Assembly (NCBI GenBank): GCA_903838415.1
Contig: CAILYI010000272.1
Location: forward strand, 1 to 64,000
Source of the DNA: an uncultured Anaerolineae bacterium
GTDB taxonomy: Bacteria > Chloroflexota > Anaerolineae > Anaerolineales > Villigracilaceae
Direction of reading: 5' to 3'
DNA length: 64,000 bases
The notes under the pieces were generated by a model. That model was given only the letters and a program-made list of their open reading frames with translations. It was not told the DNA's origin and searched no databases. A program made the position numbers and the translations under genes. Position 1 is the stretch's first letter. The number at the start of each line of letters is the position of its first letter. Positions 1-64,000 of this stretch are shown one piece after another.

Positions 1-123
1 CGAATTCAAGCCGATGTGAACGGCAGTTACAACATATTGCGTAAAGAAGTCCCTTGTGCGTTTGACGCCGCGGGGATAGAGGGCGCCGTAGTTCGCCCGG
101 TCAGACTCGTTCTGGCGAAATAA
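1..123 (+). CDS. tnpB: C-terminal end of an IS200/IS605-family TnpB (OrfB) protein, partial
   Basis: The window opens inside a reading frame that stays open from base 1 to a TAA at 121-123. Its 40 visible residues include ADVNGSYNILRK and end in GAVVRPVRLVLAK, the usual ending of TnpB. In that family the Asp of this motif is the last acidic residue of the RuvC-like nuclease site. TnpB is an RNA-guided nuclease carried by IS200/IS605 and IS1341-type elements, and its guide (omega) RNA normally overlaps the 3' end of the gene and runs to the element's right end. That RNA could lie within roughly 1-200 here, but I could not define the right end in the AT-rich 80 bases before the next gene. The rest of the gene, and any tnpA, lie outside the window, so I cannot tell whether the element is intact. 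The ORF track missed this frame because it has no start. Confidence 0.85.
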   Translation, partial: RIQADVNGSYNILRKEVPCAFDAAGIEGAVVRPVRLVLAK

Positions 124-204
124 AAAACCTAAAAATTAGTCTTTGGAATAAATGTCTATATTTTTGAGAACTATTTGACGCCATCCCAAGCATAAAAGAG
201 TCGC

Positions 205-1197
205 ATGTCAGAACAAACGCATATTGAAGAACCAAGCAAGGCAACCATCGCAGCCGGTAAAAAACGCCAGAGCCTGGGGGTTTTGGCTTCGCTGTCTTCG
301 GCCACATTCCTGGGCCTGGCCCCTGTTTTTGGACGAATGGCCATCCTGGCCGGTTTTTCGCCCCTGGCAGTGGTGGCTTTGCGCACCAGCCTGGCAGTCG
401 CCTTAATGTTCAGTATTTTGTTCATCTTTCGAAGGCAGTTTCTGTATGTTTTCCCGGTTGGGTTGGCGGGATGTTTTCTCGCGGGTGCGATCAATGGCTT
501 CGGCTCCATCCTTTATTATCTTGCGCTGGGACAATTACCCGCGAGTCTGGGCCAGCTGCTTTACGCTCTCTACCCGTTATTTGTCGCCGTTTTCTCTGTG
601 CTGGACAAACAACCCGTCAGCCGCCTGACCCTTATCAGAGTCGGAGTCGCCGCTGTGGCGGTGTTCCTGCTGACCAGCGCCGATGGCGTCAACGCCCCGC
701 TTCCGGCAGTGTTGATGATGATCGGCGCGGCGGCACTCTACGCCTTGCACATCCCGATTAACCAGCGTGTTCTGTACGAAATCCCGGCTCCCACAGTGAC
801 GCTTTACACACTTCTGGCGATGAGTCTCGTTACCGTGCCTTTTTACCTGCTCTTTGACCACCAACTCCCATCTGCAGGGCTTTCCTGGTGGCCAATCATT
901 TCGCTGACACTGGTAACTTTTGCCTCGCGCCTGACGTTATTTCTCGGAATCAAAAACATTGGCGGCCTGCAGGCTGCCATCCTGGGCCTGGCGGAGATAT
1001 TTATTACCCTTATCATCAGCCATTATTTTCTCGGAGAAATACTGACGCTGCCCCAAATAATCGGCGCCGGAATACTTGGAATCAGCATTACCATGATTGC
1101 GCTCGACAAACACGATCCCACCAAACGCCATCCAAAAGGCGGCTGGCTGGCGTGGATTCATCCACCCGAAATCAACCCGTGGAGTTTGCAGGATTAA
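205..1197 (+). CDS. EamA/DMT-family membrane transporter
   Basis: A 330-residue protein with a hydrophilic N-terminus of about 25 residues followed by roughly ten hydrophobic segments. They are arranged as two similar halves, the layout of the 10-TMS drug/metabolite transporter superfamily (two EamA domains). The first half carries a typical ATFLGLAPVFGRMAI-like helix and the second ends with YFLGEILTLPQIIGAG, matching the conserved LGE...Q..GA pattern of EamA domain ends. It would sit in the cytoplasmic membrane and export or import a small metabolite; the substrate cannot be read from sequence. It stands alone between the tnpB fragment and a convergent signalling operon, and a strong bidirectional terminator overlaps its stop. 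There is no good ribosome-binding site before the chosen ATG. A second EamA protein lies at 52677-53558, without operon context in common. Confidence 0.85.
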   Translation: MSEQTHIEEPSKATIAAGKKRQSLGVLASLSSATFLGLAPVFGRMAILAGFSPLAVVALRTSLAVALMFSILFIFRRQFLYVFPVGLAGCFLAGAINGFGSILYYLALGQLPASLGQLLYALYPLFVAVFSVLDKQPVSRLTLIRVGVAAVAVFLLTSADGVNAPLPAVLMMIGAAALYALHIPINQRVLYEIPAPTVTLYTLLAMSLVTVPFYLLFDHQLPSAGLSWWPIISLTLVTFASRLTLFLGIKNIGGLQAAILGLAEIFITLIISHYFLGEILTLPQIIGAGILGISITMIALDKHDPTKRHPKGGWLAWIHPPEINPWSLQD

Positions 1198-1239
1198 AAG
1201 GGAACGCCCAACGACTGAAATCGCCGGGCGTTCCCTTTT
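1196..1239. terminator. Bidirectional rho-independent terminator
   Basis: AAAAGGGAACGCCC at 1196-1209 and GGGCGTTCCCTTTT at 1226-1239 form a 14-bp perfect stem with A and T tracts on opposite sides. It serves the EamA gene on the plus strand and the response-regulator operon on the minus strand, which converge here. Confidence 0.92.
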
Positions 1240-1251
1240 AATCAATCGTCA

Positions 1252-1968
1252 TTACTCTGCTTCAAATACATAGCCAGTGCCGCGCACGCTGACAATCCGT
1301 TCGTAAAGCGACGGGAACGCTGTCAGCTTGTGCCGCAGGCGGCTGACCAATGGACGTAAAATCTCCTGGGCCTCGCGTTGTGAAACATCATATCCCTGGA
1401 CAAGTAGCACAAGCTCCCGGTGCGAGAGCACTTTGCCTTCATTTTCCAAAAACACTTTCAACAGGTGGCCTTCCGCCGGGGTCAGCAATTCTTCCACATC
1501 GCCACGAATGACGGAGCGGCGCATCAAATCCACTTCCGTATCATCCGATGTTTTGTGGACCTGAACATCAGCCGCGCCCTGTCCGGCATCTGCAAGGCGC
1601 GCCATGCGATGCTCGAGGCCTTTTTTTACGCTCTCCAAAATTTGCAAGGGCGAAGCAGGCTTGAGCAAATAATCATGTACGCGCTGCCGCAGAGCTTCCA
1701 CGGCAGATTCCATTGAGCCATAAGCGGTCAATAAAATGATCTCGGTCTCAGGGGCAATCTGGTTGACCACTTGCACCACATCGAGGCCGTTCATACCCGG
1801 CATTTTTAAATCCAACAGAATCAAATCAACTGCATAACGGCGGACGTGTTCCACCGCAAGTTCGCCATTTGCGATCGAGGTAACGTTATAGCCCTCCAGC
1901 CGCAATATATCGCTCAAGGATTGGCGGGCAATTGGTTCGTCGTCCACAACCAGAATATTATTTTTCAT
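1252..1968 (-). CDS. OmpR/PhoB-type response regulator
   Basis: A 238-residue cytoplasmic response regulator. Residues 1-120 are a receiver domain with the acidic pair DDE at 9-11, phospho-acceptor Asp53 (LLDLKMPG), Thr81 and Lys103. After a linker, residues 160-238 form a winged-helix DNA-binding domain of the OmpR type (LTPAEGHLLKVFLEN..., ending IVSVRGTGYVFE). It should bind DNA as a dimer when phosphorylated; its targets are not visible. The start ATG overlaps the stop of the upstream hybrid kinase by four bases (ATGA), so translation is probably coupled, and the two kinases encoded immediately upstream are its likely phosphodonors. The linker between domains (about 125-155) is longer than in most PhoB proteins and charged. 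Confidence 0.93.
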   Translation of the reverse strand: MKNNILVVDDEPIARQSLSDILRLEGYNVTSIANGELAVEHVRRYAVDLILLDLKMPGMNGLDVVQVVNQIAPETEIILLTAYGSMESAVEALRQRVHDYLLKPASPLQILESVKKGLEHRMARLADAGQGAADVQVHKTSDDTEVDLMRRSVIRGDVEELLTPAEGHLLKVFLENEGKVLSHRELVLLVQGYDVSQREAQEILRPLVSRLRHKLTAFPSLYERIVSVRGTGYVFEAE

Positions 1969-3551
1969 TCTGTATTCTCCCTAGATTGACTGATTGGAAG
2001 CATTACACGGAAACATGCGCCAGGTACTCGGTCCGCAAGCAGGTCCAGGCGACCTCCATGCGCGGTAACAATATCATAACTTACCGAAAGACCCAATCCT
2101 GAGGTTCCTTTTGTACTGACAAACGGCTCAAATATATTGGCCTGTACATCCAACGGAACACCTTTGCCAGTATCCTGAAAGGTGATTTCGAGCATCTTGC
2201 GCTTCTGGGCAATGCTGATCCAGAGTTCGCCGCCTTCCGGCATGGCGTCAAAAGCATTTAAGATCAAATTGATGAACACTTGCTCAATCTGATTGCTGAT
2301 GGCTTTAATGCTGGGCAGTCGGGCTGGCCAGGCGCTGGTAACACGGATGTTGCGCTCGCGCAGCTGCTGCCCCAATAAATTCAAAACATGCTCCAACAAA
2401 TCCAACACCTGAACCGGCTTGAACTCGGCGCTGGGACGGTAGAAATCGAGCATACGCTGCACCGTCGTCATCAAACGCTCCAGCTCCTGCTGAGTCATGT
2501 CCATGTATTTCTTGCGCATTTCCGCCGGGACGTCTTCGCGCGTCGCCAGGTGAAAGCAGTTGCGGACAGACTGGAGCGGGTTATTAATCTCATGCGCAAT
2601 TGACGCCGTCAACCGGCCCGCAGCCGCCAGTTTTTCAGATTGCACCAAGGCCTGTTGCGATTCTTCCACGCGGCGCACATATGCCCTGAGTTCCTCGTAA
2701 AGACGCGCATTTTCCATGGCAATGGTCGCCTGACGCGCCAAAATCAGGAACATTTCGAGCTCGGCCTCACGAAACGGGGCTTCCCCAAGATCGCGGGCGA
2801 CAATAATCACCGAGCTGATATTGATTAATGAAGTTGGCACGCACATCAGGGAAGTTAACTGCAATTGAGCCAGCTCATTTTTTAAAAGAACATCGTCAGC
2901 GCCACCCCAAATTGGCTCGCCAAAAGCCGCCGCGCGCTCAACCGCATTCCCGGCCCGGTTGACGGAACCATCTGCCAGCGTTTTTCCGCGCCCGGCCAGT
3001 AAGGTTGTTTTTTGATCTTTTTCGGTGACCTGATAAAACCCGACGTTTGCCGAACGGAGTTGCGTTGAAACCACGTCAAGGATTAGTTCGAGCAAACTCT
3101 CGGGCCGGGTTTCAGAAAGCAAGGTTTCGGTCACGCTGAATAATGGACGCAACGCCTGAACCCGCGCGGCATCTTGCTTTTGCTGACTATCCGACAGGGC
3201 CTGTTCAACCGCCTGAATGAGCTCATTTCGCTCGAACGGTTTCAGGATTAACCCATCCACTCCGCGCCGCAGGGCCTGGATGGCGGTTTCCACTGTCCCG
3301 AAGCCGGTCATGGCCAGGATTGCCATCTCACCCTGAATTTCACGCGCCTGCTGGATGACGTCAAAACCGCTAATTTCTGGCATGCGAATATCAACCAGCA
3401 TCAGCTCAAAGTGTTCCGTGCCCAAGATTTTCAAAGCCAACCTGGGATCCGTTTGGGCATGGACAGCGTAACCCGCCTTTGTCAGCAAACGCTCACAGAG
3501 CAGGGTGATGCCAGGTTCATCGTCGATCACCAAAACACGAGGGGAACTCAT
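1965..3551 (-). CDS. Receiver-GAF-histidine kinase hybrid
   Basis: A 528-residue soluble signalling protein. Order of domains: receiver (1-125, with Asp54, Thr82, Lys104), GAF-like sensor (about 140-285), a short coiled segment, HisKA with phospho-accepting His320 in IAHEINNPLQS, and a HATPase_c domain (N box NLILNAFDAMPEGG, G1 DTGKGVP, G2 GTSGLGLSVSYDIV). There is no membrane segment, so the signal is cytoplasmic. Having the receiver at the N-terminus rather than the C-terminus suggests that it receives a phosphate or regulatory input from another kinase before acting on its own. The gene overlaps both neighbours by four bases (ATGA type): the upstream kinase (3548-4729) and the downstream OmpR-type regulator. 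The three genes look like one translationally coupled phosphorelay. Confidence 0.92.
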   Translation of the reverse strand: MSSPRVLVIDDEPGITLLCERLLTKAGYAVHAQTDPRLALKILGTEHFELMLVDIRMPEISGFDVIQQAREIQGEMAILAMTGFGTVETAIQALRRGVDGLILKPFERNELIQAVEQALSDSQQKQDAARVQALRPLFSVTETLLSETRPESLLELILDVVSTQLRSANVGFYQVTEKDQKTTLLAGRGKTLADGSVNRAGNAVERAAAFGEPIWGGADDVLLKNELAQLQLTSLMCVPTSLINISSVIIVARDLGEAPFREAELEMFLILARQATIAMENARLYEELRAYVRRVEESQQALVQSEKLAAAGRLTASIAHEINNPLQSVRNCFHLATREDVPAEMRKKYMDMTQQELERLMTTVQRMLDFYRPSAEFKPVQVLDLLEHVLNLLGQQLRERNIRVTSAWPARLPSIKAISNQIEQVFINLILNAFDAMPEGGELWISIAQKRKMLEITFQDTGKGVPLDVQANIFEPFVSTKGTSGLGLSVSYDIVTAHGGRLDLLADRVPGACFRVMLPISQSRENTE

Positions 3552-4729
3552 ACCGGTTCATCCAGCGGCAGCCAAACCACGAAAGCCGAACCAACCCGCA
3601 GCTGGCTTTCAACTTCAATCATCCCGCCATGATCCGTAATAATCCCATACGTGACCGACAATCCCAACCCGGTGCCACCCCGATCACCCCGGGTGGTAAA
3701 AAATGGCTCAAAAATACGTTCCAGGTTCTCCGGTGGAATACCAATGCCGGAGTCACGCACCGAGAGCGTCAACCACGGACGGCCATAACGTAATTTCTCC
3801 GCCGTTTCGACCATGATACGCCCGCCTTCCGGCATGGCATACAGGGCATTATTAATCAAGTTAATCACCACCTGCTTGATCTGGTTTCGATCAACTGACA
3901 CCCAGGGCAAATTTTCACCCAGCCGCACATCCGGCTGAACGTTATTGATCTGCATCAGGTGTTTTGTCAGGACCAGCACATCATCCACAATTTCGTTGAT
4001 GTCAGCCTTGACGCGGGTCGTCTCAGCCTGGCGGGCAAAATCGAGCAAACGGCGCACAACGCTGCGCGCGCGGCGGGCTTCTTTCAGCACCAATTCCAGA
4101 TCACTGCGCACCGGAGAATCAATCGGAAGCTCATCCAATGAAAGCTCGGTGAACCCAACCACGGTCGTTAACGGATTGTTCAACTCATGGGCGACTCCGG
4201 CAGCCATTTCTCCCACCGCCGCCAGTTTCGCCGCCTGGATTAAGCGCGCTTCGGCCTCACGTTGGGCGCTGATGCGTGCCTGAAGTTCTTGCTGCGTCTG
4301 CTGGAGTTCCAACACAGTTTGTTGAAGTCCGTCTTCGTGATCAGCCGGGAAAGCCGCAATCGGCGCTTCGCTGCTCGCCGCCAAATTCCAGATACGTTTT
4401 TTGGAAAAATCCAGGTTGTCATTCACCCCCGCCAGCAAGAACAAGTTGAACGAAGCCGGAAAAGCATACAACCGCTGGCATTCCAACCCATCCTGATCAG
4501 TCAGCGCCTTCGAGCGGGAGTGTCCCGTTGTGCGAACGCCGCCCAGCCAGGCTGCCGAACTGCTCTTCTCCAGGAAATGTTGCAATACAACCTGGCTCGC
4601 CCTGGGAAGGTGGAATACATCCCCCAGCCACCAGGCCTCGGATTCGTAATACACAATGGCAGCCCAACAGGCTCCAGTTAGTTGGCAAGCATCTTTTAAG
4701 CGGGATTTTGTTGTCGAGACAACGCGCAT
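3548..4729 (-). CDS. Soluble sensor histidine kinase, first gene of a phosphorelay operon
   Basis: Residues after the chosen start form a poorly conserved GAF-like region (about 1-130), a Gln/Glu-rich coiled coil (LQQTVLELQQTQQELQARI), HisKA with the H box VAHELNNPLTTV, and HATPase_c with NLINNALYAMPEGG, DSGIGIPP and GTGLGLSVTYGI. No transmembrane helix is present. The ORF track starts at 4822, but that start runs under the trmFO leader. I prefer the ATG at 4729, because a perfect TATAAT (4741-4736 on the minus strand) ends six bases before it, giving a probable leaderless mRNA. ATG 4744 overlaps that -10 box. The gene heads the minus-strand operon kinase, hybrid kinase, response regulator, with four-base overlaps, and is divergent from trmFO. 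The ligand sensed by the N-terminal region is unknown. Confidence 0.85.
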   Translation of the reverse strand: MRVVSTTKSRLKDACQLTGACWAAIVYYESEAWWLGDVFHLPRASQVVLQHFLEKSSSAAWLGGVRTTGHSRSKALTDQDGLECQRLYAFPASFNLFLLAGVNDNLDFSKKRIWNLAASSEAPIAAFPADHEDGLQQTVLELQQTQQELQARISAQREAEARLIQAAKLAAVGEMAAGVAHELNNPLTTVVGFTELSLDELPIDSPVRSDLELVLKEARRARSVVRRLLDFARQAETTRVKADINEIVDDVLVLTKHLMQINNVQPDVRLGENLPWVSVDRNQIKQVVINLINNALYAMPEGGRIMVETAEKLRYGRPWLTLSVRDSGIGIPPENLERIFEPFFTTRGDRGGTGLGLSVTYGIITDHGGMIEVESQLRVGSAFVVWLPLDEPV

Positions 4730-4845
4730 ACTTAGATTATACATTACCCGGTTATATACGCGCAATTTTCCTACAAATTTGATAATGGTAAAATAGTCCG
4801 GCACGCCCGGTGGCATCTTCACTCCTTTTCGTAGGCAAAAATTCC

Positions 4846-6198
4846 ATGAATGAACTCATCATCGTCGGTGGCGGATTGGCAGGCTCAGAAGCAGCCTGGC
4901 AGGCCGCCCAACGCGGCATTAAGGTCAAATTATTTGAAATGAGACCGGCGCTCCCAACCGGCGCCCACCAAACCGAAAACTTGGCCGAACTGGTCTGTTC
5001 CAATTCGTTGGGATCAAACCTGCCAGACCGCGCATCTGGCGTTTTAAAGGCCGAGTTGCGCCGCCTGGGCTCACTGCTGCTCGAAATCGCCGAGCAGACG
5101 GCTCTACCCGCCGGGGCGGCGCTGGCCGTCGACCGCGAGCTTTTTGCGCAGAAAGTCACCGAACGAATCGCAGCACATCCCAATATTGAACTCATCCGCG
5201 CAGAAATCGCGGAAATCCCAACGGCACCGGCGGTGATCGCCTCCGGACCGCTGACTTCCGCGAAACTGAGCCAATCCATCGCCCAATTCAGCGGACAGGA
5301 AAATCTCTACTTTTTCGACGCCATTTCCCCCATCATCGCCGCCGATTCGGTCAACATGGAAGTCGCCTATCGCGCCTCGCGCTGGGATGCCGGCGGCGAT
5401 GATGAAGGTGATTACATCAACTGTCCGTTTCACAAAAAAGCAGACTACCTCGCCTTCGTGGAAACTCTGCGCAGCGCCGAACGCATCAAGCTGCACGATT
5501 TCGAGCTGATTATGGAACAAGGCGTCACCGCCGGGGCCGATCATTTTTTTGAAGGCTGCCTGCCCGTCGAAATCATCGCCGGGCGCGGAGAAAAAGCGCT
5601 GGCCTACGGCCCGATGCGCCCCGTCGGCCTGGCTGATCCGCGCGTGCCGCGCCCGCCCTACGCCGTCGTCCAATTGCGTCAGGATAACCTGGCCGGAAAT
5701 CTTTACAATATGGTCGGCTTTCAAACCAATCTGACCTTCCCGGAGCAGCGCCGCGTGCTGCGCACCATCCCCGGGCTGGAAAATGCTGAATTTGTGCGTT
5801 ACGGCCAGATGCACCGCAACACCTTCATCGCATCGCCCAAGCTGCTGCGCCCCACCCTGCAGGCCAACAGCCGCGATGACCTGTTTTTTGCCGGTCAAAT
5901 CATCGGTGTCGAGGGTTATATGGGCAACATTGCCAGCGGTCTGTTGGCCGGTTGGAACGCTGCCCGCCTGCTCAATAGCGAAACGCCGCTGGAACTACCG
6001 CGCGCGAGCATGATCGGCGCACTCTGTCATTACGTGACCCACGCTGAAATGAAGGACTTCCAACCCATGAAGGCCAATTTCGGCATTCTGCCTTCGCTCA
6101 CCGGTCCCAATTTGCGCAACAAACGCGAACGCGCCGCAGACCATGCCAAAAATGCCGGGGAAGCATTGGATTTTTTCCTTTCTCAAAATGAAAAATAG
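4846..6198 (+). CDS. trmFO: TrmFO, folate/FAD-dependent tRNA m5U54 methyltransferase
   Basis: A 450-residue flavoprotein that methylates U54 in the T-loop of tRNA using methylenetetrahydrofolate and FADH2. The N-terminus holds the dinucleotide-binding motif [12 protein letters not shown], followed by family signatures [16 protein letters not shown], and the late segments [16 protein letters not shown] and [12 protein letters not shown]. Length fits the family (about 430-450). The ORF track begins at a GTG at 4810, but the conserved protein starts at the ATG at 4846 ([10 protein letters not shown]), which leaves no N-terminal extension. No clear ribosome-binding site precedes it. The gene is divergent from the kinase operon, and the next gene (M28 peptidase) starts inside its last codons. 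Confidence 0.95.
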
Positions 6199-7120
6199 AC
6201 GACTGATTCTCAGCTTGATCATTTTCGGTATATTGAGCGTATTCGTCGCTTCAGGCTGGTTCACCTGGACAAAATCCAACCCGCAGCCTGTCCCCCGTTT
6301 CGACGGCGAACGCGCGCTGAAAGATGTGGCCGCCCAGGTGGCGTTTGGCCCGCGCATCCCTGATTCGGATGCGCACGAGAAAGCCGTCAAGTACATCCAG
6401 AGCGAATTGGCCGCCGCTGGCTGGCAAAGCACTGTCGAAATGGCCCAATTTGGCGGTCAAACGGCACTTAATATATTGGCTACCCGAAATAAAAAGACTC
6501 CCACGCTGATTCTGGGGGCGCATTACGACAGCCGACTCTACGCGGATAACGATCCCGACCCTGTCAATCAGACCGTACCAGTGCCGGGCGCCAACGACGG
6601 CGCTTCCGGCTCGGCGGTTCTGCTGGAATTGGCTCGCAGCCTGCCAGTAGACAGCATTCCCACCGCCCTATTATTCATCGACATCGAGGACAACGGCCGC
6701 ATCCCCGGCTGGGATTGGATTCTCGGCTCAAGGGCTTTCGCCGCGAATCTGCCGATCGCGCCACCAAAAGCTGTCGTCATAGTCGATATGATCGGGGATG
6801 CCGATTTAAATATTTACATGGAGAAAAACTCGAATATCGAGCTAACCCGTCAGATTTGGAAAACGGCGAAATCTCTCGGGTTTGAGCAGGCCTTTATCCC
6901 GGAATACAAGTTCCGGGTGACGGATGATCATGTCCCGTTTATCGAGAAAGGTATCCGCGCGGTGGACATCATCGATCTCGATTATCCCTACTGGCACACC
7001 ATCCAGGACACGCCCGATAAAGTCTCTGCCGCCAGTCTGCAAATCGTTGGCGATACGCTGCTGGCCTGGGTGCGTAACTACGGACCGTGTTTGACTCTAC
7101 AAAATTGCAACGAGAAGTAA
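6188..7120 (+). CDS. M28-family zinc peptidase, glutaminyl cyclase-like, membrane-anchored
   Basis: The likely start is the ATG at 6188, eleven bases inside the trmFO end, giving 310 residues with an N-terminal signal-anchor helix ([20 protein letters not shown]). The extracytoplasmic part is an M28/glutaminyl-peptide cyclotransferase-like fold: [23 protein letters not shown], the acidic ED in [23 protein letters not shown] and the late His in [13 protein letters not shown]. These supply the expected Asp/Glu/His metal ligands. The combination of EDNG, GSRAFA and a WHT end resembles secreted glutaminyl cyclases more than aminopeptidases, but the activity cannot be fixed from sequence. The earlier ATG at 6143 in the ORF track would bury the signal anchor. 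The overlap with trmFO suggests co-transcription, though no functional link is obvious. Confidence 0.85.
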
Positions 7121-7156
7121 ATTGTTTAATTCCCTGGCCTGCGCTAAACTATAGCA

Positions 7157-8401
7157 ATGAGTGTTCAAGAATCGTTTGCGAAAATTCGTCCGGCCATGCA
7201 AAAACGCGCCGCCAATACGCTGGCGCGCGGAGCCAACGTGCGGGAAGATTTTCAAGAACAATTGATTCGTTTTTTTGACCTGGTTGAGCAGGCGGTCACT
7301 TCGGGAGATGCGGCCTGGCTGGATCCTTTGCTGTATGAATGGGCCAACACGCGCACTGAAACCGACATTGAGGGCGGCGAACGAAATGTCACAGCGTTGC
7401 TCAAGCAGTTAATTTCGCTTTCCATTGATACTGCGCGCGAAAATTTGGAGGCCAACGAAGCGCTTGACCTGTTAAGCGCACTGGTGCCAATTTATTTGCA
7501 AAGTATCGAACGCGTCACGGCTTTTGAAAACGAAAGCCGGGCGGCTTATTTTTCGAACAAGCTTGAGACTCTGCAAAAGAAGATAGAGCGGGTTGACAAA
7601 AGCAAGTCCAATTTCGTATCCGTGGCTGCGCACGAATTCAAAACTCCGCTGACGCTGGTGGAGGGATATACTGCCATGCTCAGCGACGTGATGCCGTCGG
7701 ATTCCGAACAAATGCACATGCTGCTACAAGGTGTCCACAACGGCGTGCGGCGCTTGCGCGAGCTGGTGGATGATATGATCGACGTTTCGCTGCTGGATAA
7801 CAACTTGATGGCGTTCAATTTTCAGCCGATGTGGCCGAATCGCATCTTCAATTTGGTAAAAGCTGAATTCCAGCCTACCCTCGAGCGTCGCAATCTGACT
7901 CTCGAAGTGCGCGCATTTGCCGGGGCGGACGAATTGCTGTTTTCTGACCCGGAACGAATCTACCAGGCGATCAGGAACGTTGTCAGCAACGCGGTCAAGT
8001 TCACGCCTGATGGCGGCCGTATTACCATCGATGGACGAATGATGTCCGGGTTTATCGAAGTGACGATTACTGACACAGGAATCGGGATTTCCAGCGAGAA
8101 TCAGGATTCCATTTTTGAGAAATTTGGGCAGCTGGGAAATATTTTGCTGCATTCGAGCGGTAAAACCAAGTTTAAGGGTGGCGGTCCGGGGCTGGGACTG
8201 CCCATCACCAAAGGCATTATCGAGGCGCACGGCGGGAGCATTTGGGTGGAATCTGAAGGCTGCGATGAAGCCACCTGCCCCGGTTCCACCTTTCACATCC
8301 TTTTGCCGCTGCGTTCCCAGCCGAGCGACCCTAACCTGGCGCGCTTATTGAGCGAGTCAGTTTTCCCGTCAGAAAGCGCGGACGAGGCGCAGACTGAATA
8401 A
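7157..8401 (+). CDS. Soluble sensor histidine kinase
   Basis: A 414-residue kinase without membrane segments. Residues 1-125 are an all-helical region I cannot assign with certainty; its four-helix look resembles the RsbR/RsbRD N-terminal sensor fold. A short coiled segment leads into HisKA with the H box VAAHEFKTPLTLVEGY. A HATPase_c domain follows with NVVSNAVKFTPDGG, DTGIGI and GPGLGLPITKGII. The H box and ATPase are of the WalK/PhoR type. There is no response regulator next to it, so it is an orphan kinase. The start ATG follows a TAAACT hexamer by six bases and lacks a Shine-Dalgarno sequence, matching the leaderless pattern seen at other genes here. The C-terminal 30 residues are a hydrophilic tail. 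Confidence 0.88.
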   Translation: MSVQESFAKIRPAMQKRAANTLARGANVREDFQEQLIRFFDLVEQAVTSGDAAWLDPLLYEWANTRTETDIEGGERNVTALLKQLISLSIDTARENLEANEALDLLSALVPIYLQSIERVTAFENESRAAYFSNKLETLQKKIERVDKSKSNFVSVAAHEFKTPLTLVEGYTAMLSDVMPSDSEQMHMLLQGVHNGVRRLRELVDDMIDVSLLDNNLMAFNFQPMWPNRIFNLVKAEFQPTLERRNLTLEVRAFAGADELLFSDPERIYQAIRNVVSNAVKFTPDGGRITIDGRMMSGFIEVTITDTGIGISSENQDSIFEKFGQLGNILLHSSGKTKFKGGGPGLGLPITKGIIEAHGGSIWVESEGCDEATCPGSTFHILLPLRSQPSDPNLARLLSESVFPSESADEAQTE

Positions 8402-8639
8402 CGATTGTGGTATGATTAATTTGGTGGGACAAAGTCCCGTCGGTAATTTTTATCAGTTAAGGAGCAAGCGCCATGATCCGGTAGGTTTTGCAAAAAATAC
8501 TTAATTCCACGAATTCTCACGAATGGCGAATCCCGCGCGTGTACGATAATTCGTGGCTGTTTTCGGGCAAGCCGGATAACAAGGCTGCCAGAGAGCCGAG
8601 CAGTTCCCTTACACCTTTATCAGAAAACCTACAAATCCT
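8402..8639 (+). promoter_or_regulatory. Structured leader of hflX with a three-codon ORF
   Basis: This 238-base gap holds no ordinary gene. A TATGAT hexamer (8411-8416) could be a -10 box. It is followed by a small hairpin GGGAC-AAA-GTCCC (8426-8438) and a T-rich stretch. A perfect AAGGAG (8459-8464) then precedes a minimal reading frame ATG ATC CGG TAG (8473-8484; Met-Ile-Arg-stop). Further on, CCACGAATT (8507-8515) pairs exactly with AATTCGTGG (8548-8556). hflX itself starts without a good ribosome-binding site. The layout resembles attenuation leaders with short ORFs before ribosome-rescue or resistance genes; that function is inference. Confidence 0.45.
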
Positions 8640-9992
8640 ATGGCTAAAAGAAATCCTGAACCTACCTCACCTCCCCGCGAGAGGGCTTTTCTAGTCGGGG
8701 CTGAAATTTATCAAGAGAAAAATCTACTCACCCTGGAAGACTCCCTGTCGGAATTGACCTTATTGGCCGATACCGCCGGATTGGATGTCGTTGGTGAATT
8801 GACTCAAAAAATGGATCGCGCCCATCCGCAAACGTACATCGGCACAGGCAAGGTCGAAGAGCTGAAAACGTTGTGCGAAGAAACACTGGCAACGGTGGTT
8901 GTGTTTGATAATGAACTCAATCCACGGCATCAGCGCGAATTGGAAGAACTGCTGGCGCCCAATGTGCGCGTGATGGATCGCACGGCGCTGATTTTGGATA
9001 TTTTCGCGCAGCATGCCAACACGTCTGAAGGCATCCTGCAGGTGGAACTGGCCCAATATCAGTATTATCTGCCGCGTCTCACCCGTCAATGGACACATCT
9101 TGCCCGTCAGGGCGGCGGCGGTGGCGGACGTTCGGGCGGCGTGGGCGGCGTGGGTTTGCGCGGCCCCGGTGAAACCCAGTTGGAAGTAGACCGCCGCCAA
9201 ATCCGCACCAAAATCGCCCATCTCAAAAAAGAGCTGATTAAAGTCAGCGAACACCGTCAGCGCTATCGCGCCCAACGCAAACGCTCCAAAATCCCAACCG
9301 TGGCATTGGTGGGATATACCAACGCGGGGAAATCCACGCTGTTGAACAATATCGCCAAAGCGGATGTCTATACTGCGAATCAGTTATTCGCCACGCTCGA
9401 TCCAACCACACGCCGGGTGGATTTGCCAGGCGGCTACAACGGATTATTCACCGACACCGTCGGCTTTATCCAAAAACTACCGACAACGCTGGTGCAGGCC
9501 TTCCACGCTACACTGGAGGAGATTGCCGAAGCTGAGCTGCTGCTGCACGTGGTCGATATTTCGCATCCAAATGCCCTGGCGCAGTATGAATCTGTCCAGC
9601 AGACACTGATTAAAATCGGGGCTGAACATATCCCGGTGCTTACGGCGCTGAACAAAGTCGATCGTCTCAGCGACCCTGATGCCGCGAGTGCAATACTCGA
9701 ACAGTATGGGCAGGCCATCGCAATTTCTGCCAAATATGGAACCGGAATTCCCGAGTTAATTCAAAAGGTCAAGGAAGAGCTTTACGAGACCTTTGCAACC
9801 ATCAAGGTCTTTTTACCTTACCAGCAGGGACAGTTGATTTCCTTGTTCCACGAAGCCGGGCAAATCGACCGCATCGAGCATACGCGTGGCGGTGTGATGA
9901 TCCACGGGCGCATCCCGGGACGTCTGGTGGCGCAGTTTAACGAATGGCAGGCCAACCATCCTCCCAAGGAAGTGGAGGAAGCGGAAGTATGA
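8640..9992 (+). CDS. hflX: HflX, ribosome-splitting GTPase
   Basis: A 450-residue GTPase of the Obg-HflX group. It has the HflX N-terminal domain (TYIGTGKVEELK, then DRTALILDIFAQHANT), the glycine-rich linker GGGGGRSGG, the signature GLRGPGETQLEVDRR with a long coiled coil, then the G domain: G1 GYTNAGKSTLLN, G2 region FATLDPTTR, G3 DTVGFIQ, G4 NKVD, G5 SAKYG. HflX splits stalled or idle 70S/100S ribosomes, notably after heat or antibiotic stress. The leader upstream (8402-8639) has a short ORF and inverted repeats. A small membrane protein gene overlaps its stop by the ATGA arrangement. The start ATG has only a weak ribosome-binding site; it agrees with the family N-terminus. Confidence 0.96.
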   Translation: MAKRNPEPTSPPRERAFLVGAEIYQEKNLLTLEDSLSELTLLADTAGLDVVGELTQKMDRAHPQTYIGTGKVEELKTLCEETLATVVVFDNELNPRHQRELEELLAPNVRVMDRTALILDIFAQHANTSEGILQVELAQYQYYLPRLTRQWTHLARQGGGGGGRSGGVGGVGLRGPGETQLEVDRRQIRTKIAHLKKELIKVSEHRQRYRAQRKRSKIPTVALVGYTNAGKSTLLNNIAKADVYTANQLFATLDPTTRRVDLPGGYNGLFTDTVGFIQKLPTTLVQAFHATLEEIAEAELLLHVVDISHPNALAQYESVQQTLIKIGAEHIPVLTALNKVDRLSDPDAASAILEQYGQAIAISAKYGTGIPELIQKVKEELYETFATIKVFLPYQQGQLISLFHEAGQIDRIEHTRGGVMIHGRIPGRLVAQFNEWQANHPPKEVEEAEV

Positions 9993-10201
9993 TCAATTGG
10001 TTTTCCAAGTTTCTAGATCAGTCCTCGGACTTTCTGGCCCCGCGAAAGGGCCTGCTGCCGCTGATCGGGATTGGATTGATTATCCTGAACTTTGTACTGG
10101 TAAGCATTTTCCCGGACGGGTTTCTGATTGAAACCAATTTATTCCTGCACCTGGGCATCATCGTCGCTTTGATCGGACAGATGCTGGCCTGGGCGTTGTA
10201 A
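9989..10201 (+). CDS. Small two-helix membrane protein, unknown function
   Basis: The ORF track starts at 9944, but the ATG at 9989 overlaps the hflX stop in an ATGA junction and removes an unlikely Ser/Gly-rich extension. The 70-residue product begins with an amphipathic stretch (MINWFSKFLDQ), then has two hydrophobic helices (about residues 24-43 and 49-69) and ends a few residues after the second. I do not recognise a family. It is probably made by coupled translation with hflX and ends at a clear terminator. Its small size and C-terminal helix are typical of membrane-anchored accessory proteins, but no role can be assigned. Confidence 0.7.
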   Translation: MINWFSKFLDQSSDFLAPRKGLLPLIGIGLIILNFVLVSIFPDGFLIETNLFLHLGIIVALIGQMLAWAL

Positions 10202-10207
10202 ACCACG

Positions 10208-10247
10208 GGGATGAGATGTCACCAAGTGTGATATCTCATCCCTTTTT
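10208..10247 (+). terminator. Rho-independent terminator after hflX operon
   Basis: GGGATGAGAT (10208-10217) and ATCTCATCCC (10233-10242) form a perfect 10-bp stem followed by TTTTT. Confidence 0.9.
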
Positions 10248-10273
10248 CCAACTTATCTCTTTCAGGAGTCTGC

Positions 10274-12076
10274 ATGCCTACCCCCATCCCCCACTGGGAC
10301 CTTACCAATGTGTTCCCCTCCATCGAATCGAAAGAATTTGAAGCCGCCGTCGCCAGCGTCAAAAATCAGATTAACGAACTGGAAAGTTATTTCGCTGAAA
10401 AAGTAAGCAAAACCGGCTCCCAAACAGCGGTCAACGAACTGGCTGAAACCGTCGGTGTGACGATTGACCGGTTTAATGCCCTGTACGAACAGGCCGGGAC
10501 AATCCGCGCTTATATTCAGTCGTTTGTCACCACCAATTCGCGCGACAAAGTCGCCATGAAGAAAATGTCAGAGTTTGAGCAGGTTGGGGTGCGGATGCAA
10601 AACCTGGGGACGCAGTTCCAGGCCTGGGTGGGGAAACTCTCTCCGGTTCTGGATTCGGTGATCGGGGCGAATGAGTCGGCCAAATCCCATGCTTTCGCGT
10701 TGAAGGAAGCCGCCGAACAATCCAAATATATGATGAGCGAGGCCCAGGAAGCCCTGGCCGCCGAGTTGGACTTGAGCGGCGCCAGCGCCTGGAGCAAACT
10801 GCAAGGCACGCTGACGTCGCAATTGACGGTGGATTTTGAGCTGGACGGCCAGCTGCAAAAATTGCCCATGCCCGCCCTGATTAACCTGCACTCGCATCCC
10901 GACGAAGCAGTGCGCCGGCGCGCATACGAAACCGAGCTGAGCGCTTGGAAAACCATCGAGGAGCCGCTGGCGGCGGCCATGAACGGCATAAAAGGCACCG
11001 CCAACACGCTCAATCTGCGCCGCGGACGGAAAGACGCGCTGCATCCATCGATTGACATGGCGCGCATCGACCGCCCCACGCTGGAAGCCATGCTCTCGGC
11101 CATGCAGGATTCCTTTCCGGCCTTCCGGCGCTACTATAAGGCCAAGGCCAAACGTTTTGGCAAAGAAAAATTGCCCTGGTGGGATCTCTTTGCGCCGGTG
11201 GGTCAGGCCAATAAAACTTACTCCTGGGATGAAGCCCGTGATTTTATCCAGGAAAAATTCGGCCAGTTCTCGCCGGAGCTAGCCGCCTTCGCCAAACGCG
11301 CTTTCGAGCAAAACTGGATCGATGCCGAACAGCGCGATGGCAAACGCGGCGGCGCCTTCTGCATGGAAGTAGCCGGTGTCAAAGAAAGCCGTGTTTTGTG
11401 CAATTTTGACGGGACGCTCGATCAGGTCAGCACGATAGCGCACGAGCTGGGACACGCCTTCCACAACGAATGCGCCTTCAAAGCCAACAAAACCATCCTG
11501 CAACAGGATACGCCCATGACGCTAGCCGAAACCGCCTCGATCATGTGCGAAACTATTATCATGGAAGCCATTCTCGAACAAACCAGCGACCCGGCCGAGC
11601 AACTCGCCATTCTCGAAACCCGCCTGATCGGGGACGCGCAGGTCATCGTGGATATTTACTCGCGCTACCTGTTTGAAAAAGAAGTCTTCGAGCGTCGCGC
11701 CCAATCCGAACTGAGCGCCGACGAACTGTCCGAAATCATGGAACGCGCCCAAAAAGCCACCTATGGCAACGGTGTCGACGAAGAACACCTGATGAAATAT
11801 ATGTGGACCTGGAAACCACACTATTATTCCGCCGGGCTCTCGTTCTACAACTACCCTTATGCCTTCGGCCTGCTGTTTGCCACCGGCCTGTACGCCATCT
11901 ATCAACAGCGCGGCGCAGCCTTTGTTCCCGATTATGTCAACCTGCTCGCCAGCACCGGCGAAGCACCAGCCGTCGACCTGGCCGCCCGCTTTGGCATCAA
12001 CCTGCGCGAGAAAAAGTTCTGGGCCGACAGTCTGAGCATCATCACCAAGAAAATCGATCGCTACGAAAAATTGTAA
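10274..12076 (+). CDS. pepF: Oligoendopeptidase F-type M3 metallopeptidase
   Basis: A 600-residue cytoplasmic zinc peptidase of family M3. The zinc site is the HEXXH motif in TIAHELGHAFHN, with the third ligand Glu downstream in MTLAETASIMCET. The N-terminal half matches the oligopeptidase F helical domain (TNVFPSIESKEFEAAV at the start). The C-terminus has the usual family segments, including YSAGLSFYNYPYAFG and LASTGEAPAVDLAARFGI. It would trim short peptides produced by other proteases. A good ribosome-binding site (TTTCAGGAGT) precedes the ATG. The next gene (saccharopine dehydrogenase-like) starts 22 bases after its stop, so the two may share an mRNA, although no common pathway is evident. 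Length is normal for the family. Confidence 0.95.
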   Translation: MPTPIPHWDLTNVFPSIESKEFEAAVASVKNQINELESYFAEKVSKTGSQTAVNELAETVGVTIDRFNALYEQAGTIRAYIQSFVTTNSRDKVAMKKMSEFEQVGVRMQNLGTQFQAWVGKLSPVLDSVIGANESAKSHAFALKEAAEQSKYMMSEAQEALAAELDLSGASAWSKLQGTLTSQLTVDFELDGQLQKLPMPALINLHSHPDEAVRRRAYETELSAWKTIEEPLAAAMNGIKGTANTLNLRRGRKDALHPSIDMARIDRPTLEAMLSAMQDSFPAFRRYYKAKAKRFGKEKLPWWDLFAPVGQANKTYSWDEARDFIQEKFGQFSPELAAFAKRAFEQNWIDAEQRDGKRGGAFCMEVAGVKESRVLCNFDGTLDQVSTIAHELGHAFHNECAFKANKTILQQDTPMTLAETASIMCETIIMEAILEQTSDPAEQLAILETRLIGDAQVIVDIYSRYLFEKEVFERRAQSELSADELSEIMERAQKATYGNGVDEEHLMKYMWTWKPHYYSAGLSFYNYPYAFGLLFATGLYAIYQQRGAAFVPDYVNLLASTGEAPAVDLAARFGINLREKKFWADSLSIITKKIDRYEKL

Positions 12077-12098
12077 ATTTACCCAACAAAGGTGAACC

Positions 12099-13220
12099 AT
12101 GAAACAGCCAACCATCCTCATTCTGGGCGGCTACGGTAATACCGGCAACCTGCTGGCGCGCTTTCTATTACAGGAGAGTCGCGCCAGTGTTATTTTGGCT
12201 GGCCGAAATAAAGCCAAAGCTGACTCCGCCGCAGCGGAATTAAACCACTCTTTTGAAGGCAACCGCGCCAGCGGCCTGGCTCTCGACGCCTCCGACCCGC
12301 AAGCCTTGGTCGCCGCCATTGAAGGCAGCGCCCTGCTGGTGGCGGCCTCCAGCACCGCCCAATACGCGGAAACCTGCGCGCGCGCCTGCCTATCTGCGGG
12401 CGTGGACTATTTCGATGTGCAGTTTTCCGCCAAAAAAGTGAAGACGCTGCGCGCCCGTTCAGTGGAGATAAAAAACTCCGGCCGCTGCTTCATCACAGAA
12501 GGCGGATTCCACCCCGGCCTGCCCGCCGCGCTGATTCGCTATGCCGCGACCCAATTTGACGAGATTCACACCGCCAACGTCGGCTCCGTCATCCAAATTG
12601 ACTGGGCCGCATTGGACATCGCCGAATCCACGGTGATCGAAATGGCCGGAGAATTCAGCGACTTTGACATGCACTTCCTCCAGCACGGGCGTTGGAAAAA
12701 AGCCCGCATGGATATTGTGATGGACACCCTCAAAATGGACTTTGGCGCGCCGTTTTTCGAGCAAAACTGCATGCCGATGTGGCTCGAAGAACTACGCCCC
12801 CTCCCGGCCATGTTCCCCACGCTGAAAGATGCCGGTTTCTTTGTCGGCGGATTCAACCCGGTGGTGGATAATCTGCTGCTGCCGCTGCTGATGTTAATCG
12901 TCAAAATCGCCCCACAAAAGGGGCTGAAGCCCGCCGGAAATCTCTTGCTGTGGGGTTTGAAACGCTTTTCCCGTCCCCCTTACGGTACACGCCTGAAACT
13001 GGAAGCCGAAGGCCTGAAAAACGGCGAATCCGCCCGCCTGGAATTGTTACTCTCGCACGAGGATGGCTACGTTTTCACCGCCATTCCCGCCGCCGCGGCG
13101 ATTTTACAATACCTGGATGGCTCCATCCGCAAACCGGGCCTGTTCACCCAGGGTGAAATCGTCGACCCCAAGCGCCTGCTGGAAGACATGCAGCGCATGG
13201 GCATCGTTCTCCAGGCATAA
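12099..13220 (+). CDS. Saccharopine dehydrogenase-like NAD(P)-binding protein
   Basis: A 373-residue protein beginning with a classical Rossmann motif (ILILGGYGNTGNLLARFLL) and a basic residue after the second strand (LAGRNKAKAD), which suggests NADP(H). The overall pattern, including YAETCARACLSAGVDYFDV and EGGFHPGLPAALIRY, matches the saccharopine dehydrogenase NADP-binding family (homospermidine synthase, lysine-ketoglutarate reductase and many uncharacterised oxidoreductases). The substrate is not predictable. It follows pepF closely with a good ribosome-binding site (AAGGTGAACC). A hydrophobic patch near residues 260-275 could be a membrane-contacting helix, as seen in the trans-acting enoyl reductase relatives of this family. 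Family assignment is fairly sure; function is not. Confidence 0.75.
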   Translation: MKQPTILILGGYGNTGNLLARFLLQESRASVILAGRNKAKADSAAAELNHSFEGNRASGLALDASDPQALVAAIEGSALLVAASSTAQYAETCARACLSAGVDYFDVQFSAKKVKTLRARSVEIKNSGRCFITEGGFHPGLPAALIRYAATQFDEIHTANVGSVIQIDWAALDIAESTVIEMAGEFSDFDMHFLQHGRWKKARMDIVMDTLKMDFGAPFFEQNCMPMWLEELRPLPAMFPTLKDAGFFVGGFNPVVDNLLLPLLMLIVKIAPQKGLKPAGNLLLWGLKRFSRPPYGTRLKLEAEGLKNGESARLELLLSHEDGYVFTAIPAAAAILQYLDGSIRKPGLFTQGEIVDPKRLLEDMQRMGIVLQA

Positions 13221-13302
13221 TGCTATGTCTTCTTCCCTCACTCAATACCCTTTTTAGATATGCTATACTGAGTAAATCCATTTTACAAATACAGGAGGAA
13301 TA

Positions 13303-13890
13303 ATGGCTACTCCAACCCCTTCCCAAACCAACGACAGCGTGCCACACGTCCCGTCGGTTCCGGCTGCCAAAGTCAATTATCCGCGTTTGTTGCCGCGTCA
13401 ATTTGCCTCAATCCCGCCCGAAGAATATATCGCCGAACGGGTGAACGATTCAATTGCATGGTACGATAAAAGCGCCAACAAATCGAAGGAAAATTACCTG
13501 CGCACGAGGGCGGCAACCGTGATTGGCGGTGCGCTTGTACCGGTGCTGGTCAACATCAACATCCCCTACATCAACATCTTGACGACCATTATCAGTTTGA
13601 TTGTCGTTTTACTGGTTTCGCTCGAAAGTGTCTATCATTTCCGCGAGCAATGGACAAATTATCGCTCGACTGAACAATTTTTACGAAACGAATATTTCTT
13701 GTTCACCAGCCAGGGCGGAGTTTACGCCGCGCTCGACCCCAAAGAAGCCTACAAACATTTTGTGGATCGAGTCGAAGAAGTCATCCTTTCAGAGAATGCT
13801 TCCACGCTTAAGATTTTGACATCGGTTTCGGAGACTAGAACCGAAACAAAAACAACCACCAAAACTCCCCGCATTAAGGTTACCAAATAA
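13303..13890 (+). CDS. DUF4231/SLATT-domain two-helix membrane protein
   Basis: A 195-residue protein with a disordered Pro/Ser N-terminus of about 30 residues. It continues with the segment ERVNDSIAWYDKSANKSKENY, two adjacent hydrophobic helices (about residues 68-105, split by INIPYINI), and a conserved tail HFREQWTNYRSTEQFLRNEYFLF...GGVYAALD. This is the pattern of DUF4231, part of the SLATT superfamily (SMODS/SLOG-associating 2TM effectors), predicted to form pores or disturb membranes in nucleotide-signalled bacterial defence. A strong ribosome-binding site (AGGAGGAATA) and a TATACT hexamer at 13264-13269 precede it. The partner gene starts two bases after its stop. The C-terminus is Thr/Lys-rich. 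No CD-NTase or SLOG gene is adjacent, so the partner may supply the sensor or enzyme. Confidence 0.8.
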   Translation: MATPTPSQTNDSVPHVPSVPAAKVNYPRLLPRQFASIPPEEYIAERVNDSIAWYDKSANKSKENYLRTRAATVIGGALVPVLVNINIPYINILTTIISLIVVLLVSLESVYHFREQWTNYRSTEQFLRNEYFLFTSQGGVYAALDPKEAYKHFVDRVEEVILSENASTLKILTSVSETRTETKTTTKTPRIKVTK

Positions 13891-13892
13891 TC

Positions 13893-14393
13893 ATGCCGAT
13901 TGATGTCTTTTTGAGCGTGGGGCGCACCTCCACCCCCAAGCAGGAAGAATTTGTCAAAGAAGTCCAGGCCATGTTGCGCGCCCAGGGCCTGAATCCGCGA
14001 ACGGTTGGACGCACAGACTTTACATCGGAGAAACCGCTCAAAACCATCCTGGAAGTCATGCAGAGCTGCCAGGGAACCGTCGTGATCGCTTTTGAACGGC
14101 TGCATATCGAACATGGGACAGAGTTGGCGGGCGGAGCAAACGCCTCCGTTTTGGAGAGCGTCAGCCTGCCGACGGTTTGGAATCAAATCGAAGCCGCCAT
14201 GGCCTATGCCCTTGGACATCCGTTGCTGGCGATTGCCGAATCCCGCTTGCGTGATGAAGGCTTTCTGGAAAAAGGTTATGACTGGTTCGTGGAATGGGTC
14301 GATTTGGATATATCCAGCTTAACCGAGCGTAATTTTGCCGAATCGATCAAAGCCTGGAAAAAGCGCATGGAAGCCCCGGCGCACAAAAAATAG
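13893..14393 (+). CDS. TIR/nucleoside deoxyribosyltransferase-like protein paired with SLATT
   Basis: A 166-residue soluble protein. Visible secondary-structure pattern: strand IDVFLSVGRTS, helix KQEEFVKEVQAMLRAQG, strand LNPRTVG, helix PLKTILEVMQSC, strand GTVVIAFER, then QIEAAMAYALGHPLLAIAE. The first half resembles the opening of TIR and deoxyribosyltransferase-like Rossmannoid domains. The E-A-A-M-A-Y-A-L-G-H-P segment resembles the place where such enzymes carry their catalytic Glu before a small helix (compare E.GYA.A.GKP). A role as an NAD- or nucleotide-cleaving or sensing partner of the SLATT protein is inferred from this and from the two-base spacing between the genes. I do not know a named family for it, and homologs with tested activity cannot be claimed from sequence alone. 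Confidence 0.55.
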   Translation: MPIDVFLSVGRTSTPKQEEFVKEVQAMLRAQGLNPRTVGRTDFTSEKPLKTILEVMQSCQGTVVIAFERLHIEHGTELAGGANASVLESVSLPTVWNQIEAAMAYALGHPLLAIAESRLRDEGFLEKGYDWFVEWVDLDISSLTERNFAESIKAWKKRMEAPAHKK

Positions 14394-14429
14394 ATTTGAA
14401 CTGGTAACAGAACAGATGAAAGAAAAACC

Positions 14430-14768
14430 ATGAGTTCCAATTCCCGCACCGTCTGGTCATCCGAACAGGGTGACCTTCGCAATCAACAACCAAAATCGAC
14501 AGGGACGAGCACCTCCTTGCCGCCCGGACAGCAAACTGTCTACCTGCACCGCGAGTCCAAGGGGCGCGGCGGAAAGGGAGTGACGCTCTTGAAGGGCTTG
14601 ATTCTCTCCGAAGCGGATCTGACTGCCCTGGCGAAAACTGTCAAACAAGCCTCCGGCAGCGGCGGTACCCTGAAAGAAGGCGTGATCGAAATTCAGGGTG
14701 ACCAGCGCGAGAAAATTGCAGAGACACTGAAAAAACTCGGCTACAAGGTCAAGCTGGCGGGCGGATAG
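14430..14768 (+). CDS. yciH: SUI1/YciH-family translation factor-like protein
   Basis: A 112-residue protein. The first 45 residues are polar and variable (RTVWSSEQGDLR...). The rest is the SUI1/eIF1 fold: VYLHRESKGRGGKGVTLLKGL, SGGTLKEGVIEIQGDQ and KIAETLKKLGYKVKLAGG, which match bacterial YciH. The family binds the small ribosomal subunit and can affect start-codon selection; its exact bacterial role is not settled. It follows the TIR-like gene by 36 bases on the same strand and may be co-transcribed with it, ending at the strong terminator just downstream. Length is typical (about 105-115). Confidence 0.92.
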   Translation: MSSNSRTVWSSEQGDLRNQQPKSTGTSTSLPPGQQTVYLHRESKGRGGKGVTLLKGLILSEADLTALAKTVKQASGSGGTLKEGVIEIQGDQREKIAETLKKLGYKVKLAGG

Positions 14769-14794
14769 GAATAGACAGCACGCAACAAAAGAAC

Positions 14795-14850
14795 GTCCCG
14801 AAGGTTTTGGCGAGCTGTAAACCGCCTGTTCAACCTTCGGGACATTTGTT
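14795..14850 (+). terminator. Terminator after yciH
   Basis: GTCCCGAAGGTT (14795-14806) pairs perfectly with AACCTTCGGGAC (14832-14843), followed by ATTTGTTT. The loop is 25 bases. Confidence 0.85.
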
Positions 14851-14921
14851 TCAATTGGCAAAAACATTAATAATCAATGGGGCTTGCACGGGTGTATGAT
14901 GAGTTATAGATCGGAGTCGCT

Positions 14922-16151
14922 ATGAAAAAACGATGGATTTTCATGTTTCTTCCGCTCATGCTGATCTCGTGTGTCGCGACGCTTTTCAGCCCGGCAGCGC
15001 CTGTCCCGACACCCACGCCCATTGTCACACCTACGCCGACACCCGCAGTGACGCTCACCCCCACCCCAACCACCACAATTACCGCTACGCCAACCATAAC
15101 ACTTACACCCACGCCGCTTTACCCGGTTGAAGGCTATGGCTCGACAGGATTCCCACAGAATGTGAATCCATTGACCGGGTTGGTGATGATTGACCCGGCG
15201 CGGCTGGAGCGCCGCCCAATCATTGTCAAAGTTGCCAATTTGCCACGCGCTTACCGACCACAGTGGGGGCTTTCGCTGGCTGACCAGGTTTTCGAGTATT
15301 ACATCGAAGAAGGCACCACCCGTTTTGCTGCCATTTATCTCGGGCAGGATGCCGACATGGTTGGCCCGATCCGCTCGGGCCGGTTTTTCGATAATCACCT
15401 GATTTCGATGTACAAGGCGAACTTCGCCTTTGGATCGGCAGATTATCGCGTTCGCAATCTGTTGTTCAACCAGGATTATGCCAACCGGCTGGTCATCGAG
15501 TCGGGCTGCCCGCCGATGTGTCGCTTTGAGCCGCATGGCGTCAACTACCTGATGGCCAACACCGCAGACCTGACGACGCTGATCGATCAGCGCAACGTAG
15601 AGGGCGGGAATGGCCGCCAAAACCTGGATGGGTTCCTGTTCAATTACAAAACGCCCGTTGAAGGACAACCTGTCAGCCGGATTTTTGTCCGCTATTCAGC
15701 CGCCATCTACAATCGGTGGGACTATAACCTGTCCACCGGGGTCTATGACCGGTTTTCCGATGTCAAGAACGATTTTGAGAATGGCAAAGGTGAAGAATAT
15801 CAACAGTTGACCGATCGCCTGACCGGCGGCAATATCAGCGCCGAGAATGTGGTGATCCTGTATGTGCCGCACAACTACTTTTCAAAACAGCCCGAAATCG
15901 TCGATATTGTCATGTCCGGCCCCGGCGCGGCATACCTGTTTCGTGACGGCAAAGCCTTTGAGTTGAGATGGTACCGCAACGCCTTCGATCAGACTTTTAT
16001 CCTGGTCAGCGCGGACGGCAAGCCTTTTCCGCTCAAACCGGGGACAACCTGGTTTGAAGTGCTGGGTTCCAGCAGTGAGCTTCAAACCGCATCCCCAGAC
16101 TGGCGCTTTTATTCAAGATGCCCTGACCCTTCCAGCCAAATCAGCCATTGA
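14922..16151 (+). CDS. DUF3048 (YerB-type) lipoprotein with Thr-Pro linker
   Basis: A 409-residue predicted lipoprotein. The signal peptide ends in the lipobox LISC, with lipidated Cys17. Residues 25-65 are a Thr-Pro-rich linker (TPTPTPAVTLTPTPTTT). The rest matches DUF3048, the domain of Bacillus YerB: NPLTGL, PIIVKVAN, RPQWGLSLADQVFEYYIEEGTTRFAAIYL, GPIRSGRFFD and the late FYSRCPD region. The function of the family is not known; it is exported and may bind cell-wall material. The gene stands alone with a GGAG ribosome-binding site and is closed by a terminator. The same style of Thr-Pro linker recurs in other exported proteins in this window (21753, 25823, 30998). Confidence 0.88.
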   Translation: MKKRWIFMFLPLMLISCVATLFSPAAPVPTPTPIVTPTPTPAVTLTPTPTTTITATPTITLTPTPLYPVEGYGSTGFPQNVNPLTGLVMIDPARLERRPIIVKVANLPRAYRPQWGLSLADQVFEYYIEEGTTRFAAIYLGQDADMVGPIRSGRFFDNHLISMYKANFAFGSADYRVRNLLFNQDYANRLVIESGCPPMCRFEPHGVNYLMANTADLTTLIDQRNVEGGNGRQNLDGFLFNYKTPVEGQPVSRIFVRYSAAIYNRWDYNLSTGVYDRFSDVKNDFENGKGEEYQQLTDRLTGGNISAENVVILYVPHNYFSKQPEIVDIVMSGPGAAYLFRDGKAFELRWYRNAFDQTFILVSADGKPFPLKPGTTWFEVLGSSSELQTASPDWRFYSRCPDPSSQISH

Positions 16152-16172
16152 GTCAAACGTCGTTAAAATCAA

Positions 16173-16227
16173 AACTACCACCCTGTCGCGGATAGCAAAT
16201 TCGCGTTCAGCGTGGTAGTTCTTTTTT
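16173..16227 (+). terminator. Terminator after the DUF3048 lipoprotein gene
   Basis: AACTACCAC (16173-16181) pairs with GTGGTAGTT (16212-16220), followed by CTTTTTT. An inner stem involving CGCG elements is also possible. Confidence 0.85.
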
Positions 16228-16273
16228 ATCGCTTTATCATCCCCGGGAAACCGGGCAGTAAAACCGACGGCTG

Positions 16274-16810
16274 CTAATTATTCGTTGCGCCCGCGTTGAC
16301 CCAATCGACAAACAACTGAACCTGATCGGGCGTCAACTTGGCGCCGCGCTTGGGCATCTTGCCAGACTTGATTGCCTGAACCAATTTGCTGCCATCGGCA
16401 TTTCCCGGCGTAATGACTGCCCCAGTCTGGGAACCGACCATCAGGCTGTCAAAGGTTTTCAAATCGAGTGCCTTGGCGGTTTTCTCGCCACCATGACAGG
16501 AAATGCACGATTCCTGCAAAATGGGCAGCAGGTCCTTTGAAAAACTGACTGCGCCCTGCGTGGTTACCGCTGAACTGGATGCCGCAGATTGGGCAGCTCC
16601 TGCGGTAGGTTGACTTTCCACAGCCGTTGCAGCTGGCACTGCGACTTGAGCCACCGCTGCGGTGGCGGCGGGAACGGCGGTGGCGGCTGGCGCTGCCTGG
16701 GCGGCGGGAACGGCGGCAGGCTGACTTCCACAAGCGGCCAGAACGATGACTGCAAAAATAGTCAGTACAAAAACGAGAGGAAAATGGGTTTGCTTTGTTT
16801 GAGTATTCAT
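16274..16810 (-). CDS. Haem-binding c-type cytochrome-domain lipoprotein
   Basis: A 178-residue exported protein. The signal peptide ends in LAAC, giving lipidated Cys27. Residues 30-90 are an Ala/Val/Pro/Thr-rich flexible linker (PAATAVPAATAAV). The C-terminal domain begins with VSFSKDLLPILQESCISCHGG; the single CISCH haem-attachment motif is of the planctomycete-type cytochrome c domain (PF07635-like). The likely distal Met is in SGKMPKRGAKL, and the protein ends with QVQLFVDWVNAGATNN. It would carry electrons at the outer face of the membrane. No oxidase or reductase partner is nearby. Upstream (minus strand) lies a GGAGAAACTC ribosome-binding site and, farther, a nested palindrome. The linker resembles that of other lipoproteins here in role, but is Ala- rather than Thr-rich. 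Confidence 0.88.
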   Translation of the reverse strand: MNTQTKQTHFPLVFVLTIFAVIVLAACGSQPAAVPAAQAAPAATAVPAATAAVAQVAVPAATAVESQPTAGAAQSAASSSAVTTQGAVSFSKDLLPILQESCISCHGGEKTAKALDLKTFDSLMVGSQTGAVITPGNADGSKLVQAIKSGKMPKRGAKLTPDQVQLFVDWVNAGATNN

Positions 16811-16948
16811 AATGAGTTTCTCCTTAAGTGGACTAAATATATCGGATTAAGATGAAAATCAGATGAACAAAACCATTTTTCTTTGAGAAATTTTGCTGAA
16901 GGTCTGTTTTGCCTCCCCCGTCCGGGATAGTGAATGAATTTGACGCCT

Positions 16949-17006
16949 TGCAGATGCGTCTACTTATTATGTAGACGCGTCTACATGCCATGTAGATGCG
17001 CCTGCA
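16949..17006. repeat. Nested palindrome (cruciform-like) between pckA and the cytochrome lipoprotein
   Basis: The 18-bp perfect palindrome ATGTAGACGCGTCTACAT lies at 16969-16986. It is enclosed by outer arms TGCAGATGCGTCTAC (16949-16963) and GTAGATGCGCCTGCA (16992-17006), which pair at 12 of 15 positions. The same GTAGAYGCG core is therefore present several times. It could be an operator for the cytochrome gene, a REP-like element, or part of the pckA 3' end. Confidence 0.7.
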
Positions 17007-17046
17007 TAAAAAAGTCCTCCGCGCTCATCACGAACCCGAAGGACTT
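17007..17046 (-). terminator. Terminator after pckA
   Basis: On the minus strand AAGTCCT (17046-17040) pairs with AGGACTT (17018-17012) and is followed by a T-rich tract (17013-17007). It lies 33 bases past the pckA stop. Confidence 0.75.
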
Positions 17047-17079
17047 CCTTATTCCTTATTCCTCGTTACTTTTTACCAT

Positions 17080-18726
<1,647 letters not shown>

Positions 18727-18740
18727 AGGTTTTCCTTTTT

Positions 18741-18772
18741 GCCCTGAGCGGAGCGCAGCGTAGTCGAAGGGC
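18741..18772. repeat. REP-like dispersed repeat (GCCCTGAGCGG ... TCGAAGGGC)
   Basis: GCCCT at 18741 and AGGGC at 18768-18772 close an imperfect hairpin around GAGCGGAGCGCAGCGTAGTCGA. A related degenerate unit (CCCCGAGCGCCACGCAGTCGAGAGGC) occurs at about 60778-60805. Similar CCCTGAGCG...TCGAAGGG units are common dispersed repeats in many bacterial genomes. Confidence 0.6.
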
Positions 18773-18808
18773 GCTTTTCATGCAAACTACGCTCAGCGCG
18801 GCAAATGT

Positions 18809-20026
18809 CTACAGCCAATCCCGCACCATTTTCTTATCGCCGATATAAATCTCATTCGGGCTGGTTGGGTCAAGGGCCCACTTGATGCGCGCCACGCCCT
18901 CGGTCACATCCTTGACCGTTCCCGAAAGCGACAGGCGGATATGTCCTTCCATGCCAAATTCCTTGCCCGGCACGGTCACCACCAGCGCCTTCTTGAGCAG
19001 GAACTTCGACAATTCCACCGAATTCGCATTGAAAGCGCGCAAATCCGGCAGCGCGTAAAACGTCCCTTCCGGTTTGATCAGCCGCGCGCCGTTGAAGGTT
19101 TTCATCTCCTGTAAGAAAACCTCGCGGTTATTCTGGATCTGGAGTCGCAGCGCCTCGACCACGTTTTGCAGGCCATTAAGCGCACCCTCCGCCGCGGATT
19201 GGGAGACTGGCGACACCCCGGAAGTCATCTGCGCCGTGACGTTGGTCATCACCTTGACGAGTTGGCGCTGCGCAACCACCCACCCGACGCGGAATCCCGT
19301 CATCCCATAGACCTTCGCCACCCCGTTGACCACGATGACGTGGCTGTCTTCAATGTCCTTCTCCGTAAAACGGAAAGCGGGCGCCGCCTCCTGGCGGTCA
19401 AAAACCAGTTTGTGATAAATATCGTCACAGATCAGGTAAATCCCCTGGCGTTCACAAAAATCCACCAGTTTTTCGATCAACTCTGCCGGGTAGATCGCGC
19501 CGGAAGGATTGTTCGGGCTGTTGACAATGATCGCGCGCGTATAGCCCGTCACCGCCCGTTCAATTTCCTTGAAATTCGGAATAAACATCCCATCTTCAGG
19601 CGTGACGATGATCGGCTTCCCGTAGCACATTTTTACGATTTCGGGATATGAAACCCAGTAAGGCGCCAGCACAATCACTTCATCCTGCGGATTCAGCAGG
19701 GAATAGAGAATATTGAACAGCGACTGCTTGGCGCCATTGGTGACGATCACGTTTTCCGGCGAGACCAGCCGGTCGTAATTCTCCTCGGTATAGCGGATGA
19801 TCGCTTTTTTCAGCGCGGGCGTGCCATCGGCAGGCGTATATTTCACTTCCCCGCTGGTCAACTTCGCCGCCGAAGCCAGGATGGCGTTCATCGGCGTCTT
19901 GTTTTTCGGCTCGCCAATCCCCAGGTGGATGACGGGTTCTCCCCGTTCCCGCAGCAGCCGCGCTTCTTCGTTCAGCGCCAGCGTCGGGGACTCGGCAATT
20001 TCGGAAGCCAGTTTACTGAGTCTCAT
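18809..20026 (-). CDS. Aspartate aminotransferase-like class I/II PLP enzyme
   Basis: A 405-residue fold-type I aminotransferase. Motifs: GIGEPKNKTP near the N-terminus, the GAKQSLFN phosphate-binding turn, NSPNNPSGA with the PLP-contacting Asn, DDIYHKL with the Asp that pairs with the pyridine nitrogen, NGVAKVYGMTGFRVGWV with the PLP Lys, and a C-terminal RLSLS with the carboxylate-binding Arg. It resembles the Igamma aspartate aminotransferases, which swap amino groups between aspartate/oxaloacetate and glutamate/2-oxoglutarate. Substrate range cannot be fixed by motif alone. The gene is first in a probable operon with pckA, behind a roughly 200-base leader with several hairpins. A ribosome-binding site (AAGGAGCATCC) precedes the ATG. 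Confidence 0.88.
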   Translation of the reverse strand: MRLSKLASEIAESPTLALNEEARLLRERGEPVIHLGIGEPKNKTPMNAILASAAKLTSGEVKYTPADGTPALKKAIIRYTEENYDRLVSPENVIVTNGAKQSLFNILYSLLNPQDEVIVLAPYWVSYPEIVKMCYGKPIIVTPEDGMFIPNFKEIERAVTGYTRAIIVNSPNNPSGAIYPAELIEKLVDFCERQGIYLICDDIYHKLVFDRQEAAPAFRFTEKDIEDSHVIVVNGVAKVYGMTGFRVGWVVAQRQLVKVMTNVTAQMTSGVSPVSQSAAEGALNGLQNVVEALRLQIQNNREVFLQEMKTFNGARLIKPEGTFYALPDLRAFNANSVELSKFLLKKALVVTVPGKEFGMEGHIRLSLSGTVKDVTEGVARIKWALDPTSPNEIYIGDKKMVRDWL

Positions 20027-20260
20027 GGATGCTCCTTGTTGATGGTGTGAATAAAGTAAGGAAACCCTTCAGGGGATCGCGCCAACCAACCCGAAATTTA
20101 AAGCCGGGCTGGTCACCCCGCCCCTTTCAACCGGTTAAAACAACTCTGGTCAGGCACCTAAGTGCGCTGACCAGATATAGTACGACTACCGCCAAAGGGC
20201 GCTGACAATTGAATGTCAGGCAACAGTCTCATAAAATGATTATACTACCCGCCTTCTGGC
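20027..20260 (-). promoter_or_regulatory. Long structured leader and promoter of the aminotransferase-pckA operon
   Basis: On the minus strand a perfect TATAAT (20244-20239) is followed by about 200 untranslated bases. They contain CTGACA/TGTCAG, a strong hairpin with arms CTGGTCAG/CTGACCAG enclosing GCAC-TTAG-GTGC, and a GC-rich segment (GGGGCGGGG...CAGCCCGG). The last is a small CCCCTGAAGGG element followed by TTTCCTT, close to the start codon. No known riboswitch class was recognised. The arrangement would suit attenuation or a regulatory RNA, but parts may instead terminate fabD transcription. No good -35 box is seen. Confidence 0.5.
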
Positions 20261-20321
20261 AATACATCACGTCAAATGTCACAATCCGAAGTAATTGGGT
20301 CATGAATCGGCAGCGCTCAGA

Positions 20322-21263
20322 TCACCTGAAAATCTCAAAATCCACGGGATTGCCCATTGGGAAAGAAACGACGCCTTCAGCGATACGTTTGACCAAGCCA
20401 CCCAACACCGTGCCATTGCCAACTTCGACAAAATTTGTCACACCCTGGGAAGTCATCCACTTAATTGATTCTGTCCAGCGCACACGCGATTGCATCTGCG
20501 CGATGACATCGGCGCGCAACTCAGCGGCGCTGACCAGTGGTGAAGCGACGACATTTCCCACCACCGGAATGGCGACATCCATAAAAGCGGCGGCGGTGAC
20601 AGCCTGATTCCATTCGGCCTGGATGGAATCCATCAACGGGGAATGAGCGGCGATACTGACAGCCAGCGGCAGGGCGCGCTTGGCACCTGCGGCCTTCGCG
20701 CCGAGCATGGCACGCTCCAACGCCGCCTTGTGCCCGGAGATGACCACCTGGCCGGGACAGTTGTCATTGGCCACCTGGACAATTTCATCTTTTGTACTGG
20801 CTGCAGCGCAGACTGAATCCAACGTGGGAATGTCGACTCCCAGAATGGCGGCCATGCCGCCCGGGTTGATCTCTCCGGCACGCTTCATCAGCTCGCCGCG
20901 CTTGCGAACGAGGCGTAAGCCATCAGCAAAGGACAAGCCGCCCGCAGCCGAAATGGCGGATAACTGTCCCAGCGAGTGCCCGGCCATATAAACGGGAGAC
21001 ATGTTCGGTGCAAGGCTTTGAAAGGCGCGGTAAGCGGCCAGGGAATGCGTAAAAAGCGCGGGCTGCGTGTTAAGCGTATCGTTCAGGTCAGAATCCGGGC
21101 CTTCCCACATGATTTTCGAAAAGGAAAATCCCAGGACGGAATCGGCCTCGTCAAACACAACCCGGGCCGCTGGGAAAGCCGTCGCCAGGTCACGACCCAT
21201 GCCGACGGCCTGCGAGCCTTGCCCGGGGAAAACAAACGCGGTGGTTTTAGGATCAAAAGTCAT
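20322..21263 (-). CDS. fabD: Malonyl-CoA:ACP transacylase
   Basis: A 313-residue cytoplasmic enzyme moving malonyl groups from CoA to acyl carrier protein for fatty-acid synthesis. It shows FVFPGQGSQAVGMG, the nucleophile elbow GHSLGQLSA with the catalytic Ser, the conserved Arg region LRLVRKRGELM, and the catalytic His in SIAAHSPLMD. The usual residue after GHSLG is Glu; here it is Gln, a modest deviation that occurs in some members. The protein ends ...NPVDFEIFR. The upstream gene on the strand is rpmF, an association seen in many bacteria (rpmF near plsX/fab genes), separated here by a structured 139-base spacer. There is no acpP or fabF in the window. Confidence 0.95.
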   Translation of the reverse strand: MTFDPKTTAFVFPGQGSQAVGMGRDLATAFPAARVVFDEADSVLGFSFSKIMWEGPDSDLNDTLNTQPALFTHSLAAYRAFQSLAPNMSPVYMAGHSLGQLSAISAAGGLSFADGLRLVRKRGELMKRAGEINPGGMAAILGVDIPTLDSVCAAASTKDEIVQVANDNCPGQVVISGHKAALERAMLGAKAAGAKRALPLAVSIAAHSPLMDSIQAEWNQAVTAAAFMDVAIPVVGNVVASPLVSAAELRADVIAQMQSRVRWTESIKWMTSQGVTNFVEVGNGTVLGGLVKRIAEGVVSFPMGNPVDFEIFR

Positions 21264-21281
21264 TTTGCATTACTCCTCATG

Positions 21282-21350
21282 GGTGTCATCTTGCTTTGAC
21301 GAGTTTTTCTGAGTTGAATCGAGCCAGAAAAATTCTTCTGTGATGACACC
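21282..21350 (-). promoter_or_regulatory. Inverted-repeat leader before fabD
   Basis: GGTGTCATC (21282-21290) and GATGACACC (21342-21350) are exact inverted repeats. They enclose a second pair, TTTTTCT and AGAAAAA. Together they could fold the fabD leader into one long interrupted hairpin, or act as an operator. No matching regulator is encoded nearby. Confidence 0.4.
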
Positions 21351-21366
21351 AACAGCTTAAACACAA

Positions 21367-21391
21367 ACGCGCCGTGTTGGTCACGGCGCGT
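21367..21391 (-). terminator. Terminator after rpmF
   Basis: ACGCGCCGTG (21367-21376) and CACGGCGCGT (21382-21391) form a perfect 10-bp stem with a five-base loop. On the minus strand TTTGTGTTT follows. It lies 12 bases past the rpmF stop. Confidence 0.8.
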
Positions 21392-21402
21392 CGGCGTTTT
21401 CG

Positions 21403-21597
21403 TTACGATTTCTTTTCTTTTTCAACCACGATCACTTCGCGGCCCTTGTAGTGCCCGCAGTTGGCGCAGACTACATGGGGCAGGCGCATCTGTCCGCAGT
21501 TGGGGCAGGCGGTCAGGTTGATGGCCTGCAAAGCGTCTTGTGAGCGACGACGATCGCGGCGGCCTTTCGAGTGTTTGCGTTTTGGTTGTGGTGGCAT
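21403..21597 (-). CDS. rpmF: Ribosomal protein bL32
   Basis: A 64-residue basic protein of the large ribosomal subunit. It begins with the family signature MPPQPKRKHSKGRRDRRRSQDAL and carries two CxxC pairs (CPNC and CANC), which form a zinc ribbon. It is therefore the zinc-containing C+ form rather than the Cys-less paralog some bacteria use under zinc shortage. It precedes fabD on the same strand. A GGAGTAAGGA ribosome-binding site precedes the ATG. Length is normal. Confidence 0.96.
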   Translation of the reverse strand: MPPQPKRKHSKGRRDRRRSQDALQAINLTACPNCGQMRLPHVVCANCGHYKGREVIVVEKEKKS

Positions 21598-21752
21598 TCC
21601 TTACTCCTTTTACGATTGCATCCAGAATACTGGTTAGTCCCTGTTTAAGCGGACAGATTATAGCGGTGATATATTGCAGTGTCAAGCAAATTTTGATTTT
21701 TTTGATTTGTCAGATTCAGATTCATGTGGTATACCAAAAACTTGGAGAAAAA

Positions 21753-22688
21753 ATGACTCTTAGACAACTCAGAAAACTACTCATTGGAATGACCATTACC
21801 GCGCTGATTATAACAGCCTGTACCGGGGCGGAAACAAGCCCCACGCCAACCGAGGTTAGCATTGAAGCGATTTACACCGTCGCGGCGGCGACTGTCTTTG
21901 CCCAACAAACCGGCACCGCCAACGCGCAACCGCGGCAGACCATTACTCCCACCAGCACCATCACAGCGACCGGGACCATCACGCCAACCCCGGCCCCAAC
22001 CCGGGCGGTATTTGTGCCAGTGATACCGGCGGCCACCCTGGCCCTGGTCATCACCACCACCGGCACGCCCGGAACGCTGGTTCCGTCAGCGACAGCTACC
22101 TTCGGCGGAGTCGGATGTAACAACTCGGCCTTTATTCAGGATGTGACCATCCCCAATAACACCAAGCTGAATCCCGGGGAATCTTTTACCAAGACCTGGC
22201 GCATCAAAAACACGGGCAGCGGCGCCTGCACCTGGAACACCAACTATAAGTTCACTTTCATTGGCGGCAGCCTGTTTGGCAGCGACACGACGAAAATCCG
22301 CAAAACGATTCCGCCGGGAGCCACCATGGATTTTTCGCTCAATATGGTGGCGCCGACCGTGCCGGGCACCTATACCAGCAACTGGCGTCTGGCGAGTGAC
22401 GACGGCACCCTGTTTGGCTCGGGATTCAACGTGGTGATCATTATCCCAGGTGCGACAGCGACGCCCACATCGGCATCGGCAGCAACAGCGACAGCGACAA
22501 CAGCTGCCGCCGCAACACAGACCATGGATGTCCCAGCCACTCAAACTGCCCTAGCGGCAACGCAAGCCGCTATCGCAGCAACCCAGACCTCCGCGGCGGC
22601 GACCCAAGCTGCAGCCGCAGCAACGGCCTCACAAGCCGCGGCAGACGCCTCAGCAACGGCCGCAGCCGCTCCGCCAGCTTCTCAGTAA
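21753..22688 (+). CDS. Lipoprotein with NBR1-like Ig domain
   Basis: The ORF track begins at 21540, but the ATG at 21753 follows TTGGAGAAAAA and gives a clean lipoprotein signal (MTLRQLRKLLIGMTITALII) ending in the lipobox ITAC, Cys23. The 311-residue protein then has a Thr-Pro-rich linker. An Ig-like domain of the NBR1 'next to BRCA1' type follows (FIQDVTIPNNTKLNPGESF, TKTWRIKNTGSGACTWNTNY, GTYTSNWRLASDDGTLFG). The C-terminal 75 residues are a low-complexity Ala/Thr/Gln tail with repeated ATQ units. Such proteins are common in Anaerolineae and are probably surface-exposed; the ligand is unknown. It is transcribed away from rpmF and ends at a bidirectional terminator facing prfB. The tail repeat may vary in length between strains. 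Confidence 0.88.
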   Translation: MTLRQLRKLLIGMTITALIITACTGAETSPTPTEVSIEAIYTVAAATVFAQQTGTANAQPRQTITPTSTITATGTITPTPAPTRAVFVPVIPAATLALVITTTGTPGTLVPSATATFGGVGCNNSAFIQDVTIPNNTKLNPGESFTKTWRIKNTGSGACTWNTNYKFTFIGGSLFGSDTTKIRKTIPPGATMDFSLNMVAPTVPGTYTSNWRLASDDGTLFGSGFNVVIIIPGATATPTSASAATATATTAAAATQTMDVPATQTALAATQAAIAATQTSAAATQAAAAATASQAAADASATAAAAPPASQ

Positions 22689-22690
22689 TA

Positions 22691-22721
22691 AAAAGAGCCG
22701 GGAAATTCCCGGCTCTTTTTT
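22691..22721. terminator. Bidirectional terminator between the Ig-lipoprotein gene and prfB
   Basis: AAAAGAGCCGGGAA (22691-22704) pairs with TTCCCGGCTCTTTT, with a run of T on one side and of A on the other. The two flanking genes converge on it. Confidence 0.93.
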
Positions 22722-22745
22722 GTTGTTTATCGCTGCGAAATAAGG

Positions 22746-23829
22746 CTACTCAGCCTGACGCAAAAACGATTCCATGAAGCCCATCAACGCGCCATCCAGC
22801 ACTGACTGGGAATTGCCAACTTCATAGTCGGTGCGGTGGTCCTTGACAAGCTGATACGGATGCAAAACATACGAACGAATCTGGCTGCCCCATTCAGCTT
22901 TGGTGTAATCACCCTTCAAAACGGCAATTTCCGCATCCTGCCGGGCTTGCTGGATTTGGAACAGGCGCGCGCGCAAAACCGACATGGCCGCTTCCTTGTT
23001 CTGCATCTGCGAACGCTCATTCTGACAGGTCACCACCATTCCGCTGGGAATATGGGTCAGCCGAATAGCAGTGGAGTTTTTCTGCACGTTCTGTCCGCCC
23101 GCGCCAGATGAGCGGAATACATCAATTTTCACATCGCTCGGGGAAATCGGCACTTCCGGGTTGTCCATGGCCACCTGCGGCAGCACTTCCACCAGGGCAA
23201 ACGAGGTATGACGGCGATGGGCGGCATCAAACGGCGAAAGTCGCACCAGGCGATGGACGCCCTTTTCGGAGCGCAAATAACCATAGGCATAGCGCCCACT
23301 GATGGAAATCGTACAGGATTTAATCCCGGCTTCCTCACCCGGCGTCAGGTCCAATATTTCAGTCTTAAAACCCTGGGTTTCCGCCCAACGCAAATACATG
23401 CGCTGGATCATTTCAGCCCAATCCTGGCTGTCGGTGCCGCCCGCCCCGGCATGGATCGCCAAGATGGCGTCACCTTCGTCATATTTACCAGAGAGCATGG
23501 CCGCAAAGGAACGCTTTTCGAGATCCTTTTCAATCGCGGCAACTTCCGTTTCGAGTTCAGCGCGCAGCGAGTCATCGCCCATCTCGGCCAACTCGCGCGC
23601 ATCATCAATGCGATGCTTGAAAGAAAGCCAATATTCCGCTTCATCGCGTAAAGAAGCGGCTGCCTTGCTTATTTTTTGCGCCGCTTGTGGATCATCCCAA
23701 AAGTCGGGCGCGGCAATCTGTTTATCTAACTCAGTAAGTTGGGTTTCCTTTGACACCAAGTCAAAGTCGCACCATTAATTGCAAAGTCAGCTCCCCTGCT
23801 TGCTGCAAACGGTCGGTCAAGTCTTGCAT
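22746..23829 (-). CDS. prfB: Peptide chain release factor 2, with programmed +1 frameshift
   Basis: RF2 reads UAA and UGA stop codons. The ORF track shows only the second frame (337 residues from a TTG at 23759). A first frame starts at the ATG at 23829 after AGGAGGAAAC, runs 22 codons (MQDLTDRLQQAGELTLQLMVRL) and stops at TGA 23763-23761. The stop lies in the classical slippery context CTT TGA C. A +1 shift on CTT gives Asp and joins the long frame, for a 360-residue protein. The protein has the SPF tripeptide (LVRLSPFDAAHRR) used for stop recognition and the GGQ loop (GAGGQNVQKNS). The usual internal Shine-Dalgarno just before CTT is weak here (ATGGTGCGA instead of AGGGGGTAT). The frameshift makes RF2 autoregulatory. 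Confidence 0.95.
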
Positions 23830-23866
23830 GTTTCCTCCAAAATGGCAGGGCACAAACCGGGTGCCG

Positions 23867-24772
23867 CTACCCTAAAATTCCATCCACAAACGCATCCGGA
23901 TCAAAAGGCACCAGGTCTTCTGGCTTTTCTCCCAAACCGGCATACAAAATCGGCAATCCCAGCTCACGTTGAATGGCAAAAGCCATGCCGCCGCGCGCCG
24001 AAGAATCGAGTTTCGATAAAATCACACCATTGACCTTGACCGCCGCCTTAAAGGCCTTGGCCTGCATCAAAGCATTCTGCCCGGTGGTCGCATCCAACAC
24101 CAACCAGACCGCGTGCGGAGCACCGTCCATGGCTTTGCCCACCACACGGTAAACCTTTTTTAATTCTTCCATTAGGTTAAAGCGGGTGTGCAAACGCCCG
24201 GCAGTATCAATCAGGATAATGTCCACGCTGCGAGCGACGCCTGCCTGAACGGCGCTAAACGCCACTGCGCCGGGATCTGACTCAAAAGCGCCGGAGATCA
24301 CCTCCACCTTGAGCCTGTCGCCCCAAACCTGGAGCTGATCCACCGCTGCGGCGCGGAAAGTGTCCGCTGCGCCAAACAGGATCGTTTTTCCGTCCTGCAT
24401 AAAGCGCTGGCCCAGTTTGGCCGCGGTGGTCGTCTTGCCCGAGCCATTCACTCCCACCAGCAGGATAATCGCCGGTTTATTGGAGAAAAAAGCTGCGGGT
24501 GGTGTTGAAAGCCGTGAGCGGAGTTCCGCCTTGAGAACGGATTGCAGCTCCGAAGCGCGAGTCAACCCGTCGCGACGTACCGCCGCTTTGAGCGCATCCA
24601 ATACAGAAACTGTCATCTCCAACCCGAGGTCAGCCTGAATTAATAGCGCTTCCAAGTCATCCCAGGTATCGGATGTGATTTCAGTAGCACCAAGCAAACC
24701 CGCCAAACGCCCAAAAGCGGCTTTGGATGTGCGCGAAAGACCTTGCTTCCATCGAGAGAAAAATTCTGTCAT
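23867..24772 (-). CDS. ftsY: FtsY, signal recognition particle receptor GTPase
   Basis: A 301-residue SRP GTPase that docks SRP-ribosome complexes at the membrane for co-translational insertion. It has the helical N domain (residues 1-90) and the G domain with G1 GVNGSGKTTTAAKLG, the DTFRAAAVDQL insertion-box region, G3 DTAGRLHT, G4-type SKLDSSARGG and the closing GLGEKPEDLVPFDPDAFVDGI. It has almost no acidic A domain, as in many Gram-positive and Chloroflexota FtsY proteins. It lies upstream of prfB on the same strand with a 37-base gap. A perfect TATAAT (24787-24782, minus strand) ends nine bases before its ATG, suggesting a very short or absent 5' leader. Confidence 0.96.
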   Translation of the reverse strand: MTEFFSRWKQGLSRTSKAAFGRLAGLLGATEITSDTWDDLEALLIQADLGLEMTVSVLDALKAAVRRDGLTRASELQSVLKAELRSRLSTPPAAFFSNKPAIILLVGVNGSGKTTTAAKLGQRFMQDGKTILFGAADTFRAAAVDQLQVWGDRLKVEVISGAFESDPGAVAFSAVQAGVARSVDIILIDTAGRLHTRFNLMEELKKVYRVVGKAMDGAPHAVWLVLDATTGQNALMQAKAFKAAVKVNGVILSKLDSSARGGMAFAIQRELGLPILYAGLGEKPEDLVPFDPDAFVDGILG

Positions 24773-24814
24773 AGCGGCGGGATTATAACATGCTGTTTAT
24801 GATATACTCGCCTC

Positions 24815-25270
24815 ATGAGCGTAGAAAAAACCACCAATTTGCTGAAAGAAATCAACGTAGCCTGGGACGGCGCCGACGGTTATTCTGCCGAGAATGAAGC
24901 TGGCGCAACCGTATTATTGGGCAAAGACAGGACCGGCAAACCCGGAATCGGCCCAATGGAAATGCTGCTGGCTGGTCTGGCGGGCTGTACCGGCATGGAC
25001 ATCATTGAAATTCTCAAGAAGAAGCGCCAAATCCCCACTGAATTCAAAATCAAAGTCATCGGCAACCAGAAAATCGACACTTACCCGATGGTTTTCACCG
25101 ATTTTCAGGTGGAATACTTGCTCTGGGGCGAAAACCTGGTGGAAAAAGACGTGGCGCAGGCCATCCAACTTTCGGAAGAGAAATACTGCTCCGTGGGCGG
25201 GACTTTATCTAAAGCGGGACCGATTCGCTCCACGTTTCGCATCTTGAAATCGGGCGAATCCGCTCAATAG
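24815..25270 (+). CDS. OsmC/Ohr-family peroxiredoxin-like protein
   Basis: A 151-residue protein of the OsmC superfamily. The two conserved cysteines are present: one in LAGLAGCTGMDI, the other in SEEKYCSVGGTLSKAGP, spaced as in OsmC/YhfA proteins that reduce organic hydroperoxides. The sequence looks more like the YhfA-type subgroup than classical OsmC. It would act in the cytoplasm. The gene is divergent from ftsY. A TATACT hexamer (24803-24808) ends six bases before the ATG and there is no Shine-Dalgarno sequence, so the mRNA may be leaderless. Thioredoxin (trxA) is encoded next, a plausible redox partner, although a 72-base gap separates the genes. Confidence 0.88.
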   Translation: MSVEKTTNLLKEINVAWDGADGYSAENEAGATVLLGKDRTGKPGIGPMEMLLAGLAGCTGMDIIEILKKKRQIPTEFKIKVIGNQKIDTYPMVFTDFQVEYLLWGENLVEKDVAQAIQLSEEKYCSVGGTLSKAGPIRSTFRILKSGESAQ

Positions 25271-25342
25271 TAAGCAACTTTACAGATTTTTTTGCATCTG
25301 ATATGTTATCTCTCTTTGAATTAGCAGAAAGGTATATAACTT

Positions 25343-25687
25343 ATGTTTGACGCTCCCGTTCATGTCAGTGATGCCGCTTTTGAACAAACCGTCTTGAAAT
25401 CCCCAACCCCCGTGATTGTCGATTTTTGGGCGCCGTGGTGCGGCCCATGCAAAATGGTCGCCCCCATTCTGGATAAACTGGCCAAGGAATACGCCGGAAA
25501 AGTCCTGGTAGCCAAAGTCAACACCGATGACAATCCTGAGTGGGCGCAGAAATACGGCGTTCAGGGCATTCCCACAATGTTATTCATCTCTGGTGGTAAA
25601 ATTATTCACCGTCAGGTAGGCGCACTACCCGAACGAATGCTGAAGGAAGCAGTGGCGCAATTTCTGGAAGTCGCCGGGCAGAATTAA
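25343..25687 (+). CDS. trxA: Thioredoxin
   Basis: A 114-residue thioredoxin with the active site WAPWCGPCKMV, the cis-Pro in GIPTMLFISGG, and the usual C-terminal helix. It is a general cytoplasmic disulfide reductase. There is no signal peptide. The first ten residues (MFDAPVHVSD) replace the more common start but give the normal length. It follows the OsmC-like gene on the same strand and ends before a terminator at 25775. No thioredoxin reductase is in the window. Confidence 0.96.
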   Translation: MFDAPVHVSDAAFEQTVLKSPTPVIVDFWAPWCGPCKMVAPILDKLAKEYAGKVLVAKVNTDDNPEWAQKYGVQGIPTMLFISGGKIIHRQVGALPERMLKEAVAQFLEVAGQN

Positions 25688-25774
25688 TCCCAGCGTCTCC
25701 CCAAAATGCAAGCTCCCCGACCTAAAAGCGACAGGATATTCCAACATTTTTAGGTAGGCCGGGCACGAAAATCA

Positions 25775-25802
25775 AGTCCCGCAGAAACATGCGGGGCTTT
25801 TT
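25775..25802 (+). terminator. Terminator downstream of trxA
   Basis: AGTCCCGCA pairs with TGCGGGGCT around a six-base loop, followed by TTTTT. A second inverted repeat just upstream, CCTAAAA (25721-25727) with TTTTAGG (25748-25754), may add to the structure. Confidence 0.85.
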
Positions 25803-25822
25803 ATTGCAAAGGATAAGTTTAT

Positions 25823-26380
25823 ATGAAGCAAGTCAGTTTCCTGTTGGTTTTGATGTTCCTTCTTACAGCCTGCGGGGCGGCGCCCACGCCTGCGGCGGCA
25901 ACGCCGGATGTTCAAGCCACCATCAGCGCCTATTCAGGCACCATGGTGGCCGCCACGCTGACAGCGCAGCCCACCAATACCCTCGTCCCGACAAATACTC
26001 CGCTGCCCACTGGAACGCCCACGCCAACCGAAACTGTCACGCCTGAAATACTGATTCCCACTGCCACGCAGACAGCGTTTGTGGGATCATTTGTCCCGGG
26101 CAACACTGAAGGGTTGCCGACCGGGCTGATCAGAGTGGAAAATTACACCGGCCAGGAGCTGGTCTTTACGATGGACGGCGTCACCAAAACGAGGAGCGTG
26201 CCGGTTTATGTGTCCTGGAAAATTAACGGCGTCTACATGTTCTCTATTCCCTGGGGAACCTATAACTATCGTATCGTGATAGGCGATAAAAGAACACTTA
26301 CTGGAATTGTGGGCATTGCCAACAAGGACAAGACCACTTTCAAGGTGTATAACAACAAGGTAGCCATCCTCGGTCCGTAG
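25823..26380 (+). CDS. Small Thr-Pro-linker lipoprotein
   Basis: A 185-residue predicted lipoprotein: signal MKQVSFLLVLMFLLTAC with the lipobox LTAC, Cys17. A region to about residue 82 follows, rich in Thr, Pro and Ala (PTNTLVPTNTPLPTGTPTPTE). The C-terminal 100 residues form a predicted beta domain (LIRVENYTGQELVFTMDG...VSWKINGVYMFSIPWGTYNYRIVIG...TGIVGIANKDKTTFKVYNNKVAIL) that looks like a small beta-sandwich of the kind seen in secreted surface proteins. I do not recognise a named family. A terminator separates it from trxA upstream, and a long bidirectional terminator closes it against murA. Confidence 0.8.
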   Translation: MKQVSFLLVLMFLLTACGAAPTPAAATPDVQATISAYSGTMVAATLTAQPTNTLVPTNTPLPTGTPTPTETVTPEILIPTATQTAFVGSFVPGNTEGLPTGLIRVENYTGQELVFTMDGVTKTRSVPVYVSWKINGVYMFSIPWGTYNYRIVIGDKRTLTGIVGIANKDKTTFKVYNNKVAILGP

Positions 26381-26392
26381 CCGAGGGAGAAA

Positions 26393-26438
26393 TTAATCAA
26401 AAAGCGGGCGGTGAAAAAACCGCTCGCTTTTTGATTAA
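26393..26438. terminator. Bidirectional terminator between the lipoprotein gene and murA
   Basis: TTAATCAAAAAGCG (26393-26406) pairs with CGCTTTTTGATTAA (26425-26438); the inner GCGGT/ACCGC also pairs. The two genes converge on it. Confidence 0.92.
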
Positions 26439-26452
26439 CGACTGGCTTGTGA

Positions 26453-27736
26453 TTAATGCTCGGTCAGGCGTTCAATGCGCGCACCCAAAGCACGCAGCTT
26501 CCCATCCACATCTTCGTAACCGCGATCGATCTGGCCAACGTTGCGAATAACGGAAGTTCCATTCGCAGCCAGGGCTGCCAGAACCAGCGTCATCCCGGCG
26601 CGGATATCAGGGCTTTCCACTTTTTCGCCGGATAACCTGGCCGGACCGGTGACAATGCAGCGATGTGGATCGCACAACACAATCTGCGCACCCATACTGA
26701 CCAGCTTATCGATAAAAAACATGCGGCTGGGATACATCCAGTCATGAAACAGGACGCTGCCTTTGGCCTGAGTGGCGATCGCAATCGCAATGCTCATTAA
26801 ATCGGTTGGAAACGCCGGCCAGATATTGGTCTTAATCTCCGGGATGGCGTTGCCCAGGTCAGGCTCAATCTCAAGCCGCTGCTCCGCCGGGACGACAATA
26901 TCGTCACCATCTTCCCGCCAATCCACGCCCAGGCGATTAAAAACAATCCGGATCATGCCCAAATAGTGCGCCCCGGCATTATGAATACGCACTTCCCCGC
27001 GCGTGACCACTGCCGCGCCAACAAAGCTGATGACTTCGAGATAATCTGGCCCGATGGTAAATTCGCCGCCATGCAGACGATCGACGCCTTCAATATGCAG
27101 TGTGTTCGAGCCAATTCCATCAATTTTTGCGCCTAAAATATTGAGCAGCTGGCATAATTCCTGGACATGCGGCTCGGAGGCTGCGTTGCGCAGGATCGTC
27201 ATGCCTTTGGCCAGGGAAGCCGCCATAATGGCATTTTCCGTGCCGGTAACGCTGGCTTCATCCAACAGAATATCGGCGCCCTTCAAACCAGAGGCTTTAA
27301 ACTCGAACGAACGATCATAACTGACCTCGGCGCCCATTTGTCGTAAAGCCCAGATGTGCGTATCCACGCGCCGACGGCCAATCACATCTCCGCCGGGCGG
27401 TGGCAGTTTGAGCACCCCGGCGCGGGCGGTCATCGGCCCTGCCAGCAGGATGGAGGCCCGGATACGGCGAGACAGGTCCGGGTCGAGATCCGCTGGGCGC
27501 ACCAGTTTGGCGGTCACCCGCCACGAGCGATTCCCCAGATCATCCAGGGTGACTCCCAGACTTTCGAGCATCCTGCGCATGTCCATAACGTCCCGAATTT
27601 GCGGAACGTTATGCAAGATGACCGGCTCCTCTGTCAGCAGGCAGGCAGCCAGCAAAGGCAGAGCCGCATTTTTGTTTCCAGACGGGGTAATTTCGCCATT
27701 AAGCGGCAAACCACCTTCAATCACAAATTTTTCCAT
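26453..27736 (-). CDS. murA: UDP-GlcNAc 1-carboxyvinyltransferase, Cys-to-Asp variant
   Basis: A 427-residue enzyme for the first committed step of peptidoglycan synthesis (PEP plus UDP-GlcNAc). It starts FVIEGGLPLNGEITPSGNKNAALP with the substrate-binding Lys-Asn pair, and shows the repeated inside-out barrel pattern through DRGYEDVDGKLRALGA at the end. The catalytic loop reads PPPGGDVIGRRRVDTH where the common form is PGGCAIGARPVDLH. Residue 117 is therefore Asp instead of the fosfomycin-target Cys. MurA enzymes with Asp at this place are active and intrinsically fosfomycin-resistant in several lineages. A ribosome-binding site (GGAGACGACC) precedes the ATG. The presence of MurA says peptidoglycan precursors are made; the gene stands alone. 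Confidence 0.95.
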   Translation of the reverse strand: MEKFVIEGGLPLNGEITPSGNKNAALPLLAACLLTEEPVILHNVPQIRDVMDMRRMLESLGVTLDDLGNRSWRVTAKLVRPADLDPDLSRRIRASILLAGPMTARAGVLKLPPPGGDVIGRRRVDTHIWALRQMGAEVSYDRSFEFKASGLKGADILLDEASVTGTENAIMAASLAKGMTILRNAASEPHVQELCQLLNILGAKIDGIGSNTLHIEGVDRLHGGEFTIGPDYLEVISFVGAAVVTRGEVRIHNAGAHYLGMIRIVFNRLGVDWREDGDDIVVPAEQRLEIEPDLGNAIPEIKTNIWPAFPTDLMSIAIAIATQAKGSVLFHDWMYPSRMFFIDKLVSMGAQIVLCDPHRCIVTGPARLSGEKVESPDIRAGMTLVLAALAANGTSVIRNVGQIDRGYEDVDGKLRALGARIERLTEH

Positions 27737-27846
27737 GGTCGTCTCCGATTTTGTAATTTTATTGTAAACCTGGAACGGACGTGCGAGGATAAAACTGGAG
27801 TACTATTATCTAAAAGGAATATTTAATTGGGTATAATGGCATAATT

Positions 27847-28614
27847 ATGGAACTATTTTTCGCAGGACTCACTGGCCTGATTGCAGGCATATTGGTCAAT
27901 TATCTCGCAGATGTCCTTCCGACTTTGCGCAAACTAGCTCAGCCGGTTTGCATTCAGTGCGGCACACATTATAGCTGGAAAGATTATATCCTTGTAAAAG
28001 CGTGCCCAAATTGCAAAAAAGCACGTTCCTGGCGAACTTACGTCGCCCTGGCAGCAGGAATTGGCATTTCGCTGGCTCTGTGGCTCAATCCGCCCACCCG
28101 CATGGGTTACTGGCTGGGATTAATTGTCCTGGTATTCTTTGGGCTGGTTGTTGTGATTGACATCGAACATCGCCTGATTATGCATGTTGTCACCCTGGCC
28201 GGTGCGTTTCTGGGAGTGATCACTGGAACAATCCGCTATAACCTGGTTACCTCGCTTTTGGGCGGATTGGCGGGCCTGGGAATTATGCTCGTGTTCTACG
28301 GATTTGGCGTGCTTTTTGCGCGCTATCGGGCCCGCAAACTTGGGACGGATGACGGTGAGGAAGCGCTCGGCTTTGGAGATGTCACCCTTTCGGCGGTTCT
28401 TGGGTTGATGTTGGGCTGGCCGGTCATCCTGTATGGCATCATGATCGGTGTGCTGGCAGGCGGAATAATCAGCATTGTGCTGGTGATCGTTCTGATAATC
28501 CTGCGACGCTACGAAACGATGAACGTGTTTACCGCCTATGGACCCTACCTGGTACTCGGCGCAGTCCTGCTGATGTATTTTCCACACGCCATTACAGTTT
28601 TGTTTGGAAAGTAA
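27847..28614 (+). CDS. A24-family prepilin peptidase
   Basis: A 255-residue polytopic aspartic protease that cleaves (and in some members methylates) type IV prepilins. Visible features: two CxxC-like pairs in the cytoplasmic loop (CIQC and CPNC), expected in PilD-type enzymes, and the catalytic Asp pair in VVVIDIEHRLIMH and LGFGDVTLSAVLGLMLGW (the GxGD motif). About seven hydrophobic segments follow the N-terminal helix. It is the likely processing enzyme for the Tad-type pseudopilins encoded just downstream. A TATAAT (27832-27837) ends nine bases before the ATG with no Shine-Dalgarno sequence, suggesting a short or absent leader. It is divergent from murA. Confidence 0.92.
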   Translation: MELFFAGLTGLIAGILVNYLADVLPTLRKLAQPVCIQCGTHYSWKDYILVKACPNCKKARSWRTYVALAAGIGISLALWLNPPTRMGYWLGLIVLVFFGLVVVIDIEHRLIMHVVTLAGAFLGVITGTIRYNLVTSLLGGLAGLGIMLVFYGFGVLFARYRARKLGTDDGEEALGFGDVTLSAVLGLMLGWPVILYGIMIGVLAGGIISIVLVIVLIILRRYETMNVFTAYGPYLVLGAVLLMYFPHAITVLFGK

Positions 28615-28709
28615 CTCATAGTACCAAGGTAGGATTTGTTAAGGTGGCGGTATACGTTAAAATGTGATTAGTCGTAAATTACCTATATCCAGAAATTCAG
28701 TTGGAAAAA

Positions 28710-29381
28710 ATGCAAAACAATAAAAAACGGATGTTTTTTGACGCAGTAGGCAGGAGTAAAGGGCAAAGCTTTGTTGAATTAGCCCTAATTTTTTCCATTC
28801 TCATAACCCTGATGGCTGGGATGGTTGAGTTCGGCAACCTGCTGAATCAGTACATCAATGTCGTGGACGGCGCGCGCGAGGGCGCGCGCTTTGGCAGCAA
28901 TGATGATCCGTTTACCACTGAAAGCGATGGCGTGACGCCCCATTACGAAACCTTTTTTGGCCAAATTTACACCATCATTCAAGGGGAATATGACTCGAGC
29001 GGCGCACAATTATCAAAAGGCGCGATCAATCCCATCGTTTTGGATGAAAATCCTGATTCCACGGATGATATTTTGGTGACTTTTTTCAGCATTACCGGCA
29101 ACAAAACCTCAGGCGCCAAGGGAATTGTACGCTTCGAAAGCGCGGCGGGCAGCCGATATAATAAAGCGACTACTGAATCCAAATTTACCAACGATCAGAT
29201 CCTCGACATGGTGGATGGGTTCGCTCCCAGCACCGGCGTTCTCCTGGTTGAGATTTTTTATTCTTACAATCAGATTCTAAAACTTTTCAGCTTCACCGGT
29301 ATTCCTGACCCGGTCAATTTACATGCCTATTCCATCATGCCGCTATCAGCCGCAGAGCCCACCCCCACTCCACGGCCATAA
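28710..29381 (+). CDS. TadE-like pseudopilin
   Basis: The track starts at a TTG (28701); the ATG at 28710 is the better start, giving 223 residues. The N-terminus carries a TadE-type prepilin signature: basic leader, then GQSFVELALIFSILITLMAGMVEFGNLL, where Glu follows a hydrophobic residue early in the helix. The next part, VVDGAREGARFGS, is the usual TadE continuation. The rest is a roughly 160-residue extracellular domain without recognised motif and a short Pro-rich end (AAEPTPTPRP). It probably forms a minor pilus component processed by the adjacent A24 peptidase. It heads a run of three Tad-type genes in the same direction. No tadA/B/C or rcpA-like gene is in the window. Confidence 0.85.
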   Translation: MQNNKKRMFFDAVGRSKGQSFVELALIFSILITLMAGMVEFGNLLNQYINVVDGAREGARFGSNDDPFTTESDGVTPHYETFFGQIYTIIQGEYDSSGAQLSKGAINPIVLDENPDSTDDILVTFFSITGNKTSGAKGIVRFESAAGSRYNKATTESKFTNDQILDMVDGFAPSTGVLLVEIFYSYNQILKLFSFTGIPDPVNLHAYSIMPLSAAEPTPTPRP

Positions 29382-29397
29382 TTTAAAAGGTATCTTG

Positions 29398-30966
29398 ATG
29401 AAACTACTACCCATTCCGACCCAAAAACGAGAAAAAGGCCAGATCCTTGTGGTTCTGGCGCTTACATTTATAGGTTTGGTCGCCATTATTGGTCTGGCTA
29501 TTGACACGGGATTTATGTACGTCAGCTATGCGCGCCTGCGACGAGGTGTGGATGCTGCCGCGTTGGGCGCCACCTCGCAATACAAGAAAAACGCCACCGC
29601 CGAAGATCTTGAAAAATCCGCCCGGCAATTCCTCGTCCTGAATGGAGTTCCGGACGATAACCTGACCGCGCAGGTTGAAACCTGCGATTCGTCACTGCTT
29701 GCGCTGGGTGATGGCGTGGGCGACCCCACACTTTGCACAACACCGCGCCGAAAACTGGTACGCGTAACGGCACGGGAAGATGTGCCGATGTTTTTCCTAT
29801 CCGTGCTTGGCGTCCAAAGTGTACCGATCTCGGTAAACTCAGTTTCAGAAGCCGCCTCGGTGGATGTGGTCCTCGTGATCGATCGCTCCGAATCGATGGG
29901 CGAGTTGAAACCTGACGGCACAAAATATTCGATCCCCTCGACAAACCTTGACCCATTTATATGCAACAGCGACCACCCTGATTCTGCGAGTATTCCAGAC
30001 GGCAGCGATCCCAGCCTGTGGACCGGGAACTGTCATCCGTTCCAGGAAGTGAAAGCCGCAGCGTTGAGCTTCGTCAACGAATTTATGGATCCGCCATATG
30101 ACCGGGTTGGCATCGTGGTGTTCGACAATAAGCCACTCATGGTCAATTTCGGCACAGACGCCTCCCCTGAATACATGTCTGGGGATGCTGATACCGTCAA
30201 GCAGGCTATCAGAAATTTGTGGATGTACGACGGCTTCCACGATACCGGCAGTGGCAACGATCTGCGCAAGGCCGATCAATACTTCGAATGGCAAACCGAC
30301 CCTGTCACTGGCGATTTAACAAAGATGGCAATCAAAGGCATGGAATGCCCCTATTTTCAAGGTGGGGTGGTCCCCGAGGGCGTATCGCCCTGTCGCCTGA
30401 CAAACTCGGGGGGGCAATATTATTATATTGACTGCGCGGGTTATTATCTCTCTCCGCTGGATGGTCAGAAATGCGGTTCGACCAATATTGGCGGAGGGCT
30501 GAATTACGCTTCTGTAATCATCTCCAACTACGGACGTCAGGAATCTTTATGGGTCACCATCTTGCTGACGGATGGTGTTCCCAACGCCGGTTATACCGGG
30601 GATACGCCTCCCAACCCGATTTGCCCGGCCTACTCCCGCGTGCGCGTGCCTTTCTGCCGCGATACCGATTCCAGCGTCAGGCATAATTCATCCAATACTG
30701 CCCTGTACGATACGGACGACTACGCTCGCGACCAGGCGGATATCCTATCGGACGGCGTTCACTCACTCATCTTTGCCATCGGTCTTGGATCGAAAGTTAC
30801 CAATGACACCACGAAAGATGCAGGCACGGATCCAGCCGGATCCAGCCTGCTGACATATATTGCTGAAAAAGGGCTCACCGGCGGTTATTATCAAGCCGAT
30901 GCCAATGAACTCAATAAAATTTTCCTGGCGATCGCCAATAAAATTGCCACCCGCCTGACGCGCTAA
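29398..30966 (+). CDS. TadG-like protein with von Willebrand factor A domain
   Basis: The ATG at 29398, preceded by AAAAGGTATCTTG, is preferred over the track start at 29323, which overlaps the upstream gene. The 522-residue product begins with KGQILVVLALTFIGLVAIIGLAIDTG, the TadG/TadE N-terminal helix, and YVSYARLRRGVDAAALGA. A vWA domain begins near residue 155, with the metal-ion-dependent adhesion motif DRSES at 162-166 (VVLVIDRSESMGEL), and a later Thr/Asp-bearing stretch (TILLTDGVPNAG). Such proteins sit at the tip or base of Tad pili and act in adhesion. The middle has several Cys residues (FICNSDH, GMECPYF, SPCRLTN, IDCAGYY) that could form disulfides, consistent with an exported domain. 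Confidence 0.88.
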   Translation: MKLLPIPTQKREKGQILVVLALTFIGLVAIIGLAIDTGFMYVSYARLRRGVDAAALGATSQYKKNATAEDLEKSARQFLVLNGVPDDNLTAQVETCDSSLLALGDGVGDPTLCTTPRRKLVRVTAREDVPMFFLSVLGVQSVPISVNSVSEAASVDVVLVIDRSESMGELKPDGTKYSIPSTNLDPFICNSDHPDSASIPDGSDPSLWTGNCHPFQEVKAAALSFVNEFMDPPYDRVGIVVFDNKPLMVNFGTDASPEYMSGDADTVKQAIRNLWMYDGFHDTGSGNDLRKADQYFEWQTDPVTGDLTKMAIKGMECPYFQGGVVPEGVSPCRLTNSGGQYYYIDCAGYYLSPLDGQKCGSTNIGGGLNYASVIISNYGRQESLWVTILLTDGVPNAGYTGDTPPNPICPAYSRVRVPFCRDTDSSVRHNSSNTALYDTDDYARDQADILSDGVHSLIFAIGLGSKVTNDTTKDAGTDPAGSSLLTYIAEKGLTGGYYQADANELNKIFLAIANKIATRLTR

Positions 30967-30997
30967 TCTTATCCACCTTATCTGACAGGGTAATCTC

Positions 30998-32551
30998 ATG
31001 CAAATGAATTCTTCTCCTCCAAAAAGGCCTTTTCTATTTCGCGAGAAAAAATCTCAGGCAGCTGTTGAATTTGCCCTGACGTTTCCAATCTTTTTGATGG
31101 TCGTATTTGGGATCATCGATTTTTCTTTGCTATTTACAGCCTGGCTTTCAATCCAGAACATGGCTCGCCAGGCAGTGCGCTATGCCGCCACAGGTCAATA
31201 TAATTCGGCCTATTGCGCCGATGCTGACCTGGTCGCAAATGGAGGCGACGGCTCCGGCACACCATGCGCAGGCAATCCTCCAGCGGTGGGACAGTTAACC
31301 GGGCCAACCGGGCAAACCACCGAGCAGGCCAATATTTATAAAAACCGCGAAATCGACTATGCCCGCCTGCTTTCAATCCATGACGAAGCCAATCGATTTA
31401 ATTATTTCATCTTTGACGACGCTGCCGCGGCGCAGCCAGACATTGGCTTTCTACACGTGGTGGTATGCTCCACTCGCGACACCAGCGAACCACTTGACAA
31501 TACGCCAGACTACGAATTTACCTTCCCCAAAATGGGTGGTTTTGACCCCAGCGACTATGGGGTTTGCAAATGGATTCCCAGCACAGCGGCCGACAAGACC
31601 AGGGAAGATGCTGGCGGCCCTGGCGACCGCGTAATCGTCAGCGTGGACTTCAATCATCCATTCCTGACGCCATTTATCAACTACACTTGGCCAATGTTCC
31701 ACTTAGCTTCCACCCGCGAAGCGATCGTGGAACGCTTCCGCGTTGCGCGCGTGGTGAATGTGCCACCGCCTATTTTGCAACCAACATTTACACCATCCAT
31801 TACACCAAGCCCAACCATCACATCCACTGTGACGTTAACCCTTACCGAAACATTGACTCCTAACCCGAGTGATACCGTCACGCCTACCAGCGCTTTGACG
31901 ACTACACCAACGCTGACACGGACACAGACCAAGACGTTGACTCCCACCAAGACCAGAAATCCTACCAGAACCACGGCAGCCACCAGAACCATCACAATGA
32001 CGCCGACCATCACCTTGACAAGGACAATTACAAAGACGCCGACCATCACTCAGACGCCAACGAAAACCTTAACGCCAACTATTACGCAAACGCCGACGAA
32101 AACGTTCACGCCAACGGTTACCCGGACGCCGACCATCACACTGACGCCAACTCGGACGCCGACAATCACGCAGACGCCGACGAAAACCTTCACGCCGACG
32201 GTTACGCCCACACCGACCAAAACTTTCACGCCGACCATCACGCAGACGCCAACCCGCACACCGACGGTAACACAGACGCCGATTCCGCCGACCAAGACGG
32301 CCACGCCGACCATCACGCAGACGCCGATTCCGCCGACCAGGACCTCGACGCCGACCGTCACACAAACGTCGCCGCCGCCCACTGCAACCAGGACACGTAC
32401 GCCAACGGCGACTTCACCGCCGACCAGTACGGTAACATCGACGCCGACGAAGACGTTGATACCGACGAATACGTCATCGCCCACGCCGACATCGCCACCG
32501 TTCAAGTCGCCGACGCCAACTGTCACACCTTTCGGATGTACAGACTGTTAG
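30998..32551 (+). CDS. TadE-like protein with long Thr-Pro tail ending in CTDC
   Basis: A 517-residue protein. Residues 20-70 form a TadE-type N-terminus ([31 protein letters not shown], then [12 protein letters not shown]). Residues 70-260 are an extracellular domain of unknown fold. From about residue 262 to 512 the chain is almost entirely Thr, Pro, Ser and Lys/Arg, built from units such as [12 protein letters not shown], and the protein ends FGCTDC. Such tails are flexible, likely glycosylated stalks or cell-wall-spanning segments. Two Cys at the very end could form a disulfide or anchor. The DNA of the tail is a degenerate repeat with a unit near 36 bases, so its length may vary. It closes the Tad-type gene run and ends at a strong terminator. 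Confidence 0.85.
31780..32535 (+). repeat. Degenerate tandem repeat encoding the Thr-Pro tail
   Basis: Runs of ACGCCGACCATCACGCAGAC and close variants, alternating with AAAACCTTCACGCC-type segments, repeat in frame through the 3' part of the TadE-like gene. Translation gives [12 protein letters not shown] units. It is a coding repeat, not a CRISPR: there are no unique spacers and the frame stays open. Confidence 0.85.
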
Positions 32552-32567
32552 CAATGTAAAGCAGATC

Positions 32568-32602
32568 AAAAAAGCAGGAGGCCAAAAACCTCCTGCTTTT
32601 TT
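32568..32602 (+). terminator. Terminator after the Tad-type gene run
   Basis: AAAAAAGCAGGAGG (32568-32581) and CCTCCTGCTTTTTT (32589-32602) form a 14-bp perfect stem. Confidence 0.93.
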
Positions 32603-32607
32603 CGGTG

Positions 32608-32613
32608 TATAAT
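32608..32613 (+). promoter_or_regulatory. Candidate -10 box (TATAAT) for the glmS ribozyme transcript
   Basis: A perfect TATAAT follows the terminator by five bases and precedes the ribozyme core by about 55 bases. No good -35 box is seen at 17 bases. Confidence 0.5.
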
Positions 32614-32667
32614 TTTATTGTGTCAATTTGAAAGGAGGCCACTAAGAAAATTATCAACAGGGAAAAG

Positions 32668-32880
32668 AGCGCATGAGCCTATCGAACCCCAAGAATCGGG
32701 GCGGCAGGCTGACGAGGATGAGGGTTCTCCATCGCAGGATGGAGCTATCCCGGGCAAAAGCCGGGAGAAAATCGACAGATCAGCGGAAGCCCTCCGGGAG
32801 TACCACTCCCGAACATCTTTCCCTCCAGGATAAAGCCAGGTGAATAACGCTGCAGAAGTAATTCCGCAGACAAAAGCTCC
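32668..32880 (+). ncRNA. glmS ribozyme: glmS ribozyme/riboswitch
   Basis: This region sits directly before glmS and holds the family's landmarks in order. First AGCGC (cleavage side, 32668-32672), then a P1 hairpin closed by AGCCT/AGGCT. Next comes the conserved GACGAGGATGAGGG, a GCGGAAGCCCTCC segment that pairs back to GAGGG, and a P3-like hairpin CGGGAGTACCACTCCCG. A P4-like hairpin CTGC...GCAG followed by ACAAAAG closes the set. The known ribozyme self-cleaves when bound to glucosamine-6-phosphate, lowering glmS expression. The P1 arm and the segment between GAGGG and GCGG (two extra hairpins, CTCCATC/GATGGAG and CCCGGGC/GCCGGG) are longer than in Bacillus. Assignment is from motif order, not a covariance search. 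The 71-codon ORF of the track here is not a gene. Confidence 0.8.
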
Positions 32881-32927
32881 CGGCATGGCAAATAGCGATT
32901 TCGAACAAATCTTACGGAGGAATCCCC

Positions 32928-34769
32928 ATGTGTGGAATTGTTGGTTATATCGGCCCGCGCGATGCGACGCCGATCATTCTCAACGGCTTGAAACGGCTCG
33001 AATACCGGGGCTATGATTCAGCCGGTATTGCCATTTTTGAAAACGAAAAAATCGAAGTCCGGCGCGAGCCAGGCAAGCTGGAAAACCTGGAGGCTACCGT
33101 CAGGGAACAACCTATCAGCGGGGCACCCGGCATCGGGCATACTCGCTGGGCAACTCACGGGGCGCCAAGCGCGCGCAATGCCCATCCGCACCTCGGAAAT
33201 TCAGGGCGCGTGGTCGTTGTCCATAACGGAATCGTCGAAAATTTCCTGGAACTCAAGGATGAACTGGCCTCCGAAGGCGCAGTTTTTAACTCGGATACTG
33301 ACACTGAAACAATCGTCCTTTTGGTTGAGCGCCACCAATCAACCGGATTGAGCCTGACCGAAGCGGCGCGCAAAACTTTCCAGCAAATTCGGGGCGCGCA
33401 TGGCGTGGTACTGATGAGCGCCGAGGAACCGGATAAAATCGTCTGCGCGAGAATCGGGAATGCGGGTGGGGTTGTCATCGGCCTGGGAGACGGGGAAAAT
33501 TTCATCGCTTCGGACATTCCCGCCATATTGGAGCACACCCGCCGCGTCATCTTCCTGGAATCTCACCAGATGGCGATTATCACCGCCGAGGGTGTGCGCG
33601 TGGAAACGCTGGAGGGAGAAGAACTCAAGCCGCAAATTCATACCGTTTCGTGGGACCCGGTGGCGGCGGAAAAGGGCGAATATCGCCATTTCATGCAGAA
33701 AGAAATCCACGAACAAGTGCGCGCGCTGACGAATACGTTGGCGGGCCGCGTGGATTTTGAGCGCGGGAAAATCCGCCTGCCTGAGCTGAATCTGACCCCT
33801 GAAATTGCCAAGCGCATCCAGAAAATCTACATCACAGCCTGCGGCACGGCGGCTTACGCCGGGATGGTGGGCAAAACGCTGATTGAAAAGATCGCGCGCG
33901 TCCCGGTAGAAGTGGTGATCGGCTCAGAATTCCGTTACAGCGACCCTATTATTGATGAAAATACGGTGGTGCTAGCAATTTCGCAATCGGGCGAAACTGC
34001 CGACACGCTGGCCGCCATGGAAGAAGGCCGCAAAAAAGGTGCCATCATCTGGAGCATCGTCAACGCCATTGGCTCACAGGCTATGCGCGTGGCGGATGGC
34101 AGCATTTCGATGCAAACCGGCCCGGAAATTGGCGTAGCATCCACGAAAGCCTTCACCGCTCCTTTGGTGGATCAATATATGCTGGCGATTTTACTGGCGG
34201 ATTTGCGTGGTGTGCTCGACGATAAGACCCGCAAAGCGCTGGTAGCTGACCTGCGCCTGGTCCCCGACCTGGTGGGACGGACGCTGCAACGCGAAGCGGA
34301 AGTGGAAAAGTGCGCCCGCGCGCTCAAAGACATCCGCGACTGCCTGTACTTGGGGCGCGGTATCAATATGCCGATTGCCTATGAAGGCGCGCTCAAACTG
34401 AAGGAAATTTCATACATCCACGCGGAAGGCTATCCAGCAGGCGAAATGAAGCACGGACCGATTGCGCTAATCGACGAAAACATGCCAGTGGTCTGTATCG
34501 CTCCGACCGATCCCTGGCACGAGAAAATGATCAGCCAGATTCAGCAAGCCAAGGCGCGCAATGGCACAGTCATCGCGGTCGCCACGGATGGCGATGAACT
34601 CGTCGCAGGCATGGCCGACTACATCCTGTGGGTGCCCGAATGTCCCTGGATGCTCTCGCCGATCGTGACGGTTCTCCCGCTGCAACTGCTGGCTTACCAC
34701 ATCGCCACCATCCGCGGCCTGGACGTGGATCAGCCGAGAAATTTAGCAAAAAGCGTAACAGTCGAGTAA
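32928..34769 (+). CDS. glmS: Glutamine-fructose-6-phosphate aminotransferase
   Basis: A 613-residue enzyme that makes glucosamine-6-phosphate from fructose-6-phosphate and glutamine, feeding peptidoglycan and amino-sugar synthesis. The N-terminal Cys (MCGIVGYIG) is the glutaminase nucleophile; GHTRWATHG and SDTDTETI belong to the same class-II amidotransferase domain. Two SIS domains follow, with ITACGTAAYAG, AISQSGETADT and GINMPIAYEGALKLKEISY, and the protein ends with DQPRNLAKSVTVE. It is preceded by a glmS ribozyme, so product feedback through mRNA cleavage is expected. A strong ribosome-binding site (ACGGAGGAATCCCC) precedes the ATG. A bidirectional terminator follows. Confidence 0.97.
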   Translation: MCGIVGYIGPRDATPIILNGLKRLEYRGYDSAGIAIFENEKIEVRREPGKLENLEATVREQPISGAPGIGHTRWATHGAPSARNAHPHLGNSGRVVVVHNGIVENFLELKDELASEGAVFNSDTDTETIVLLVERHQSTGLSLTEAARKTFQQIRGAHGVVLMSAEEPDKIVCARIGNAGGVVIGLGDGENFIASDIPAILEHTRRVIFLESHQMAIITAEGVRVETLEGEELKPQIHTVSWDPVAAEKGEYRHFMQKEIHEQVRALTNTLAGRVDFERGKIRLPELNLTPEIAKRIQKIYITACGTAAYAGMVGKTLIEKIARVPVEVVIGSEFRYSDPIIDENTVVLAISQSGETADTLAAMEEGRKKGAIIWSIVNAIGSQAMRVADGSISMQTGPEIGVASTKAFTAPLVDQYMLAILLADLRGVLDDKTRKALVADLRLVPDLVGRTLQREAEVEKCARALKDIRDCLYLGRGINMPIAYEGALKLKEISYIHAEGYPAGEMKHGPIALIDENMPVVCIAPTDPWHEKMISQIQQAKARNGTVIAVATDGDELVAGMADYILWVPECPWMLSPIVTVLPLQLLAYHIATIRGLDVDQPRNLAKSVTVE

Positions 34770-34786
34770 CTCCATCCAACACTAAA

Positions 34787-34817
34787 AAAAGTCGAGGCTC
34801 AAACGGCCTCGACTTTT
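34787..34817. terminator. Bidirectional terminator between glmS and the KASIII-like gene
   Basis: AAAAGTCGAGGC (34787-34798) pairs with GCCTCGACTTTT (34806-34817). Both genes converge on it. Confidence 0.9.
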
Positions 34818-34851
34818 CCTTTTTACCCATTTTTTTACTTTTTTCTCACAA

Positions 34852-36096
34852 TTATCCCATTGAGACAGCCATCACATCATAGTAAGTGCCCGCGCCAAAG
34901 CCATCGAACATGACGTGGTCACCAGGTCGAATGCTCGGCAGTTGGCGCAGGAAGGCAATCATGCAGGATGCCGCGCTGACGTTGCCAAAATCGTTCAAGA
35001 GCCAGGGCATCGGATACTGCACCCCTTCTTTGAGCAGCTGTTTTCCTTTGAGCAGGTTGATTTTATAGTTGGCATGGTGCACAATGCCAACGTCGATGGT
35101 TTTATCTGAATCCAGTTTGCTCATCAATTCAGAATATTCGCGAAAAACATCCGTCGCCACTTCTACGCCCGAACGCACAAAGAGTTTGACCATGCCCATC
35201 AGCCCGGCCATCACAATCGGCAGGCCGTCGTCGGGCTCGTGCATCATCCCGGCCACGCGGATGTGGCTGGCAGATTCCTGGGAAACTTCCAGGAGGGATT
35301 TCCCGGGGGCCATTTCTTTTGAATGCGGATAATACATGCGCACCTGGAGCAGGCCTTCCTCGTCATAGTTTTCAAAACTTTTGCCGACCATGAACTTCAT
35401 CGTCTCGCCTGGAATGACCCCAATCACGCCCGCGCCATTTCCAAAAAGCTGAAGCGCATTCTTATCCTTGGCGTGACTGGTGAAACGGCTCAAACCTTCT
35501 ATCCCGCCGACCAGCACCTTTTTCCCGGCCAATTCCTCAGCCACGTTGACCTGACCGGGGACGGTCAATTCAGGATTCAGCGCCAGGTGCAGTGCGCCCA
35601 TCGAGCCATCACAGGCTTTGTGAACACTGACTTTGATGGCACTCTCACGGATTCCAGCGCGACGGGCAATCTCCGGCACGTAATCATCAGAAACGGGACC
35701 ACTCATCCCAATCAAGACGCCATCCACATCCGCGGCATTCCATCCGTTGGCAATGACAGCCTGTTTCAAGACGCGCGCGCCCACTTCCAATTCCACCTCG
35801 AGGTGCTCAGCATCCGATAAATCGGGAATGTGATGGCGGCTGACAAAACCCAGTTCGCTCAAATTCATGACGTCCGTATCAGCCAGCGGGAAGCCCAGAC
35901 GATGTCCAACAAACGCGGGCAACTGCGAATTGTCAAAGCTTGCACCCCAGGCCGCATAAGCCCCACCAATTCCCAACGCGGAATTGGTTACGCTTTCCAC
36001 ACCGATTGGAATTCCACCAGCCACCGGGATCGTATCTTTTTCCACATTGGGACGCTCAAAAAATGAAGTACCGGTAATTTTTTCGTTCTCACTCAT
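34852..36096 (-). CDS. KASIII-like (FabH superfamily) thiolase-fold enzyme
   Basis: The ATG at 36096, preceded by CAGGAGAAAATT, is better than the track start at 36168, giving 414 residues. The thiolase fold is shown by the Cys nucleophile in VHKACDGSMGALHLAL, the His in VHHANYKINLL (FabH: HQAN) and the Asn in LNDFGNVSAASCMIAF, so the Cys-His-Asn triad is complete. FabH proteins are near 320 residues; this one is about 90 longer, closer to HMG-CoA synthase, PksG or OleA relatives. It may condense acyl-CoA units in a special lipid or polyketide step. The gene is isolated (no acpP, fab or pks neighbours) and divergent from the Cys/Met-metabolism enzyme. The exact reaction is unknown. Confidence 0.8.
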   Translation of the reverse strand: MSENEKITGTSFFERPNVEKDTIPVAGGIPIGVESVTNSALGIGGAYAAWGASFDNSQLPAFVGHRLGFPLADTDVMNLSELGFVSRHHIPDLSDAEHLEVELEVGARVLKQAVIANGWNAADVDGVLIGMSGPVSDDYVPEIARRAGIRESAIKVSVHKACDGSMGALHLALNPELTVPGQVNVAEELAGKKVLVGGIEGLSRFTSHAKDKNALQLFGNGAGVIGVIPGETMKFMVGKSFENYDEEGLLQVRMYYPHSKEMAPGKSLLEVSQESASHIRVAGMMHEPDDGLPIVMAGLMGMVKLFVRSGVEVATDVFREYSELMSKLDSDKTIDVGIVHHANYKINLLKGKQLLKEGVQYPMPWLLNDFGNVSAASCMIAFLRQLPSIRPGDHVMFDGFGAGTYYDVMAVSMG

Positions 36097-36242
36097 AATT
36101 TTCTCCTGAATATGTTTATTATTACAACCCCCAAGTTCGCCTTCCGCTTCTCGTAGATGCAGAATCAAGTCAGCGCTTTAATCTTCAAATCGGGGGAGGC
36201 TTATAATATACACCAAAATTCGAAACATCAGGAGCAACAAAG

Positions 36243-37445
36243 ATGAAAGAACTTTCCGGGAAAGCCTTCCAAACCCGCGCTGTGCATGCCGGGGAACATG
36301 TTCCTCCGGCGGAGTATACGCCGGTCACAAGCCCGATCTGGCCAACGGTAGGCTACGTCTACGAGAGCATGGATGACACCGACGCCGTGCTGGGTGGAAC
36401 CAAGGAAGGTTTTGTCTATCCACGCTATGCCAGCCCGTCTGTGGCGGCATTTGAACTGGCGGTTGCCAGTCTGGAAGGCGCTGAGGGCGTTCAGGCCTAC
36501 GGAACCGGCATGGCGGCCATCCACGCGGCACTGCTGGCAGCCGGAGCGCGCGCCGGAGCATCCGTCGTCGCGGCGCTGGATGTTTACGGTGCCACCTTCA
36601 GCATGCTGCGCAACCTGTTCAGCACGCTGGGCGTGAGTCTGCGTCTGGTGGACGCCTGTGATTTGCAAGCGGTTGAGGCAGCTGTCAAGGAAACCCATCC
36701 CGCGCTGATTCTGGTCGAGACCATCTCCAACCCGCTGATGAAAGTAGCGGACGTCCCAGCGCTGGCAAAGCTCGCACACCAATACGAAGCTGTCCTGCTG
36801 GTGGATAACACTTTCGCCTCGCCCTATCTCTTTACCCCGCTCCAAGCTGGCGCCGATTACGTCATTCACAGCGCCACAAAATACCTGGGCGGTCACGGTG
36901 ACGTTATGGCGGGCGTCGTCGCCACCTCCGCCGAAAATAAGCAAAAACTTTACGAGTTGAACAAGCTCATCGGCAGCGTCCTGGGGCCTTTTGAAGCATG
37001 GCTGGCGTTGCGCGGCCTGAAAACCCTGCCGCTGCGCATGCGCCAACAATGTCAGAATGCTCAACAAATCGCTGAGTGGCTATCCAAACATCCACGCGTA
37101 GCAAAGGTCAATTTCCCCGGCCTGCCCAGCCATCCGCAGCATGCGCTCGCCGCACAACTTTTCAACGGAAAAGGCTTTGGCGGCATCCTTTCCTTCGAGA
37201 TCAAAGGCGCAGACAAACCGGCGGCCTTCCGTTTTATGGAAGCGCTGCAATTATGCCTGCCTGCCACCACTCTCGGGGATGTTTATTCCCTGGTCTTGCA
37301 CCCAGCAACATCCTCCCACCGCGGCCTGACCCCGGCAGAGCGTGCCCAGGTTGGCATCGGGGATGGACTCGTGCGACTTTCAGCTGGGATTGAAGATGTG
37401 GATGACATTCTGGCCGATCTGGAGCAGGCCCTCGGAAAGAGCTGA
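36243..37445 (+). CDS. Cystathionine gamma-synthase/O-acylhomoserine sulfhydrylase-family PLP enzyme
   Basis: A 400-residue fold-type I PLP enzyme of the Cys/Met metabolism family. Visible motifs: FQTRAVHAGEH at the start, YPRYASPS, the PLP-phosphate turn AYGTGMAAIHA, ETISNPLMKV, the pyridine-contacting Asp in LVDNTFASPYLF, and the PLP Lys in HSATKYLGGHGDVMAG. The family includes cystathionine gamma-synthase and lyases, O-acetylhomoserine sulfhydrylase and methionine gamma-lyase; these cannot be separated by motif alone. A clear ribosome-binding site (AGGAGCAACAAAG) precedes the ATG. No met or cys gene is adjacent, so context gives no help. Confidence 0.88.
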   Translation: MKELSGKAFQTRAVHAGEHVPPAEYTPVTSPIWPTVGYVYESMDDTDAVLGGTKEGFVYPRYASPSVAAFELAVASLEGAEGVQAYGTGMAAIHAALLAAGARAGASVVAALDVYGATFSMLRNLFSTLGVSLRLVDACDLQAVEAAVKETHPALILVETISNPLMKVADVPALAKLAHQYEAVLLVDNTFASPYLFTPLQAGADYVIHSATKYLGGHGDVMAGVVATSAENKQKLYELNKLIGSVLGPFEAWLALRGLKTLPLRMRQQCQNAQQIAEWLSKHPRVAKVNFPGLPSHPQHALAAQLFNGKGFGGILSFEIKGADKPAAFRFMEALQLCLPATTLGDVYSLVLHPATSSHRGLTPAERAQVGIGDGLVRLSAGIEDVDDILADLEQALGKS

Positions 37446-37505
37446 CCGAAGCCGTAAACTGACGATGAAAGGCTTGTTTTTCTCAAAAGCTGATCGTACC
37501 AAAGA

Positions 37506-38144
37506 TTACCTCCCAGGTTTAATCAAAAACTGACAATAACTCGTGCCCCGTGAGGTTTTCTCCAGGCGAGCAGTTTGTTCCACGCCCACCCCGAGTTTCC
37601 GCGCCAGGAGCAAGCCATCCATGCGACAAAGCTCCGGGTGGGCGGCGACAATCTCAGCGTAGGGACAATGCTCGAAAATAATGATCGGCCCGGCAGAATG
37701 GACTTCCCAACGCGCGAGATACCCAATCCGGTTGAGATGTTCCATCAGATGCGTAATTCGGCGTGAAAAAGCTGCCGGGCTGTTCGGCATGGCCCGGCAG
37801 CTTTCACAATCCGCATAAACCTGGTTGGCCAGAGTCACTAACGCAGCCTCGGTAGACTCCGGCGGCAGAACATCAAGCCATTTGCGCAAAACGGAATCCG
37901 CCAACCAGGCCAGGTTATTCCCCACCGCGGCATCACTCAGCCCAAAAATCTGCGCCCGGCGCCCGCGGCCATCGCCCTGACGAGCCCCAAGCACCTGCAC
38001 GCGTCCATCCGAAACCAAAATGGCAAGGTGATGGCGAATATTAGCAGATGTTACACGCAACGCGCGACTGATTTCAGCTGTGCTGACTCCGTTGTGCAGG
38101 CGCAAATATGCAAGAATTCGTTGGCGGGACGTTTGAACTGTCAT
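37506..38144 (-). CDS. SufR-like Fe-S-dependent winged-helix repressor
   Basis: The track start (38306) reaches into the divergent operon; the realistic starts are the ATGs at 38144 (MTVQTSRQRIL) or 38156, giving 212 or 216 residues. Residues 1-70 are a DeoR/ArsR-like winged helix (RILAYLRLHNGVSTAEISRALRVTSANIRHHLAIL, then a basic wing GRGRRAQIF). The C-terminal half carries cysteines in FEHCPYAEIVAAHPELC and SYCQFLI. This C-x12-C...C order matches the cluster-binding part of SufR, which holds a [4Fe-4S] cluster. An extra CESC pair lies near residue 113. Divergent transcription from iscX-nuoB-nuoCD-nuoI across a 38-bp palindrome suggests that it regulates them, rather than a suf operon. Confidence 0.8.
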   Translation of the reverse strand: MTVQTSRQRILAYLRLHNGVSTAEISRALRVTSANIRHHLAILVSDGRVQVLGARQGDGRGRRAQIFGLSDAAVGNNLAWLADSVLRKWLDVLPPESTEAALVTLANQVYADCESCRAMPNSPAAFSRRITHLMEHLNRIGYLARWEVHSAGPIIIFEHCPYAEIVAAHPELCRMDGLLLARKLGVGVEQTARLEKTSRGTSYCQFLIKPGR

Positions 38145-38168
38145 GACATTTGTCATCTTATCATCACT

Positions 38169-38206
38169 AATTGAATTATGCAAATAAATATTTGCATAAT
38201 TCAATT
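38169..38206. promoter_or_regulatory. 38-bp palindromic operator between the SufR-like gene and iscX-nuo
   Basis: The arms AATTGAATTATGCAAATA (38169-38186) and its exact reverse complement (38189-38206) are separated only by AA. The right end overlaps the -35 box of the iscX promoter by two bases. A second shorter palindrome, ATGACA-TT-TGTCAT (38143-38156), covers the two possible start codons of the regulator gene. The long palindrome is the obvious binding site for the divergent SufR-like regulator. Confidence 0.85.
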
Positions 38207-38233
38207 GACGCCCATCCCCCTCCCCGTTATAAT
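38205..38233 (+). promoter_or_regulatory. Sigma-70-type promoter of the iscX-nuo operon
   Basis: TTGACG (38205-38210), a 17-base spacer, then TATAAT (38228-38233). The iscX ATG begins ten bases after the -10 box, so the transcript would have almost no leader. Confidence 0.85.
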
Positions 38234-38243
38234 TTTCACAATC

Positions 38244-38450
38244 ATGGCAGAACCGCTTAACTGGGAATCCATCTTCGCGATTGCGCTGGCTTTGAAGGCC
38301 GCACATCCGCAGGTGGCGTTGGAAAATGTCTCGCTCCAGATGATTTACAAATGGACGCTGGCACTCCCTGCTTTCGAAGACGATCCGGCACTCGCCAATG
38401 ACGATATCCTTGCAGCAATATACCAGGACTGGTACGAGGAGACTTTATGA
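38244..38450 (+). CDS. iscX: IscX-family iron-sulfur assembly regulator protein
   Basis: The track begins at 38178, inside the operator; the ATG at 38244 gives 68 residues that match IscX from end to end. Compare LNWESIFAIALALKAAHPQV, SLQMIYKWTLALPAFEDDP and NDDILAAIYQDWYEE with the E. coli protein (about 66 residues): the acidic helical fold, the W..L..F.DDP core and the acidic C-terminus are all present. IscX binds IscS and frataxin-type partners and tunes cluster assembly. Here it is not in an isc operon; it is the first gene of the nuo operon, overlapping nuoB by four bases (ATGA). Together with the SufR-like regulator this links Complex I subunits to Fe-S supply. Confidence 0.85.
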   Translation: MAEPLNWESIFAIALALKAAHPQVALENVSLQMIYKWTLALPAFEDDPALANDDILAAIYQDWYEETL

Positions 38451-39100
38451 GCACAAATGAACTCAACCTGCCGGACTTCAACATCCCGGAGGAGCTGGAC
38501 GGGAAAGTATCGATTACCACGCTTGACCGAATTTACAACTTTGGGCGGCGTTCCTCCATCTGGCCGATGATGTTTGGCCTGGCCTGCTGCGCGATTGAAA
38601 TGATCGCAGCGCAGGCGGCGCGTTATGACATGGCGCGCTTCGGTATGGAAGTGATGCGCCCCAGCCCACGCCAAAGTGACGTGATGATTGTTGCCGGAAC
38701 CGTCACCAAGAAAATGATCCCGTCAATCGTACGTCTGTTCAACCAGATGCCCGAACCCAAGTATGTGGTGGCGATGGGCGCTTGCGCTTCAGGCGGCGGT
38801 CCATTCAAAGAAGGCTATAACGTTGTCGCCGGAATTGACAAATTCCTGCCGGTCGATATTTACATCCCTGGCTGCCCGCCCACCCCACAGGCACTGATGG
38901 CTGGCATGATCAAGCTCCAGGAAAAAATTGACAAGCAATCCATCAGCAAGGTGCGCTGGTATCAAAAAGGCGCCGACTCAGTGGAAGTGGCAGTCCCCTT
39001 CCTTGGACCGGATCTGATCGACCCGCGCCGCATCCCTGAAATCAAGGCCAAGGCCGCCGAACTGGCGAATCCTCCCGCCCCGGCCACTGAAAACGCGTAG
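38447..39100 (+). CDS. nuoB: NADH-quinone oxidoreductase subunit B
   Basis: A 217-residue subunit of the peripheral arm of Complex I that carries cluster N2, the last in the electron path to quinone. The ligands are visible: the Cys pair in GLACCAIEM, Cys in GACASGGG, and Cys in [11 protein letters not shown]. It is longer than E. coli NuoB at the C-terminus by a polar tail ([15 protein letters not shown]). Its start overlaps the iscX stop (ATGA). It is followed after 10 bases by nuoCD, and the order B-CD-I is the core of the Q-module. The genes for NuoA, H, J-N and E, F, G are not in the window. Confidence 0.96.
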
Positions 39101-39110
39101 GAGCAACGAT

Positions 39111-40856
39111 ATGGCTACCCCTGTAATCACTGAAACAATCGATTTGGCGGCCAAATTCCCCGGCACAGTTACTGCCGACGCCCGCCCCGGCTTTTCCGGC
39201 TGGATGGTGGAAAAAGACTCCCTGCTAAAAGTGGCGGCCGCGCTGCATGACGAATTGGGCTACGACCTGCTCTCCTCCGTCACCGGCGTGGACTATATCG
39301 AACAGAATAAACTGGAAGTGGTTTACCACGCCTACAAATCGACCGGCGGCCCGGCGCTTGTTTTCAAGACGCAAGCCGAACGCGTTGATCCGGTCGAAAT
39401 TCCTTCCGTAGTCTCCATTTGGCCGGGCGCTGAACTTCAGGAGCGCGAAGCATGGGATATGTTCGGGATTAAATTTACCGGACATCCTGACCTGCGCCGC
39501 ATCCTGATGTGGGAAGGCTTTGAAGGTTTCCCCCTGCGCAAGGATTGGAAGGAAGCTTTTTACGAAGAAGATACCAAGCCGCTCAAGAGCCGCTGGCCCG
39601 AAGGCCGGCACACTTATGCCGAACAGAAAAATCCCTACGGCGATAACATCATGTTCACCCCAGGCTTCGACCCGGAGAAGTGGACTCCCACGGACCCTGA
39701 AGAAGCGTTGTATGCCGCGCTGAAAAAGTACAAGACCGAAGAAAAAGACGGCATCAAAACGGATCACATCATCGTCAACATGGGTCCGCAGCATCCCTCC
39801 ACGCACGGAGTATTCCGCGCCGTGGTGGTGCTGGATGGCGAAACGGTCGTCAGTCTGAAACCGGTCATGGGCTACCTGCATCGCAACCACGAGAAAATCG
39901 GCGAGCGCAATACCTTCCTGCAAAACATGCCCTACACCGACCGCCTGGATTATTTCAACTCCATGTACAACAACTGGGGCTATGCCCTGGCCGTTGAAAA
40001 ACTGATGGGGGTTCAGGTACCGGAACGCGCCGAATATATCCGCGTGATTATGGGCGAACTCAGCCGCATCCAGAATCACCTGATCCTGTTTGGCATGCTC
40101 TGGAATGACCTGGGCGCCTACTTCACCCCGGCCCTGTACGCCTTCGAAGAACGCGAACTGATCCTGGATATTTTCGAATCGGTTGCCGGTTCGCGCATGA
40201 TGTGCAACTACCACCGCTTTGGCGGCGTGGTGCGCGACATCGACGAAGCCAACATGAAAAAGATCAAAGAATTGGTCTTTGAGCGTCTGCCGCGCAAAGC
40301 GGAAGAATTTGACCGCCTGCTCTCTGAAAATGAAATTTTCACCTCCCGCACAAAAGGCGTCGGCTACCTGAGCCCCGAAGATTCAATCGCCTACTCCGTC
40401 ACCGGACCCAACCTACGGGCCGCTGGTATCCCTTACGATATCCGCCGCGCCGATCCTTACGGTATCTATGACCGTTTTGAATTCGACATCCCGGTACGCC
40501 ATAACAGTGATCTGTACGATCGCTACTGCCTGCGTGTGGATGAAATCATCCAGTCGCTGCGCATTTTACAGCAGGCTGTCAAGCAGATTCCCGAAGGGCC
40601 GTTCCTGGCTGGAAAGCCGCAGTATCAGGTGCGCGTCCCGGCTGGTGAAGCGTATGGGCGCGTGGAAGGGCCCAAGGGCGAGCTTGGTTTCTACGTTGTC
40701 TCCAACGGCAAGGGCAACCCCTATCGCTACCACATCCGCACGCCATCGTTCGTCAACATCACTGCGGTGGAAAAGATGTGCGTTGGCACCAAGATCGCAG
40801 ACTTCGTTTCCATTCTGGGCACGGTGGATATCGTGCTCGGTGAACTCGACCGGTAG
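39111..40856 (+). CDS. nuoCD: NADH-quinone oxidoreductase NuoC-NuoD fusion
   Basis: A 581-residue fusion of the 30-kDa and 49-kDa peripheral-arm subunits. Residues 1-200 are NuoC-like ([18 protein letters not shown], then [23 protein letters not shown], the signature of NuoC). From about residue 217 the NuoD part starts with [18 protein letters not shown] and has [15 protein letters not shown] (quinone-site His), [26 protein letters not shown] and the end [18 protein letters not shown]. Fusions of C and D are common in proteobacteria and known in other groups. It has a ribosome-binding site (GTAGGAGCAACGAT) in a 10-base gap after nuoB. NuoI follows after 11 bases. Confidence 0.95.
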
Positions 40857-40867
40857 GAGCGTGAAAT

Positions 40868-41449
40868 ATGTATGGACTAGGTTTACTCAAAGGTCTCAGC
40901 GTCACTCTTAATCGTTTCGTTGAATCCTACACGGAAGATTTCCGCTGGTTGTTCAAGCGCTATGGAAAAGTGGAATTTCGGACCAGTAAGGACGCCCGGG
41001 GCACTTTCACCATCGAATACCCCGAACAAAAACTTCCATCCCCGGAAGAATTCCGCTATGTGCCCTTCCTGGTATACGACGAAGGCGAAAACGGCGAAAA
41101 GAATATCCGCTGTACTTCCTGCGGTATCTGCGCCAAAGCCTGCCCGCCGCAATGCATCTGGATTGTCCGCACCAGCGACCCGTCCACAGGCCGCCCTATG
41201 CCACAACCCGCCGAGTTTTACATCGACGCCGATGTGTGCATGAACTGCGGTTTCTGCGCCGAATACTGCCCCTTCGACGCCATCAAGATGGATCACGATT
41301 ACGAAATCGCTTCCTTCGGGCGCAATTTGCTCAATAAAGAACGCCTGATGAAACCCGTCTCCTATTACGCCAACATCCGCCCCAAGAACAACGCCCGCGA
41401 AGAAGCCGCGCGCGCAGAGAAAGCCGCTGCCAAAGCCGCCAAGGCCTAA
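40868..41449 (+). CDS. nuoI: NADH-quinone oxidoreductase subunit I
   Basis: A 193-residue ferredoxin-like subunit carrying clusters N6a and N6b. The two motifs are CTSCGICAKACPPQC and CMNCGFCAEYCPF, each followed by a Cys-Pro. The N-terminus holds the amphipathic helices that pack on the membrane arm, and the C-terminus is an Ala/Glu/Lys-rich tail (AREEAARAEKAAAKAAKA). It ends the iscX-nuoB-nuoCD-nuoI operon. The gap after it contains a hairpin and the next promoter. Confidence 0.95.
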   Translation: MYGLGLLKGLSVTLNRFVESYTEDFRWLFKRYGKVEFRTSKDARGTFTIEYPEQKLPSPEEFRYVPFLVYDEGENGEKNIRCTSCGICAKACPPQCIWIVRTSDPSTGRPMPQPAEFYIDADVCMNCGFCAEYCPFDAIKMDHDYEIASFGRNLLNKERLMKPVSYYANIRPKNNAREEAARAEKAAAKAAKA

Positions 41450-41499
41450 TCAGCGGAAAAGACGCCAATTTTCAGTGGGCAACCATCCGCAAGAATAAA

Positions 41500-41536
41500 A
41501 GATTGCAGGTTAGGGTATAATCCTGACCTGCAATCT
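41500..41536. promoter_or_regulatory. Palindrome with TATAAT in its loop, between nuoI and mrp
   Basis: AGATTGCAGGTTAGG (41500-41514) pairs with CCTGACCTGCAATCT (41522-41536), with one G-U pair if read as RNA. The seven-base centre is GTATAAT, a perfect -10 box (41516-41521) placed 57 bases before the mrp start. It may be an operator around the mrp promoter, or the nuo terminator (no strong T tract follows). Confidence 0.6.
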
Positions 41537-41577
41537 GAGTTTAATGTTCACAAATCCCTTTCACAGGTAGAAAAATA

Positions 41578-42648
41578 ATGACCGAAATCACACGAGATGC
41601 TGTGCTAGCGGCTCTCAGCAAAGTACAAGAACCCGAATTACATCAAGACCTGGTCACACTCGGCATGGTACGAGACATAGTAATCGATGGAAACGCAGTC
41701 AGTTTCAGCGTCATGTTGACGACGCCAGCCTGTCCCTTGCGCGGCAAAATCGAAAAAGAATCCCGGGAAGCGGTTGAAGCCATCGGGGCCAGCAAAGTCA
41801 CCGTCAAACTTGATTCGGATGTCCCGAACGATGGGCGCATGCGCGGACTGGTAAATGCTCCCGTTCGAAATGCCATCGCCATCGCTTCAGGGAAAGGCGG
41901 CGTAGGGAAAAGCACGGTCGCCGTTAATCTGGCCGTTGCCCTGGCCCAAAGCGGTGCCCGCATCGGATTGATGGATGCCGATATTTATGGCCCCAACGTA
42001 CCCACCATGATGGGTGCGCCCACCATGCCCAGTCCCAAAAACGATAAGCTCCAACCCGCCGAATCGTATGGCGTGAAAATGATGTCGATGGGATACCTCG
42101 TCAAACCAGGGCAACCGCTCATCTGGCGTGGCCCGATGCTCAATTCCGCCATCCGCCAGTTCATCAGCGACGTGGAATGGGGCGAGCTGGATTATCTGAT
42201 CATCGATCTGCCGCCGGGAACTGGCGATGCGCCGCTTTCGCTGGCTCAGGCCTTGCCGCTTTCCGGTGTGGTGATCGTGACCCTGCCGCAAGCCGTCTCA
42301 CTCGAAGACGCCAGCCGTGGCCTGGAAATGTTCAAAACTCTCGATGTGCCGATTTTGGGCGTCATCGAAAACATGAGCTACCTGACTCTGCCCGATGGCT
42401 CAAAGATGGATGTATTTGGTCAGGGCGGCGGCGAAGCCATGGCGAAACACTATGACGTGCCCTTCCTGGGCGCCATCCCAATGAATCCCAATGTCCGCAT
42501 CGGCGGCGATAACGGCAAACCGATTGTGATTGCCGATCCCACGTCCGACGCAGCCAAGGCGCTGATTTCCCTGGCCGAAACCGTTGCCGCGCACATCAGC
42601 ATCGCGGCGCTCGATGGCAATAACGCCCCCACCATCGACATCATATAG
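41578..42648 (+). CDS. apbC: Mrp/ApbC-type Fe-S carrier ATPase
   Basis: A 356-residue P-loop protein. Residues 1-90 are a MIP18/DUF59 domain (VLAALSKVQEPELHQDL). The NBP35/Mrp ATPase domain follows with the deviant Walker A GKGGVGKSTVAVNLA, DADIYGPNVPTMMG, IDLPPGTGDAPLSLAQ and the end ADPTSDAAKAL. Unlike many ApbC proteins, a clear CxxC cluster motif is not visible near the C-terminus; the expected place reads SYLTLPDGSKMDVFGQGGG. ApbC/Mrp proteins deliver Fe-S clusters and some act in Complex I assembly (Ind1). The location directly after nuoI, behind its own candidate promoter, supports that role by context. The missing CxxC is a reason for caution. Confidence 0.9.
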   Translation: MTEITRDAVLAALSKVQEPELHQDLVTLGMVRDIVIDGNAVSFSVMLTTPACPLRGKIEKESREAVEAIGASKVTVKLDSDVPNDGRMRGLVNAPVRNAIAIASGKGGVGKSTVAVNLAVALAQSGARIGLMDADIYGPNVPTMMGAPTMPSPKNDKLQPAESYGVKMMSMGYLVKPGQPLIWRGPMLNSAIRQFISDVEWGELDYLIIDLPPGTGDAPLSLAQALPLSGVVIVTLPQAVSLEDASRGLEMFKTLDVPILGVIENMSYLTLPDGSKMDVFGQGGGEAMAKHYDVPFLGAIPMNPNVRIGGDNGKPIVIADPTSDAAKALISLAETVAAHISIAALDGNNAPTIDII

Positions 42649-42695
42649 AACAATTTCACCATCTGCCCCTAACGAGATGGGAATCGCATGGATGT

Positions 42696-43673
42696 ATGCA
42701 AAATAATATTGTCGGTATCCGCTTTAGCAAAGTAGGCAAGGTCTATCATTTCGACGCCACCCCGGTCCCAGATTTAGTGGTAGGCGAATCTGTCATCGTC
42801 GATACGGTTCGAGGGCGCCAGATTGGCGAAGTAATCCAACGTATCGAAAATCCCCCGCCCCCGCCGGAGGGAACCTGGAAAGCTGTCGAACGCAGAGCTA
42901 CTCCGGCTGACTTACTCTTGCGGCAAAGCTGGGGCCAGCAACAGATCGAGGCCATGATTAACTGCCGGGCACGCTCCTCCGAATTGCAGCTGGCAGGCAT
43001 CAAAATCATCGCCGCTGAATACTCCTTTGACGGAGCGCGGCTGGCTTTCATGTTCAGCACTGAAACTGAAGACAAAGTCGATCTCAAATCACTGCGCAAG
43101 GATATGCAGAAGATTTATCCACAGACACAGGTGGAAATGCGCCAGATTGGCCCACGCGATGTGGCCAAGTTATTGGGCGGCATGGGCGCCTGCGGGTTGG
43201 AAACGCGCTGTTGTTCCAAGTTTTTGACCGACTTTAGCCCGATTTCGATCAAAATGGCCAAGGAACAGGGCATCTCACTGACCCCGACCGAAATCACCGG
43301 CATGTGCGGACGCTTGCGCTGCTGCCTGATTTACGAGTACGAACAGTACGTCGCCGCCCGCAAAGAGCTTCCCAAACGGGGCAAGCGCGTGGTGACCCCG
43401 GACGGTGAAGGCAAAGTGCTCGATACCTATCCTATGCGCAATGTCGTGCTGGTTGAAATCGATCCGAAGCCCCAGCCGCCGGAACGCACAGATCGACCGG
43501 AGCGTTTTGAACGTCCCGAGCGACCAGTGGTGCGCGAATTTCCACGTGAACAGCTCGAACCCTGGGATGAACTGGAAGCACTGCGCCGCAAAGCCGAAGC
43601 CCCCTGCGACAAACACGAAGGCGGCGAGTGTGATTGTGGCAAAAGCGAAAAGAAAGACACTAGCAAAAAATGA
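42696..43673 (+). CDS. ricT: PSP1-domain protein, RicT/YaaT-like
   Basis: A 325-residue protein of the PSP1 family. It starts IVGIRFSKVGKVYHFDATP, contains RQIGEVIQRIENPP, and has the conserved Cys motifs ACGLETRCCSKFL and GMCGRLRCCLIYEYEQY. In Bacillus RicT (YaaT) these Cys help bind [4Fe-4S] clusters in the Ric complex, which affects RNase Y. The C-terminal 70 residues form a charged tail rich in Pro/Arg/Glu and ending with an unusual Cys-rich stretch (CDKHEGGECDCGKSEK). It follows mrp after 47 bases and may be co-transcribed. Clustering of nuo, mrp and ricT, all Fe-S proteins, is notable. Confidence 0.9.
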   Translation: MQNNIVGIRFSKVGKVYHFDATPVPDLVVGESVIVDTVRGRQIGEVIQRIENPPPPPEGTWKAVERRATPADLLLRQSWGQQQIEAMINCRARSSELQLAGIKIIAAEYSFDGARLAFMFSTETEDKVDLKSLRKDMQKIYPQTQVEMRQIGPRDVAKLLGGMGACGLETRCCSKFLTDFSPISIKMAKEQGISLTPTEITGMCGRLRCCLIYEYEQYVAARKELPKRGKRVVTPDGEGKVLDTYPMRNVVLVEIDPKPQPPERTDRPERFERPERPVVREFPREQLEPWDELEALRRKAEAPCDKHEGGECDCGKSEKKDTSKK

Positions 43674-43685
43674 GAAGGTAAAGCC

Positions 43686-44411
43686 ATGAATGATTTCTCT
43701 GAAAAATGGCCTGAAAAACAAAAAATCCTGGTCATCCTGGCTCACCCAGATGACCCGGAATTTTTTTGTGGCGCAACACTGGCCCGTTGGGCCAACGCCG
43801 GGCACGAAATCAGCTATTATTTGCTGACCTGCGGCGACAAAGGCCGCAACGAACAGAACAGCCACATCCCAGGCGCTGAACTTTGTGCCCTGCGCCACGA
43901 GGAAGAATTCGCCGCAGCAGCGATCCTGGGTGTCAAGGAAGTCCATTTTCTCGATCGTGATGATGGTTACCTCGTCCCGGATTTGGATTTGCGCCGCGAA
44001 GTGGTACGCATCATCCGCCGATTCAAACCGGATGTGCTGATGACCTGCGACCCGCAGAATTTATTCGCCACCTACGGGCTGAATCACCCCGATCACCGCG
44101 CTGCCGGACAGGTGGTGCTCGATGCGGTTTTCCCCGCCGCCGGGAACGAACTCTTTTTCCCGGAACTGCTCGACGAAGGTTGGCAGCCTCACAGCCCCAA
44201 GGAAGTCTGGGCTTCGCTGACCAGCCAGCCCAACGTGGTGCTTGACGTAACCGACACCTGGGAAACAAAAATCCGCGCGCTCAAAGAACATAAATCCCAG
44301 ATCGGCGATCCGGCCAAGTTCGAAGAACGCATCCGCTCGCGCCGGGCGGAAGACAGCACGGAAGAAAAACCACGCTACGAAGAGAAATTCCGCGTGGTCA
44401 GCTGGAGATAA
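43686..44411 (+). CDS. PIG-L/LmbE-family deacetylase
   Basis: A 241-residue zinc-dependent deacetylase of the PIG-L family, which includes BshB and MshB (thiol cofactor synthesis) and N-acetylglucosaminyl-inositol deacetylases. Metal-site motifs: LAHPDDPEFFCG (His-Pro-Asp-Asp) and NHPDHRAAG. The rest fits, with KPDVLMTCDPQNLF and the C-terminal helix RALKEHKSQIG. The substrate cannot be decided; no glycosyltransferase for a bacillithiol-like pathway is adjacent. It follows ricT by 12 bases with an AGGTAAAGCC ribosome-binding site and precedes a GNAT gene by six, so the run from ricT to the M20 enzyme may be one transcript. Confidence 0.88.
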   Translation: MNDFSEKWPEKQKILVILAHPDDPEFFCGATLARWANAGHEISYYLLTCGDKGRNEQNSHIPGAELCALRHEEEFAAAAILGVKEVHFLDRDDGYLVPDLDLRREVVRIIRRFKPDVLMTCDPQNLFATYGLNHPDHRAAGQVVLDAVFPAAGNELFFPELLDEGWQPHSPKEVWASLTSQPNVVLDVTDTWETKIRALKEHKSQIGDPAKFEERIRSRRAEDSTEEKPRYEEKFRVVSWR

Positions 44412-44417
44412 CGTCAA

Positions 44418-44945
44418 ATGGATTTTCAAACCGAGCGCGGATTACTCACCATCCTTCAGGCCCAAGAATCAGATGCGCCTGCTTACCGCGAATTGCGGTT
44501 GGAAGCCTTGCGCAATCACCCTGAAGCCTTCAGCTCAGATTATGCGCTAAACCAAGCCGAACCCCCATCCTATTGGTCAAATCGATTGCAGGCTTTGGGC
44601 CAGGAAAGCATGCTTTATTTCGTCATCCACAACAATCAGTTCATCGGCATGTGCGGAATTAGCCGGGGATATTCGCCAAAGACGCGGCATAGCGCCACCA
44701 TTTGGGGCGTTTATATCCAATCAGAATGGCGAGGCCTGCAGATTGCCGAAGCGCTGATCGCCGAATGTGCGCAATGGGCGAAAACGCAAGAGGTTAAGCT
44801 ACTTAAATTAGGAGTAGTCGCCACCAATGCGGCGGCTATTCGTTGTTATCTTCGTTGTGGCTTTACCGTCTACGGGGTCGAACCACAGGCAATTTATTGT
44901 AACGGCCAACAGTATGATGAATTACTTATGGCACGCTTCCTATAA
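44418..44945 (+). CDS. GNAT-family N-acetyltransferase
   Basis: A 175-residue GNAT protein. The fold is visible from TILQAQESDAPAYRELRLEAL (first strand-helix), through FVIHNNQFIGMCGISRGY, ATIWGVYIQSEWRGLQIAEALIAECAQWA (the acetyl-CoA pyrophosphate loop, here QSEWRGLQIA instead of the common Q/RxxGxG/A form) to VVATNAAAIRCYLRCGFTVYGVEP. It would acetylate an amine or protein N-terminus; the substrate is unknown. It lies between the PIG-L gene (six bases) and the M20 amidohydrolase gene (24 bases) in the same direction. Confidence 0.88.
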   Translation: MDFQTERGLLTILQAQESDAPAYRELRLEALRNHPEAFSSDYALNQAEPPSYWSNRLQALGQESMLYFVIHNNQFIGMCGISRGYSPKTRHSATIWGVYIQSEWRGLQIAEALIAECAQWAKTQEVKLLKLGVVATNAAAIRCYLRCGFTVYGVEPQAIYCNGQQYDELLMARFL

Positions 44946-44969
44946 GATAAAACTTTCCACGGAGTCCCG

Positions 44970-46148
44970 ATGCCCGACTTTTATTCAGAAGCCAAAAAAC
45001 TATTCGCCTATTCCCAGGCTATCCGCCGTGACTTGCATCAGCACCCCGAACTGGGCTTTCAGGAAGTGCGCACCTCCGGCATCATCGCCAAAGAACTGCG
45101 CGAAATCGGGCTGGAAGTAACCACCGGCATCGCCAAAACCGGCGTGATTGCCATGATCGACGGCGCCAAACCTGGCCCAGTCATCATGCTGCGTTTCGAC
45201 ATCGACGCTCTGCCAATCAGCGAACAAACCGGCGCGGATTATGCTTCGCAAAACCCCGGCCTGATGCACGCCTGCGGGCATGACGGCCACGTCGCCATCG
45301 GCCTGACGGTGGCGCGCCTGCTCAATGAGCACCGTGACCAACTCAGCGGCACCGTAAAACTGGTTTTTCAACCCGCCGAAGAAGGCGCGGGCGGCGCGGA
45401 AACAATGGTCAAGGAAGGCGCGCTCGAAAGCCCCGCCCCCGTCCGCTGCCTGGGGCTTCATATTTGGAACGAGAAACCGCTCGGCTGGCTGGGAGTCGCC
45501 GCCGGACCGGTCATGGCCTCCGCCGCCACCTTCAGCGTCACCCTGACGGGCAAAGGCGGTCATGGGGCGATGCCGCACCAGACCATCGATCCAGTCGTCG
45601 CGGCGGCGCAAATCATCAGCGCGGCACAAACCATCTCGTCCCGCAATACAGATCCACAAAAAGCCTGCGTGATCTCATTTTGCTCGATCCACGCGGGCGA
45701 CGCCTTCAACGTCATCCCGCAAGCGATGGAGATGAAGGGCACCATCCGCGCCTTCGAGCCCGAAGTGGAGCAAATGGCTTACAAACGGCTGGATGAAATC
45801 GTCCGTGGGATTGGCGCGGCGATGGGCTGCCAGGTGGAAATCAGTATCACCAACATCACCCCGGCCGTGATCAACGACCCGCAAACCACTTCCGCCGTTA
45901 AACAGGCAGCTCAAACGCTGCTGCCCGATCACGACCTTGACGAACGCGGCCGTTTCACGATGGGTGCCGAAGACTTTGCCTACTACCAGCAAAAAGTGCC
46001 CGGGACATTTTTCTTTGTCGGTTCGACCAACGCTGAAAAGGGACTGATTTACGGGCACCACCACCCCAAATTCGACTTTGACGAAGGCGTCCTGCCGCGC
46101 GCAGCGGCCCTGATGGCTGGCGCAGCCGTCGAATTGCTAAAATCATGA
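44970..46148 (+). CDS. M20-family amidohydrolase/N-acyl-amino-acid deacylase
   Basis: A 392-residue zinc hydrolase of the M20D group (hippurate hydrolase, N-acyl-L-amino-acid amidohydrolase, IAA-amino-acid hydrolase). Motifs: HQHPELGFQEVRTSG, RFDIDALPI, HACGHDGHVAIG (metal Cys and His), FQPAEEGAGGAE with the catalytic Glu, the dimerisation domain GKGGHGAMPHQTIDP, and MGAEDFAYYQQKVPG near the end. It would release amino acids from acylated forms in the cytoplasm. A ribosome-binding site (CACGGAGTCCCG) precedes the ATG, and a terminator follows ten bases after the stop. The exact substrate is not known. Confidence 0.93.
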   Translation: MPDFYSEAKKLFAYSQAIRRDLHQHPELGFQEVRTSGIIAKELREIGLEVTTGIAKTGVIAMIDGAKPGPVIMLRFDIDALPISEQTGADYASQNPGLMHACGHDGHVAIGLTVARLLNEHRDQLSGTVKLVFQPAEEGAGGAETMVKEGALESPAPVRCLGLHIWNEKPLGWLGVAAGPVMASAATFSVTLTGKGGHGAMPHQTIDPVVAAAQIISAAQTISSRNTDPQKACVISFCSIHAGDAFNVIPQAMEMKGTIRAFEPEVEQMAYKRLDEIVRGIGAAMGCQVEISITNITPAVINDPQTTSAVKQAAQTLLPDHDLDERGRFTMGAEDFAYYQQKVPGTFFFVGSTNAEKGLIYGHHHPKFDFDEGVLPRAAALMAGAAVELLKS

Positions 46149-46157
46149 CAAATATCA

Positions 46158-46188
46158 GCTCCCGGCCTACCAGGTCGGGAGCCTTTTT
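46158..46188 (+). terminator. Terminator after the M20 gene
   Basis: GCTCCCG (46158-46164) pairs with CGGGAGC (46176-46182) around an 11-base loop, followed by CTTTTT. Confidence 0.85.
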
Positions 46189-46191
46189 ATC

Positions 46192-46220
46192 TTGACGGTG
46201 TTAATCATCAGTGCTATATT
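46192..46220 (+). promoter_or_regulatory. Promoter of the GntR-korAB genes
   Basis: TTGACG (46192-46197), a 17-base spacer and TATATT (46215-46220). Just downstream, two near-identical units ATCTGATT and ATCTAATT (46231-46247) and a TATTAATA palindrome could be the operator for the GntR-type regulator encoded next. Confidence 0.75.
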
Positions 46221-46259
46221 AATACTAATAATCTGATTAATCTAATTCATCGGCAAAAT

Positions 46260-46934
46260 ATGTCATCTCTCGAAAATCTGTCCGAATTCATGCGTTATTT
46301 AGCCGCCCACCCGGCGGAAGAAAACCTGCCCGCGCTGACCAGCCTGAGTACAGAACTGGGCGTCAGTGTGGCCAGTTTGCGTGAACAACTCGAAGTAGCC
46401 CGCGCCCTCGGTTTGGTGGACGTGCGTCCGCGCACCGGCATACGCCGCTTGCCGTATACGTTTCTACCGGCAGTCCGCAAGAGCCTGGGCTATGGCATGG
46501 CGCTGGATGAAGCCAATTTTCAGTTATTTGCCGATCTGCGCAAGCACGTCGAGGCGGCGTACTGGCACGAGGCAGTGGGAAAATTGACAGAAGAAGATCA
46601 CGCCCGTCTACAATCGCTGATCGAACGGGCCTGGACCAAACTCGACGGGCGTCCCGTCCAAATCCCCCACGATGAACACAAGCAGCTGCACCTGACAATT
46701 TACTGCCGTCTTGGGAATCCGTTTGTCAGCGGTATTCTGGAAGCCTACTGGGAAGCCTACGAAGCCATCGGGCTGAATGTTTTTACGGATTATGCCTACC
46801 TGCGCGAAGTATGGGATTATCACCAACGCATGGTGGATTCAATTTGTAGTGGTAATTACGAACCAGGTTACCAGGCATTAATTGAACATGCCGACCTGCT
46901 GGCTGACTTGCTCGACCATCGCCCTGTAAAGTAG
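46260..46934 (+). CDS. GntR-family regulator with FCD domain
   Basis: A 224-residue regulator. The N-terminal 75 residues fit a winged helix (LPALTSLSTELGVSVASLREQLEVARALGLVDVRPRTGIRR), with SVASLREQL as the recognition helix of GntR type. The C-terminal part is an all-helical FCD ligand domain (FADLRKHVEAAYWHEAV, HDEHKQLHLTIYCRLGNPFV, YLREVWDYHQRMVDSI...HADLL) with the Asp/His residues used for metal or acid binding. Members usually sense carboxylic acids. The promoter upstream is clear, and the regulator gene is followed after 25 bases by korA on the same strand, so it probably controls the 2-oxoacid oxidoreductase and itself. No Shine-Dalgarno sequence is seen at its ATG. Confidence 0.85.
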   Translation: MSSLENLSEFMRYLAAHPAEENLPALTSLSTELGVSVASLREQLEVARALGLVDVRPRTGIRRLPYTFLPAVRKSLGYGMALDEANFQLFADLRKHVEAAYWHEAVGKLTEEDHARLQSLIERAWTKLDGRPVQIPHDEHKQLHLTIYCRLGNPFVSGILEAYWEAYEAIGLNVFTDYAYLREVWDYHQRMVDSICSGNYEPGYQALIEHADLLADLLDHRPVK

Positions 46935-46959
46935 CTACACTCAACCCATTGAGGAGATT

Positions 46960-48756
46960 ATGACCCAACGTATCGTTAATGACTTTTCCATCGTAGTTGG
47001 TACCGCCAACGGCTCCGGCTCACAAACATCGAATGCGACAATATTGCGCGCATTGTTCAAAATGGGCATTCCCGTTTCGGGCAAGAACCTGTTCCCCAGC
47101 AACATTCAGGGATTACCGACCTGGTACATCATCCGCGCGAGCAAGGATGGTTTCACAGCCCGGCGCGATGAATGTGAAGTCGTCGTCGCCATGAACCCGA
47201 ACTCGTTTGAGAAGGACCTGGCCAGCGTTCTGCCGGGCGGTGCATTCTTCTACGATGACTCGATCAAAAAGCCGATCACGCGCGATGATGTCATCGTTTA
47301 CGCGATGCCAGTCAAGCAGATCGTCCGCAATGACCCGGCCATCCCCAGCAACCTGCGCGACATGATCGCCAACATGGTATACGTGGGCGTTCTGGCGCAA
47401 ATGCTTGGCATTGACATGGCCAAGATTGAAGCGGCGTTGAGTTTTGCCTTCAAGGGCAAACAGAAACCGATCGATTTGAACTTGAATATTGCCAAAGCGG
47501 CCGCCGATTGGGCCAAAGACAACCTGGAAAAGAAAGATCCCTACTACGTCGAAGCCATGGACAAAACCGAAGGGCTAATCATGTCGGACGGCAACACCGC
47601 CGCCGCGATTGGCTCCATCTATGGCGGCGTACAGTTTGTGGGATGGTACCCAATCACCCCGGCCACCAGCCTGGCCGAGGAATTGAACGAATTCCTGCCC
47701 AAGCTGCGCAAAACAGAAGATGGCAAGGATACTTATGCCGTCGTTCAAGCGGAAGATGAACTGGCCGCCATCGGGATGTGCATCGGCGCGGGCTGGGCCG
47801 GTTTACGGTCGATGACCTCCACCTCCGGCCCCGGCCTGAGCCTGATGACGGAATTTGTCGGCTTGGCGTATTACGCCGAAATTCCGATCGTCATTTGGGA
47901 TGTGACCCGCATCGGCCCAAGCACCGGCCTGCCGACTCGCACCTCACAGGGCGACTTGAATTTTGCTGCCAACATGGGCCACGGTGATACAGATAACATC
48001 ATCCTGCTGCCCGGCTCGGTCAATGAATGCTTTGAATTTGGCTGGCGCGCCTTTGACGTGGCCGAACGCATCCAGACGCCGGTCATTGTGCTTGGCGACC
48101 TGGACTTCGGCATGAATCAATGGATGACCGAACCTTTCAAATACCCCGATACACCCATGGATCGCGGCAAAGTGCTCTGGGAAGAAGACTTGAAGAAACT
48201 GACCGAGCCCTGGGGCCGCTACCTGGATAAAGATGGCGACGGCATCCCCTATCGCACCTTCCCTGGCAACCGCCTGCCAGGCAGCGCATATTTCACCCGC
48301 GGCACCGGACACGATGCTTACGCCAAATACACCGAAGACTCCGCTGTATGGGAAGCCAACATGGATCGTCTCAAGAGAAAGTTTGAGACCGCCAAAGAAT
48401 ATTTGCCGAAACCGATCATTGAGAATGTCGCTGGCGCGAAAGAAGGCGTCATCGCCTTTGGTTCGACCGTCCCAGCGGTAGAGGAAGCCCGCTATTTGCT
48501 GGAAAAGGAAACGGGGAGAAAGACAAATTTCCTGCGCATGCGCTCCATCCCCTTCTCAGACGAAGTCAAGGATTTCGTCCAGAAACAGGATCGAGTATTC
48601 ATCGTCGAAATGAACCGCGATGGACAGTTGTATGAAGAAATGCTGATTGCCATGCCCGAACTGGCCGCCAAGCTGGTTTCGGTGGCTTACAGCGACGGCA
48701 TGCCACCCGCTGCCAGGCGCGTGGTTTCAGAAATCCTGGCAAAGGAGATCAAATAA
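46960..48756 (+). CDS. korA: 2-oxoacid:ferredoxin oxidoreductase, fused gamma-alpha subunit
   Basis: A 598-residue subunit. Residues 1-200 are the gamma (pyruvate/ketoisovalerate oxidoreductase catalytic) domain beginning VVGTANGSGSQTSNATILRALFKMG. From about residue 200 the alpha domain follows (GNTAAAIGSIYGGVQFVGWYPITPATSLAEEL, AEDELAAIGMCIGAGWAGLRSMTSTSGPGLSLM, PTRTSQGDL), and the protein ends with the domain II/VI-type segment. The YPITPATSLAEEL signature is of the KorA/2-oxoglutarate-type family; whether the substrate is 2-oxoglutarate or another 2-oxoacid is uncertain. It oxidatively decarboxylates the acid, passing electrons to ferredoxin and making acyl-CoA. Strong ribosome-binding site GAGGAGATT. 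It pairs with korB two bases downstream. Confidence 0.93.
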   Translation: MTQRIVNDFSIVVGTANGSGSQTSNATILRALFKMGIPVSGKNLFPSNIQGLPTWYIIRASKDGFTARRDECEVVVAMNPNSFEKDLASVLPGGAFFYDDSIKKPITRDDVIVYAMPVKQIVRNDPAIPSNLRDMIANMVYVGVLAQMLGIDMAKIEAALSFAFKGKQKPIDLNLNIAKAAADWAKDNLEKKDPYYVEAMDKTEGLIMSDGNTAAAIGSIYGGVQFVGWYPITPATSLAEELNEFLPKLRKTEDGKDTYAVVQAEDELAAIGMCIGAGWAGLRSMTSTSGPGLSLMTEFVGLAYYAEIPIVIWDVTRIGPSTGLPTRTSQGDLNFAANMGHGDTDNIILLPGSVNECFEFGWRAFDVAERIQTPVIVLGDLDFGMNQWMTEPFKYPDTPMDRGKVLWEEDLKKLTEPWGRYLDKDGDGIPYRTFPGNRLPGSAYFTRGTGHDAYAKYTEDSAVWEANMDRLKRKFETAKEYLPKPIIENVAGAKEGVIAFGSTVPAVEEARYLLEKETGRKTNFLRMRSIPFSDEVKDFVQKQDRVFIVEMNRDGQLYEEMLIAMPELAAKLVSVAYSDGMPPAARRVVSEILAKEIK

Positions 48757-48757
48757 C

Positions 48758-49813
48758 ATGGCTGAAAACCTTCCGATGGCTGGCGCAAGTGTACAGGTAA
48801 ACCTGGCCGGTCTTAGCAAAAATGATTATCGCGGTCTGCCCAGCACACTCTGCCAGGGCTGCGGACACAACTCGATCGCCAACCAGATCGTGACCGCCGC
48901 TTATGAAATGAATATCGTCCCGGAAAATGTGCTCAAATTTAGCGGCATCGGCTGCTCGAGCAAATCCCCAACGTATTTTCTGAGCCGCTCGTTTGGATTC
49001 AACGGTTTGCACGGACGCATGCCGTCGATCGCCACCGGCGCGCTGTTTGGCGATGTCAGCTTGAAGGGCATCGGCGTCTCCGGTGACGGCGACAGCGCCA
49101 GCATCGGCATGGGCCAGTTCAAGCACATGATGCGCCGCAACGTGGATATGGTCTACATTGTTGAGAATAATGGTGTCTACGGCCTGACCAAAGGTCAATT
49201 CTCCGCCACTGCGGAAGTGGGCCTGAGCCTGAAAAAACAAGGCATCAACCAGTATATGCCGATTGACATTTGCATGGAAGCGATTGCATCCAACGCTACT
49301 TTTGTGGCGCGTTCCTTTGCGGGCGATCCGAAACAGGTAAAAGAATTGCTCAAGGCCGCCATCGCGCACAAGGGCATCGCCGTGCTGGATATCATCAGCC
49401 CATGCGTCACCTTCAACAACCAGGATAACGCCTATCATTCCTACACCTGGGGCAAGGATCACGAAGCGCCCCTGCACGAGATTTCCTTCATCCCGGCCCG
49501 CGACGAGATCATTATCCCCGATGACTTCGAAGCCGGAACCGTCCGCGAAGTGGAAATGCACGATGGTTCGAGCATCGTGCTGAAGAAACTCGAACAGGAT
49601 TACGACCCAACCAGCAAATTCCAGGCTTTGCACAAGCTGGAAGAAGCCCAGCAGAACAACTGGCTGATTACCGGCCTGATTTATCTCGACACCAAAAAAC
49701 CGGCGTTGAATGAGAAATACAACCTGACCGACACACCCCTCAACCGGCTGACCGAGAAAGAGCTACGTCCTGGCCCTGAGACCATCAAGCAGATTAACGA
49801 TATGATGTTTTAG
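48758..49813 (+). CDS. korB: 2-oxoacid:ferredoxin oxidoreductase beta subunit
   Basis: The real start is the ATG at 48758, one base after the korA stop, with AAAGGAGATC upstream; the track start at 48647 lies inside korA. The 351-residue beta subunit binds thiamine diphosphate (GDGDSASIGMGQFKHMMRRN...VYIVENNGVYGLTKGQ, the GDG-N motif) and a [4Fe-4S] cluster (Cys in STLCQGCGHN, GIGCSSKSP and SPCVTF). Together with korA it forms a two-subunit enzyme that needs a separate ferredoxin. A long terminator follows. The position directly behind a GntR-FCD regulator suggests control by an organic acid. Confidence 0.94.
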   Translation: MAENLPMAGASVQVNLAGLSKNDYRGLPSTLCQGCGHNSIANQIVTAAYEMNIVPENVLKFSGIGCSSKSPTYFLSRSFGFNGLHGRMPSIATGALFGDVSLKGIGVSGDGDSASIGMGQFKHMMRRNVDMVYIVENNGVYGLTKGQFSATAEVGLSLKKQGINQYMPIDICMEAIASNATFVARSFAGDPKQVKELLKAAIAHKGIAVLDIISPCVTFNNQDNAYHSYTWGKDHEAPLHEISFIPARDEIIIPDDFEAGTVREVEMHDGSSIVLKKLEQDYDPTSKFQALHKLEEAQQNNWLITGLIYLDTKKPALNEKYNLTDTPLNRLTEKELRPGPETIKQINDMMF

Positions 49814-49830
49814 TTTTGAAGCTGAATTTG

Positions 49831-49869
49831 ACCAAAAGCCCTCTTCGAAAACCGGAGAGGGCTTTTGGT
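49831..49869 (+). terminator. Terminator after korAB
   Basis: ACCAAAAGCCCTCT (49831-49844) pairs perfectly with AGAGGGCTTTTGGT (49856-49869). The T tract is inside the second arm. Confidence 0.85.
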
Positions 49870-49916
49870 GTAAGGTTGTGGCGTATAATTGGCATTGAGA
49901 TTTCAGGAGAGAACCT

Positions 49917-50099
49917 ATGAAAAAATCCTTACGGCTAACCGCCATCATTGAACGTGAAGACGATGCCTATGTTGCCACATGCCCTGAATTGGATGTAGTC
50001 AGCCAGGGAGATACGGTCGAGGCAGCTCGTTTTAATCTGCTCGAGGCTGTAGAGGGATTTTTCGAAGTTGCCTCGCCTTCTGAAATCAAGCGGCATTAA
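49917..50099 (+). CDS. hicB: HicB-family antitoxin, short form
   Basis: A 60-residue protein with the partial RNase H-like fold of HicB: LTAIIEREDDAYVATCPELDVVSQGDTVEEA-type core, here DTVEAARFNLLEAVEGFFEV, ending ASPSEIKRH. Short HicB antitoxins of this kind usually run about ten residues further. In this gene the TAA at 50097-50099 follows immediately, yet the same frame then stays open for 24 more codons (KKETYIMPLMPTAPDLKAKP), which may be the lost tail. A TATAAT at 49884-49889 and a ribosome-binding site (CAGGAGAGAACCT) precede it. HicB binds and silences the HicA mRNA interferase and represses its own operon. The order hicB-hicA is normal for one subgroup. Confidence 0.85.
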   Translation: MKKSLRLTAIIEREDDAYVATCPELDVVSQGDTVEAARFNLLEAVEGFFEVASPSEIKRH

Positions 50100-50190
50100 A
50101 AAAAAGAAACATACATTATGCCGCTCATGCCCACCGCCCCAGACTTGAAGGCAAAGCCAGCCGCAAGAGGCTAACAGACTCAAGTTTGCC

Positions 50191-50415
50191 ATGGCAAAAT
50201 TACGGATACTTTCTGGCAGGGACGTTTGTAAAATTCTATTCCAGAATGGGTTTGTAGAAGTCCGCCAAAAGGGCAGTCACATTATCATGTAGAAAAAAGT
50301 TGGAAACTCAACGGTTACCGTACCGATACCGGATCACGTCGAGTTGAAAACTGGAACGCCATTGGGGATCATCCGGCAGTCAGGGCTTTTCCGTAACTTA
50401 TTTGAGACCAGTTAA
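50191..50415 (+). pseudogene. hicA: HicA toxin gene with an in-frame stop codon
   Basis: The ATG at 50191 opens MAKLRILSGRDVCKILFQNGF, VEVRQKGSHIIM, then TAG (50290-50292), then KKVGNSTVTVPIPDHVELKTG and IIRQSGLFRNLFETS to TAA at 50413-50415. Around the break this matches HicA mRNA interferases of about 75 residues in one frame: the catalytic His sits in RQKGSHIIM and the C-terminal PDH and IIRQSGL motifs are intact. The expected residue at the TAG is usually Gln or another polar residue (CAG to TAG needs one change). Only codon 34 is broken and no frameshift is present, so the loss looks recent, or a suppressor could read through. The gene is absent from the ORF track because of the stop. 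Confidence 0.85.
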
Positions 50416-50505
50416 TTCTTTTAACCTCCTTCAAGCAAAAAGCTTAATCCACGAAAACAAGATCAAATGCCTTCCGTCAAAGAAGCCTACGGTCTTGTTA
50501 TTTGT

Positions 50506-50514
50506 ACGCGGAGG
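50506..50514 (+). repeat. Left target-site duplication of the MITE
   Basis: ACGCGGAGG directly precedes the left end of the element and is repeated exactly at 50708-50716 after its right end. Confidence 0.85.
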
Positions 50515-50707
50515 GGGTATACCGCAAAACTGTTGGTGAGTTTCTGGCAAACTTCCGCGCGCAACATTTTGGCGGGCTGCAGCCCCTCCTCAGCACAAAA
50601 AATCCTTCTGGCTGCCCAATAAGTCGGATTCAGTCGACTTGCATAACCTGAGGCAGAGCTTTAGTTCTCGCCGATACAAAAGTCACCTACACTTTTGCGC
50701 TATACCC
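50515..50707. mobile_element. 193-bp MITE-like element with 29-bp terminal inverted repeats
   Basis: The left end (50515-50543) begins GGGTATACCGCAAAACTG. The reverse complement of the right end begins GGGTATAGCGCAAAAGTG. The two 29-base ends agree at 25 positions. The interior (about 135 bases) has no meaningful reading frame and a GGGCTGCAGCCC palindrome near 50574-50585. Exact 9-bp direct repeats flank it. A non-autonomous transposable element is the best reading; the parent transposase is not in the window. End sequence and duplication length would fit several IS families that make 8-9-bp duplications, and I cannot choose among them. The flanking intergenic stretches at 50416-50505 and 50717-50756 show no gene. 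Confidence 0.85.
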
Positions 50708-50716
50708 ACGCGGAGG
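50708..50716 (+). repeat. Right target-site duplication of the MITE
   Basis: ACGCGGAGG immediately after the right terminal inverted repeat, identical to the left copy at 50506-50514. Confidence 0.85.
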
Positions 50717-50756
50717 CCTGAATACAAATTTCGGCAAACTTTGTTACAATGTCGGC

Positions 50757-52166
50757 ATGAATAAAACCCTTTACCGAACTGAACATGATTTACTTGGCGA
50801 GCGTCAGGTGCCAGACGAGGTTTATTACGGCATCCACACCTTGCGCGCATTGGAAAACTTCCCTATTACAGGAATTCCCATCAACACTTATCCGGGATTG
50901 ATTAACGCTTTGGCTTACGTGAAGGAGGCCTGCGCGCTGGCCAACCTGGATTTAGGCCTATTGGATGAGAAACGAGCCAAAGTCATTATCCAGGCTTGCC
51001 AGGAGATTCGTGCTGGAAAGTTGCGCGAACACTTTGCAGTCGATGTCATCCAGGGCGGCGCCGGGACATCCACCAACATGAATGCCAACGAGGTCATCGC
51101 CAATCGCGCGCTGGAATTATCTGGATTAGAACGAGGAAATTACAAAGAAATTCACCCGCTTGAACATGTCAATCTGAGTCAGAGCACCAATGACGTTTAC
51201 CCGACTGCCGTCAAGGTAGCGCTGCGATTTGAAATCGATCATCTGGTTGCCGCGATGGATATTCTGCGTCTGGATTTCGATAAAAAAGCCAAAGAGTTCG
51301 CGGATATTCTTAAAATGGGGCGCACGCAGTTGCAGGACGCCGTCCCCATGACATTGGGACAGGAATTTTCCACTTACGCGGTCATGCTTGGCGAAGATCA
51401 ACAGCGACTGCGCGAAGCGGCCCTGCTCATCCAGGAAATAAACCTGGGCGCAACGGCCATCGGAACGGGCATCAACGCCCCGACAGAGTATGCCCCCCTG
51501 GCCTGCCAGCATCTTTCGGAATTAACCGGCACCCAATACATTACCGCGGCCAACCTGGTTGAAGCGACTCAGGATGCCGGGTCATTCGTCCAGCTTTCGG
51601 GCGTGCTCAAACGCGTGGCGGTCAAACTTTCGAAGGTTTGCAATGACCTGCGCCTGCTGTCTTCCGGTCCGCGCGCCGGGTTGGGAGAAATAAACCTGCC
51701 GCCAGTTCAAGCCGGATCGAGCATCATGCCTGGCAAAGTCAATCCGGTCATCCCCGAAGTCGTTAACCAGATTGCTTTTGAAGTCATCGGCAACGATGTG
51801 ACAGTCTCTTTTGCGGCGGAAGCCGGTCAGTTGCAATTGAATGCTTTCGAACCGATCATTGCCCACAACTTACTCAACAGCCTGATTTACCTGCGCCAGG
51901 GCTGCCTGACATTGGCTGAGCGCTGCGTTCGTGGCATTACTGCCAACCGCGATCGTTTGAGTGACATCGTCTCGCATTCAATCGGAATTGTAACGGCGCT
52001 TAATCCCTACATCGGCTATGAAAATGCCAGTGCGGTTGCCAAGGAAGCGTATGCCAGCGGGAAAGGCGTGGCCGAAATTGTATTGGAAAAAGGCCTGCTG
52101 AGCAAAGAGCAACTGGATGATATTCTGCGCCCGGAAGTGTTGACACAACCCAGGCGGGCTTTGTAA
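50757..52166 (+). CDS. aspA: Aspartate ammonia-lyase
   Basis: A 469-residue enzyme of the fumarase/aspartase superfamily, converting aspartate to fumarate and ammonia. It has TEHDLLGERQVPDEVYYGIHT at the start, the substrate loop GAGTSTNMNANEVIANRA, the second region HVNLSQSTNDVYPTA and the third GSSIMPGKVNPVIPEVVNQ with the catalytic Ser of the flexible loop. The E-Y-G-I-H-T start and NMNANEVI favour aspartase over fumarase. A TACAAT hexamer (50745-50750) ends six bases before the ATG with no Shine-Dalgarno sequence, suggesting a leaderless mRNA. The MITE lies only 40 bases upstream of this promoter and could have changed its expression. Confidence 0.93.
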   Translation: MNKTLYRTEHDLLGERQVPDEVYYGIHTLRALENFPITGIPINTYPGLINALAYVKEACALANLDLGLLDEKRAKVIIQACQEIRAGKLREHFAVDVIQGGAGTSTNMNANEVIANRALELSGLERGNYKEIHPLEHVNLSQSTNDVYPTAVKVALRFEIDHLVAAMDILRLDFDKKAKEFADILKMGRTQLQDAVPMTLGQEFSTYAVMLGEDQQRLREAALLIQEINLGATAIGTGINAPTEYAPLACQHLSELTGTQYITAANLVEATQDAGSFVQLSGVLKRVAVKLSKVCNDLRLLSSGPRAGLGEINLPPVQAGSSIMPGKVNPVIPEVVNQIAFEVIGNDVTVSFAAEAGQLQLNAFEPIIAHNLLNSLIYLRQGCLTLAERCVRGITANRDRLSDIVSHSIGIVTALNPYIGYENASAVAKEAYASGKGVAEIVLEKGLLSKEQLDDILRPEVLTQPRRAL

Positions 52167-52182
52167 TTGTCGGCAAGCCGTT

Positions 52183-52602
52183 ATGATTGAAATCACCCCC
52201 TCCCTCAGCCTCGACGAGAGTGAAATAACGCTGGACTTTATCCGCTCCAGCGGCCCCGGCGGGCAAAACGTCAACAAAGTTGCGACGGCAGTACAACTGC
52301 GCTTCGACCTGCGCAATTCTCCCAGCCTGTCCGCTGATGTCAAGGAGCGGCTGGTAAAACTGGCAGGCAGCCATCTGACAGATGATGGGGTTTTGTTGAT
52401 AGAAGCGAAGCGCTATCGCACCCAGGAACAGAACCGGGCCGACGCCCTGCTACGATTGACCACCCTGATTCAAAAAGCGCTGATCGTCCCCAAGAGACGC
52501 CGGGCTACCAGACCCACTTTGGCTTCCAAAGTCAGGCGGATGGAATCAAAAAAGCAGCGTGGCGAAACAAAAAAACTCAGGCGCAATATTTCCGGTGAGT
52601 AG
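52183..52602 (+). CDS. arfB: ArfB (YaeJ) ribosome-rescue peptidyl-tRNA hydrolase
   Basis: A 139-residue stop-codon-independent release factor. It contains a GGQ motif in IRSSGPGGQNVNKVATAVQLRF, typical of ArfB and human ICT1, and lacks the stop-recognition domains of RF1/RF2. The C-terminus is a basic tail (PKRRRATRPTLASKVRRMESKKQRGETKKLRRN) that enters the empty mRNA channel of stalled ribosomes. It follows aspA by 16 bases and may be co-transcribed. Together with hflX and prfB in this window it is part of translation quality control, although the genes are not clustered. Confidence 0.95.
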   Translation: MIEITPSLSLDESEITLDFIRSSGPGGQNVNKVATAVQLRFDLRNSPSLSADVKERLVKLAGSHLTDDGVLLIEAKRYRTQEQNRADALLRLTTLIQKALIVPKRRRATRPTLASKVRRMESKKQRGETKKLRRNISGE

Positions 52603-52676
52603 CCAAGGCGCTATCATCGTCCAAAACTTGTCATTCTCCCGGCAACCATGCGGCATAATTTCCCAACAAGGATTAA

Positions 52677-53558
52677 ATGATGCAAAAACATTCCGTGCTC
52701 GGCCTCAGTTCCGGACTTATCGCCGCCGCCATCTGGGGCGGAATGTACGTAGTCAGTAAAGTTGTCTTGGAAGTAATTCCACCTTTTTCGCTGCTCGTGA
52801 TCCGTCTGGTGCTTGGTTTTCTCAGCCTGGCGCTGGTCGTTCAAATGCGCGGCGGCTTTACCACGACAAAACGCCAGTTTTGGACATATTTTGGCGTCGG
52901 CGCGGTCGGATATGGGGTCTCGCTGGGCTTTCAATTCGTAGGGACAAAACTTTCCACCGCAGCAAATGGCGCCCTGGTCACTTCCGCCACGCCCGCGCTC
53001 GTATTGCCTTTTGCCTTCTACCTGCTTAACGAACCCATCACCCGCAGACGCCTGATCGCCATCCTGGTGGCCAGCCTGGGCGTGCTGGCAGTCATCGATC
53101 CACGCCATGCGCAGCTTTCATCCACGCTGTTTTTAGGGAATCTATCCCTGCTGGGGGCCGCCATCACCTGGGCGCTTTACTCCGTCCTGGTACGCAAAGT
53201 CTCTCATAACACCGACATCTTGCAAGCCTCCACGATCATGTTACTCGGCGGGCTGCCCCTGACCATCCCAATGAGTATCTGGGAACTTTCCACGCAGGGC
53301 ATGGGAATGATCACACCCGGTATCATCGGCGGAATCTTGTTTCTGGGAATTATCTCGACCGCGATCGCCATGTTTTTGTGGAATTATGCTTTTGCCGAGC
53401 TTCCTGCCGGGATTGCCTCGCTGACGTTTTTTGCCCAACCGGTAGTTGGGACGTTGCTCGGATGGTTTTTCCTGGGCGAGGAGATTACCGCGCTCTTTGT
53501 GGTGGGCGGCATCTTGATTGGGCTGGGAATTATCATCTCCAGCCGGGAAGAATCTTAA
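52677..53558 (+). CDS. EamA/DMT-family transporter
   Basis: A 293-residue membrane protein with about ten hydrophobic segments in two EamA repeats. It begins VLGLSSGLIAAAIWGGMYVVSKVVLEVIPPFSL and the second half ends with LTFFAQPVVGTLLGWFFLGEEITALFVVGGILIGLGIII, the classical family ending. It is a likely exporter or permease for a small metabolite; the substrate is unknown. The ATG at 52677 or the adjacent one at 52680 can serve as start after an AAGGATTAA ribosome-binding site. The next gene starts six bases after its stop, so they are probably co-transcribed. Confidence 0.9.
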   Translation: MMQKHSVLGLSSGLIAAAIWGGMYVVSKVVLEVIPPFSLLVIRLVLGFLSLALVVQMRGGFTTTKRQFWTYFGVGAVGYGVSLGFQFVGTKLSTAANGALVTSATPALVLPFAFYLLNEPITRRRLIAILVASLGVLAVIDPRHAQLSSTLFLGNLSLLGAAITWALYSVLVRKVSHNTDILQASTIMLLGGLPLTIPMSIWELSTQGMGMITPGIIGGILFLGIISTAIAMFLWNYAFAELPAGIASLTFFAQPVVGTLLGWFFLGEEITALFVVGGILIGLGIIISSREES

Positions 53559-53563
53559 CCGCC

Positions 53564-55471
53564 ATGCCAGAAAACAGTTCCTCCAGCACAGCCCGCTCAA
53601 ATCGCAAAGCGTCCATTCTTTGCTGGAGTGCAATTACGCTTGCCGCCTTCATTCTGCTTGGCATTTACCTGAGCCAGCCATCTGAAGGCAACAACCAGTT
53701 CCTTTTTGGACTGTCGCTGGTACGCTTTATGATCGGCGCGGTCTTCCTGGCGCTGGCGCTTCTCAGCGCAGGCCTCACCTATTTATCTATTTACCCACGG
53801 GCGGGCTGGCAAAGTCGGGTCGAGGGGAGAAGCACTGACCTGCTGGCGTCATCCAACGGGCTGTATGCGCTGCTGACAACACTCTATTTCATTCTTCTGG
53901 TCACTGCCACAACCCTGCTACTGGGCATTCTGCCTGCCGCCAAACCGATTGCCTTTCTGGCGCCGCTCATTGTCAGGATCAATACCCTGCTGATTTGGAT
54001 CCTGCTGAGTAGTGTTTTTTTGCTGCTGCTGTTAGCATGGACTTATGCTGAACGCATCCGCAGCGGAACGCTATTTTCGCCGCTAAAGCTGACAGCGTGG
54101 GGCCTGATGCTGCTCGCCGTGTATATCCTACTGGTCAGCGATTACCGCGAGGCAGCCTTTGTCTTGTCCCTGCGGGGGTTTGAGTCGCCGCTAATCGGGC
54201 TGGGAGCTTATTTCCTGGTGGCAGCCTCCATTAATCAGTATTTTTCCGGCAGCCGCCATCGTCAAATCATCAATCAGCTGCTGCTCTTGGGCGGAATTTT
54301 CCTGACCACTTTTGTGTTTTACGGTCATATCGCCGCGTGGATTGGCTGGGTGGATAAAGCGCGCTATGGCTATTGGAATTTACTGGCGGACCAATTCCTG
54401 CGCGGCAAGGTTTATCTTGAAAACCCGCCGACAACGCATGACCTGGCCTTCTTTAATAACAAATGGTATATCCCCATGCCGCCCCTGCCCGGCATCCTGA
54501 TGATCCCGCTGGCATATTTGGTAGGCGGAGAGAACATCAGCACGGGCGATTTTTCAATATTTTTCTGCGCCATTAACAGTGTTTTGGCTTTTTCGCTGCT
54601 CGATGAACTCATCAAGCGCAAGTGGATTAATTTATCAAGGCGCGGCGCGCTGTGGCTGGTGATTTTGTTCGCGTTTGGCACGAATCATCTCTGGGTGGGT
54701 CTGAACGGACGCGCTTGGTTCGTGAGTCAAATCCTGGCGGTGACCATGCTGGCCCTGGCGGCGCTTGGCGCGTTGAAATCCTGGTCTCCGTGGTTGATTG
54801 GGGCGAGTATTGGGCTGGCAATTACAGCGCGGCCCAACAGCATCATGTTCTGGCCTTTTCCGTTTGCAATCGCCATGCAAATCGCCAACCAGCGGGAAAA
54901 GATTAACCTGGGACGATTGTTAAATTGGACGGTTAAATCAGCCATGCCAATCGGTTTGGCGATTGTCGGACTGTTGTTGTATAACCACGCCCGTTTTGGC
55001 AATTATCTGGATTTTGGGTATACCTTGCTGAGCGGCGATCCCGGCATTGTCGACGCGGCCAAAACTTTCGGGATTTTCTCCCCGCATTTCATCCCGTACA
55101 ATCTGGAAGTAATGTTCCTGTATCTGCCCACCCTGCAATGGGGTAGTTTGTGGCCGATCTCCCCCTCCGGAGCCGGGATGAGCATCTTTCTCGCCACGCC
55201 GCCGCTTATTTACTTATTCCACCGCTACGAAAAACAATGGTGGATATTGGGCGCCTGGGCCTCCGTGTTTTTTATGTTTGCGCTGTTGATTCTTTATCAT
55301 AATACCGGTGCCCACCAGTTCGGATACCGTTATATTCTCGATATGCTGTTGCCCCTGACAGCGCTGCTTGCGGTAAGTTTTGACAAAAAAATTCCCTGGC
55401 ACTTCATTGCGCTGACGATATTAAGCATTATCATCAATATCTATGGCGCGGCCTGGTTTATGAACGCCTGA
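53564..55471 (+). CDS. Large polytopic membrane protein, possible GT-C-type glycosyltransferase
   Basis: The track begins at 53378 inside the EamA gene; the ATG at 53564 gives 635 residues. The protein has about 12-14 hydrophobic segments, with a polar N-terminus (MPENSSSSTARSNRKAS). Segments such as WNLLADQFLRGKVYLENPP, FFNNKWYIPMPPLPGILMIPL and TNHLWVGLNGRAWFVSQ, with loops between helices, recall the overall shape of GT-C mannosyl/arabinosyltransferase-like proteins that use polyprenyl-phosphate sugars. I cannot point to the acidic catalytic motif with certainty, so the function is open. It follows the EamA gene by six bases and is closed by a very strong terminator facing pyk. Confidence 0.6.
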   Translation: MPENSSSSTARSNRKASILCWSAITLAAFILLGIYLSQPSEGNNQFLFGLSLVRFMIGAVFLALALLSAGLTYLSIYPRAGWQSRVEGRSTDLLASSNGLYALLTTLYFILLVTATTLLLGILPAAKPIAFLAPLIVRINTLLIWILLSSVFLLLLLAWTYAERIRSGTLFSPLKLTAWGLMLLAVYILLVSDYREAAFVLSLRGFESPLIGLGAYFLVAASINQYFSGSRHRQIINQLLLLGGIFLTTFVFYGHIAAWIGWVDKARYGYWNLLADQFLRGKVYLENPPTTHDLAFFNNKWYIPMPPLPGILMIPLAYLVGGENISTGDFSIFFCAINSVLAFSLLDELIKRKWINLSRRGALWLVILFAFGTNHLWVGLNGRAWFVSQILAVTMLALAALGALKSWSPWLIGASIGLAITARPNSIMFWPFPFAIAMQIANQREKINLGRLLNWTVKSAMPIGLAIVGLLLYNHARFGNYLDFGYTLLSGDPGIVDAAKTFGIFSPHFIPYNLEVMFLYLPTLQWGSLWPISPSGAGMSIFLATPPLIYLFHRYEKQWWILGAWASVFFMFALLILYHNTGAHQFGYRYILDMLLPLTALLAVSFDKKIPWHFIALTILSIIINIYGAAWFMNA

Positions 55472-55483
55472 GCTGCTCGACAG

Positions 55484-55524
55484 ACAAAAAGAGTGGCGAT
55501 CAAGTTGATCGCCACTCTTTTTGT
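55484..55524. terminator. Strong bidirectional terminator before pyk
   Basis: Arms of 20 perfect base pairs, beginning ACAAAAAGAGTGGCGATCAA (55484-55503), with a one-base centre and mirrored arm 55505-55524. It serves the membrane-protein gene on the plus strand and pyk on the minus strand, and touches the pyk stop codon. Confidence 0.95.
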
Positions 55525-56963
55525 TAGAGCTTTTCGCCCACGTTATGTAACAAAGCCATATTAGATGGTCTGACCGTACTGACCGGGAAACCGCTGATCA
55601 CCACCACTTGCTGACCAGGTTCCACCCAACCAGCCGTCGTCAGCTTGCTATCAGCCTGATTGACCATTTCGCGCAAAGTGGCGGACATCGGCACAAGATG
55701 AGGGATCACGCCCCACAGCAAAGCCATCCGTCCGAAGGCTGTCGGCGTCGGTGTGAAAGCCAGAATCGGCACACGCGGCCTGGCCTTGGACATTAACAGA
55801 CCAGTCCGCCCGGTGTGTGTAAAAACGGCAATCGCCGCCACGTTCAAATCATGCGCCAATTCACGCGCGGCGCGGGTCATGGAAGCGGCATCGTCACCGG
55901 TGGCAATCGAAGGAGTGATGTAATGGCCCCATTCACTGAAACTGGCTTCTGCGGTGCGGACAATTCGATCCATCATCTGGACCGCTTCAAGCGGATATGC
56001 GCCGCTGGCGGTTTCGCCGGAGAGCATGACCGCATCCGTACCGTCAAAAATCGCGTTGGCCACATCCGAAGCTTCGGCACGGGTCGGCAGGGGATTCAAA
56101 ATCATCGAGTCAAGCATCTGAGTCGCCGTAATGACGATCTTGCCATGCAGGTTGGCAGCCTGAATGATGCGCTTCTGGGCAATCGGCACCTGCTCGGGAG
56201 ACATTTCCACGCCCAAATCGCCGCGCGCTACCATTACGCCATCCGTTACGCGCAGGATTTCATCGAGATTATCCAACGCTTCGGGCTTTTCCAGCTTGGC
56301 AATCACCAGCGGATGCGCGCCTTCTTCATCCAGCTCTTCCATCGCATTGCGAACCGCCAAAACATCTTGCGCGGAACGCACAAAAGATATGGCCACAAAG
56401 TCCACATTTTGAGTCAGACCAAAAGCCAGATCCGCGCGATCCTTATCGGTAAATCCGGGAATGGTCAGGCGCACTCCGGGCAGGTTCATGCCCTTATGCG
56501 AGGACAACTTGCCACCCACCAGCACGCGCGCGCGTAAAAATGTTTTGCCAGTTTCCATCACCTGCAGGGAAAGATGTCCGTCATCCAGCAGAATTTTATC
56601 GTTGACCGTGGCGCAATCAAATAATTCAGCAAAGGCCACCGGGATGGCCTTTTCCGCATTTTGGGGAGGGCTCACGCTTTCAGCGTGCATCGTCACAATT
56701 TCGTTTTCAACCAAATCCAACGCCGGTTCCAATATACCCACGCGGATTTTGGGTCCCTGCAAATCTTGCAAAATACCCACCGGCTTGCCCAACTTCTCCG
56801 AAAGTTCGCGGATGCAGGCAATAATTTCGGCGTGTTCTTCGTGTGTGCCATGCGAGAAATTCAGCCGGGCAACATTCATCCCGGCCATGATAAGCTGTTC
56901 CAACATGTGCTTATCCATGCTCGCCGGGCCAATCGTGGATACAATTTTTGCTCTTCGTTCCAT
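55524..56963 (-). CDS. pyk: Pyruvate kinase
   Basis: A 479-residue glycolytic enzyme making pyruvate and ATP from PEP. It begins RRAKIVSTIGPAS and MNVARLNFSHGTHEEH, has the active-site signature LVIAKLEKPEALDNLDEI (Lys and Glu for metal and substrate), RGDLGVEM, ITATQMLDSM, and NAIFDGTDAVMLSGETASGAYP. The C-terminal domain (RAARELAHDLNVAAIAVFTHTG...) is the usual allosteric domain; the chain ends with VVISGFPVSTVRPSN. The extra C-terminal PEP-utiliser domain found in some Gram-positive and other pyruvate kinases is absent. It reads alone on the minus strand. Confidence 0.97.
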   Translation of the reverse strand: MERRAKIVSTIGPASMDKHMLEQLIMAGMNVARLNFSHGTHEEHAEIIACIRELSEKLGKPVGILQDLQGPKIRVGILEPALDLVENEIVTMHAESVSPPQNAEKAIPVAFAELFDCATVNDKILLDDGHLSLQVMETGKTFLRARVLVGGKLSSHKGMNLPGVRLTIPGFTDKDRADLAFGLTQNVDFVAISFVRSAQDVLAVRNAMEELDEEGAHPLVIAKLEKPEALDNLDEILRVTDGVMVARGDLGVEMSPEQVPIAQKRIIQAANLHGKIVITATQMLDSMILNPLPTRAEASDVANAIFDGTDAVMLSGETASGAYPLEAVQMMDRIVRTAEASFSEWGHYITPSIATGDDAASMTRAARELAHDLNVAAIAVFTHTGRTGLLMSKARPRVPILAFTPTPTAFGRMALLWGVIPHLVPMSATLREMVNQADSKLTTAGWVEPGQQVVVISGFPVSTVRPSNMALLHNVGEKL

Positions 56964-56984
56964 ATCAAAATTCCTATCAGCACA

Positions 56985-57012
56985 AGATAAAGGGGCGCAG
57001 AGTTTGCGCCCC
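56985..57012 (-). terminator. Terminator of the argF-rocD-ald-CoA-transferase run
   Basis: GGGGCGCA (56992-56999) pairs with TGCGCCCC (57005-57012) around five bases. On the minus strand TTTATCTTG follows. It lies 79 bases after the CoA-transferase stop. Confidence 0.7.
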
Positions 57013-57090
57013 AGTGGGCAATTCTACACCCATAACATAAAATCCTTGAACAGATTGCTGGATTTGTTTGTACAACCAGGTCGAGACAGC

Positions 57091-58401
57091 TTAAAGATAA
57101 TTTAATGCTTTAGCTTGGGCTGTCAACTCATCCCTGAATTGCGGATGGGAGATATTGATGAGGGCTTGGGCGCGCTGACGGATGGTCTTGCCATACAACT
57201 CCGCCACCCCAAACTCGGTCACCACGAAACGGACGTGGTTCCGACTGGTAACAACGCCTGCCCCGTGCTTCAGCATGGAGGCAATCTTGCTCAAAACCGT
57301 GCCGTCGCGCAGCGTGGAGGTGCTCGCCATGGCAATGACCGGCACCCCCCCCTTTGAGCGGGAAGCCCCATAAATAAAGTCGAGCTGTCCGCCCACGCCG
57401 GAATAGAGCTTGGGGCCGATGCTATCCGCGCAAACCTGGCCAGTCAGGTCAATTTCAATGGCGGAGTTAATCGCCACCATGCGATCGTTCTGGGCAATCA
57501 CAAACGGATCGTTGACATATTCGGTGCGGTGCAGTTCGATCAGAGGATTATCATCCACCCAATCATACAGCCGCTTGGTGCCCAGGATGAACCCGGCCAC
57601 AATTTTGCCGGGATGCAGGCTTTTGCGCGCGTTGGTCAGCACACCCGCTTCCACCAGGTCAATCACGCCCTCGGAAAACAATTCGGTATGAATTCCCAAG
57701 TCCTTTTTATTGAACAAATACTTCAGCACCGCATCCGGGATGGCGCCAATGCCCATTTGCATCGTTGCGCCGTCGGGGATTAATTCCGCGATAAATCCAG
57801 CGATTTTCTCAATCGTCTCGCCGTCGCCCTCTTCAGCCATCGCCATCTCTGGGATGGGATAGTTGACCGGAACGACGTAATTCAGGCGGCTGACATGCAC
57901 AAATGAGTCGCCCAAGGTGCGCGGCATCTGGTCATTGACTTCGGCAATGACGATTTTCGCCGATTCCGCGGCGGATTTCGTCAAGCCAACTTCGACGCCC
58001 AGCGAGCAAAAACCGTGCTCATCCGGTGGCGAGACTTGAATCAGCGCAACATCCAGCGGCAGGACGTTGTTTTTGAACAACAGCGGGAATTCTGAAAGCA
58101 GCACCGGGGTAAAATCCGCGCGGCCTTCATGGACTGCCTTGCGGACATTGGCGCTGATGAACATCGTGTTGACACGCAAATGTCCCTGCATCTCGGGCGC
58201 CACATAATCTGCCGGTCCAACCGTCAGCGCCTGGCAAATTTCCACATCCTGGAGTTCGGTAGCCCGGCGCACCAGCGCAGCCAAAATCATCTTCGGGACG
58301 GAAACATTCCCGGTGAGAAACAGGCGATATCCCGATTTGATGACCTTGGCAGCTTCATCAGCAGAAACCACACGGGATTGATAAATACTTTGCCAACTCA
58401 T
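57091..58401 (-). CDS. Acetyl-CoA hydrolase/4-hydroxybutyrate CoA-transferase-family protein
   Basis: The ATG at 58401 (MSWQSIYQSRVVSADEAAK), preceded by GAAGGAGATTAATT, is preferred to the track start at 58428, which overlaps ald. The 436-residue protein is a family I CoA-transferase of the Cat1/AbfT type: VSPPDEHGFCSLGVEVG, the glycine-rich MQMGIGAIPDAVLKYL, and the catalytic Glu in LGIHTELFSEGVIDLV, with GVGGQLDFIYGASRSKGG near the end. Members move CoA between acetyl-CoA and acids such as acetate, succinate or 4-hydroxybutyrate, or simply hydrolyse it. The start lies two bases after the ald stop, so translation is tightly coupled, which suggests a fermentative role in disposing of acids from amino-acid breakdown. 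Confidence 0.88.
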   Translation of the reverse strand: MSWQSIYQSRVVSADEAAKVIKSGYRLFLTGNVSVPKMILAALVRRATELQDVEICQALTVGPADYVAPEMQGHLRVNTMFISANVRKAVHEGRADFTPVLLSEFPLLFKNNVLPLDVALIQVSPPDEHGFCSLGVEVGLTKSAAESAKIVIAEVNDQMPRTLGDSFVHVSRLNYVVPVNYPIPEMAMAEEGDGETIEKIAGFIAELIPDGATMQMGIGAIPDAVLKYLFNKKDLGIHTELFSEGVIDLVEAGVLTNARKSLHPGKIVAGFILGTKRLYDWVDDNPLIELHRTEYVNDPFVIAQNDRMVAINSAIEIDLTGQVCADSIGPKLYSGVGGQLDFIYGASRSKGGVPVIAMASTSTLRDGTVLSKIASMLKHGAGVVTSRNHVRFVVTEFGVAELYGKTIRQRAQALINISHPQFRDELTAQAKALNYL

Positions 58402-58403
58402 AA

Positions 58404-59492
58404 TTAATCTCCTTCTTCGGCAGTCCACCGCTGAAGATGGAGAAGTTCGCCTTTATAGGTGGTAACCGCCACTTCGATGGCATGATTCTCGGTCATCGCC
58501 CGGTCAATACCTTTGGCTGCAATTTCAGAGATGTAAGGCAGAGCTGCATTGACAAAGGCATGCGTCGCAGAGCGCGCCACCACCGCAGGGACGTTGGGAA
58601 CACAGTAATGAACAACACCTTCCTCGACGTAGGTCGGGTGATCGTGCGCGGTTGGGCGCGAAGTTTCAAAGCAACCACCCAGGTCGATGCTCAAGTCGAT
58701 GGCAAGCGAACGTGGTTTCATTAATTTCATCGTTTCACGAGTCAACACAATCGGCGCGCGCTCGCCGGGCACAAGCACCGCCCCAACCACCACATCCGCG
58801 TAAGCGCAGGCGCGATCAATATTGCGGCGCGTTGCAACCATGGTCACTGCCTGGGGATACCGCTCGCAAATATGCTGCAAGGAATTAATTTCCTTATCCA
58901 GCACAGTCACGTGCGCGCCCAAGCCCAGGAAACCACGAGCTGCATTGGTGCCAGCTGTTCCACTGCCGATGATGACAACTTCCGCGGGCGGCACACCCGC
59001 CATACCGCCCAGCAGGATGCCTTTGCCGCCATAATTGGTCTGCAACAAAGTGGCGGCAATGTGGGCCGTCATCAGCCCACCGATCTGGCTGAGCGGACGC
59101 AGAACCGGCATGGTGCCGTCTGCCAATTGAATTTGTTCGTAGGCCACTGATGTAACCTTGCTATTCAGCAGCGCATCAACACGATCCTGGCGGCTGGAAG
59201 CCAAATGCAAAAAGCCCATCAGCGTCGCGCCCGGATTCAGCCACTGCAACTCATCCTGCAACGGACGGGCCAACTTGAGGACGAGATCCGCACGTCCAAA
59301 AGCCTCGCGCGGGGAATAGACAATTCGTCCGCCGACTTTTTGATACTCCAAATCGCTGAATCCAGCCCCGATTCCGGCCTCGTGCTCGACAAAGATGGTG
59401 TGGCCCTGTTGGGATAAAACTTCCACCCCAGCCGGAGACAAACCCACGCGGAACTCAAACGGACGACGCTCTTTCGGGATTCCAATGTTCAT
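58404..59492 (-). CDS. ald: Alanine dehydrogenase
   Basis: A 362-residue NAD-dependent enzyme interconverting alanine with pyruvate, ammonia and NADH. It starts MNIGIPKERRPFEFRVGLSPAGVE, shows the AlaDH/PNT N-terminal domain, QIQLADGTMPVLRPLSQIGGLMTAH, the Rossmann motif VVIIGSGTAGTNAARGFLGLGA, and AIDLSIDLGGCFETSRPTAHDHPTY with the conserved C-terminal features. Homology to transhydrogenase alpha subunits exists, but no beta subunit is nearby and the length is that of Ald. Its ribosome-binding site is a perfect AGGAGG (TAGGAGGTTCT). A GC-rich hairpin (59507-59534) separates it from rocD upstream, while the CoA-transferase follows in a two-base gap. Confidence 0.93.
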   Translation of the reverse strand: MNIGIPKERRPFEFRVGLSPAGVEVLSQQGHTIFVEHEAGIGAGFSDLEYQKVGGRIVYSPREAFGRADLVLKLARPLQDELQWLNPGATLMGFLHLASSRQDRVDALLNSKVTSVAYEQIQLADGTMPVLRPLSQIGGLMTAHIAATLLQTNYGGKGILLGGMAGVPPAEVVIIGSGTAGTNAARGFLGLGAHVTVLDKEINSLQHICERYPQAVTMVATRRNIDRACAYADVVVGAVLVPGERAPIVLTRETMKLMKPRSLAIDLSIDLGGCFETSRPTAHDHPTYVEEGVVHYCVPNVPAVVARSATHAFVNAALPYISEIAAKGIDRAMTENHAIEVAVTTYKGELLHLQRWTAEEGD

Positions 59493-59506
59493 AGAACCTC
59501 CTAAAT

Positions 59507-59534
59507 GGGGCGAGGCGACTCGACGAGTCGCCCC
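59507..59534. repeat. GC-rich hairpin between rocD and ald
   Basis: GGGGCGAGGCGACTC pairs with GAGTCGCC and CCCC around GAC, an almost perfect palindrome. It has no clear T tract, so it may be a REP-like unit or a processing site rather than a terminator. Confidence 0.6.
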
Positions 59535-59546
59535 ACCAATGGAATA

Positions 59547-60749
59547 TTATGACATTTGCAAGACTTCGCGCACAATCGGCAAAGCCCAATCGATGGTTTC
59601 TTTATCAATGACCAGCGGCGGCGCAAAACGGATCACATAATCGTGGGTTTCTTTGGCAAGAATCCCCTTGTGCTGGAGCGCTTCGCAGAAGCGGCGCGCG
59701 CCGCCTGAGTCCTTGTTCAATTCAACGCCAATCAACAATCCACGTCCGCGCACTTCCTTGACGTGCTTGCTGGGAATTTCGGACAACTGTTCCATGAAAT
59801 AATTACCCAATTCTGTGGCGCGTTCGGCTAGTTTTTCATCCACCAGCACCCGCAGGGCAGCGCGGGCAACGGCTGCCGCCAACGGATTTCCGCCAAAGGT
59901 GGAGCCGTGTTCGCCAGGTTTGAAAATGCCCAGGATTTTCGTATCCGCTAGCACTGCGGAAATGGGATAGAAGCCGCCGGAAAGCGCCTTGCCCACCACG
60001 ATCATATCCGGGCGGACGTCTTCGTGGTGGCTGGCGAATAATTTCCCGGTCCGGCACAGGCCGGTTTGGATTTCGTCCGCGATGAACAGGACGTTGTTTT
60101 TCTTGCAGATTTCAGCCACCCGCTTGAGATAGCCCGCAGGCGGGATGATGACTCCGCCCTCACCCTGGATTGGCTCCAACATCACGGCAGCCGTATTCGG
60201 GGTGATGGCAGCTTCAATTGCCGCGGCGTCGCCGTAAGGCACAGTGACGAATCCGGGCGTGAAAGGTCCAAAATCATCCCGATATGCCGGTTCAGTTGAA
60301 AAAGAAACGATGGAAATGGTGCGGCCGTGAAAATTACCCGTAGCTGTGATGATCTCAGCCTGATGACGCGCCACGCCTTTGACGGTGTAAGCCCACTTGC
60401 GCGCCAGCTTGAGAGCGGTTTCAACCGCTTCCGCGCCGGAATTCATCGGCAGGGACATTTCGTAACCGGTAATTTCAGAAAGTTCTTTGTAAAGCAGGGG
60501 AAGCTGGTCGTTACGGAAAGCGCGCGAGGTGAGCGTGACTTTTTGGGCCTGCTCAACGAGCGCAGCCAGGATTTTGGGATGGACATGTCCCTGGTTGACT
60601 GCCGAGTAAGCCGAAAGGCAATCGAGGTAGCGGTTGCCTTCCACGTCATAGACCCACACTCCTTCAGCTTTTTCGATGACGACATCGAGCGGGTGGTAGT
60701 TGTGCGCACCGTACTGCTCTTCGATCTGGATAAATTCCTGCGTGTTCAT
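59547..60749 (-). CDS. rocD: Ornithine aminotransferase
   Basis: A 400-residue class III PLP aminotransferase. It begins [46 protein letters not shown], which is specific for ornithine delta-aminotransferases, and contains [16 protein letters not shown], the PLP-binding Asp in [15 protein letters not shown] and the PLP Lys in [12 protein letters not shown], then [13 protein letters not shown]. It moves the delta-amino group of ornithine to 2-oxoglutarate, giving glutamate semialdehyde. It lies downstream of argF (same strand, 117-base gap with a REP-like unit and a hairpin). Arginine/ornithine breakdown or proline interconversion is the likely context. Confidence 0.95.
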
Positions 60750-60774
60750 GGTTTCCCTTTGGAGTAAAGTTTTG

Positions 60775-60805
60775 GCTCGCCCCGAGCGCCACGCAGTCGA
60801 GAGGC
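60775..60805. repeat. Degenerate copy of the CCCTGAGCG...TCGAAGGG repeat
   Basis: The segment CCCCGAGCGCCACGCAGTCGAGAGGC matches the REP-like unit at 18741-18772 in layout (C-run, GAGCG, CGCAG, GTCGA, G-run). Both lie just after the start codon side of a minus-strand gene. Confidence 0.45.
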
Positions 60806-60813
60806 ATTTCAGT

Positions 60814-60848
60814 GGCAGACAGGCAGTTTTAATAACTGCCTGTCTGCA
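60814..60848. terminator. Long hairpin between argF and rocD
   Basis: GCAGACAGGCAGTT (60815-60828) pairs perfectly with AACTGCCTGTCTGC (60834-60847) around TTAAT. No T tract follows on either strand, so it may slow or partly stop transcription after argF, or protect the mRNA end. Confidence 0.65.
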
Positions 60849-60866
60849 ATAAATAAAACAATTTGA

Positions 60867-61790
60867 TCAGGCAACTTCAAATAAACGTGCCAATACCGCC
60901 TTCTGGGCATGCAGACGGTTGTGCGCCTGCGGAAAAATGGCTGAATGCGGCCCATCGGCCACGTCATCGGTCAACTCATGGTTGCGGTGCGCCGGAAGGC
61001 AGTGCATCACGATCACATCCTTGTCCGCTTCGCTGACCAGGCGGGCGTTGACCTGGTAAGGAGGAAAGACCGCTTCGCGCCGGGCAGTTTCTTCTTCCTG
61101 CCCCATGCTGGTCCAAGTATCAGTATAGATGACGTGCGCGCCGCTGACAGCCTGGTGCGGATCGGTCAGATAGGTGATTTTCGCGCCGCTGGCCTGGGCC
61201 AATTTCGCGCCGGTTTCCATGGCAGCTTTGGGCATGTCATAACCTTCGGGATTAGCGATGGTGAAATTCGCGCCAAGCATGACCGAGATGTGCATCAGGG
61301 AAACTGCCACGTTGTTGCCATCGCCTACATAGGAGACGTTCAAGCCCTTCATCGAGCCGAATTTTTCAATGATCGTCTGGGCATCGGCCATGGCCTGGCA
61401 GGGATGGCTGAAATCGCTCAGTCCATTGATGACTGGCACGGAGGCCCAGCGTGCCAGCTCAACCACATGTTCATGCTCGAAGACACGCGCCATCATGCCC
61501 TGGACATATCCAGAAAGCACGCGGGAAACATCCGCAATCGATTCGCGTTTGCCCAAACCGATTTCGGCAGGCGAAAGATAAAGCGCGTCGCCGCCCATAT
61601 GGCGCATGGCCATATCAAACGAGACACGGGTGCGCAGGCTGGGTTTCTGAAAAATCAGCGCCAGCACCTTGCCTTTAAAAAGTGGCTTGTTGCCACCGGC
61701 AAAGTGTTCTTTCTTTAACCGGATGGCTACATCCAAAATGTCCTGGATTTCTGCGGGAGAGTAATCGGACACGTCGAGGAAGTGTTTCAT
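60867..61790 (-). CDS. argF: Ornithine carbamoyltransferase
   Basis: A 307-residue enzyme joining carbamoyl phosphate and ornithine to citrulline (or the reverse in catabolism). It has the carbamoyl-phosphate site in [16 protein letters not shown] (SLRT variant of STRT), the second site HPCQAMAD, the ornithine site region and [18 protein letters not shown], where Cys is the conserved catalytic residue. Length is normal. It heads the minus-strand run argF, rocD, ald, CoA-transferase. A leader of up to 200 bases upstream (61791-61997) has no clear gene; it contains a TACAAT hexamer and a CCGTCAG/CTGGCGG palindrome. Confidence 0.95.
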
Positions 61791-61997
61791 AATGGGTGAT
61801 CCTTATCAAGTTTGGATGGACCGCTCCGCCTGCAACCAACCGTCAGTTCTGGCGGACGCAAAACGAAGGGTAAAAATGTGGCACGCGCCACTCCACGCAG
61901 AAATCGGGAACATGATCGCGGCCGCGTTAAAATTGTATCACAGGCGGTTTCACGGATCATCTTGCCTGTGTCACGATTTGAATTGACGTTTATCCTG

Positions 61998-62900
61998 TCA
62001 CGCAGCCCGGAATTTTTTCCAATACCGCACCAGACCATCGACCGACATGCCAATCGGATTCGCCAACCGATAAGCATCGGAAACTTCCAGAGAAAGCCCC
62101 TGCGCCAGGCTTTGCGCATCCATCAAGTCCATAAACCGGTCGCGCAACAGCTCCACAGACGGATTTTCGGGCATGTTCTGGTTCAACCAGTCTTCGGCGG
62201 CGTTCAGCGCCGCATCAATCGAATCGAAATGCCAGTCCACATCCTCGAAAATGCCAAAATGCGTCGGCGCAATCCGCTCAAATTTCATCGCGCGCAGGCG
62301 GGAAATCGTCTCGCGCCATTTTTCGAGATGAAATTCCGGCGGCGGCATCGGCACGCGCAAATATGAATAGCCCGGGATGCGCACCGCACCGACATCCCCG
62401 CCAAAGCACAAATCTTCAAATTGATAGGAATTATGGTGCTCGGCGTGCCCCGGGGTATGCAGCGTCCGAAAACGCAGGCTGCCCACCACCACTTCCTCGT
62501 TATCTTCCAAAATGGTCAATTTTTCAGCGGGAACCGGCAAAAAATCTCCCCACAGGGTATCCATCAAATCCCCGTAGATGCGACCAGCGCTGACCAGCAA
62601 TTTTTCGGGATTCAGCATGTGCGGCGCACCCAGCGGATGCACAAAAATCTGCGCGCCTCGCGCTGCCAGGCAACCCGAAGCCCCGGCATGATCCAGGTGA
62701 ATGTGGGTCAACAAAACGTGCGTGACGTTTTGAAGGCCGTACCCGCGCGCTTTCAGCGCAGCTTCAAGCGCTAAAACCGTCGACCCGGGGCCAGATTCCA
62801 CCAAAACGACGCCGTCACTGTGCTCAAGCATGTAGCTGGCGATCGCCAGCGGTCGGCCCTGGAAATTCAAGTCGATAGTGTGGATGGGTGTGCGTGCCAT
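61998..62900 (-). CDS. Metallo-beta-lactamase-fold hydrolase
   Basis: The ATG at 62900, with an AGGAGA ribosome-binding site, is preferred over the track start at 62981, giving 300 residues. The zinc motif is HIHLDHAG (HxHxDH), with later ligands His in HTPGHAEHH, Asp in LCFGGDVGAV and His in PTHFGIF. The first residues (IHTIDLNFQGRPLAIASYMLE) resemble glyoxalase II-like and other uncharacterised MBL-fold hydrolases. Substrate is unknown. The start lies 34 bases inside the end of the DUF58 gene, so the two are likely translated together. Confidence 0.88.
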   Translation of the reverse strand: MARTPIHTIDLNFQGRPLAIASYMLEHSDGVVLVESGPGSTVLALEAALKARGYGLQNVTHVLLTHIHLDHAGASGCLAARGAQIFVHPLGAPHMLNPEKLLVSAGRIYGDLMDTLWGDFLPVPAEKLTILEDNEEVVVGSLRFRTLHTPGHAEHHNSYQFEDLCFGGDVGAVRIPGYSYLRVPMPPPEFHLEKWRETISRLRAMKFERIAPTHFGIFEDVDWHFDSIDAALNAAEDWLNQNMPENPSVELLRDRFMDLMDAQSLAQGLSLEVSDAYRLANPIGMSVDGLVRYWKKFRAA

Positions 62901-64000
62901 GAACGATTCTCCTGTTGTCGATGCCCGGCGGCAAATTCCGCCAAAAGTTCGCCAAGATTGGCGTTGTTGTATACTTTGCAAACCGGAATTCCGCGCTGTT
63001 CGAGCTTGGTCGCCAATTCTTCGGAACCTTCCGCGCCGCCAAAAGAATGCGCCATCAGCAGGATGACGACCGGGCGCAGGTTTCGGCGCTGGAGCAGCTC
63101 CACCGCCACCAAAGCGACATCATCTCGAACGGATGAAGTGATCAGCAGCGCGCTCGAACCAAGCGGCATTTGCGGCGAATGGAGATCGACCAGGCTGGCG
63201 AGGGATAAAGTGCCTTCCCCTGCAACGAAGGCTAAAGTCTCTAGAACTTTGCTTTCCTGACGTTCGCTGCGCTCTGCCGGGATGACGGTATAGACCGGCC
63301 CATCGGTCACGAACCCGACGGCGCGGCGCTGCTCGATGAAATAATGCGCCAACGACGCGGCGAGACTGACGCCATATTCCAACGTTGATGGCGGCAGATG
63401 AACCTCGGGGCGGCGCGAAAAAATCCAGTTATCGCGCGCAACGGGGGTTTCGTAGGGCAATTCAGCCTGAACCATGCGCTGCGCATCGAGAAATATCCAC
63501 AACTCAGATTGGGGGTCCTGCTCGAACTCCTTGACCATCAATTTTCCGCGTCGCGCCGTTGATGGCCAATGGATACGCTTCAACGGGTCGCCCGTGACGT
63601 ATTCGCGCAGTCCGCTGGCATGCGGCGTAACCTCGTACGATTTGCGCTGGATGGCTTTTCCGCCAGGCAGCAGGCCGGTTAGCGAGGGAAAGTCGCTGAT
63701 CGGGATAATCAATGGCAGCACGAGCAAGGATGCAGTCGAAGGAAAAGTCTGTTTAACGGTAAAAAAGCCAAACGGGTCGCCAGAGGTCAGCGTGGTCGGC
63801 CCAAGCGGGAAAGCACCTCTTTGGGTGAGCCAGGACCGGGCCAGGTATGTCCGGTTCTCTTTTCCACTCAACCAGGTCAATAAGCGTGAACCAGCCGCAG
63901 CAGGCAGATTGGTTTCATTCTTAACTTCGACGAACAGGCGCGGAATACGACTGGGGTTGACGAGTTCATAACTTTCTTCAAAAATATCGCCCACGCTGGC
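62867..64000 (-). CDS. DUF58-domain protein, 5' end outside the window
   Basis: The frame is open to the window edge (the GTG used as start by the track is internal; the residues before it, Ala-Ser, still continue). The visible 377 residues include the hallmark DUF58 segment GLREYVTGDPLKRIHWPSTARRGKLMVKEFEQD, and LLPGGKAIQRKSYEV before it. DUF58 proteins usually have two N-terminal membrane helices (not seen here), then a vWA-like region, and are encoded next to MoxR AAA ATPases and transglutaminase-like proteins. Their function is not settled; a chaperone or cell-envelope role is proposed. It overlaps the MBL-fold gene downstream. Any moxR or transglutaminase gene would be beyond base 64000. 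Confidence 0.9.
   Translation of the reverse strand, partial: ASVGDIFEESYELVNPSRIPRLFVEVKNETNLPAAAGSRLLTWLSGKENRTYLARSWLTQRGAFPLGPTTLTSGDPFGFFTVKQTFPSTASLLVLPLIIPISDFPSLTGLLPGGKAIQRKSYEVTPHASGLREYVTGDPLKRIHWPSTARRGKLMVKEFEQDPQSELWIFLDAQRMVQAELPYETPVARDNWIFSRRPEVHLPPSTLEYGVSLAASLAHYFIEQRRAVGFVTDGPVYTVIPAERSERQESKVLETLAFVAGEGTLSLASLVDLHSPQMPLGSSALLITSSVRDDVALVAVELLQRRNLRPVVILLMAHSFGGAEGSEELATKLEQRGIPVCKVYNNANLGELLAEFAAGHRQQENRSWHAHPSTLST

Follow-up and report, generated by a model that had tools for sequence, protein, structure and literature searches.

A conserved minimal open reading frame in the hflX leader of uncultured Anaerolineae, a candidate translation-attenuation-type switch

The hflX locus and its leader

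The window, by which we mean the whole 64-kb stretch of DNA analysed, belongs to a genome of 5.67 Mb in 311 contigs (G000). Around the feature under study it carries, in this order, a gene for a PhoR/WalK-like histidine kinase, hflX, and a small open reading frame of 70 residues, with 238 bases separating the kinase gene from hflX (Table 1). G000 has one copy of hflX, the next match being only a 27% hit to the GTPase domain. The kinase gene adjoins hflX on the upstream side across the family. The small ORF, which overlaps the hflX stop codon, encodes a predicted membrane protein (MINWFSKFLDQSSDFLAPRKG...GIIVALIGQMLAWAL); its reading frame has no NCBIfam match, and comparable small ORFs lie 3' of hflX in a second genome of the genus (G002) and at several other family loci. 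In three further genomes of the same genus, G005 (97% complete), G010 (91%) and G008 (62%), hflX was not found at E<=1e-60, and only GTPase-domain matches of 25-28% were present.

The first-pass annotation of this DNA had described a three-codon ORF, Met-Ile-Arg-stop, eight bases after an AAGGAG, lying between two inverted repeats in a leader of more than 200 bases and followed by an hflX with no good ribosome-binding site. We confirmed the motif letter for letter, the spacer being CAAGCGCC (8465-8472), and the two flanking repeats are at 8421-8443 and 8507-8518/8545-8556. A third, long-range inverted repeat links positions 8481-8489 of the mini-ORF region with 8624-8632, directly upstream of hflX. 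The Shine-Dalgarno (SD) sequence of the mini-ORF forms an anti-SD duplex of -7.4 kcal/mol, as against +0.2 kcal/mol for the hflX ATG at 8640, which thus has no SD. The leader is probably about 217 nt long, because an extended -10 element would place the transcription start near 8423. This element, as TGGTATGATT or TGGTATCATT, is also found upstream of hflX in the congeners G002, G003, G007 and G009, and in genome G034. From its sequence and position, the hairpin at 8421-8443 is a candidate 5' stabiliser, or a terminator-like stem too close to the start for a usual attenuator.

Table 1. Features of the hflX locus in the window. G002 and G007 are genomes of the same genus; energies refer to the anti-SD duplex.
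Feature	Positions	Strand	Remarks
PhoR/WalK-like histidine kinase gene	7157-8401	+	
Extended -10 element TGG-TATGAT-T (TGGTATGATT)	8408-8417	+	exact match in window; predicted transcription start ~8423
5'-end hairpin (inverted repeat), then TAATTTTTAT	8421-8443	+	not clearly kept in G007
Mini-ORF SD, AAGGAG	8459-8464	+	-7.4 kcal/mol; G002 -7.5, G007 -8.2
Long-range stem, 5' arm (predicted)	8470-8489	+	GCCATG 8470-8475 and GTAGGTTTT 8481-8489
Mini-ORF ATG ATC CGG TAG (Met-Ile-Arg-stop)	8473-8484	+	same peptide in G002 (synonymous Ile codon); MFWQA-stop, same place, in G007
Middle hairpin, inverted repeat 8507-8518/8545-8556	8507-8556	+	species-specific; single copy in genome; followed by CTGTTTTC
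Long-range stem, 3' arm (predicted)	8624-8644	+	AAAACCTAC 8624-8632 and TATGGC 8639-8644, including the hflX start codon
hflX, ribosome-splitting GTPase, 450 aa, without SD	8640-9992	+	NCBIfam TIGR03156 HflX equivalog, 452 bits (cut-off 217); single genome copy
70-residue small ORF	9989-10201	+	

Several other features of the leader were followed up. An 8-bp direct repeat, TTTATCAG, at 8449-8456 and 8616-8623 brackets the mini-ORF part of the leader and may be chance or the trace of an insertion; the short leader of G034 resembles a version without the stretch between the two copies. We rejected the repeat as a target-site duplication, since G002 and G007 have the mini-ORF without it. Past the mini-ORF TAG the frame stays open for 69 codons (8485-8694, + strand), across the hflX start; the corresponding frame is open for 34 codons in G002 and closed after five in G007. 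Read-through of the TAG into the frame that is open to 8694 in G000 was rejected, as G007 has two stops there. A dispersed repeat or mobile element was likewise rejected because the leader and the hairpin at 8500-8562 are single copy in the genome. An Rfam scan of the window returned no family at gathering score.

Conservation of the mini-ORF within the genus

We asked how often such a site arises by chance. A relaxed pattern, AGGAGN{5,9}ATGN6TAR, occurs once in the 64-kb window, and 14 of 100 shuffled windows also contain one, so the window alone is weak evidence against chance. The stricter AAGGAGN{5,9}ATGNNNNNNTAR occurs once in the whole 5.67 Mb of G000, at the hflX leader, with one match for the reversed control; such mini-ORFs are therefore no habit of this genome. 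An SD and ATG with a stop within five codons appeared in 0.5% of shuffled leaders.

We then examined the regions upstream of 105 hflX loci across the family. At 56 of these the kinase gene ends no more than 10 nt from hflX and leaves no room for a leader, a spacing that suggests that sensor kinase and ribosome-splitting factor share a transcript. Over the 105 loci, a mini-ORF (SD and ATG, ending within five codons) was found only in genus g1, in G000, G002 and G007, and in none of the other genera with a readable hflX leader. Three other candidates were discarded: one at L203 belongs to the end of a peptidase gene lying upstream, one at L152 has a TTG start and 25 codons, and one at L204 was unconvincing. 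The hflX leader of G034 (locus L009) has a clean terminator-like stem, AACCGGCAGTGTAAACTGCCGGTTTTTATC, directly after the -10 element and before hflX, and no mini-ORF.

The mini-ORF of G002 (ATG ATT CGG TAG) encodes the same MIR peptide in the hflX leader, the ATC/ATT change in the Ile codon being synonymous, and G007 has ATG TTC TGG CAG GCT TAA (MFWQA-stop) with an SD in the same place. The mini-ORF follows the -10 element by 56, 57 and 43 nt in G000, G002 and G007, and precedes hflX by 155, 112 and 82 nt. A search of 11 genomes of the genus for GGAGN{6,10}ATGATYCGGTAGG gave a single match in G000 and another in G002, each in the hflX leader; there were no matches in the other nine, nor for a reversed-pattern control. 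Between G000 and G002, hflX is near saturation at fourfold-degenerate sites, with 44% identity, and the island around the mini-ORF is identical at 18 of 22 positions, a match reached by none of 1000 shuffle pairs; it is the best conserved 22-mer of the two leaders. The island of G007 is not significant against G000 on its own (245 of 1000 shuffles), and it still has the SD, the ATG, the spacing and an AGGCTT in common.

If the SD and ATG had arisen at random in a leader that is not translated, that would account for the site turning up in 14 of 100 window shuffles and for its absence from two congeners. Chance would leave unexplained the exact syntenic conservation despite near-saturated divergence, and the site is unique in its genome; we regard this account as quite improbable. 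Judged by sequence comparison, the mini-ORF site is more than chance and is a real, selectively kept feature.

The conserved island might also be an untranslated RNA or DNA element, such as a site for an RNA-binding protein, a small RNA or an RNA polymerase pause, in which the three codons are incidental. Conservation does continue past the stop codon, as an AGGYTTTTG-like stretch in G000 and G002 and AGGCTT in G007. Such an element would not call for the retention of SD, spacing and ATG in all three species, for an Ile change that is synonymous, or for SD strength held with different letters (GGGAG in place of AAGGAG). We consider it fairly unlikely.

The first-pass annotation had named conservation in related genomes as a check on the mini-ORF, and the outcome is divided: it is present in G002 and G007 and absent from G003 and G009. 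The latter two have the promoter in common with the others, with hflX about 40 nt after it and no mini-ORF. In the tree, G002 groups with G003 and G009 (92/86 support), so that on the simplest reading the mini-ORF is probably older than the split of G002 from G003 and G009, and was lost once there. The closest relative, G001, has its hflX cut by a contig end, which makes its leader unreadable, and G004 and G006 have a different gene upstream of hflX.

Predicted pairing with the hflX start

In the best folds of the G000, G002 and G007 leaders, the mini-ORF start region is part of a long stem with the bases directly upstream of and at the hflX start. The predicted pairing spans 80-155 nt and involves different sequences in each species. 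In the window, GCCATG would pair with TATGGC and GTAGGTTTT with AAAACCTAC, while the SD would pair with TCCT at 8654-8657; the predicted partners are GATTCGGTAGG and CCTACTGAATC in G002, and GTTTTGTAAG with CTTACAAAAC and GAAATG with CATTTC in G007.

The duplex energy of the mini-ORF region against hflX -40 to +6 is -19.6 kcal/mol in G000, -35.3 in G002 and -30.6 in G007, values reached by 99, 0 and 1 of 2000 shuffles, respectively. Genomic pairs at the same distance and matched for GC reached them in 11.6%, 0.27% and 0.13% of cases; for pairs unmatched for GC the figures were 57%, 2-9% and 8-12%. The whole-leader fold of the window species has z = -1.9. By these calculations G002 and G007 have strong pairing, and that of the window species is weak, or not exceptional. 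Arms exchanged between species reached only -13 to -19 kcal/mol; because swapped arms pair this weakly, the arms match within a species while their sequences differ between species. Such matching in the model folds would be expected of a function that is kept. It does not amount to column-by-column covariation, since the base pairs are not homologous across species, and G007 could not be aligned with the other two leaders column by column.

We also calculated what a ribosome on the mini-ORF would do to this structure. A footprint there lowers the calculated opening energy of hflX -20 to +14 from 8.3 to 2.5 kcal/mol in G000, from 8.9 to 4.4 in G002 and from 15.2 to 5.2 in G007, a calculated drop of 4.5-10 kcal/mol over the three species, and mid-leader footprints change it little. 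In G002 and G007 the energy also drops with footprints near the 3' arm. For G002, hflX is opened further by a footprint lying towards the SD than by one with the start codon at its centre, and 12 of 41 positions gave lower calculated values. Opening the mini-ORF start itself costs a calculated 8-13 kcal/mol or so before the partner is transcribed and 17-28 afterwards.

A strong SD with a mini-ORF could instead be a ribosome dock, shielding the mRNA against RNases or holding the leader open at all times, with nothing being sensed. All three species have the strong SD before an hflX that lacks one. PMC8708949 cites as precedents from EHEC the two-codon minigene of ler and the six-codon mini-ORF of LEE4, whose mRNA is protected by occupancy of the SD. 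A dock predicts neither the species-specific pairing with the hflX start nor the conservation of codons beyond the SD, and we think it unlikely.

Transcription attenuation in the style of Listeria rli80-hflXr, with a stalled ribosome preventing an intrinsic terminator upstream of hflX, would fit the analogous gene and leader ORF as well as the terminator-like stems in the window leader (8507-8556, then CTGTTTTC). The middle hairpin, though, is missing from G002 and G007, neither of which has a stem with a T-run between mini-ORF and hflX; the 5' hairpin sits at the transcript start, and there is no RLR motif. This arrangement is improbable here.

Could ribosomes that end at the mini-ORF reinitiate at hflX? 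Translational coupling usually acts over distances far shorter than the 82 to 155 nt between the mini-ORF stop and hflX, and other family members have an SD-less hflX with no mini-ORF at all. These points make termination-reinitiation very improbable, even though it would suit an hflX without its own SD and reinitiation at leader peptides has been proposed (PMC4833913).

A proposed occupancy switch and known leader ORFs

Taken with the model folds, these results lead us to propose, with a probability that we put slightly below one half (about 0.48), that a minimal ORF makes this leader a switch of the translation-attenuation type. During transcription of the leader, the mini-ORF, with its strong SD and its ATG, could take up a ribosome. 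Should none be there by the time the hflX start has been transcribed, the mini-ORF start region would pair with the bases upstream of and at the hflX start, and the stem would close both starts, leaving the SD-less hflX poorly translated. A ribosome dwelling on the mini-ORF, through stalled initiation, slow early elongation, or slow termination or recycling, would cover the 5' arm; the hflX start would then stay open and ribosome-splitting factor would be made. The signal would be ribosome dwell or occupancy at the start, the early codons or the stop and not the nascent peptide, because the peptide has only 3-5 residues and is not conserved. The analysis shows the sequence with its conservation, the predicted pairing and the calculated opening energies; we infer where transcription starts, that the mini-ORF is translated, which way the regulation runs and what is sensed.

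Two features of translation attenuation are present: a short ORF that precedes the gene in the leader and has its own SD, and a leader predicted to sequester the downstream translation start, strongly in G002 and G007 and weakly in the window species. Counting against the switch, the mini-ORF occurs in three species only, and G003 and G009 have none. The earlier suggestion of a minimal translated sensor has gained from the conservation and from the predicted structure, which would couple the hflX start to the presence of a ribosome on the mini-ORF. Since HflX is a factor that splits and recycles ribosomes (PMC6310831), its induction by long dwell would make sense. A bolder version, which we think unlikely, is that the three-codon ORF measures how long ribosomes dwell at initiation, early elongation or termination, whatever the peptide, and feeds back on HflX; HflX may in turn remove the ribosome from this ORF, which would complete a homeostatic loop.

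In the literature searched, the worked-out case of a leader ORF is that of the resistance paralogue hflXr of Listeria. If the proposed switch is correct, a three-codon leader ORF responding to occupancy only would set the sensing of occupancy apart from that of a nascent peptide, and would come close to the minimum for a natural translation sensor. Control by a leader ORF would then also be known from uncultured Anaerolineales-type bacteria, where our literature search found no earlier case.

The first-pass annotation had drawn a parallel with Listeria, which is looser than it was put there. In Listeria monocytogenes, rli80-hflXr likewise has a leader ORF before an hflX homologue and alternative RNA structures, but the regulated gene is a duplicated resistance paralogue, hflXr (lmo0762), beside a separate hflX, and the leader ORF, 14 codons long and bearing an RLR motif, acts by way of an intrinsic terminator and antiterminator (PMC6310831). 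Neither an RLR motif nor a leader peptide of about 14 residues was found here (MIR in G000 and G002, MFWQA in G007), no stem plus T-run is kept between leader ORF and hflX among these three genomes, and G000, with one hflX, has no additional copy as the regulated gene.

Other attenuators share some of these traits. In the erm and cat translation attenuators and the streptococcal msrDL (MYLIFM, PMC10314930), a gene related to the ribosome is controlled by whether a ribosome occupies a very short ORF in its leader. Their arrest needs a drug together with a nascent peptide or a release-factor block, whereas here the peptide is not conserved, and msrDL acts via an intrinsic terminator (PMC10314930). 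Closer in size are the minigenes axe-txe mg2 (two codons), EHEC ler (two), EHEC LEE4 (six) and B. subtilis ycbK, leader ORFs of 2-6 codons that have their own SD and act downstream (PMC8708949). By sequence, the signals of such minigenes (an ORF of 2-6 codons) are present and conserved here. Unlike the mini-ORF of this leader, mg2 and ycbK lie near the downstream start and LEE4 protects its mRNA, and none of these minigenes is described in PMC8708949 as pairing with a downstream start over 80-155 nt or as preceding hflX.

On the best reading, the proposed mechanism is nearer to E. coli toiL, the uORF of topAI-yjhQ, than to Listeria rli80. In toiL, too, the leader ORF contains sequence that pairs with the region of the downstream start. 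Tetracycline or retapamulin stalls ribosomes on the start codon of the uORF, which opens the downstream start, and one leader reports several kinds of stall (PMC12121999). That system differs in controlling a toxin-antitoxin gene that has its own ribosome-binding site, in its longer ORF, and in the Rho-dependent termination that follows repression (PMC12121999), whereas here the ORF has 3-5 codons and hflX is SD-less. The minimal size of the ORF is thus not new in itself; what appears to be new, within the literature searched, is that such an ORF occurs together with a predicted long-range stem at a housekeeping hflX.

Follow-up and report, generated by a model that had tools for sequence, protein, structure and literature searches.

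SLATT proteins are employed with many different signal producers, and their role as pore-forming or permeability effectors is a prediction (PMC9503650, PMC7159879). In CBASS and Pycsar, membrane effectors with two transmembrane helices (2TM), SLATT proteins among them, are tied to nucleotide signalling, and the operon includes a CD-NTase or a pyrimidine cyclase. In Thoeris, a two-gene operon combines the TIR protein ThsB, which produces the signal, with the effector ThsA; in the type II variety of this system, the effector is a TM-macro protein that is activated by His-ADPR and perturbs the membrane (PMC12847820). The association of a SLATT with a TIR protein has been described for Javan281 and SN10, and the phage SLATT has been predicted to function as a membrane effector regulated by an ADPr derivative (PMC9503650).

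In a stretch of 64,000 nucleotides from an uncultured bacterium of the class Anaerolineae, phylum Chloroflexota (contig CAILYI010000272.1; hereafter, the window), a SLATT gene is immediately followed by the gene for a 166-aa protein of an unnamed family (Table 1). Like Thoeris, this pair appears to combine a TIR-fold protein with an effector in a two-gene operon, but the partner is not ThsB by sequence and the effector would be the SLATT; ThsA in any of its forms (SIR2-SLOG, TM-macro or caspase-like) is absent beside the pair, where the neighbours are the SLATT, a SUI1 gene and a saccharopine-dehydrogenase-like gene. With CBASS and Pycsar the pair shares a 2TM membrane protein of a kind that is tied to nucleotide signalling, and one homologue of the 166-aa protein is fused to the CAP12/Pycsar-effector TIR (CAP12-PCTIR, PF10137, 4.9e-26; L055:278-1294), but neither a CD-NTase nor a pyrimidine cyclase is found among the immediate neighbours in the window.

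The phage pairs of SLATT and TIR (Staphylococcus phages X2, SN8 and SN10, Javan199 and Enterococcus phage IME197; PMC9503650) have in common with the window pair the order of the genes, SLATT first and the TIR-fold gene second, as well as their tight spacing (overlapping or a few bases apart), the DUF4231 domain and a Glu-bearing TIR-fold partner. The partner in the phages is, however, a recognizable ThsB_TIR (PF08937), whereas that in the window represents an unnamed family without detectable similarity, and the phage pairs belong to temperate phages whereas the window pair is located on a bacterial chromosome, outside of a prophage. In temperate phages and satellites of staphylococci, streptococci and enterococci, a ThsB-type TIR directly follows the DUF4231 SLATT in all inspected cases, and most of these cassettes (L074-L080) lie between the repressor and the integrase. 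In IME197, the cassette has as its neighbour a gene annotated for abortive infection resistance. An earlier note on this DNA took the pair to be a unit that is absent from the well-known systems, which holds for the TIR-fold family used here, unnamed as it is, and does not hold for the pairing of SLATT with TIR, already published (PMC9503650) and found again here in phages of Firmicutes. What is new is the TIR-fold family with which SLATT is paired; the SLATT-TIR pairing itself is known.

Table 1. Positions of the SLATT-containing gene pair and its elements in the window
Feature	Position	Strand	Basis
Shine-Dalgarno AGGAGG, 4 bases 5' of the first ATG	13293..13298	+	direct reading
SLATT (DUF4231) two-helix membrane protein, 195 aa	13303..13890	+	Pfam and NCBIfam profile matches, hydropathy
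Predicted TIR/DrHyd-fold protein, 166 aa, unnamed family, without transmembrane tail	13893..14393	+	AF2 model, Foldseek, 32 homologues
Codons W96-N97-Q98-I99-E100, candidate active-site motif (Glu100, 14190-14192)	14178..14192	+	homologue conservation

The gene pair and its recurrence

The two ORFs, the short gap between them and the strong ribosome-binding site on which the earlier note built were all found in the DNA, with 2 bases separating the SLATT stop codon from the start codon of the second gene (TAA-tc-ATG). The first ORF is a bona fide SLATT/DUF4231 protein, in agreement with its initial identification as a two-helix SLATT: over the 2TM core, the product matches the Pfam profiles DUF4231 (PF14015, 9.2e-23) and SLATT_1 (4.1e-8) and, above the cut-off, the NCBIfam profile SLATT_1 (NF033634, 2.4e-29), and its hydropathy plot has a hydrophobic stretch, at about residues 68-114, that is compatible with two close helices. 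The pair is surrounded by housekeeping genes (saccharopine-dehydrogenase-like, SUI1, PEPCK and RF2). Given these neighbours and the absence of the 166-aa protein from phage records, location of the pair in a prophage or a defence island was ruled out. The SUI1/YciH-like translation factor gene just 3' of the pair (window positions 14430-14768) is probably unrelated to it.

Of 396 genomes that represent the class, 9 encode a DUF4231-like SLATT and 5 a member of the 166-aa family; only two genomes encompass both genes, which are adjacent in each. The second pair, and with it the recurrence in another genome that the note had asked for, belongs to another genus of the same family (genome G196), with the genes in the same order, 68% identity between the SLATTs and 59% between the partners, and a partner protein that likewise lacks a transmembrane (TM) tail. 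The two known pairs occupy different genomic sites. In G196, the pair is lodged between the genes for a MoxR ATPase and a zinc-ribbon membrane protein, which directly adjoin in a congener (G290), with neither the SLATT nor the partner between them; this site devoid of both genes indicates that the two were gained or lost together, as a unit. For the window locus, congeners do not preserve the order of the flanking genes around the saccharopine-dehydrogenase-like and SUI1 genes. No signal producer adjoins the pair in either genome.

A search for DUF4231 in 39 homologue-bearing genomes recovered the adjacent arrangement only in the window genome (G000) and G196, and none of the 8 further DUF4231-like genes of the class has a 166-aa partner beside it. 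One of these 8 genes (L071) adjoins a gene that looks SLOG/LSDAT-like by eye. The pair is a real, recurring two-gene cassette; in its exact form, it is limited to two genomes of one family, in both of which it is found in ordinary surroundings rather than in defence islands.

Fold and conserved motifs of the 166-aa protein

The 166-aa protein has no sequence match in Pfam, NCBIfam, PADLOC, PHROG or PDB. Specifically, the Pfam profiles TIR, TIR_2 and ThsB_TIR match neither this protein nor any of 27 members of its family, there is no match to the NDT/DNPH1 family profiles of Pfam or NCBIfam or to ThsB by the PADLOC profile, and searching the PDB sequences with the protein and with the family profile yielded nothing useful. 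One of the 27 family members shows a weak match to DUF4062 (4.8e-5).

The AlphaFold2 model that was built from a 27-sequence alignment is of high quality (pLDDT 92.4, pTM 0.87); a poor single-sequence model (pLDDT 60) was set aside. The predicted structure is a Rossmannoid three-layer fold. Its best Foldseek matches in the PDB include a TIR (7fcc), TIR-STING and SARM1 and also DNPH1 (8rps_B, TM 0.59/0.73), NDT (8rh3, 8pqt, 6evs) and CMP N-glycosidase, and the viral matches include phage NDTs and a CAP12/Pycsar TIR. Matches to lysine decarboxylase were discounted as reflecting a common Rossmann-like sub-domain. The initial guess of a TIR/NDT-like fold, made from the letters of the sequence, is thus borne out by the fold search, and judging by the model, the protein belongs to the TIR/deoxyribosyltransferase/DNPH1 fold group. 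TM-scores are 0.5-0.6 relative to the length of the query and reach 0.73 relative to that of the target, so that the predicted fold class is clear, yet the family is distant from all matches. Comparison of the 166-aa family with the phage ThsB-type TIRs using hhalign gave a probability of 0.9%, that is, no sequence similarity, so that the kinship with these TIRs is one of fold (TM about 0.5-0.6). The DrHyd/NDT and DNPH1-type N-glycosidases share with the 166-aa protein the fold and a Glu that opens the helix ahead of an A-x-A-x-G-x-P stretch, but the 166-aa protein differs from them in an additional beta hairpin at 68-93, conflict-system partners and the lack of an NDT profile match.

Scanning of genome contigs detected 32 homologues (34-52% identity) in Proteobacteria, Cyanobacteria, Bacteroidota, Acidobacteriota, Actinobacteria and Chloroflexota, and additional copies were picked up in whole genomes, in a viral contig and on two plasmids, one of these haloarchaeal. 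Among the relatives are Ktedonobacteria loci, of the same phylum as the window's genome, and the Promineifilum locus L007 (genome G683), of the same class, which agrees with a place of that genome in Chloroflexota. This widespread family is unnamed in Pfam, NCBIfam, PADLOC and PHROGs. Five residues (F6, S8, G61, E100 and P110) never vary among the 42 homologues compared, and W96 and N97 are kept in 41 of them. The motifs that had been singled out in the window protein, FLSVG, GTVVIAFER and QIEAAMAYALGHP, turned out to be the most conserved parts of the family, and their conservation, as judged from the homologous sequences, is well beyond chance. The catalytic Glu of TIR domains sits in a W-x-x-x-E motif, for example, E642 of SARM1 and WCxxE of plant TIRs. 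W-N-Q-I-E (W96-E100) is spaced like this TIR catalytic motif. Judged by conservation, E100 appears to be the Glu at the catalytic position of the TIR-DrHyd-SLOG fold clade; Glu100 is a candidate catalytic residue that could, instead, bind a ligand.

Membrane partners and fusions across the family

A C-terminal hydrophobic TM helix, missing from the window protein, is present in 25 of the 32 genome homologues, as counted by a hydropathy threshold (L009 falls just below it), with a consensus around L-K-P-x-Q-L-W-S-x-L...G-A-F-A-L-G. The fetched flanks of the tailed homologues contain no SLATT or 8xMP genes; overall, such a partner is found nearby in 4 of 16 tail-less as against 0 of 26 tailed homologues (Fisher p=0.016, relatedness ignored). 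The TM-tailed homologues appear to work as single genes, so that a separate SLATT seems to be dispensable for the job of this family. The widespread, unannotated single-gene form, a TIR/DrHyd-fold domain with a single C-terminal TM helix (L003, L004, L005, L052 and other loci of L002-L033), is found in ordinary chromosomal surroundings.

Other members come with a variety of domains and neighbours. Two Chloroflexota homologues are fused to EAD7, a domain by which conflict systems recruit effectors (PMC7159879). In Ktedonobacteria (L031:5294-8664, also L032), an operon consists of an 8xMP gene, the TIR-like gene, whose start codon overlaps by four bases, a second 8xMP gene and a multi-TM-NUDIX fusion, and resembles a larger nucleotide-linked membrane system. 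On the Halorubrum plasmid pHLAC01 (L072:1757-5280), the homologue of the 166-aa protein is clustered with 8xMP and ThsB_TIR, with another ThsB_TIR that bears a TM segment and with a nucleotidyl cyclase. Two Anaerolineae genomes have a tail-less homologue between their mutS and mutL genes (L053:3950-4453 and L054:4772-5275), and in the second of these a K+ channel/TrkA-N-like gene, assigned by eye, follows as well. In the tree of the domain, the SLATT-paired, EAD7 and 8xMP forms each comprise a separate group, with uncertain deep branches, which suggests that the membrane and effector partners were acquired more than once.

Candidate function of the pair

On balance, the pair probably represents one cassette, a Thoeris-like, nucleotide-linked abortive infection module with SLATT as the effector. 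This reading is supported by the combination of the TIR/NDT/DNPH1 fold, the invariant Glu, the recurrence as a unit, the repeated membrane and conflict-system context and the analogous SLATT-TIR pairs of temperate phages; the cassette looks like a relative of phage-triggered cell suicide modules and is a candidate for a role in defence. Weighing against it are the restriction of the exact pair to two genomes of one family, the tailed homologues that seem to do without a SLATT, the lack of sequence similarity to the ThsB-type TIRs and a possible ligand-binding role of Glu100. Catalysis, the substrate, the infection trigger, the mode of gating, the pore activity and the anti-phage function, as we infer them, would fit together as follows. 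The 166-aa protein most likely would sense infection and, via Glu100, would break the N-glycosidic bond of NAD+ or of another nucleotide; the product of this cleavage, or else direct contact with the activated 166-aa protein, would gate the SLATT, which would oligomerise and make the inner membrane permeable, and the cell would thereby die or stall before phage release. For membrane perturbation driven by a TIR, type II Thoeris provides a precedent (PMC12847820).

The tailed single-gene homologues indicate that this family can function at the membrane with no separate partner, and therefore, direct gating and an effector held by an anchor stay as rivals. Under the latter explanation, which we consider unlikely, the TIR-fold protein itself kills by depleting NAD+ or another nucleotide, and the SLATT is a membrane anchor or sensor rather than a pore, the TM tail doing the same in cis; the 25 of 32 homologues with a TM helix of their own and no partner gene, the EAD7 fusions and the fact that bacterial TIRs can be NADase effectors (PMC12847820) are all compatible with such an arrangement. 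The SLATT, however, has two helices and is a predicted permeability effector with many other signal producers, and a separate, co-mobile 2TM protein is unnecessary if all that is needed is an anchor. It is also conceivable, albeit improbable, that the 166-aa protein lacks catalytic activity and acts as a nucleotide receptor, opening the SLATT when it binds a signal that originates elsewhere in the cell (a host TIR or a cyclase might be its source), in which case the pair would be a stand-alone unit of receptor and pore. SLOG/TIR-fold receptors are known in the same TIR-DrHyd-SLOG fold clade (PMC9503650), and the two TIRs and the cyclase next to the Halorubrum homologue, as well as the other TIR fused to L055, are possible catalytic partners; a receptor is, however, hard to reconcile with the invariance of the Glu at the catalytic position even in highly divergent members, and no signal producer is encoded next to the pair in the window or in G196.

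The housekeeping surroundings of the window locus, together with the fact that DNPH1 and NDT, both among the best fold matches, are enzymes of the nucleotide pool, might point to a pair involved in nucleotide salvage, in housekeeping or stress response, and unconnected with phage defence. Such a role is very unlikely given the sporadic distribution (5 of 396 class genomes) and the gain or loss as a unit, and the fusions to EAD7 and CAP12-PCTIR and the SLATT-TIR analogues in phages are not salvage contexts.

Beyond the abortive infection module that we favour for this pair, the 166-aa family as a whole is possibly, and we suggest this only tentatively, a widespread and hitherto undescribed branch of immune enzymes with the TIR/DrHyd fold that would signal at the membrane through a TM helix in cis, through SLATT, or through 8xMP and NUDIX. 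One and the same domain is found in several settings, with a TM helix of its own, beside a 2TM partner, together with EAD7 and in fusion with another TIR, and the orphan SLATT/DUF4231 membrane proteins gain a new family of TIR-fold partners. The cassette is small, fold-confident, Glu-invariant and easily expressed, and so it opens the way to a direct test of the nucleotide-gated pore that SLATT has long been predicted to form. If the proposed role of the family is true, it would amount to a new class of single-gene and two-gene defence systems that act at the membrane, possibly with a nucleotide product of their own.
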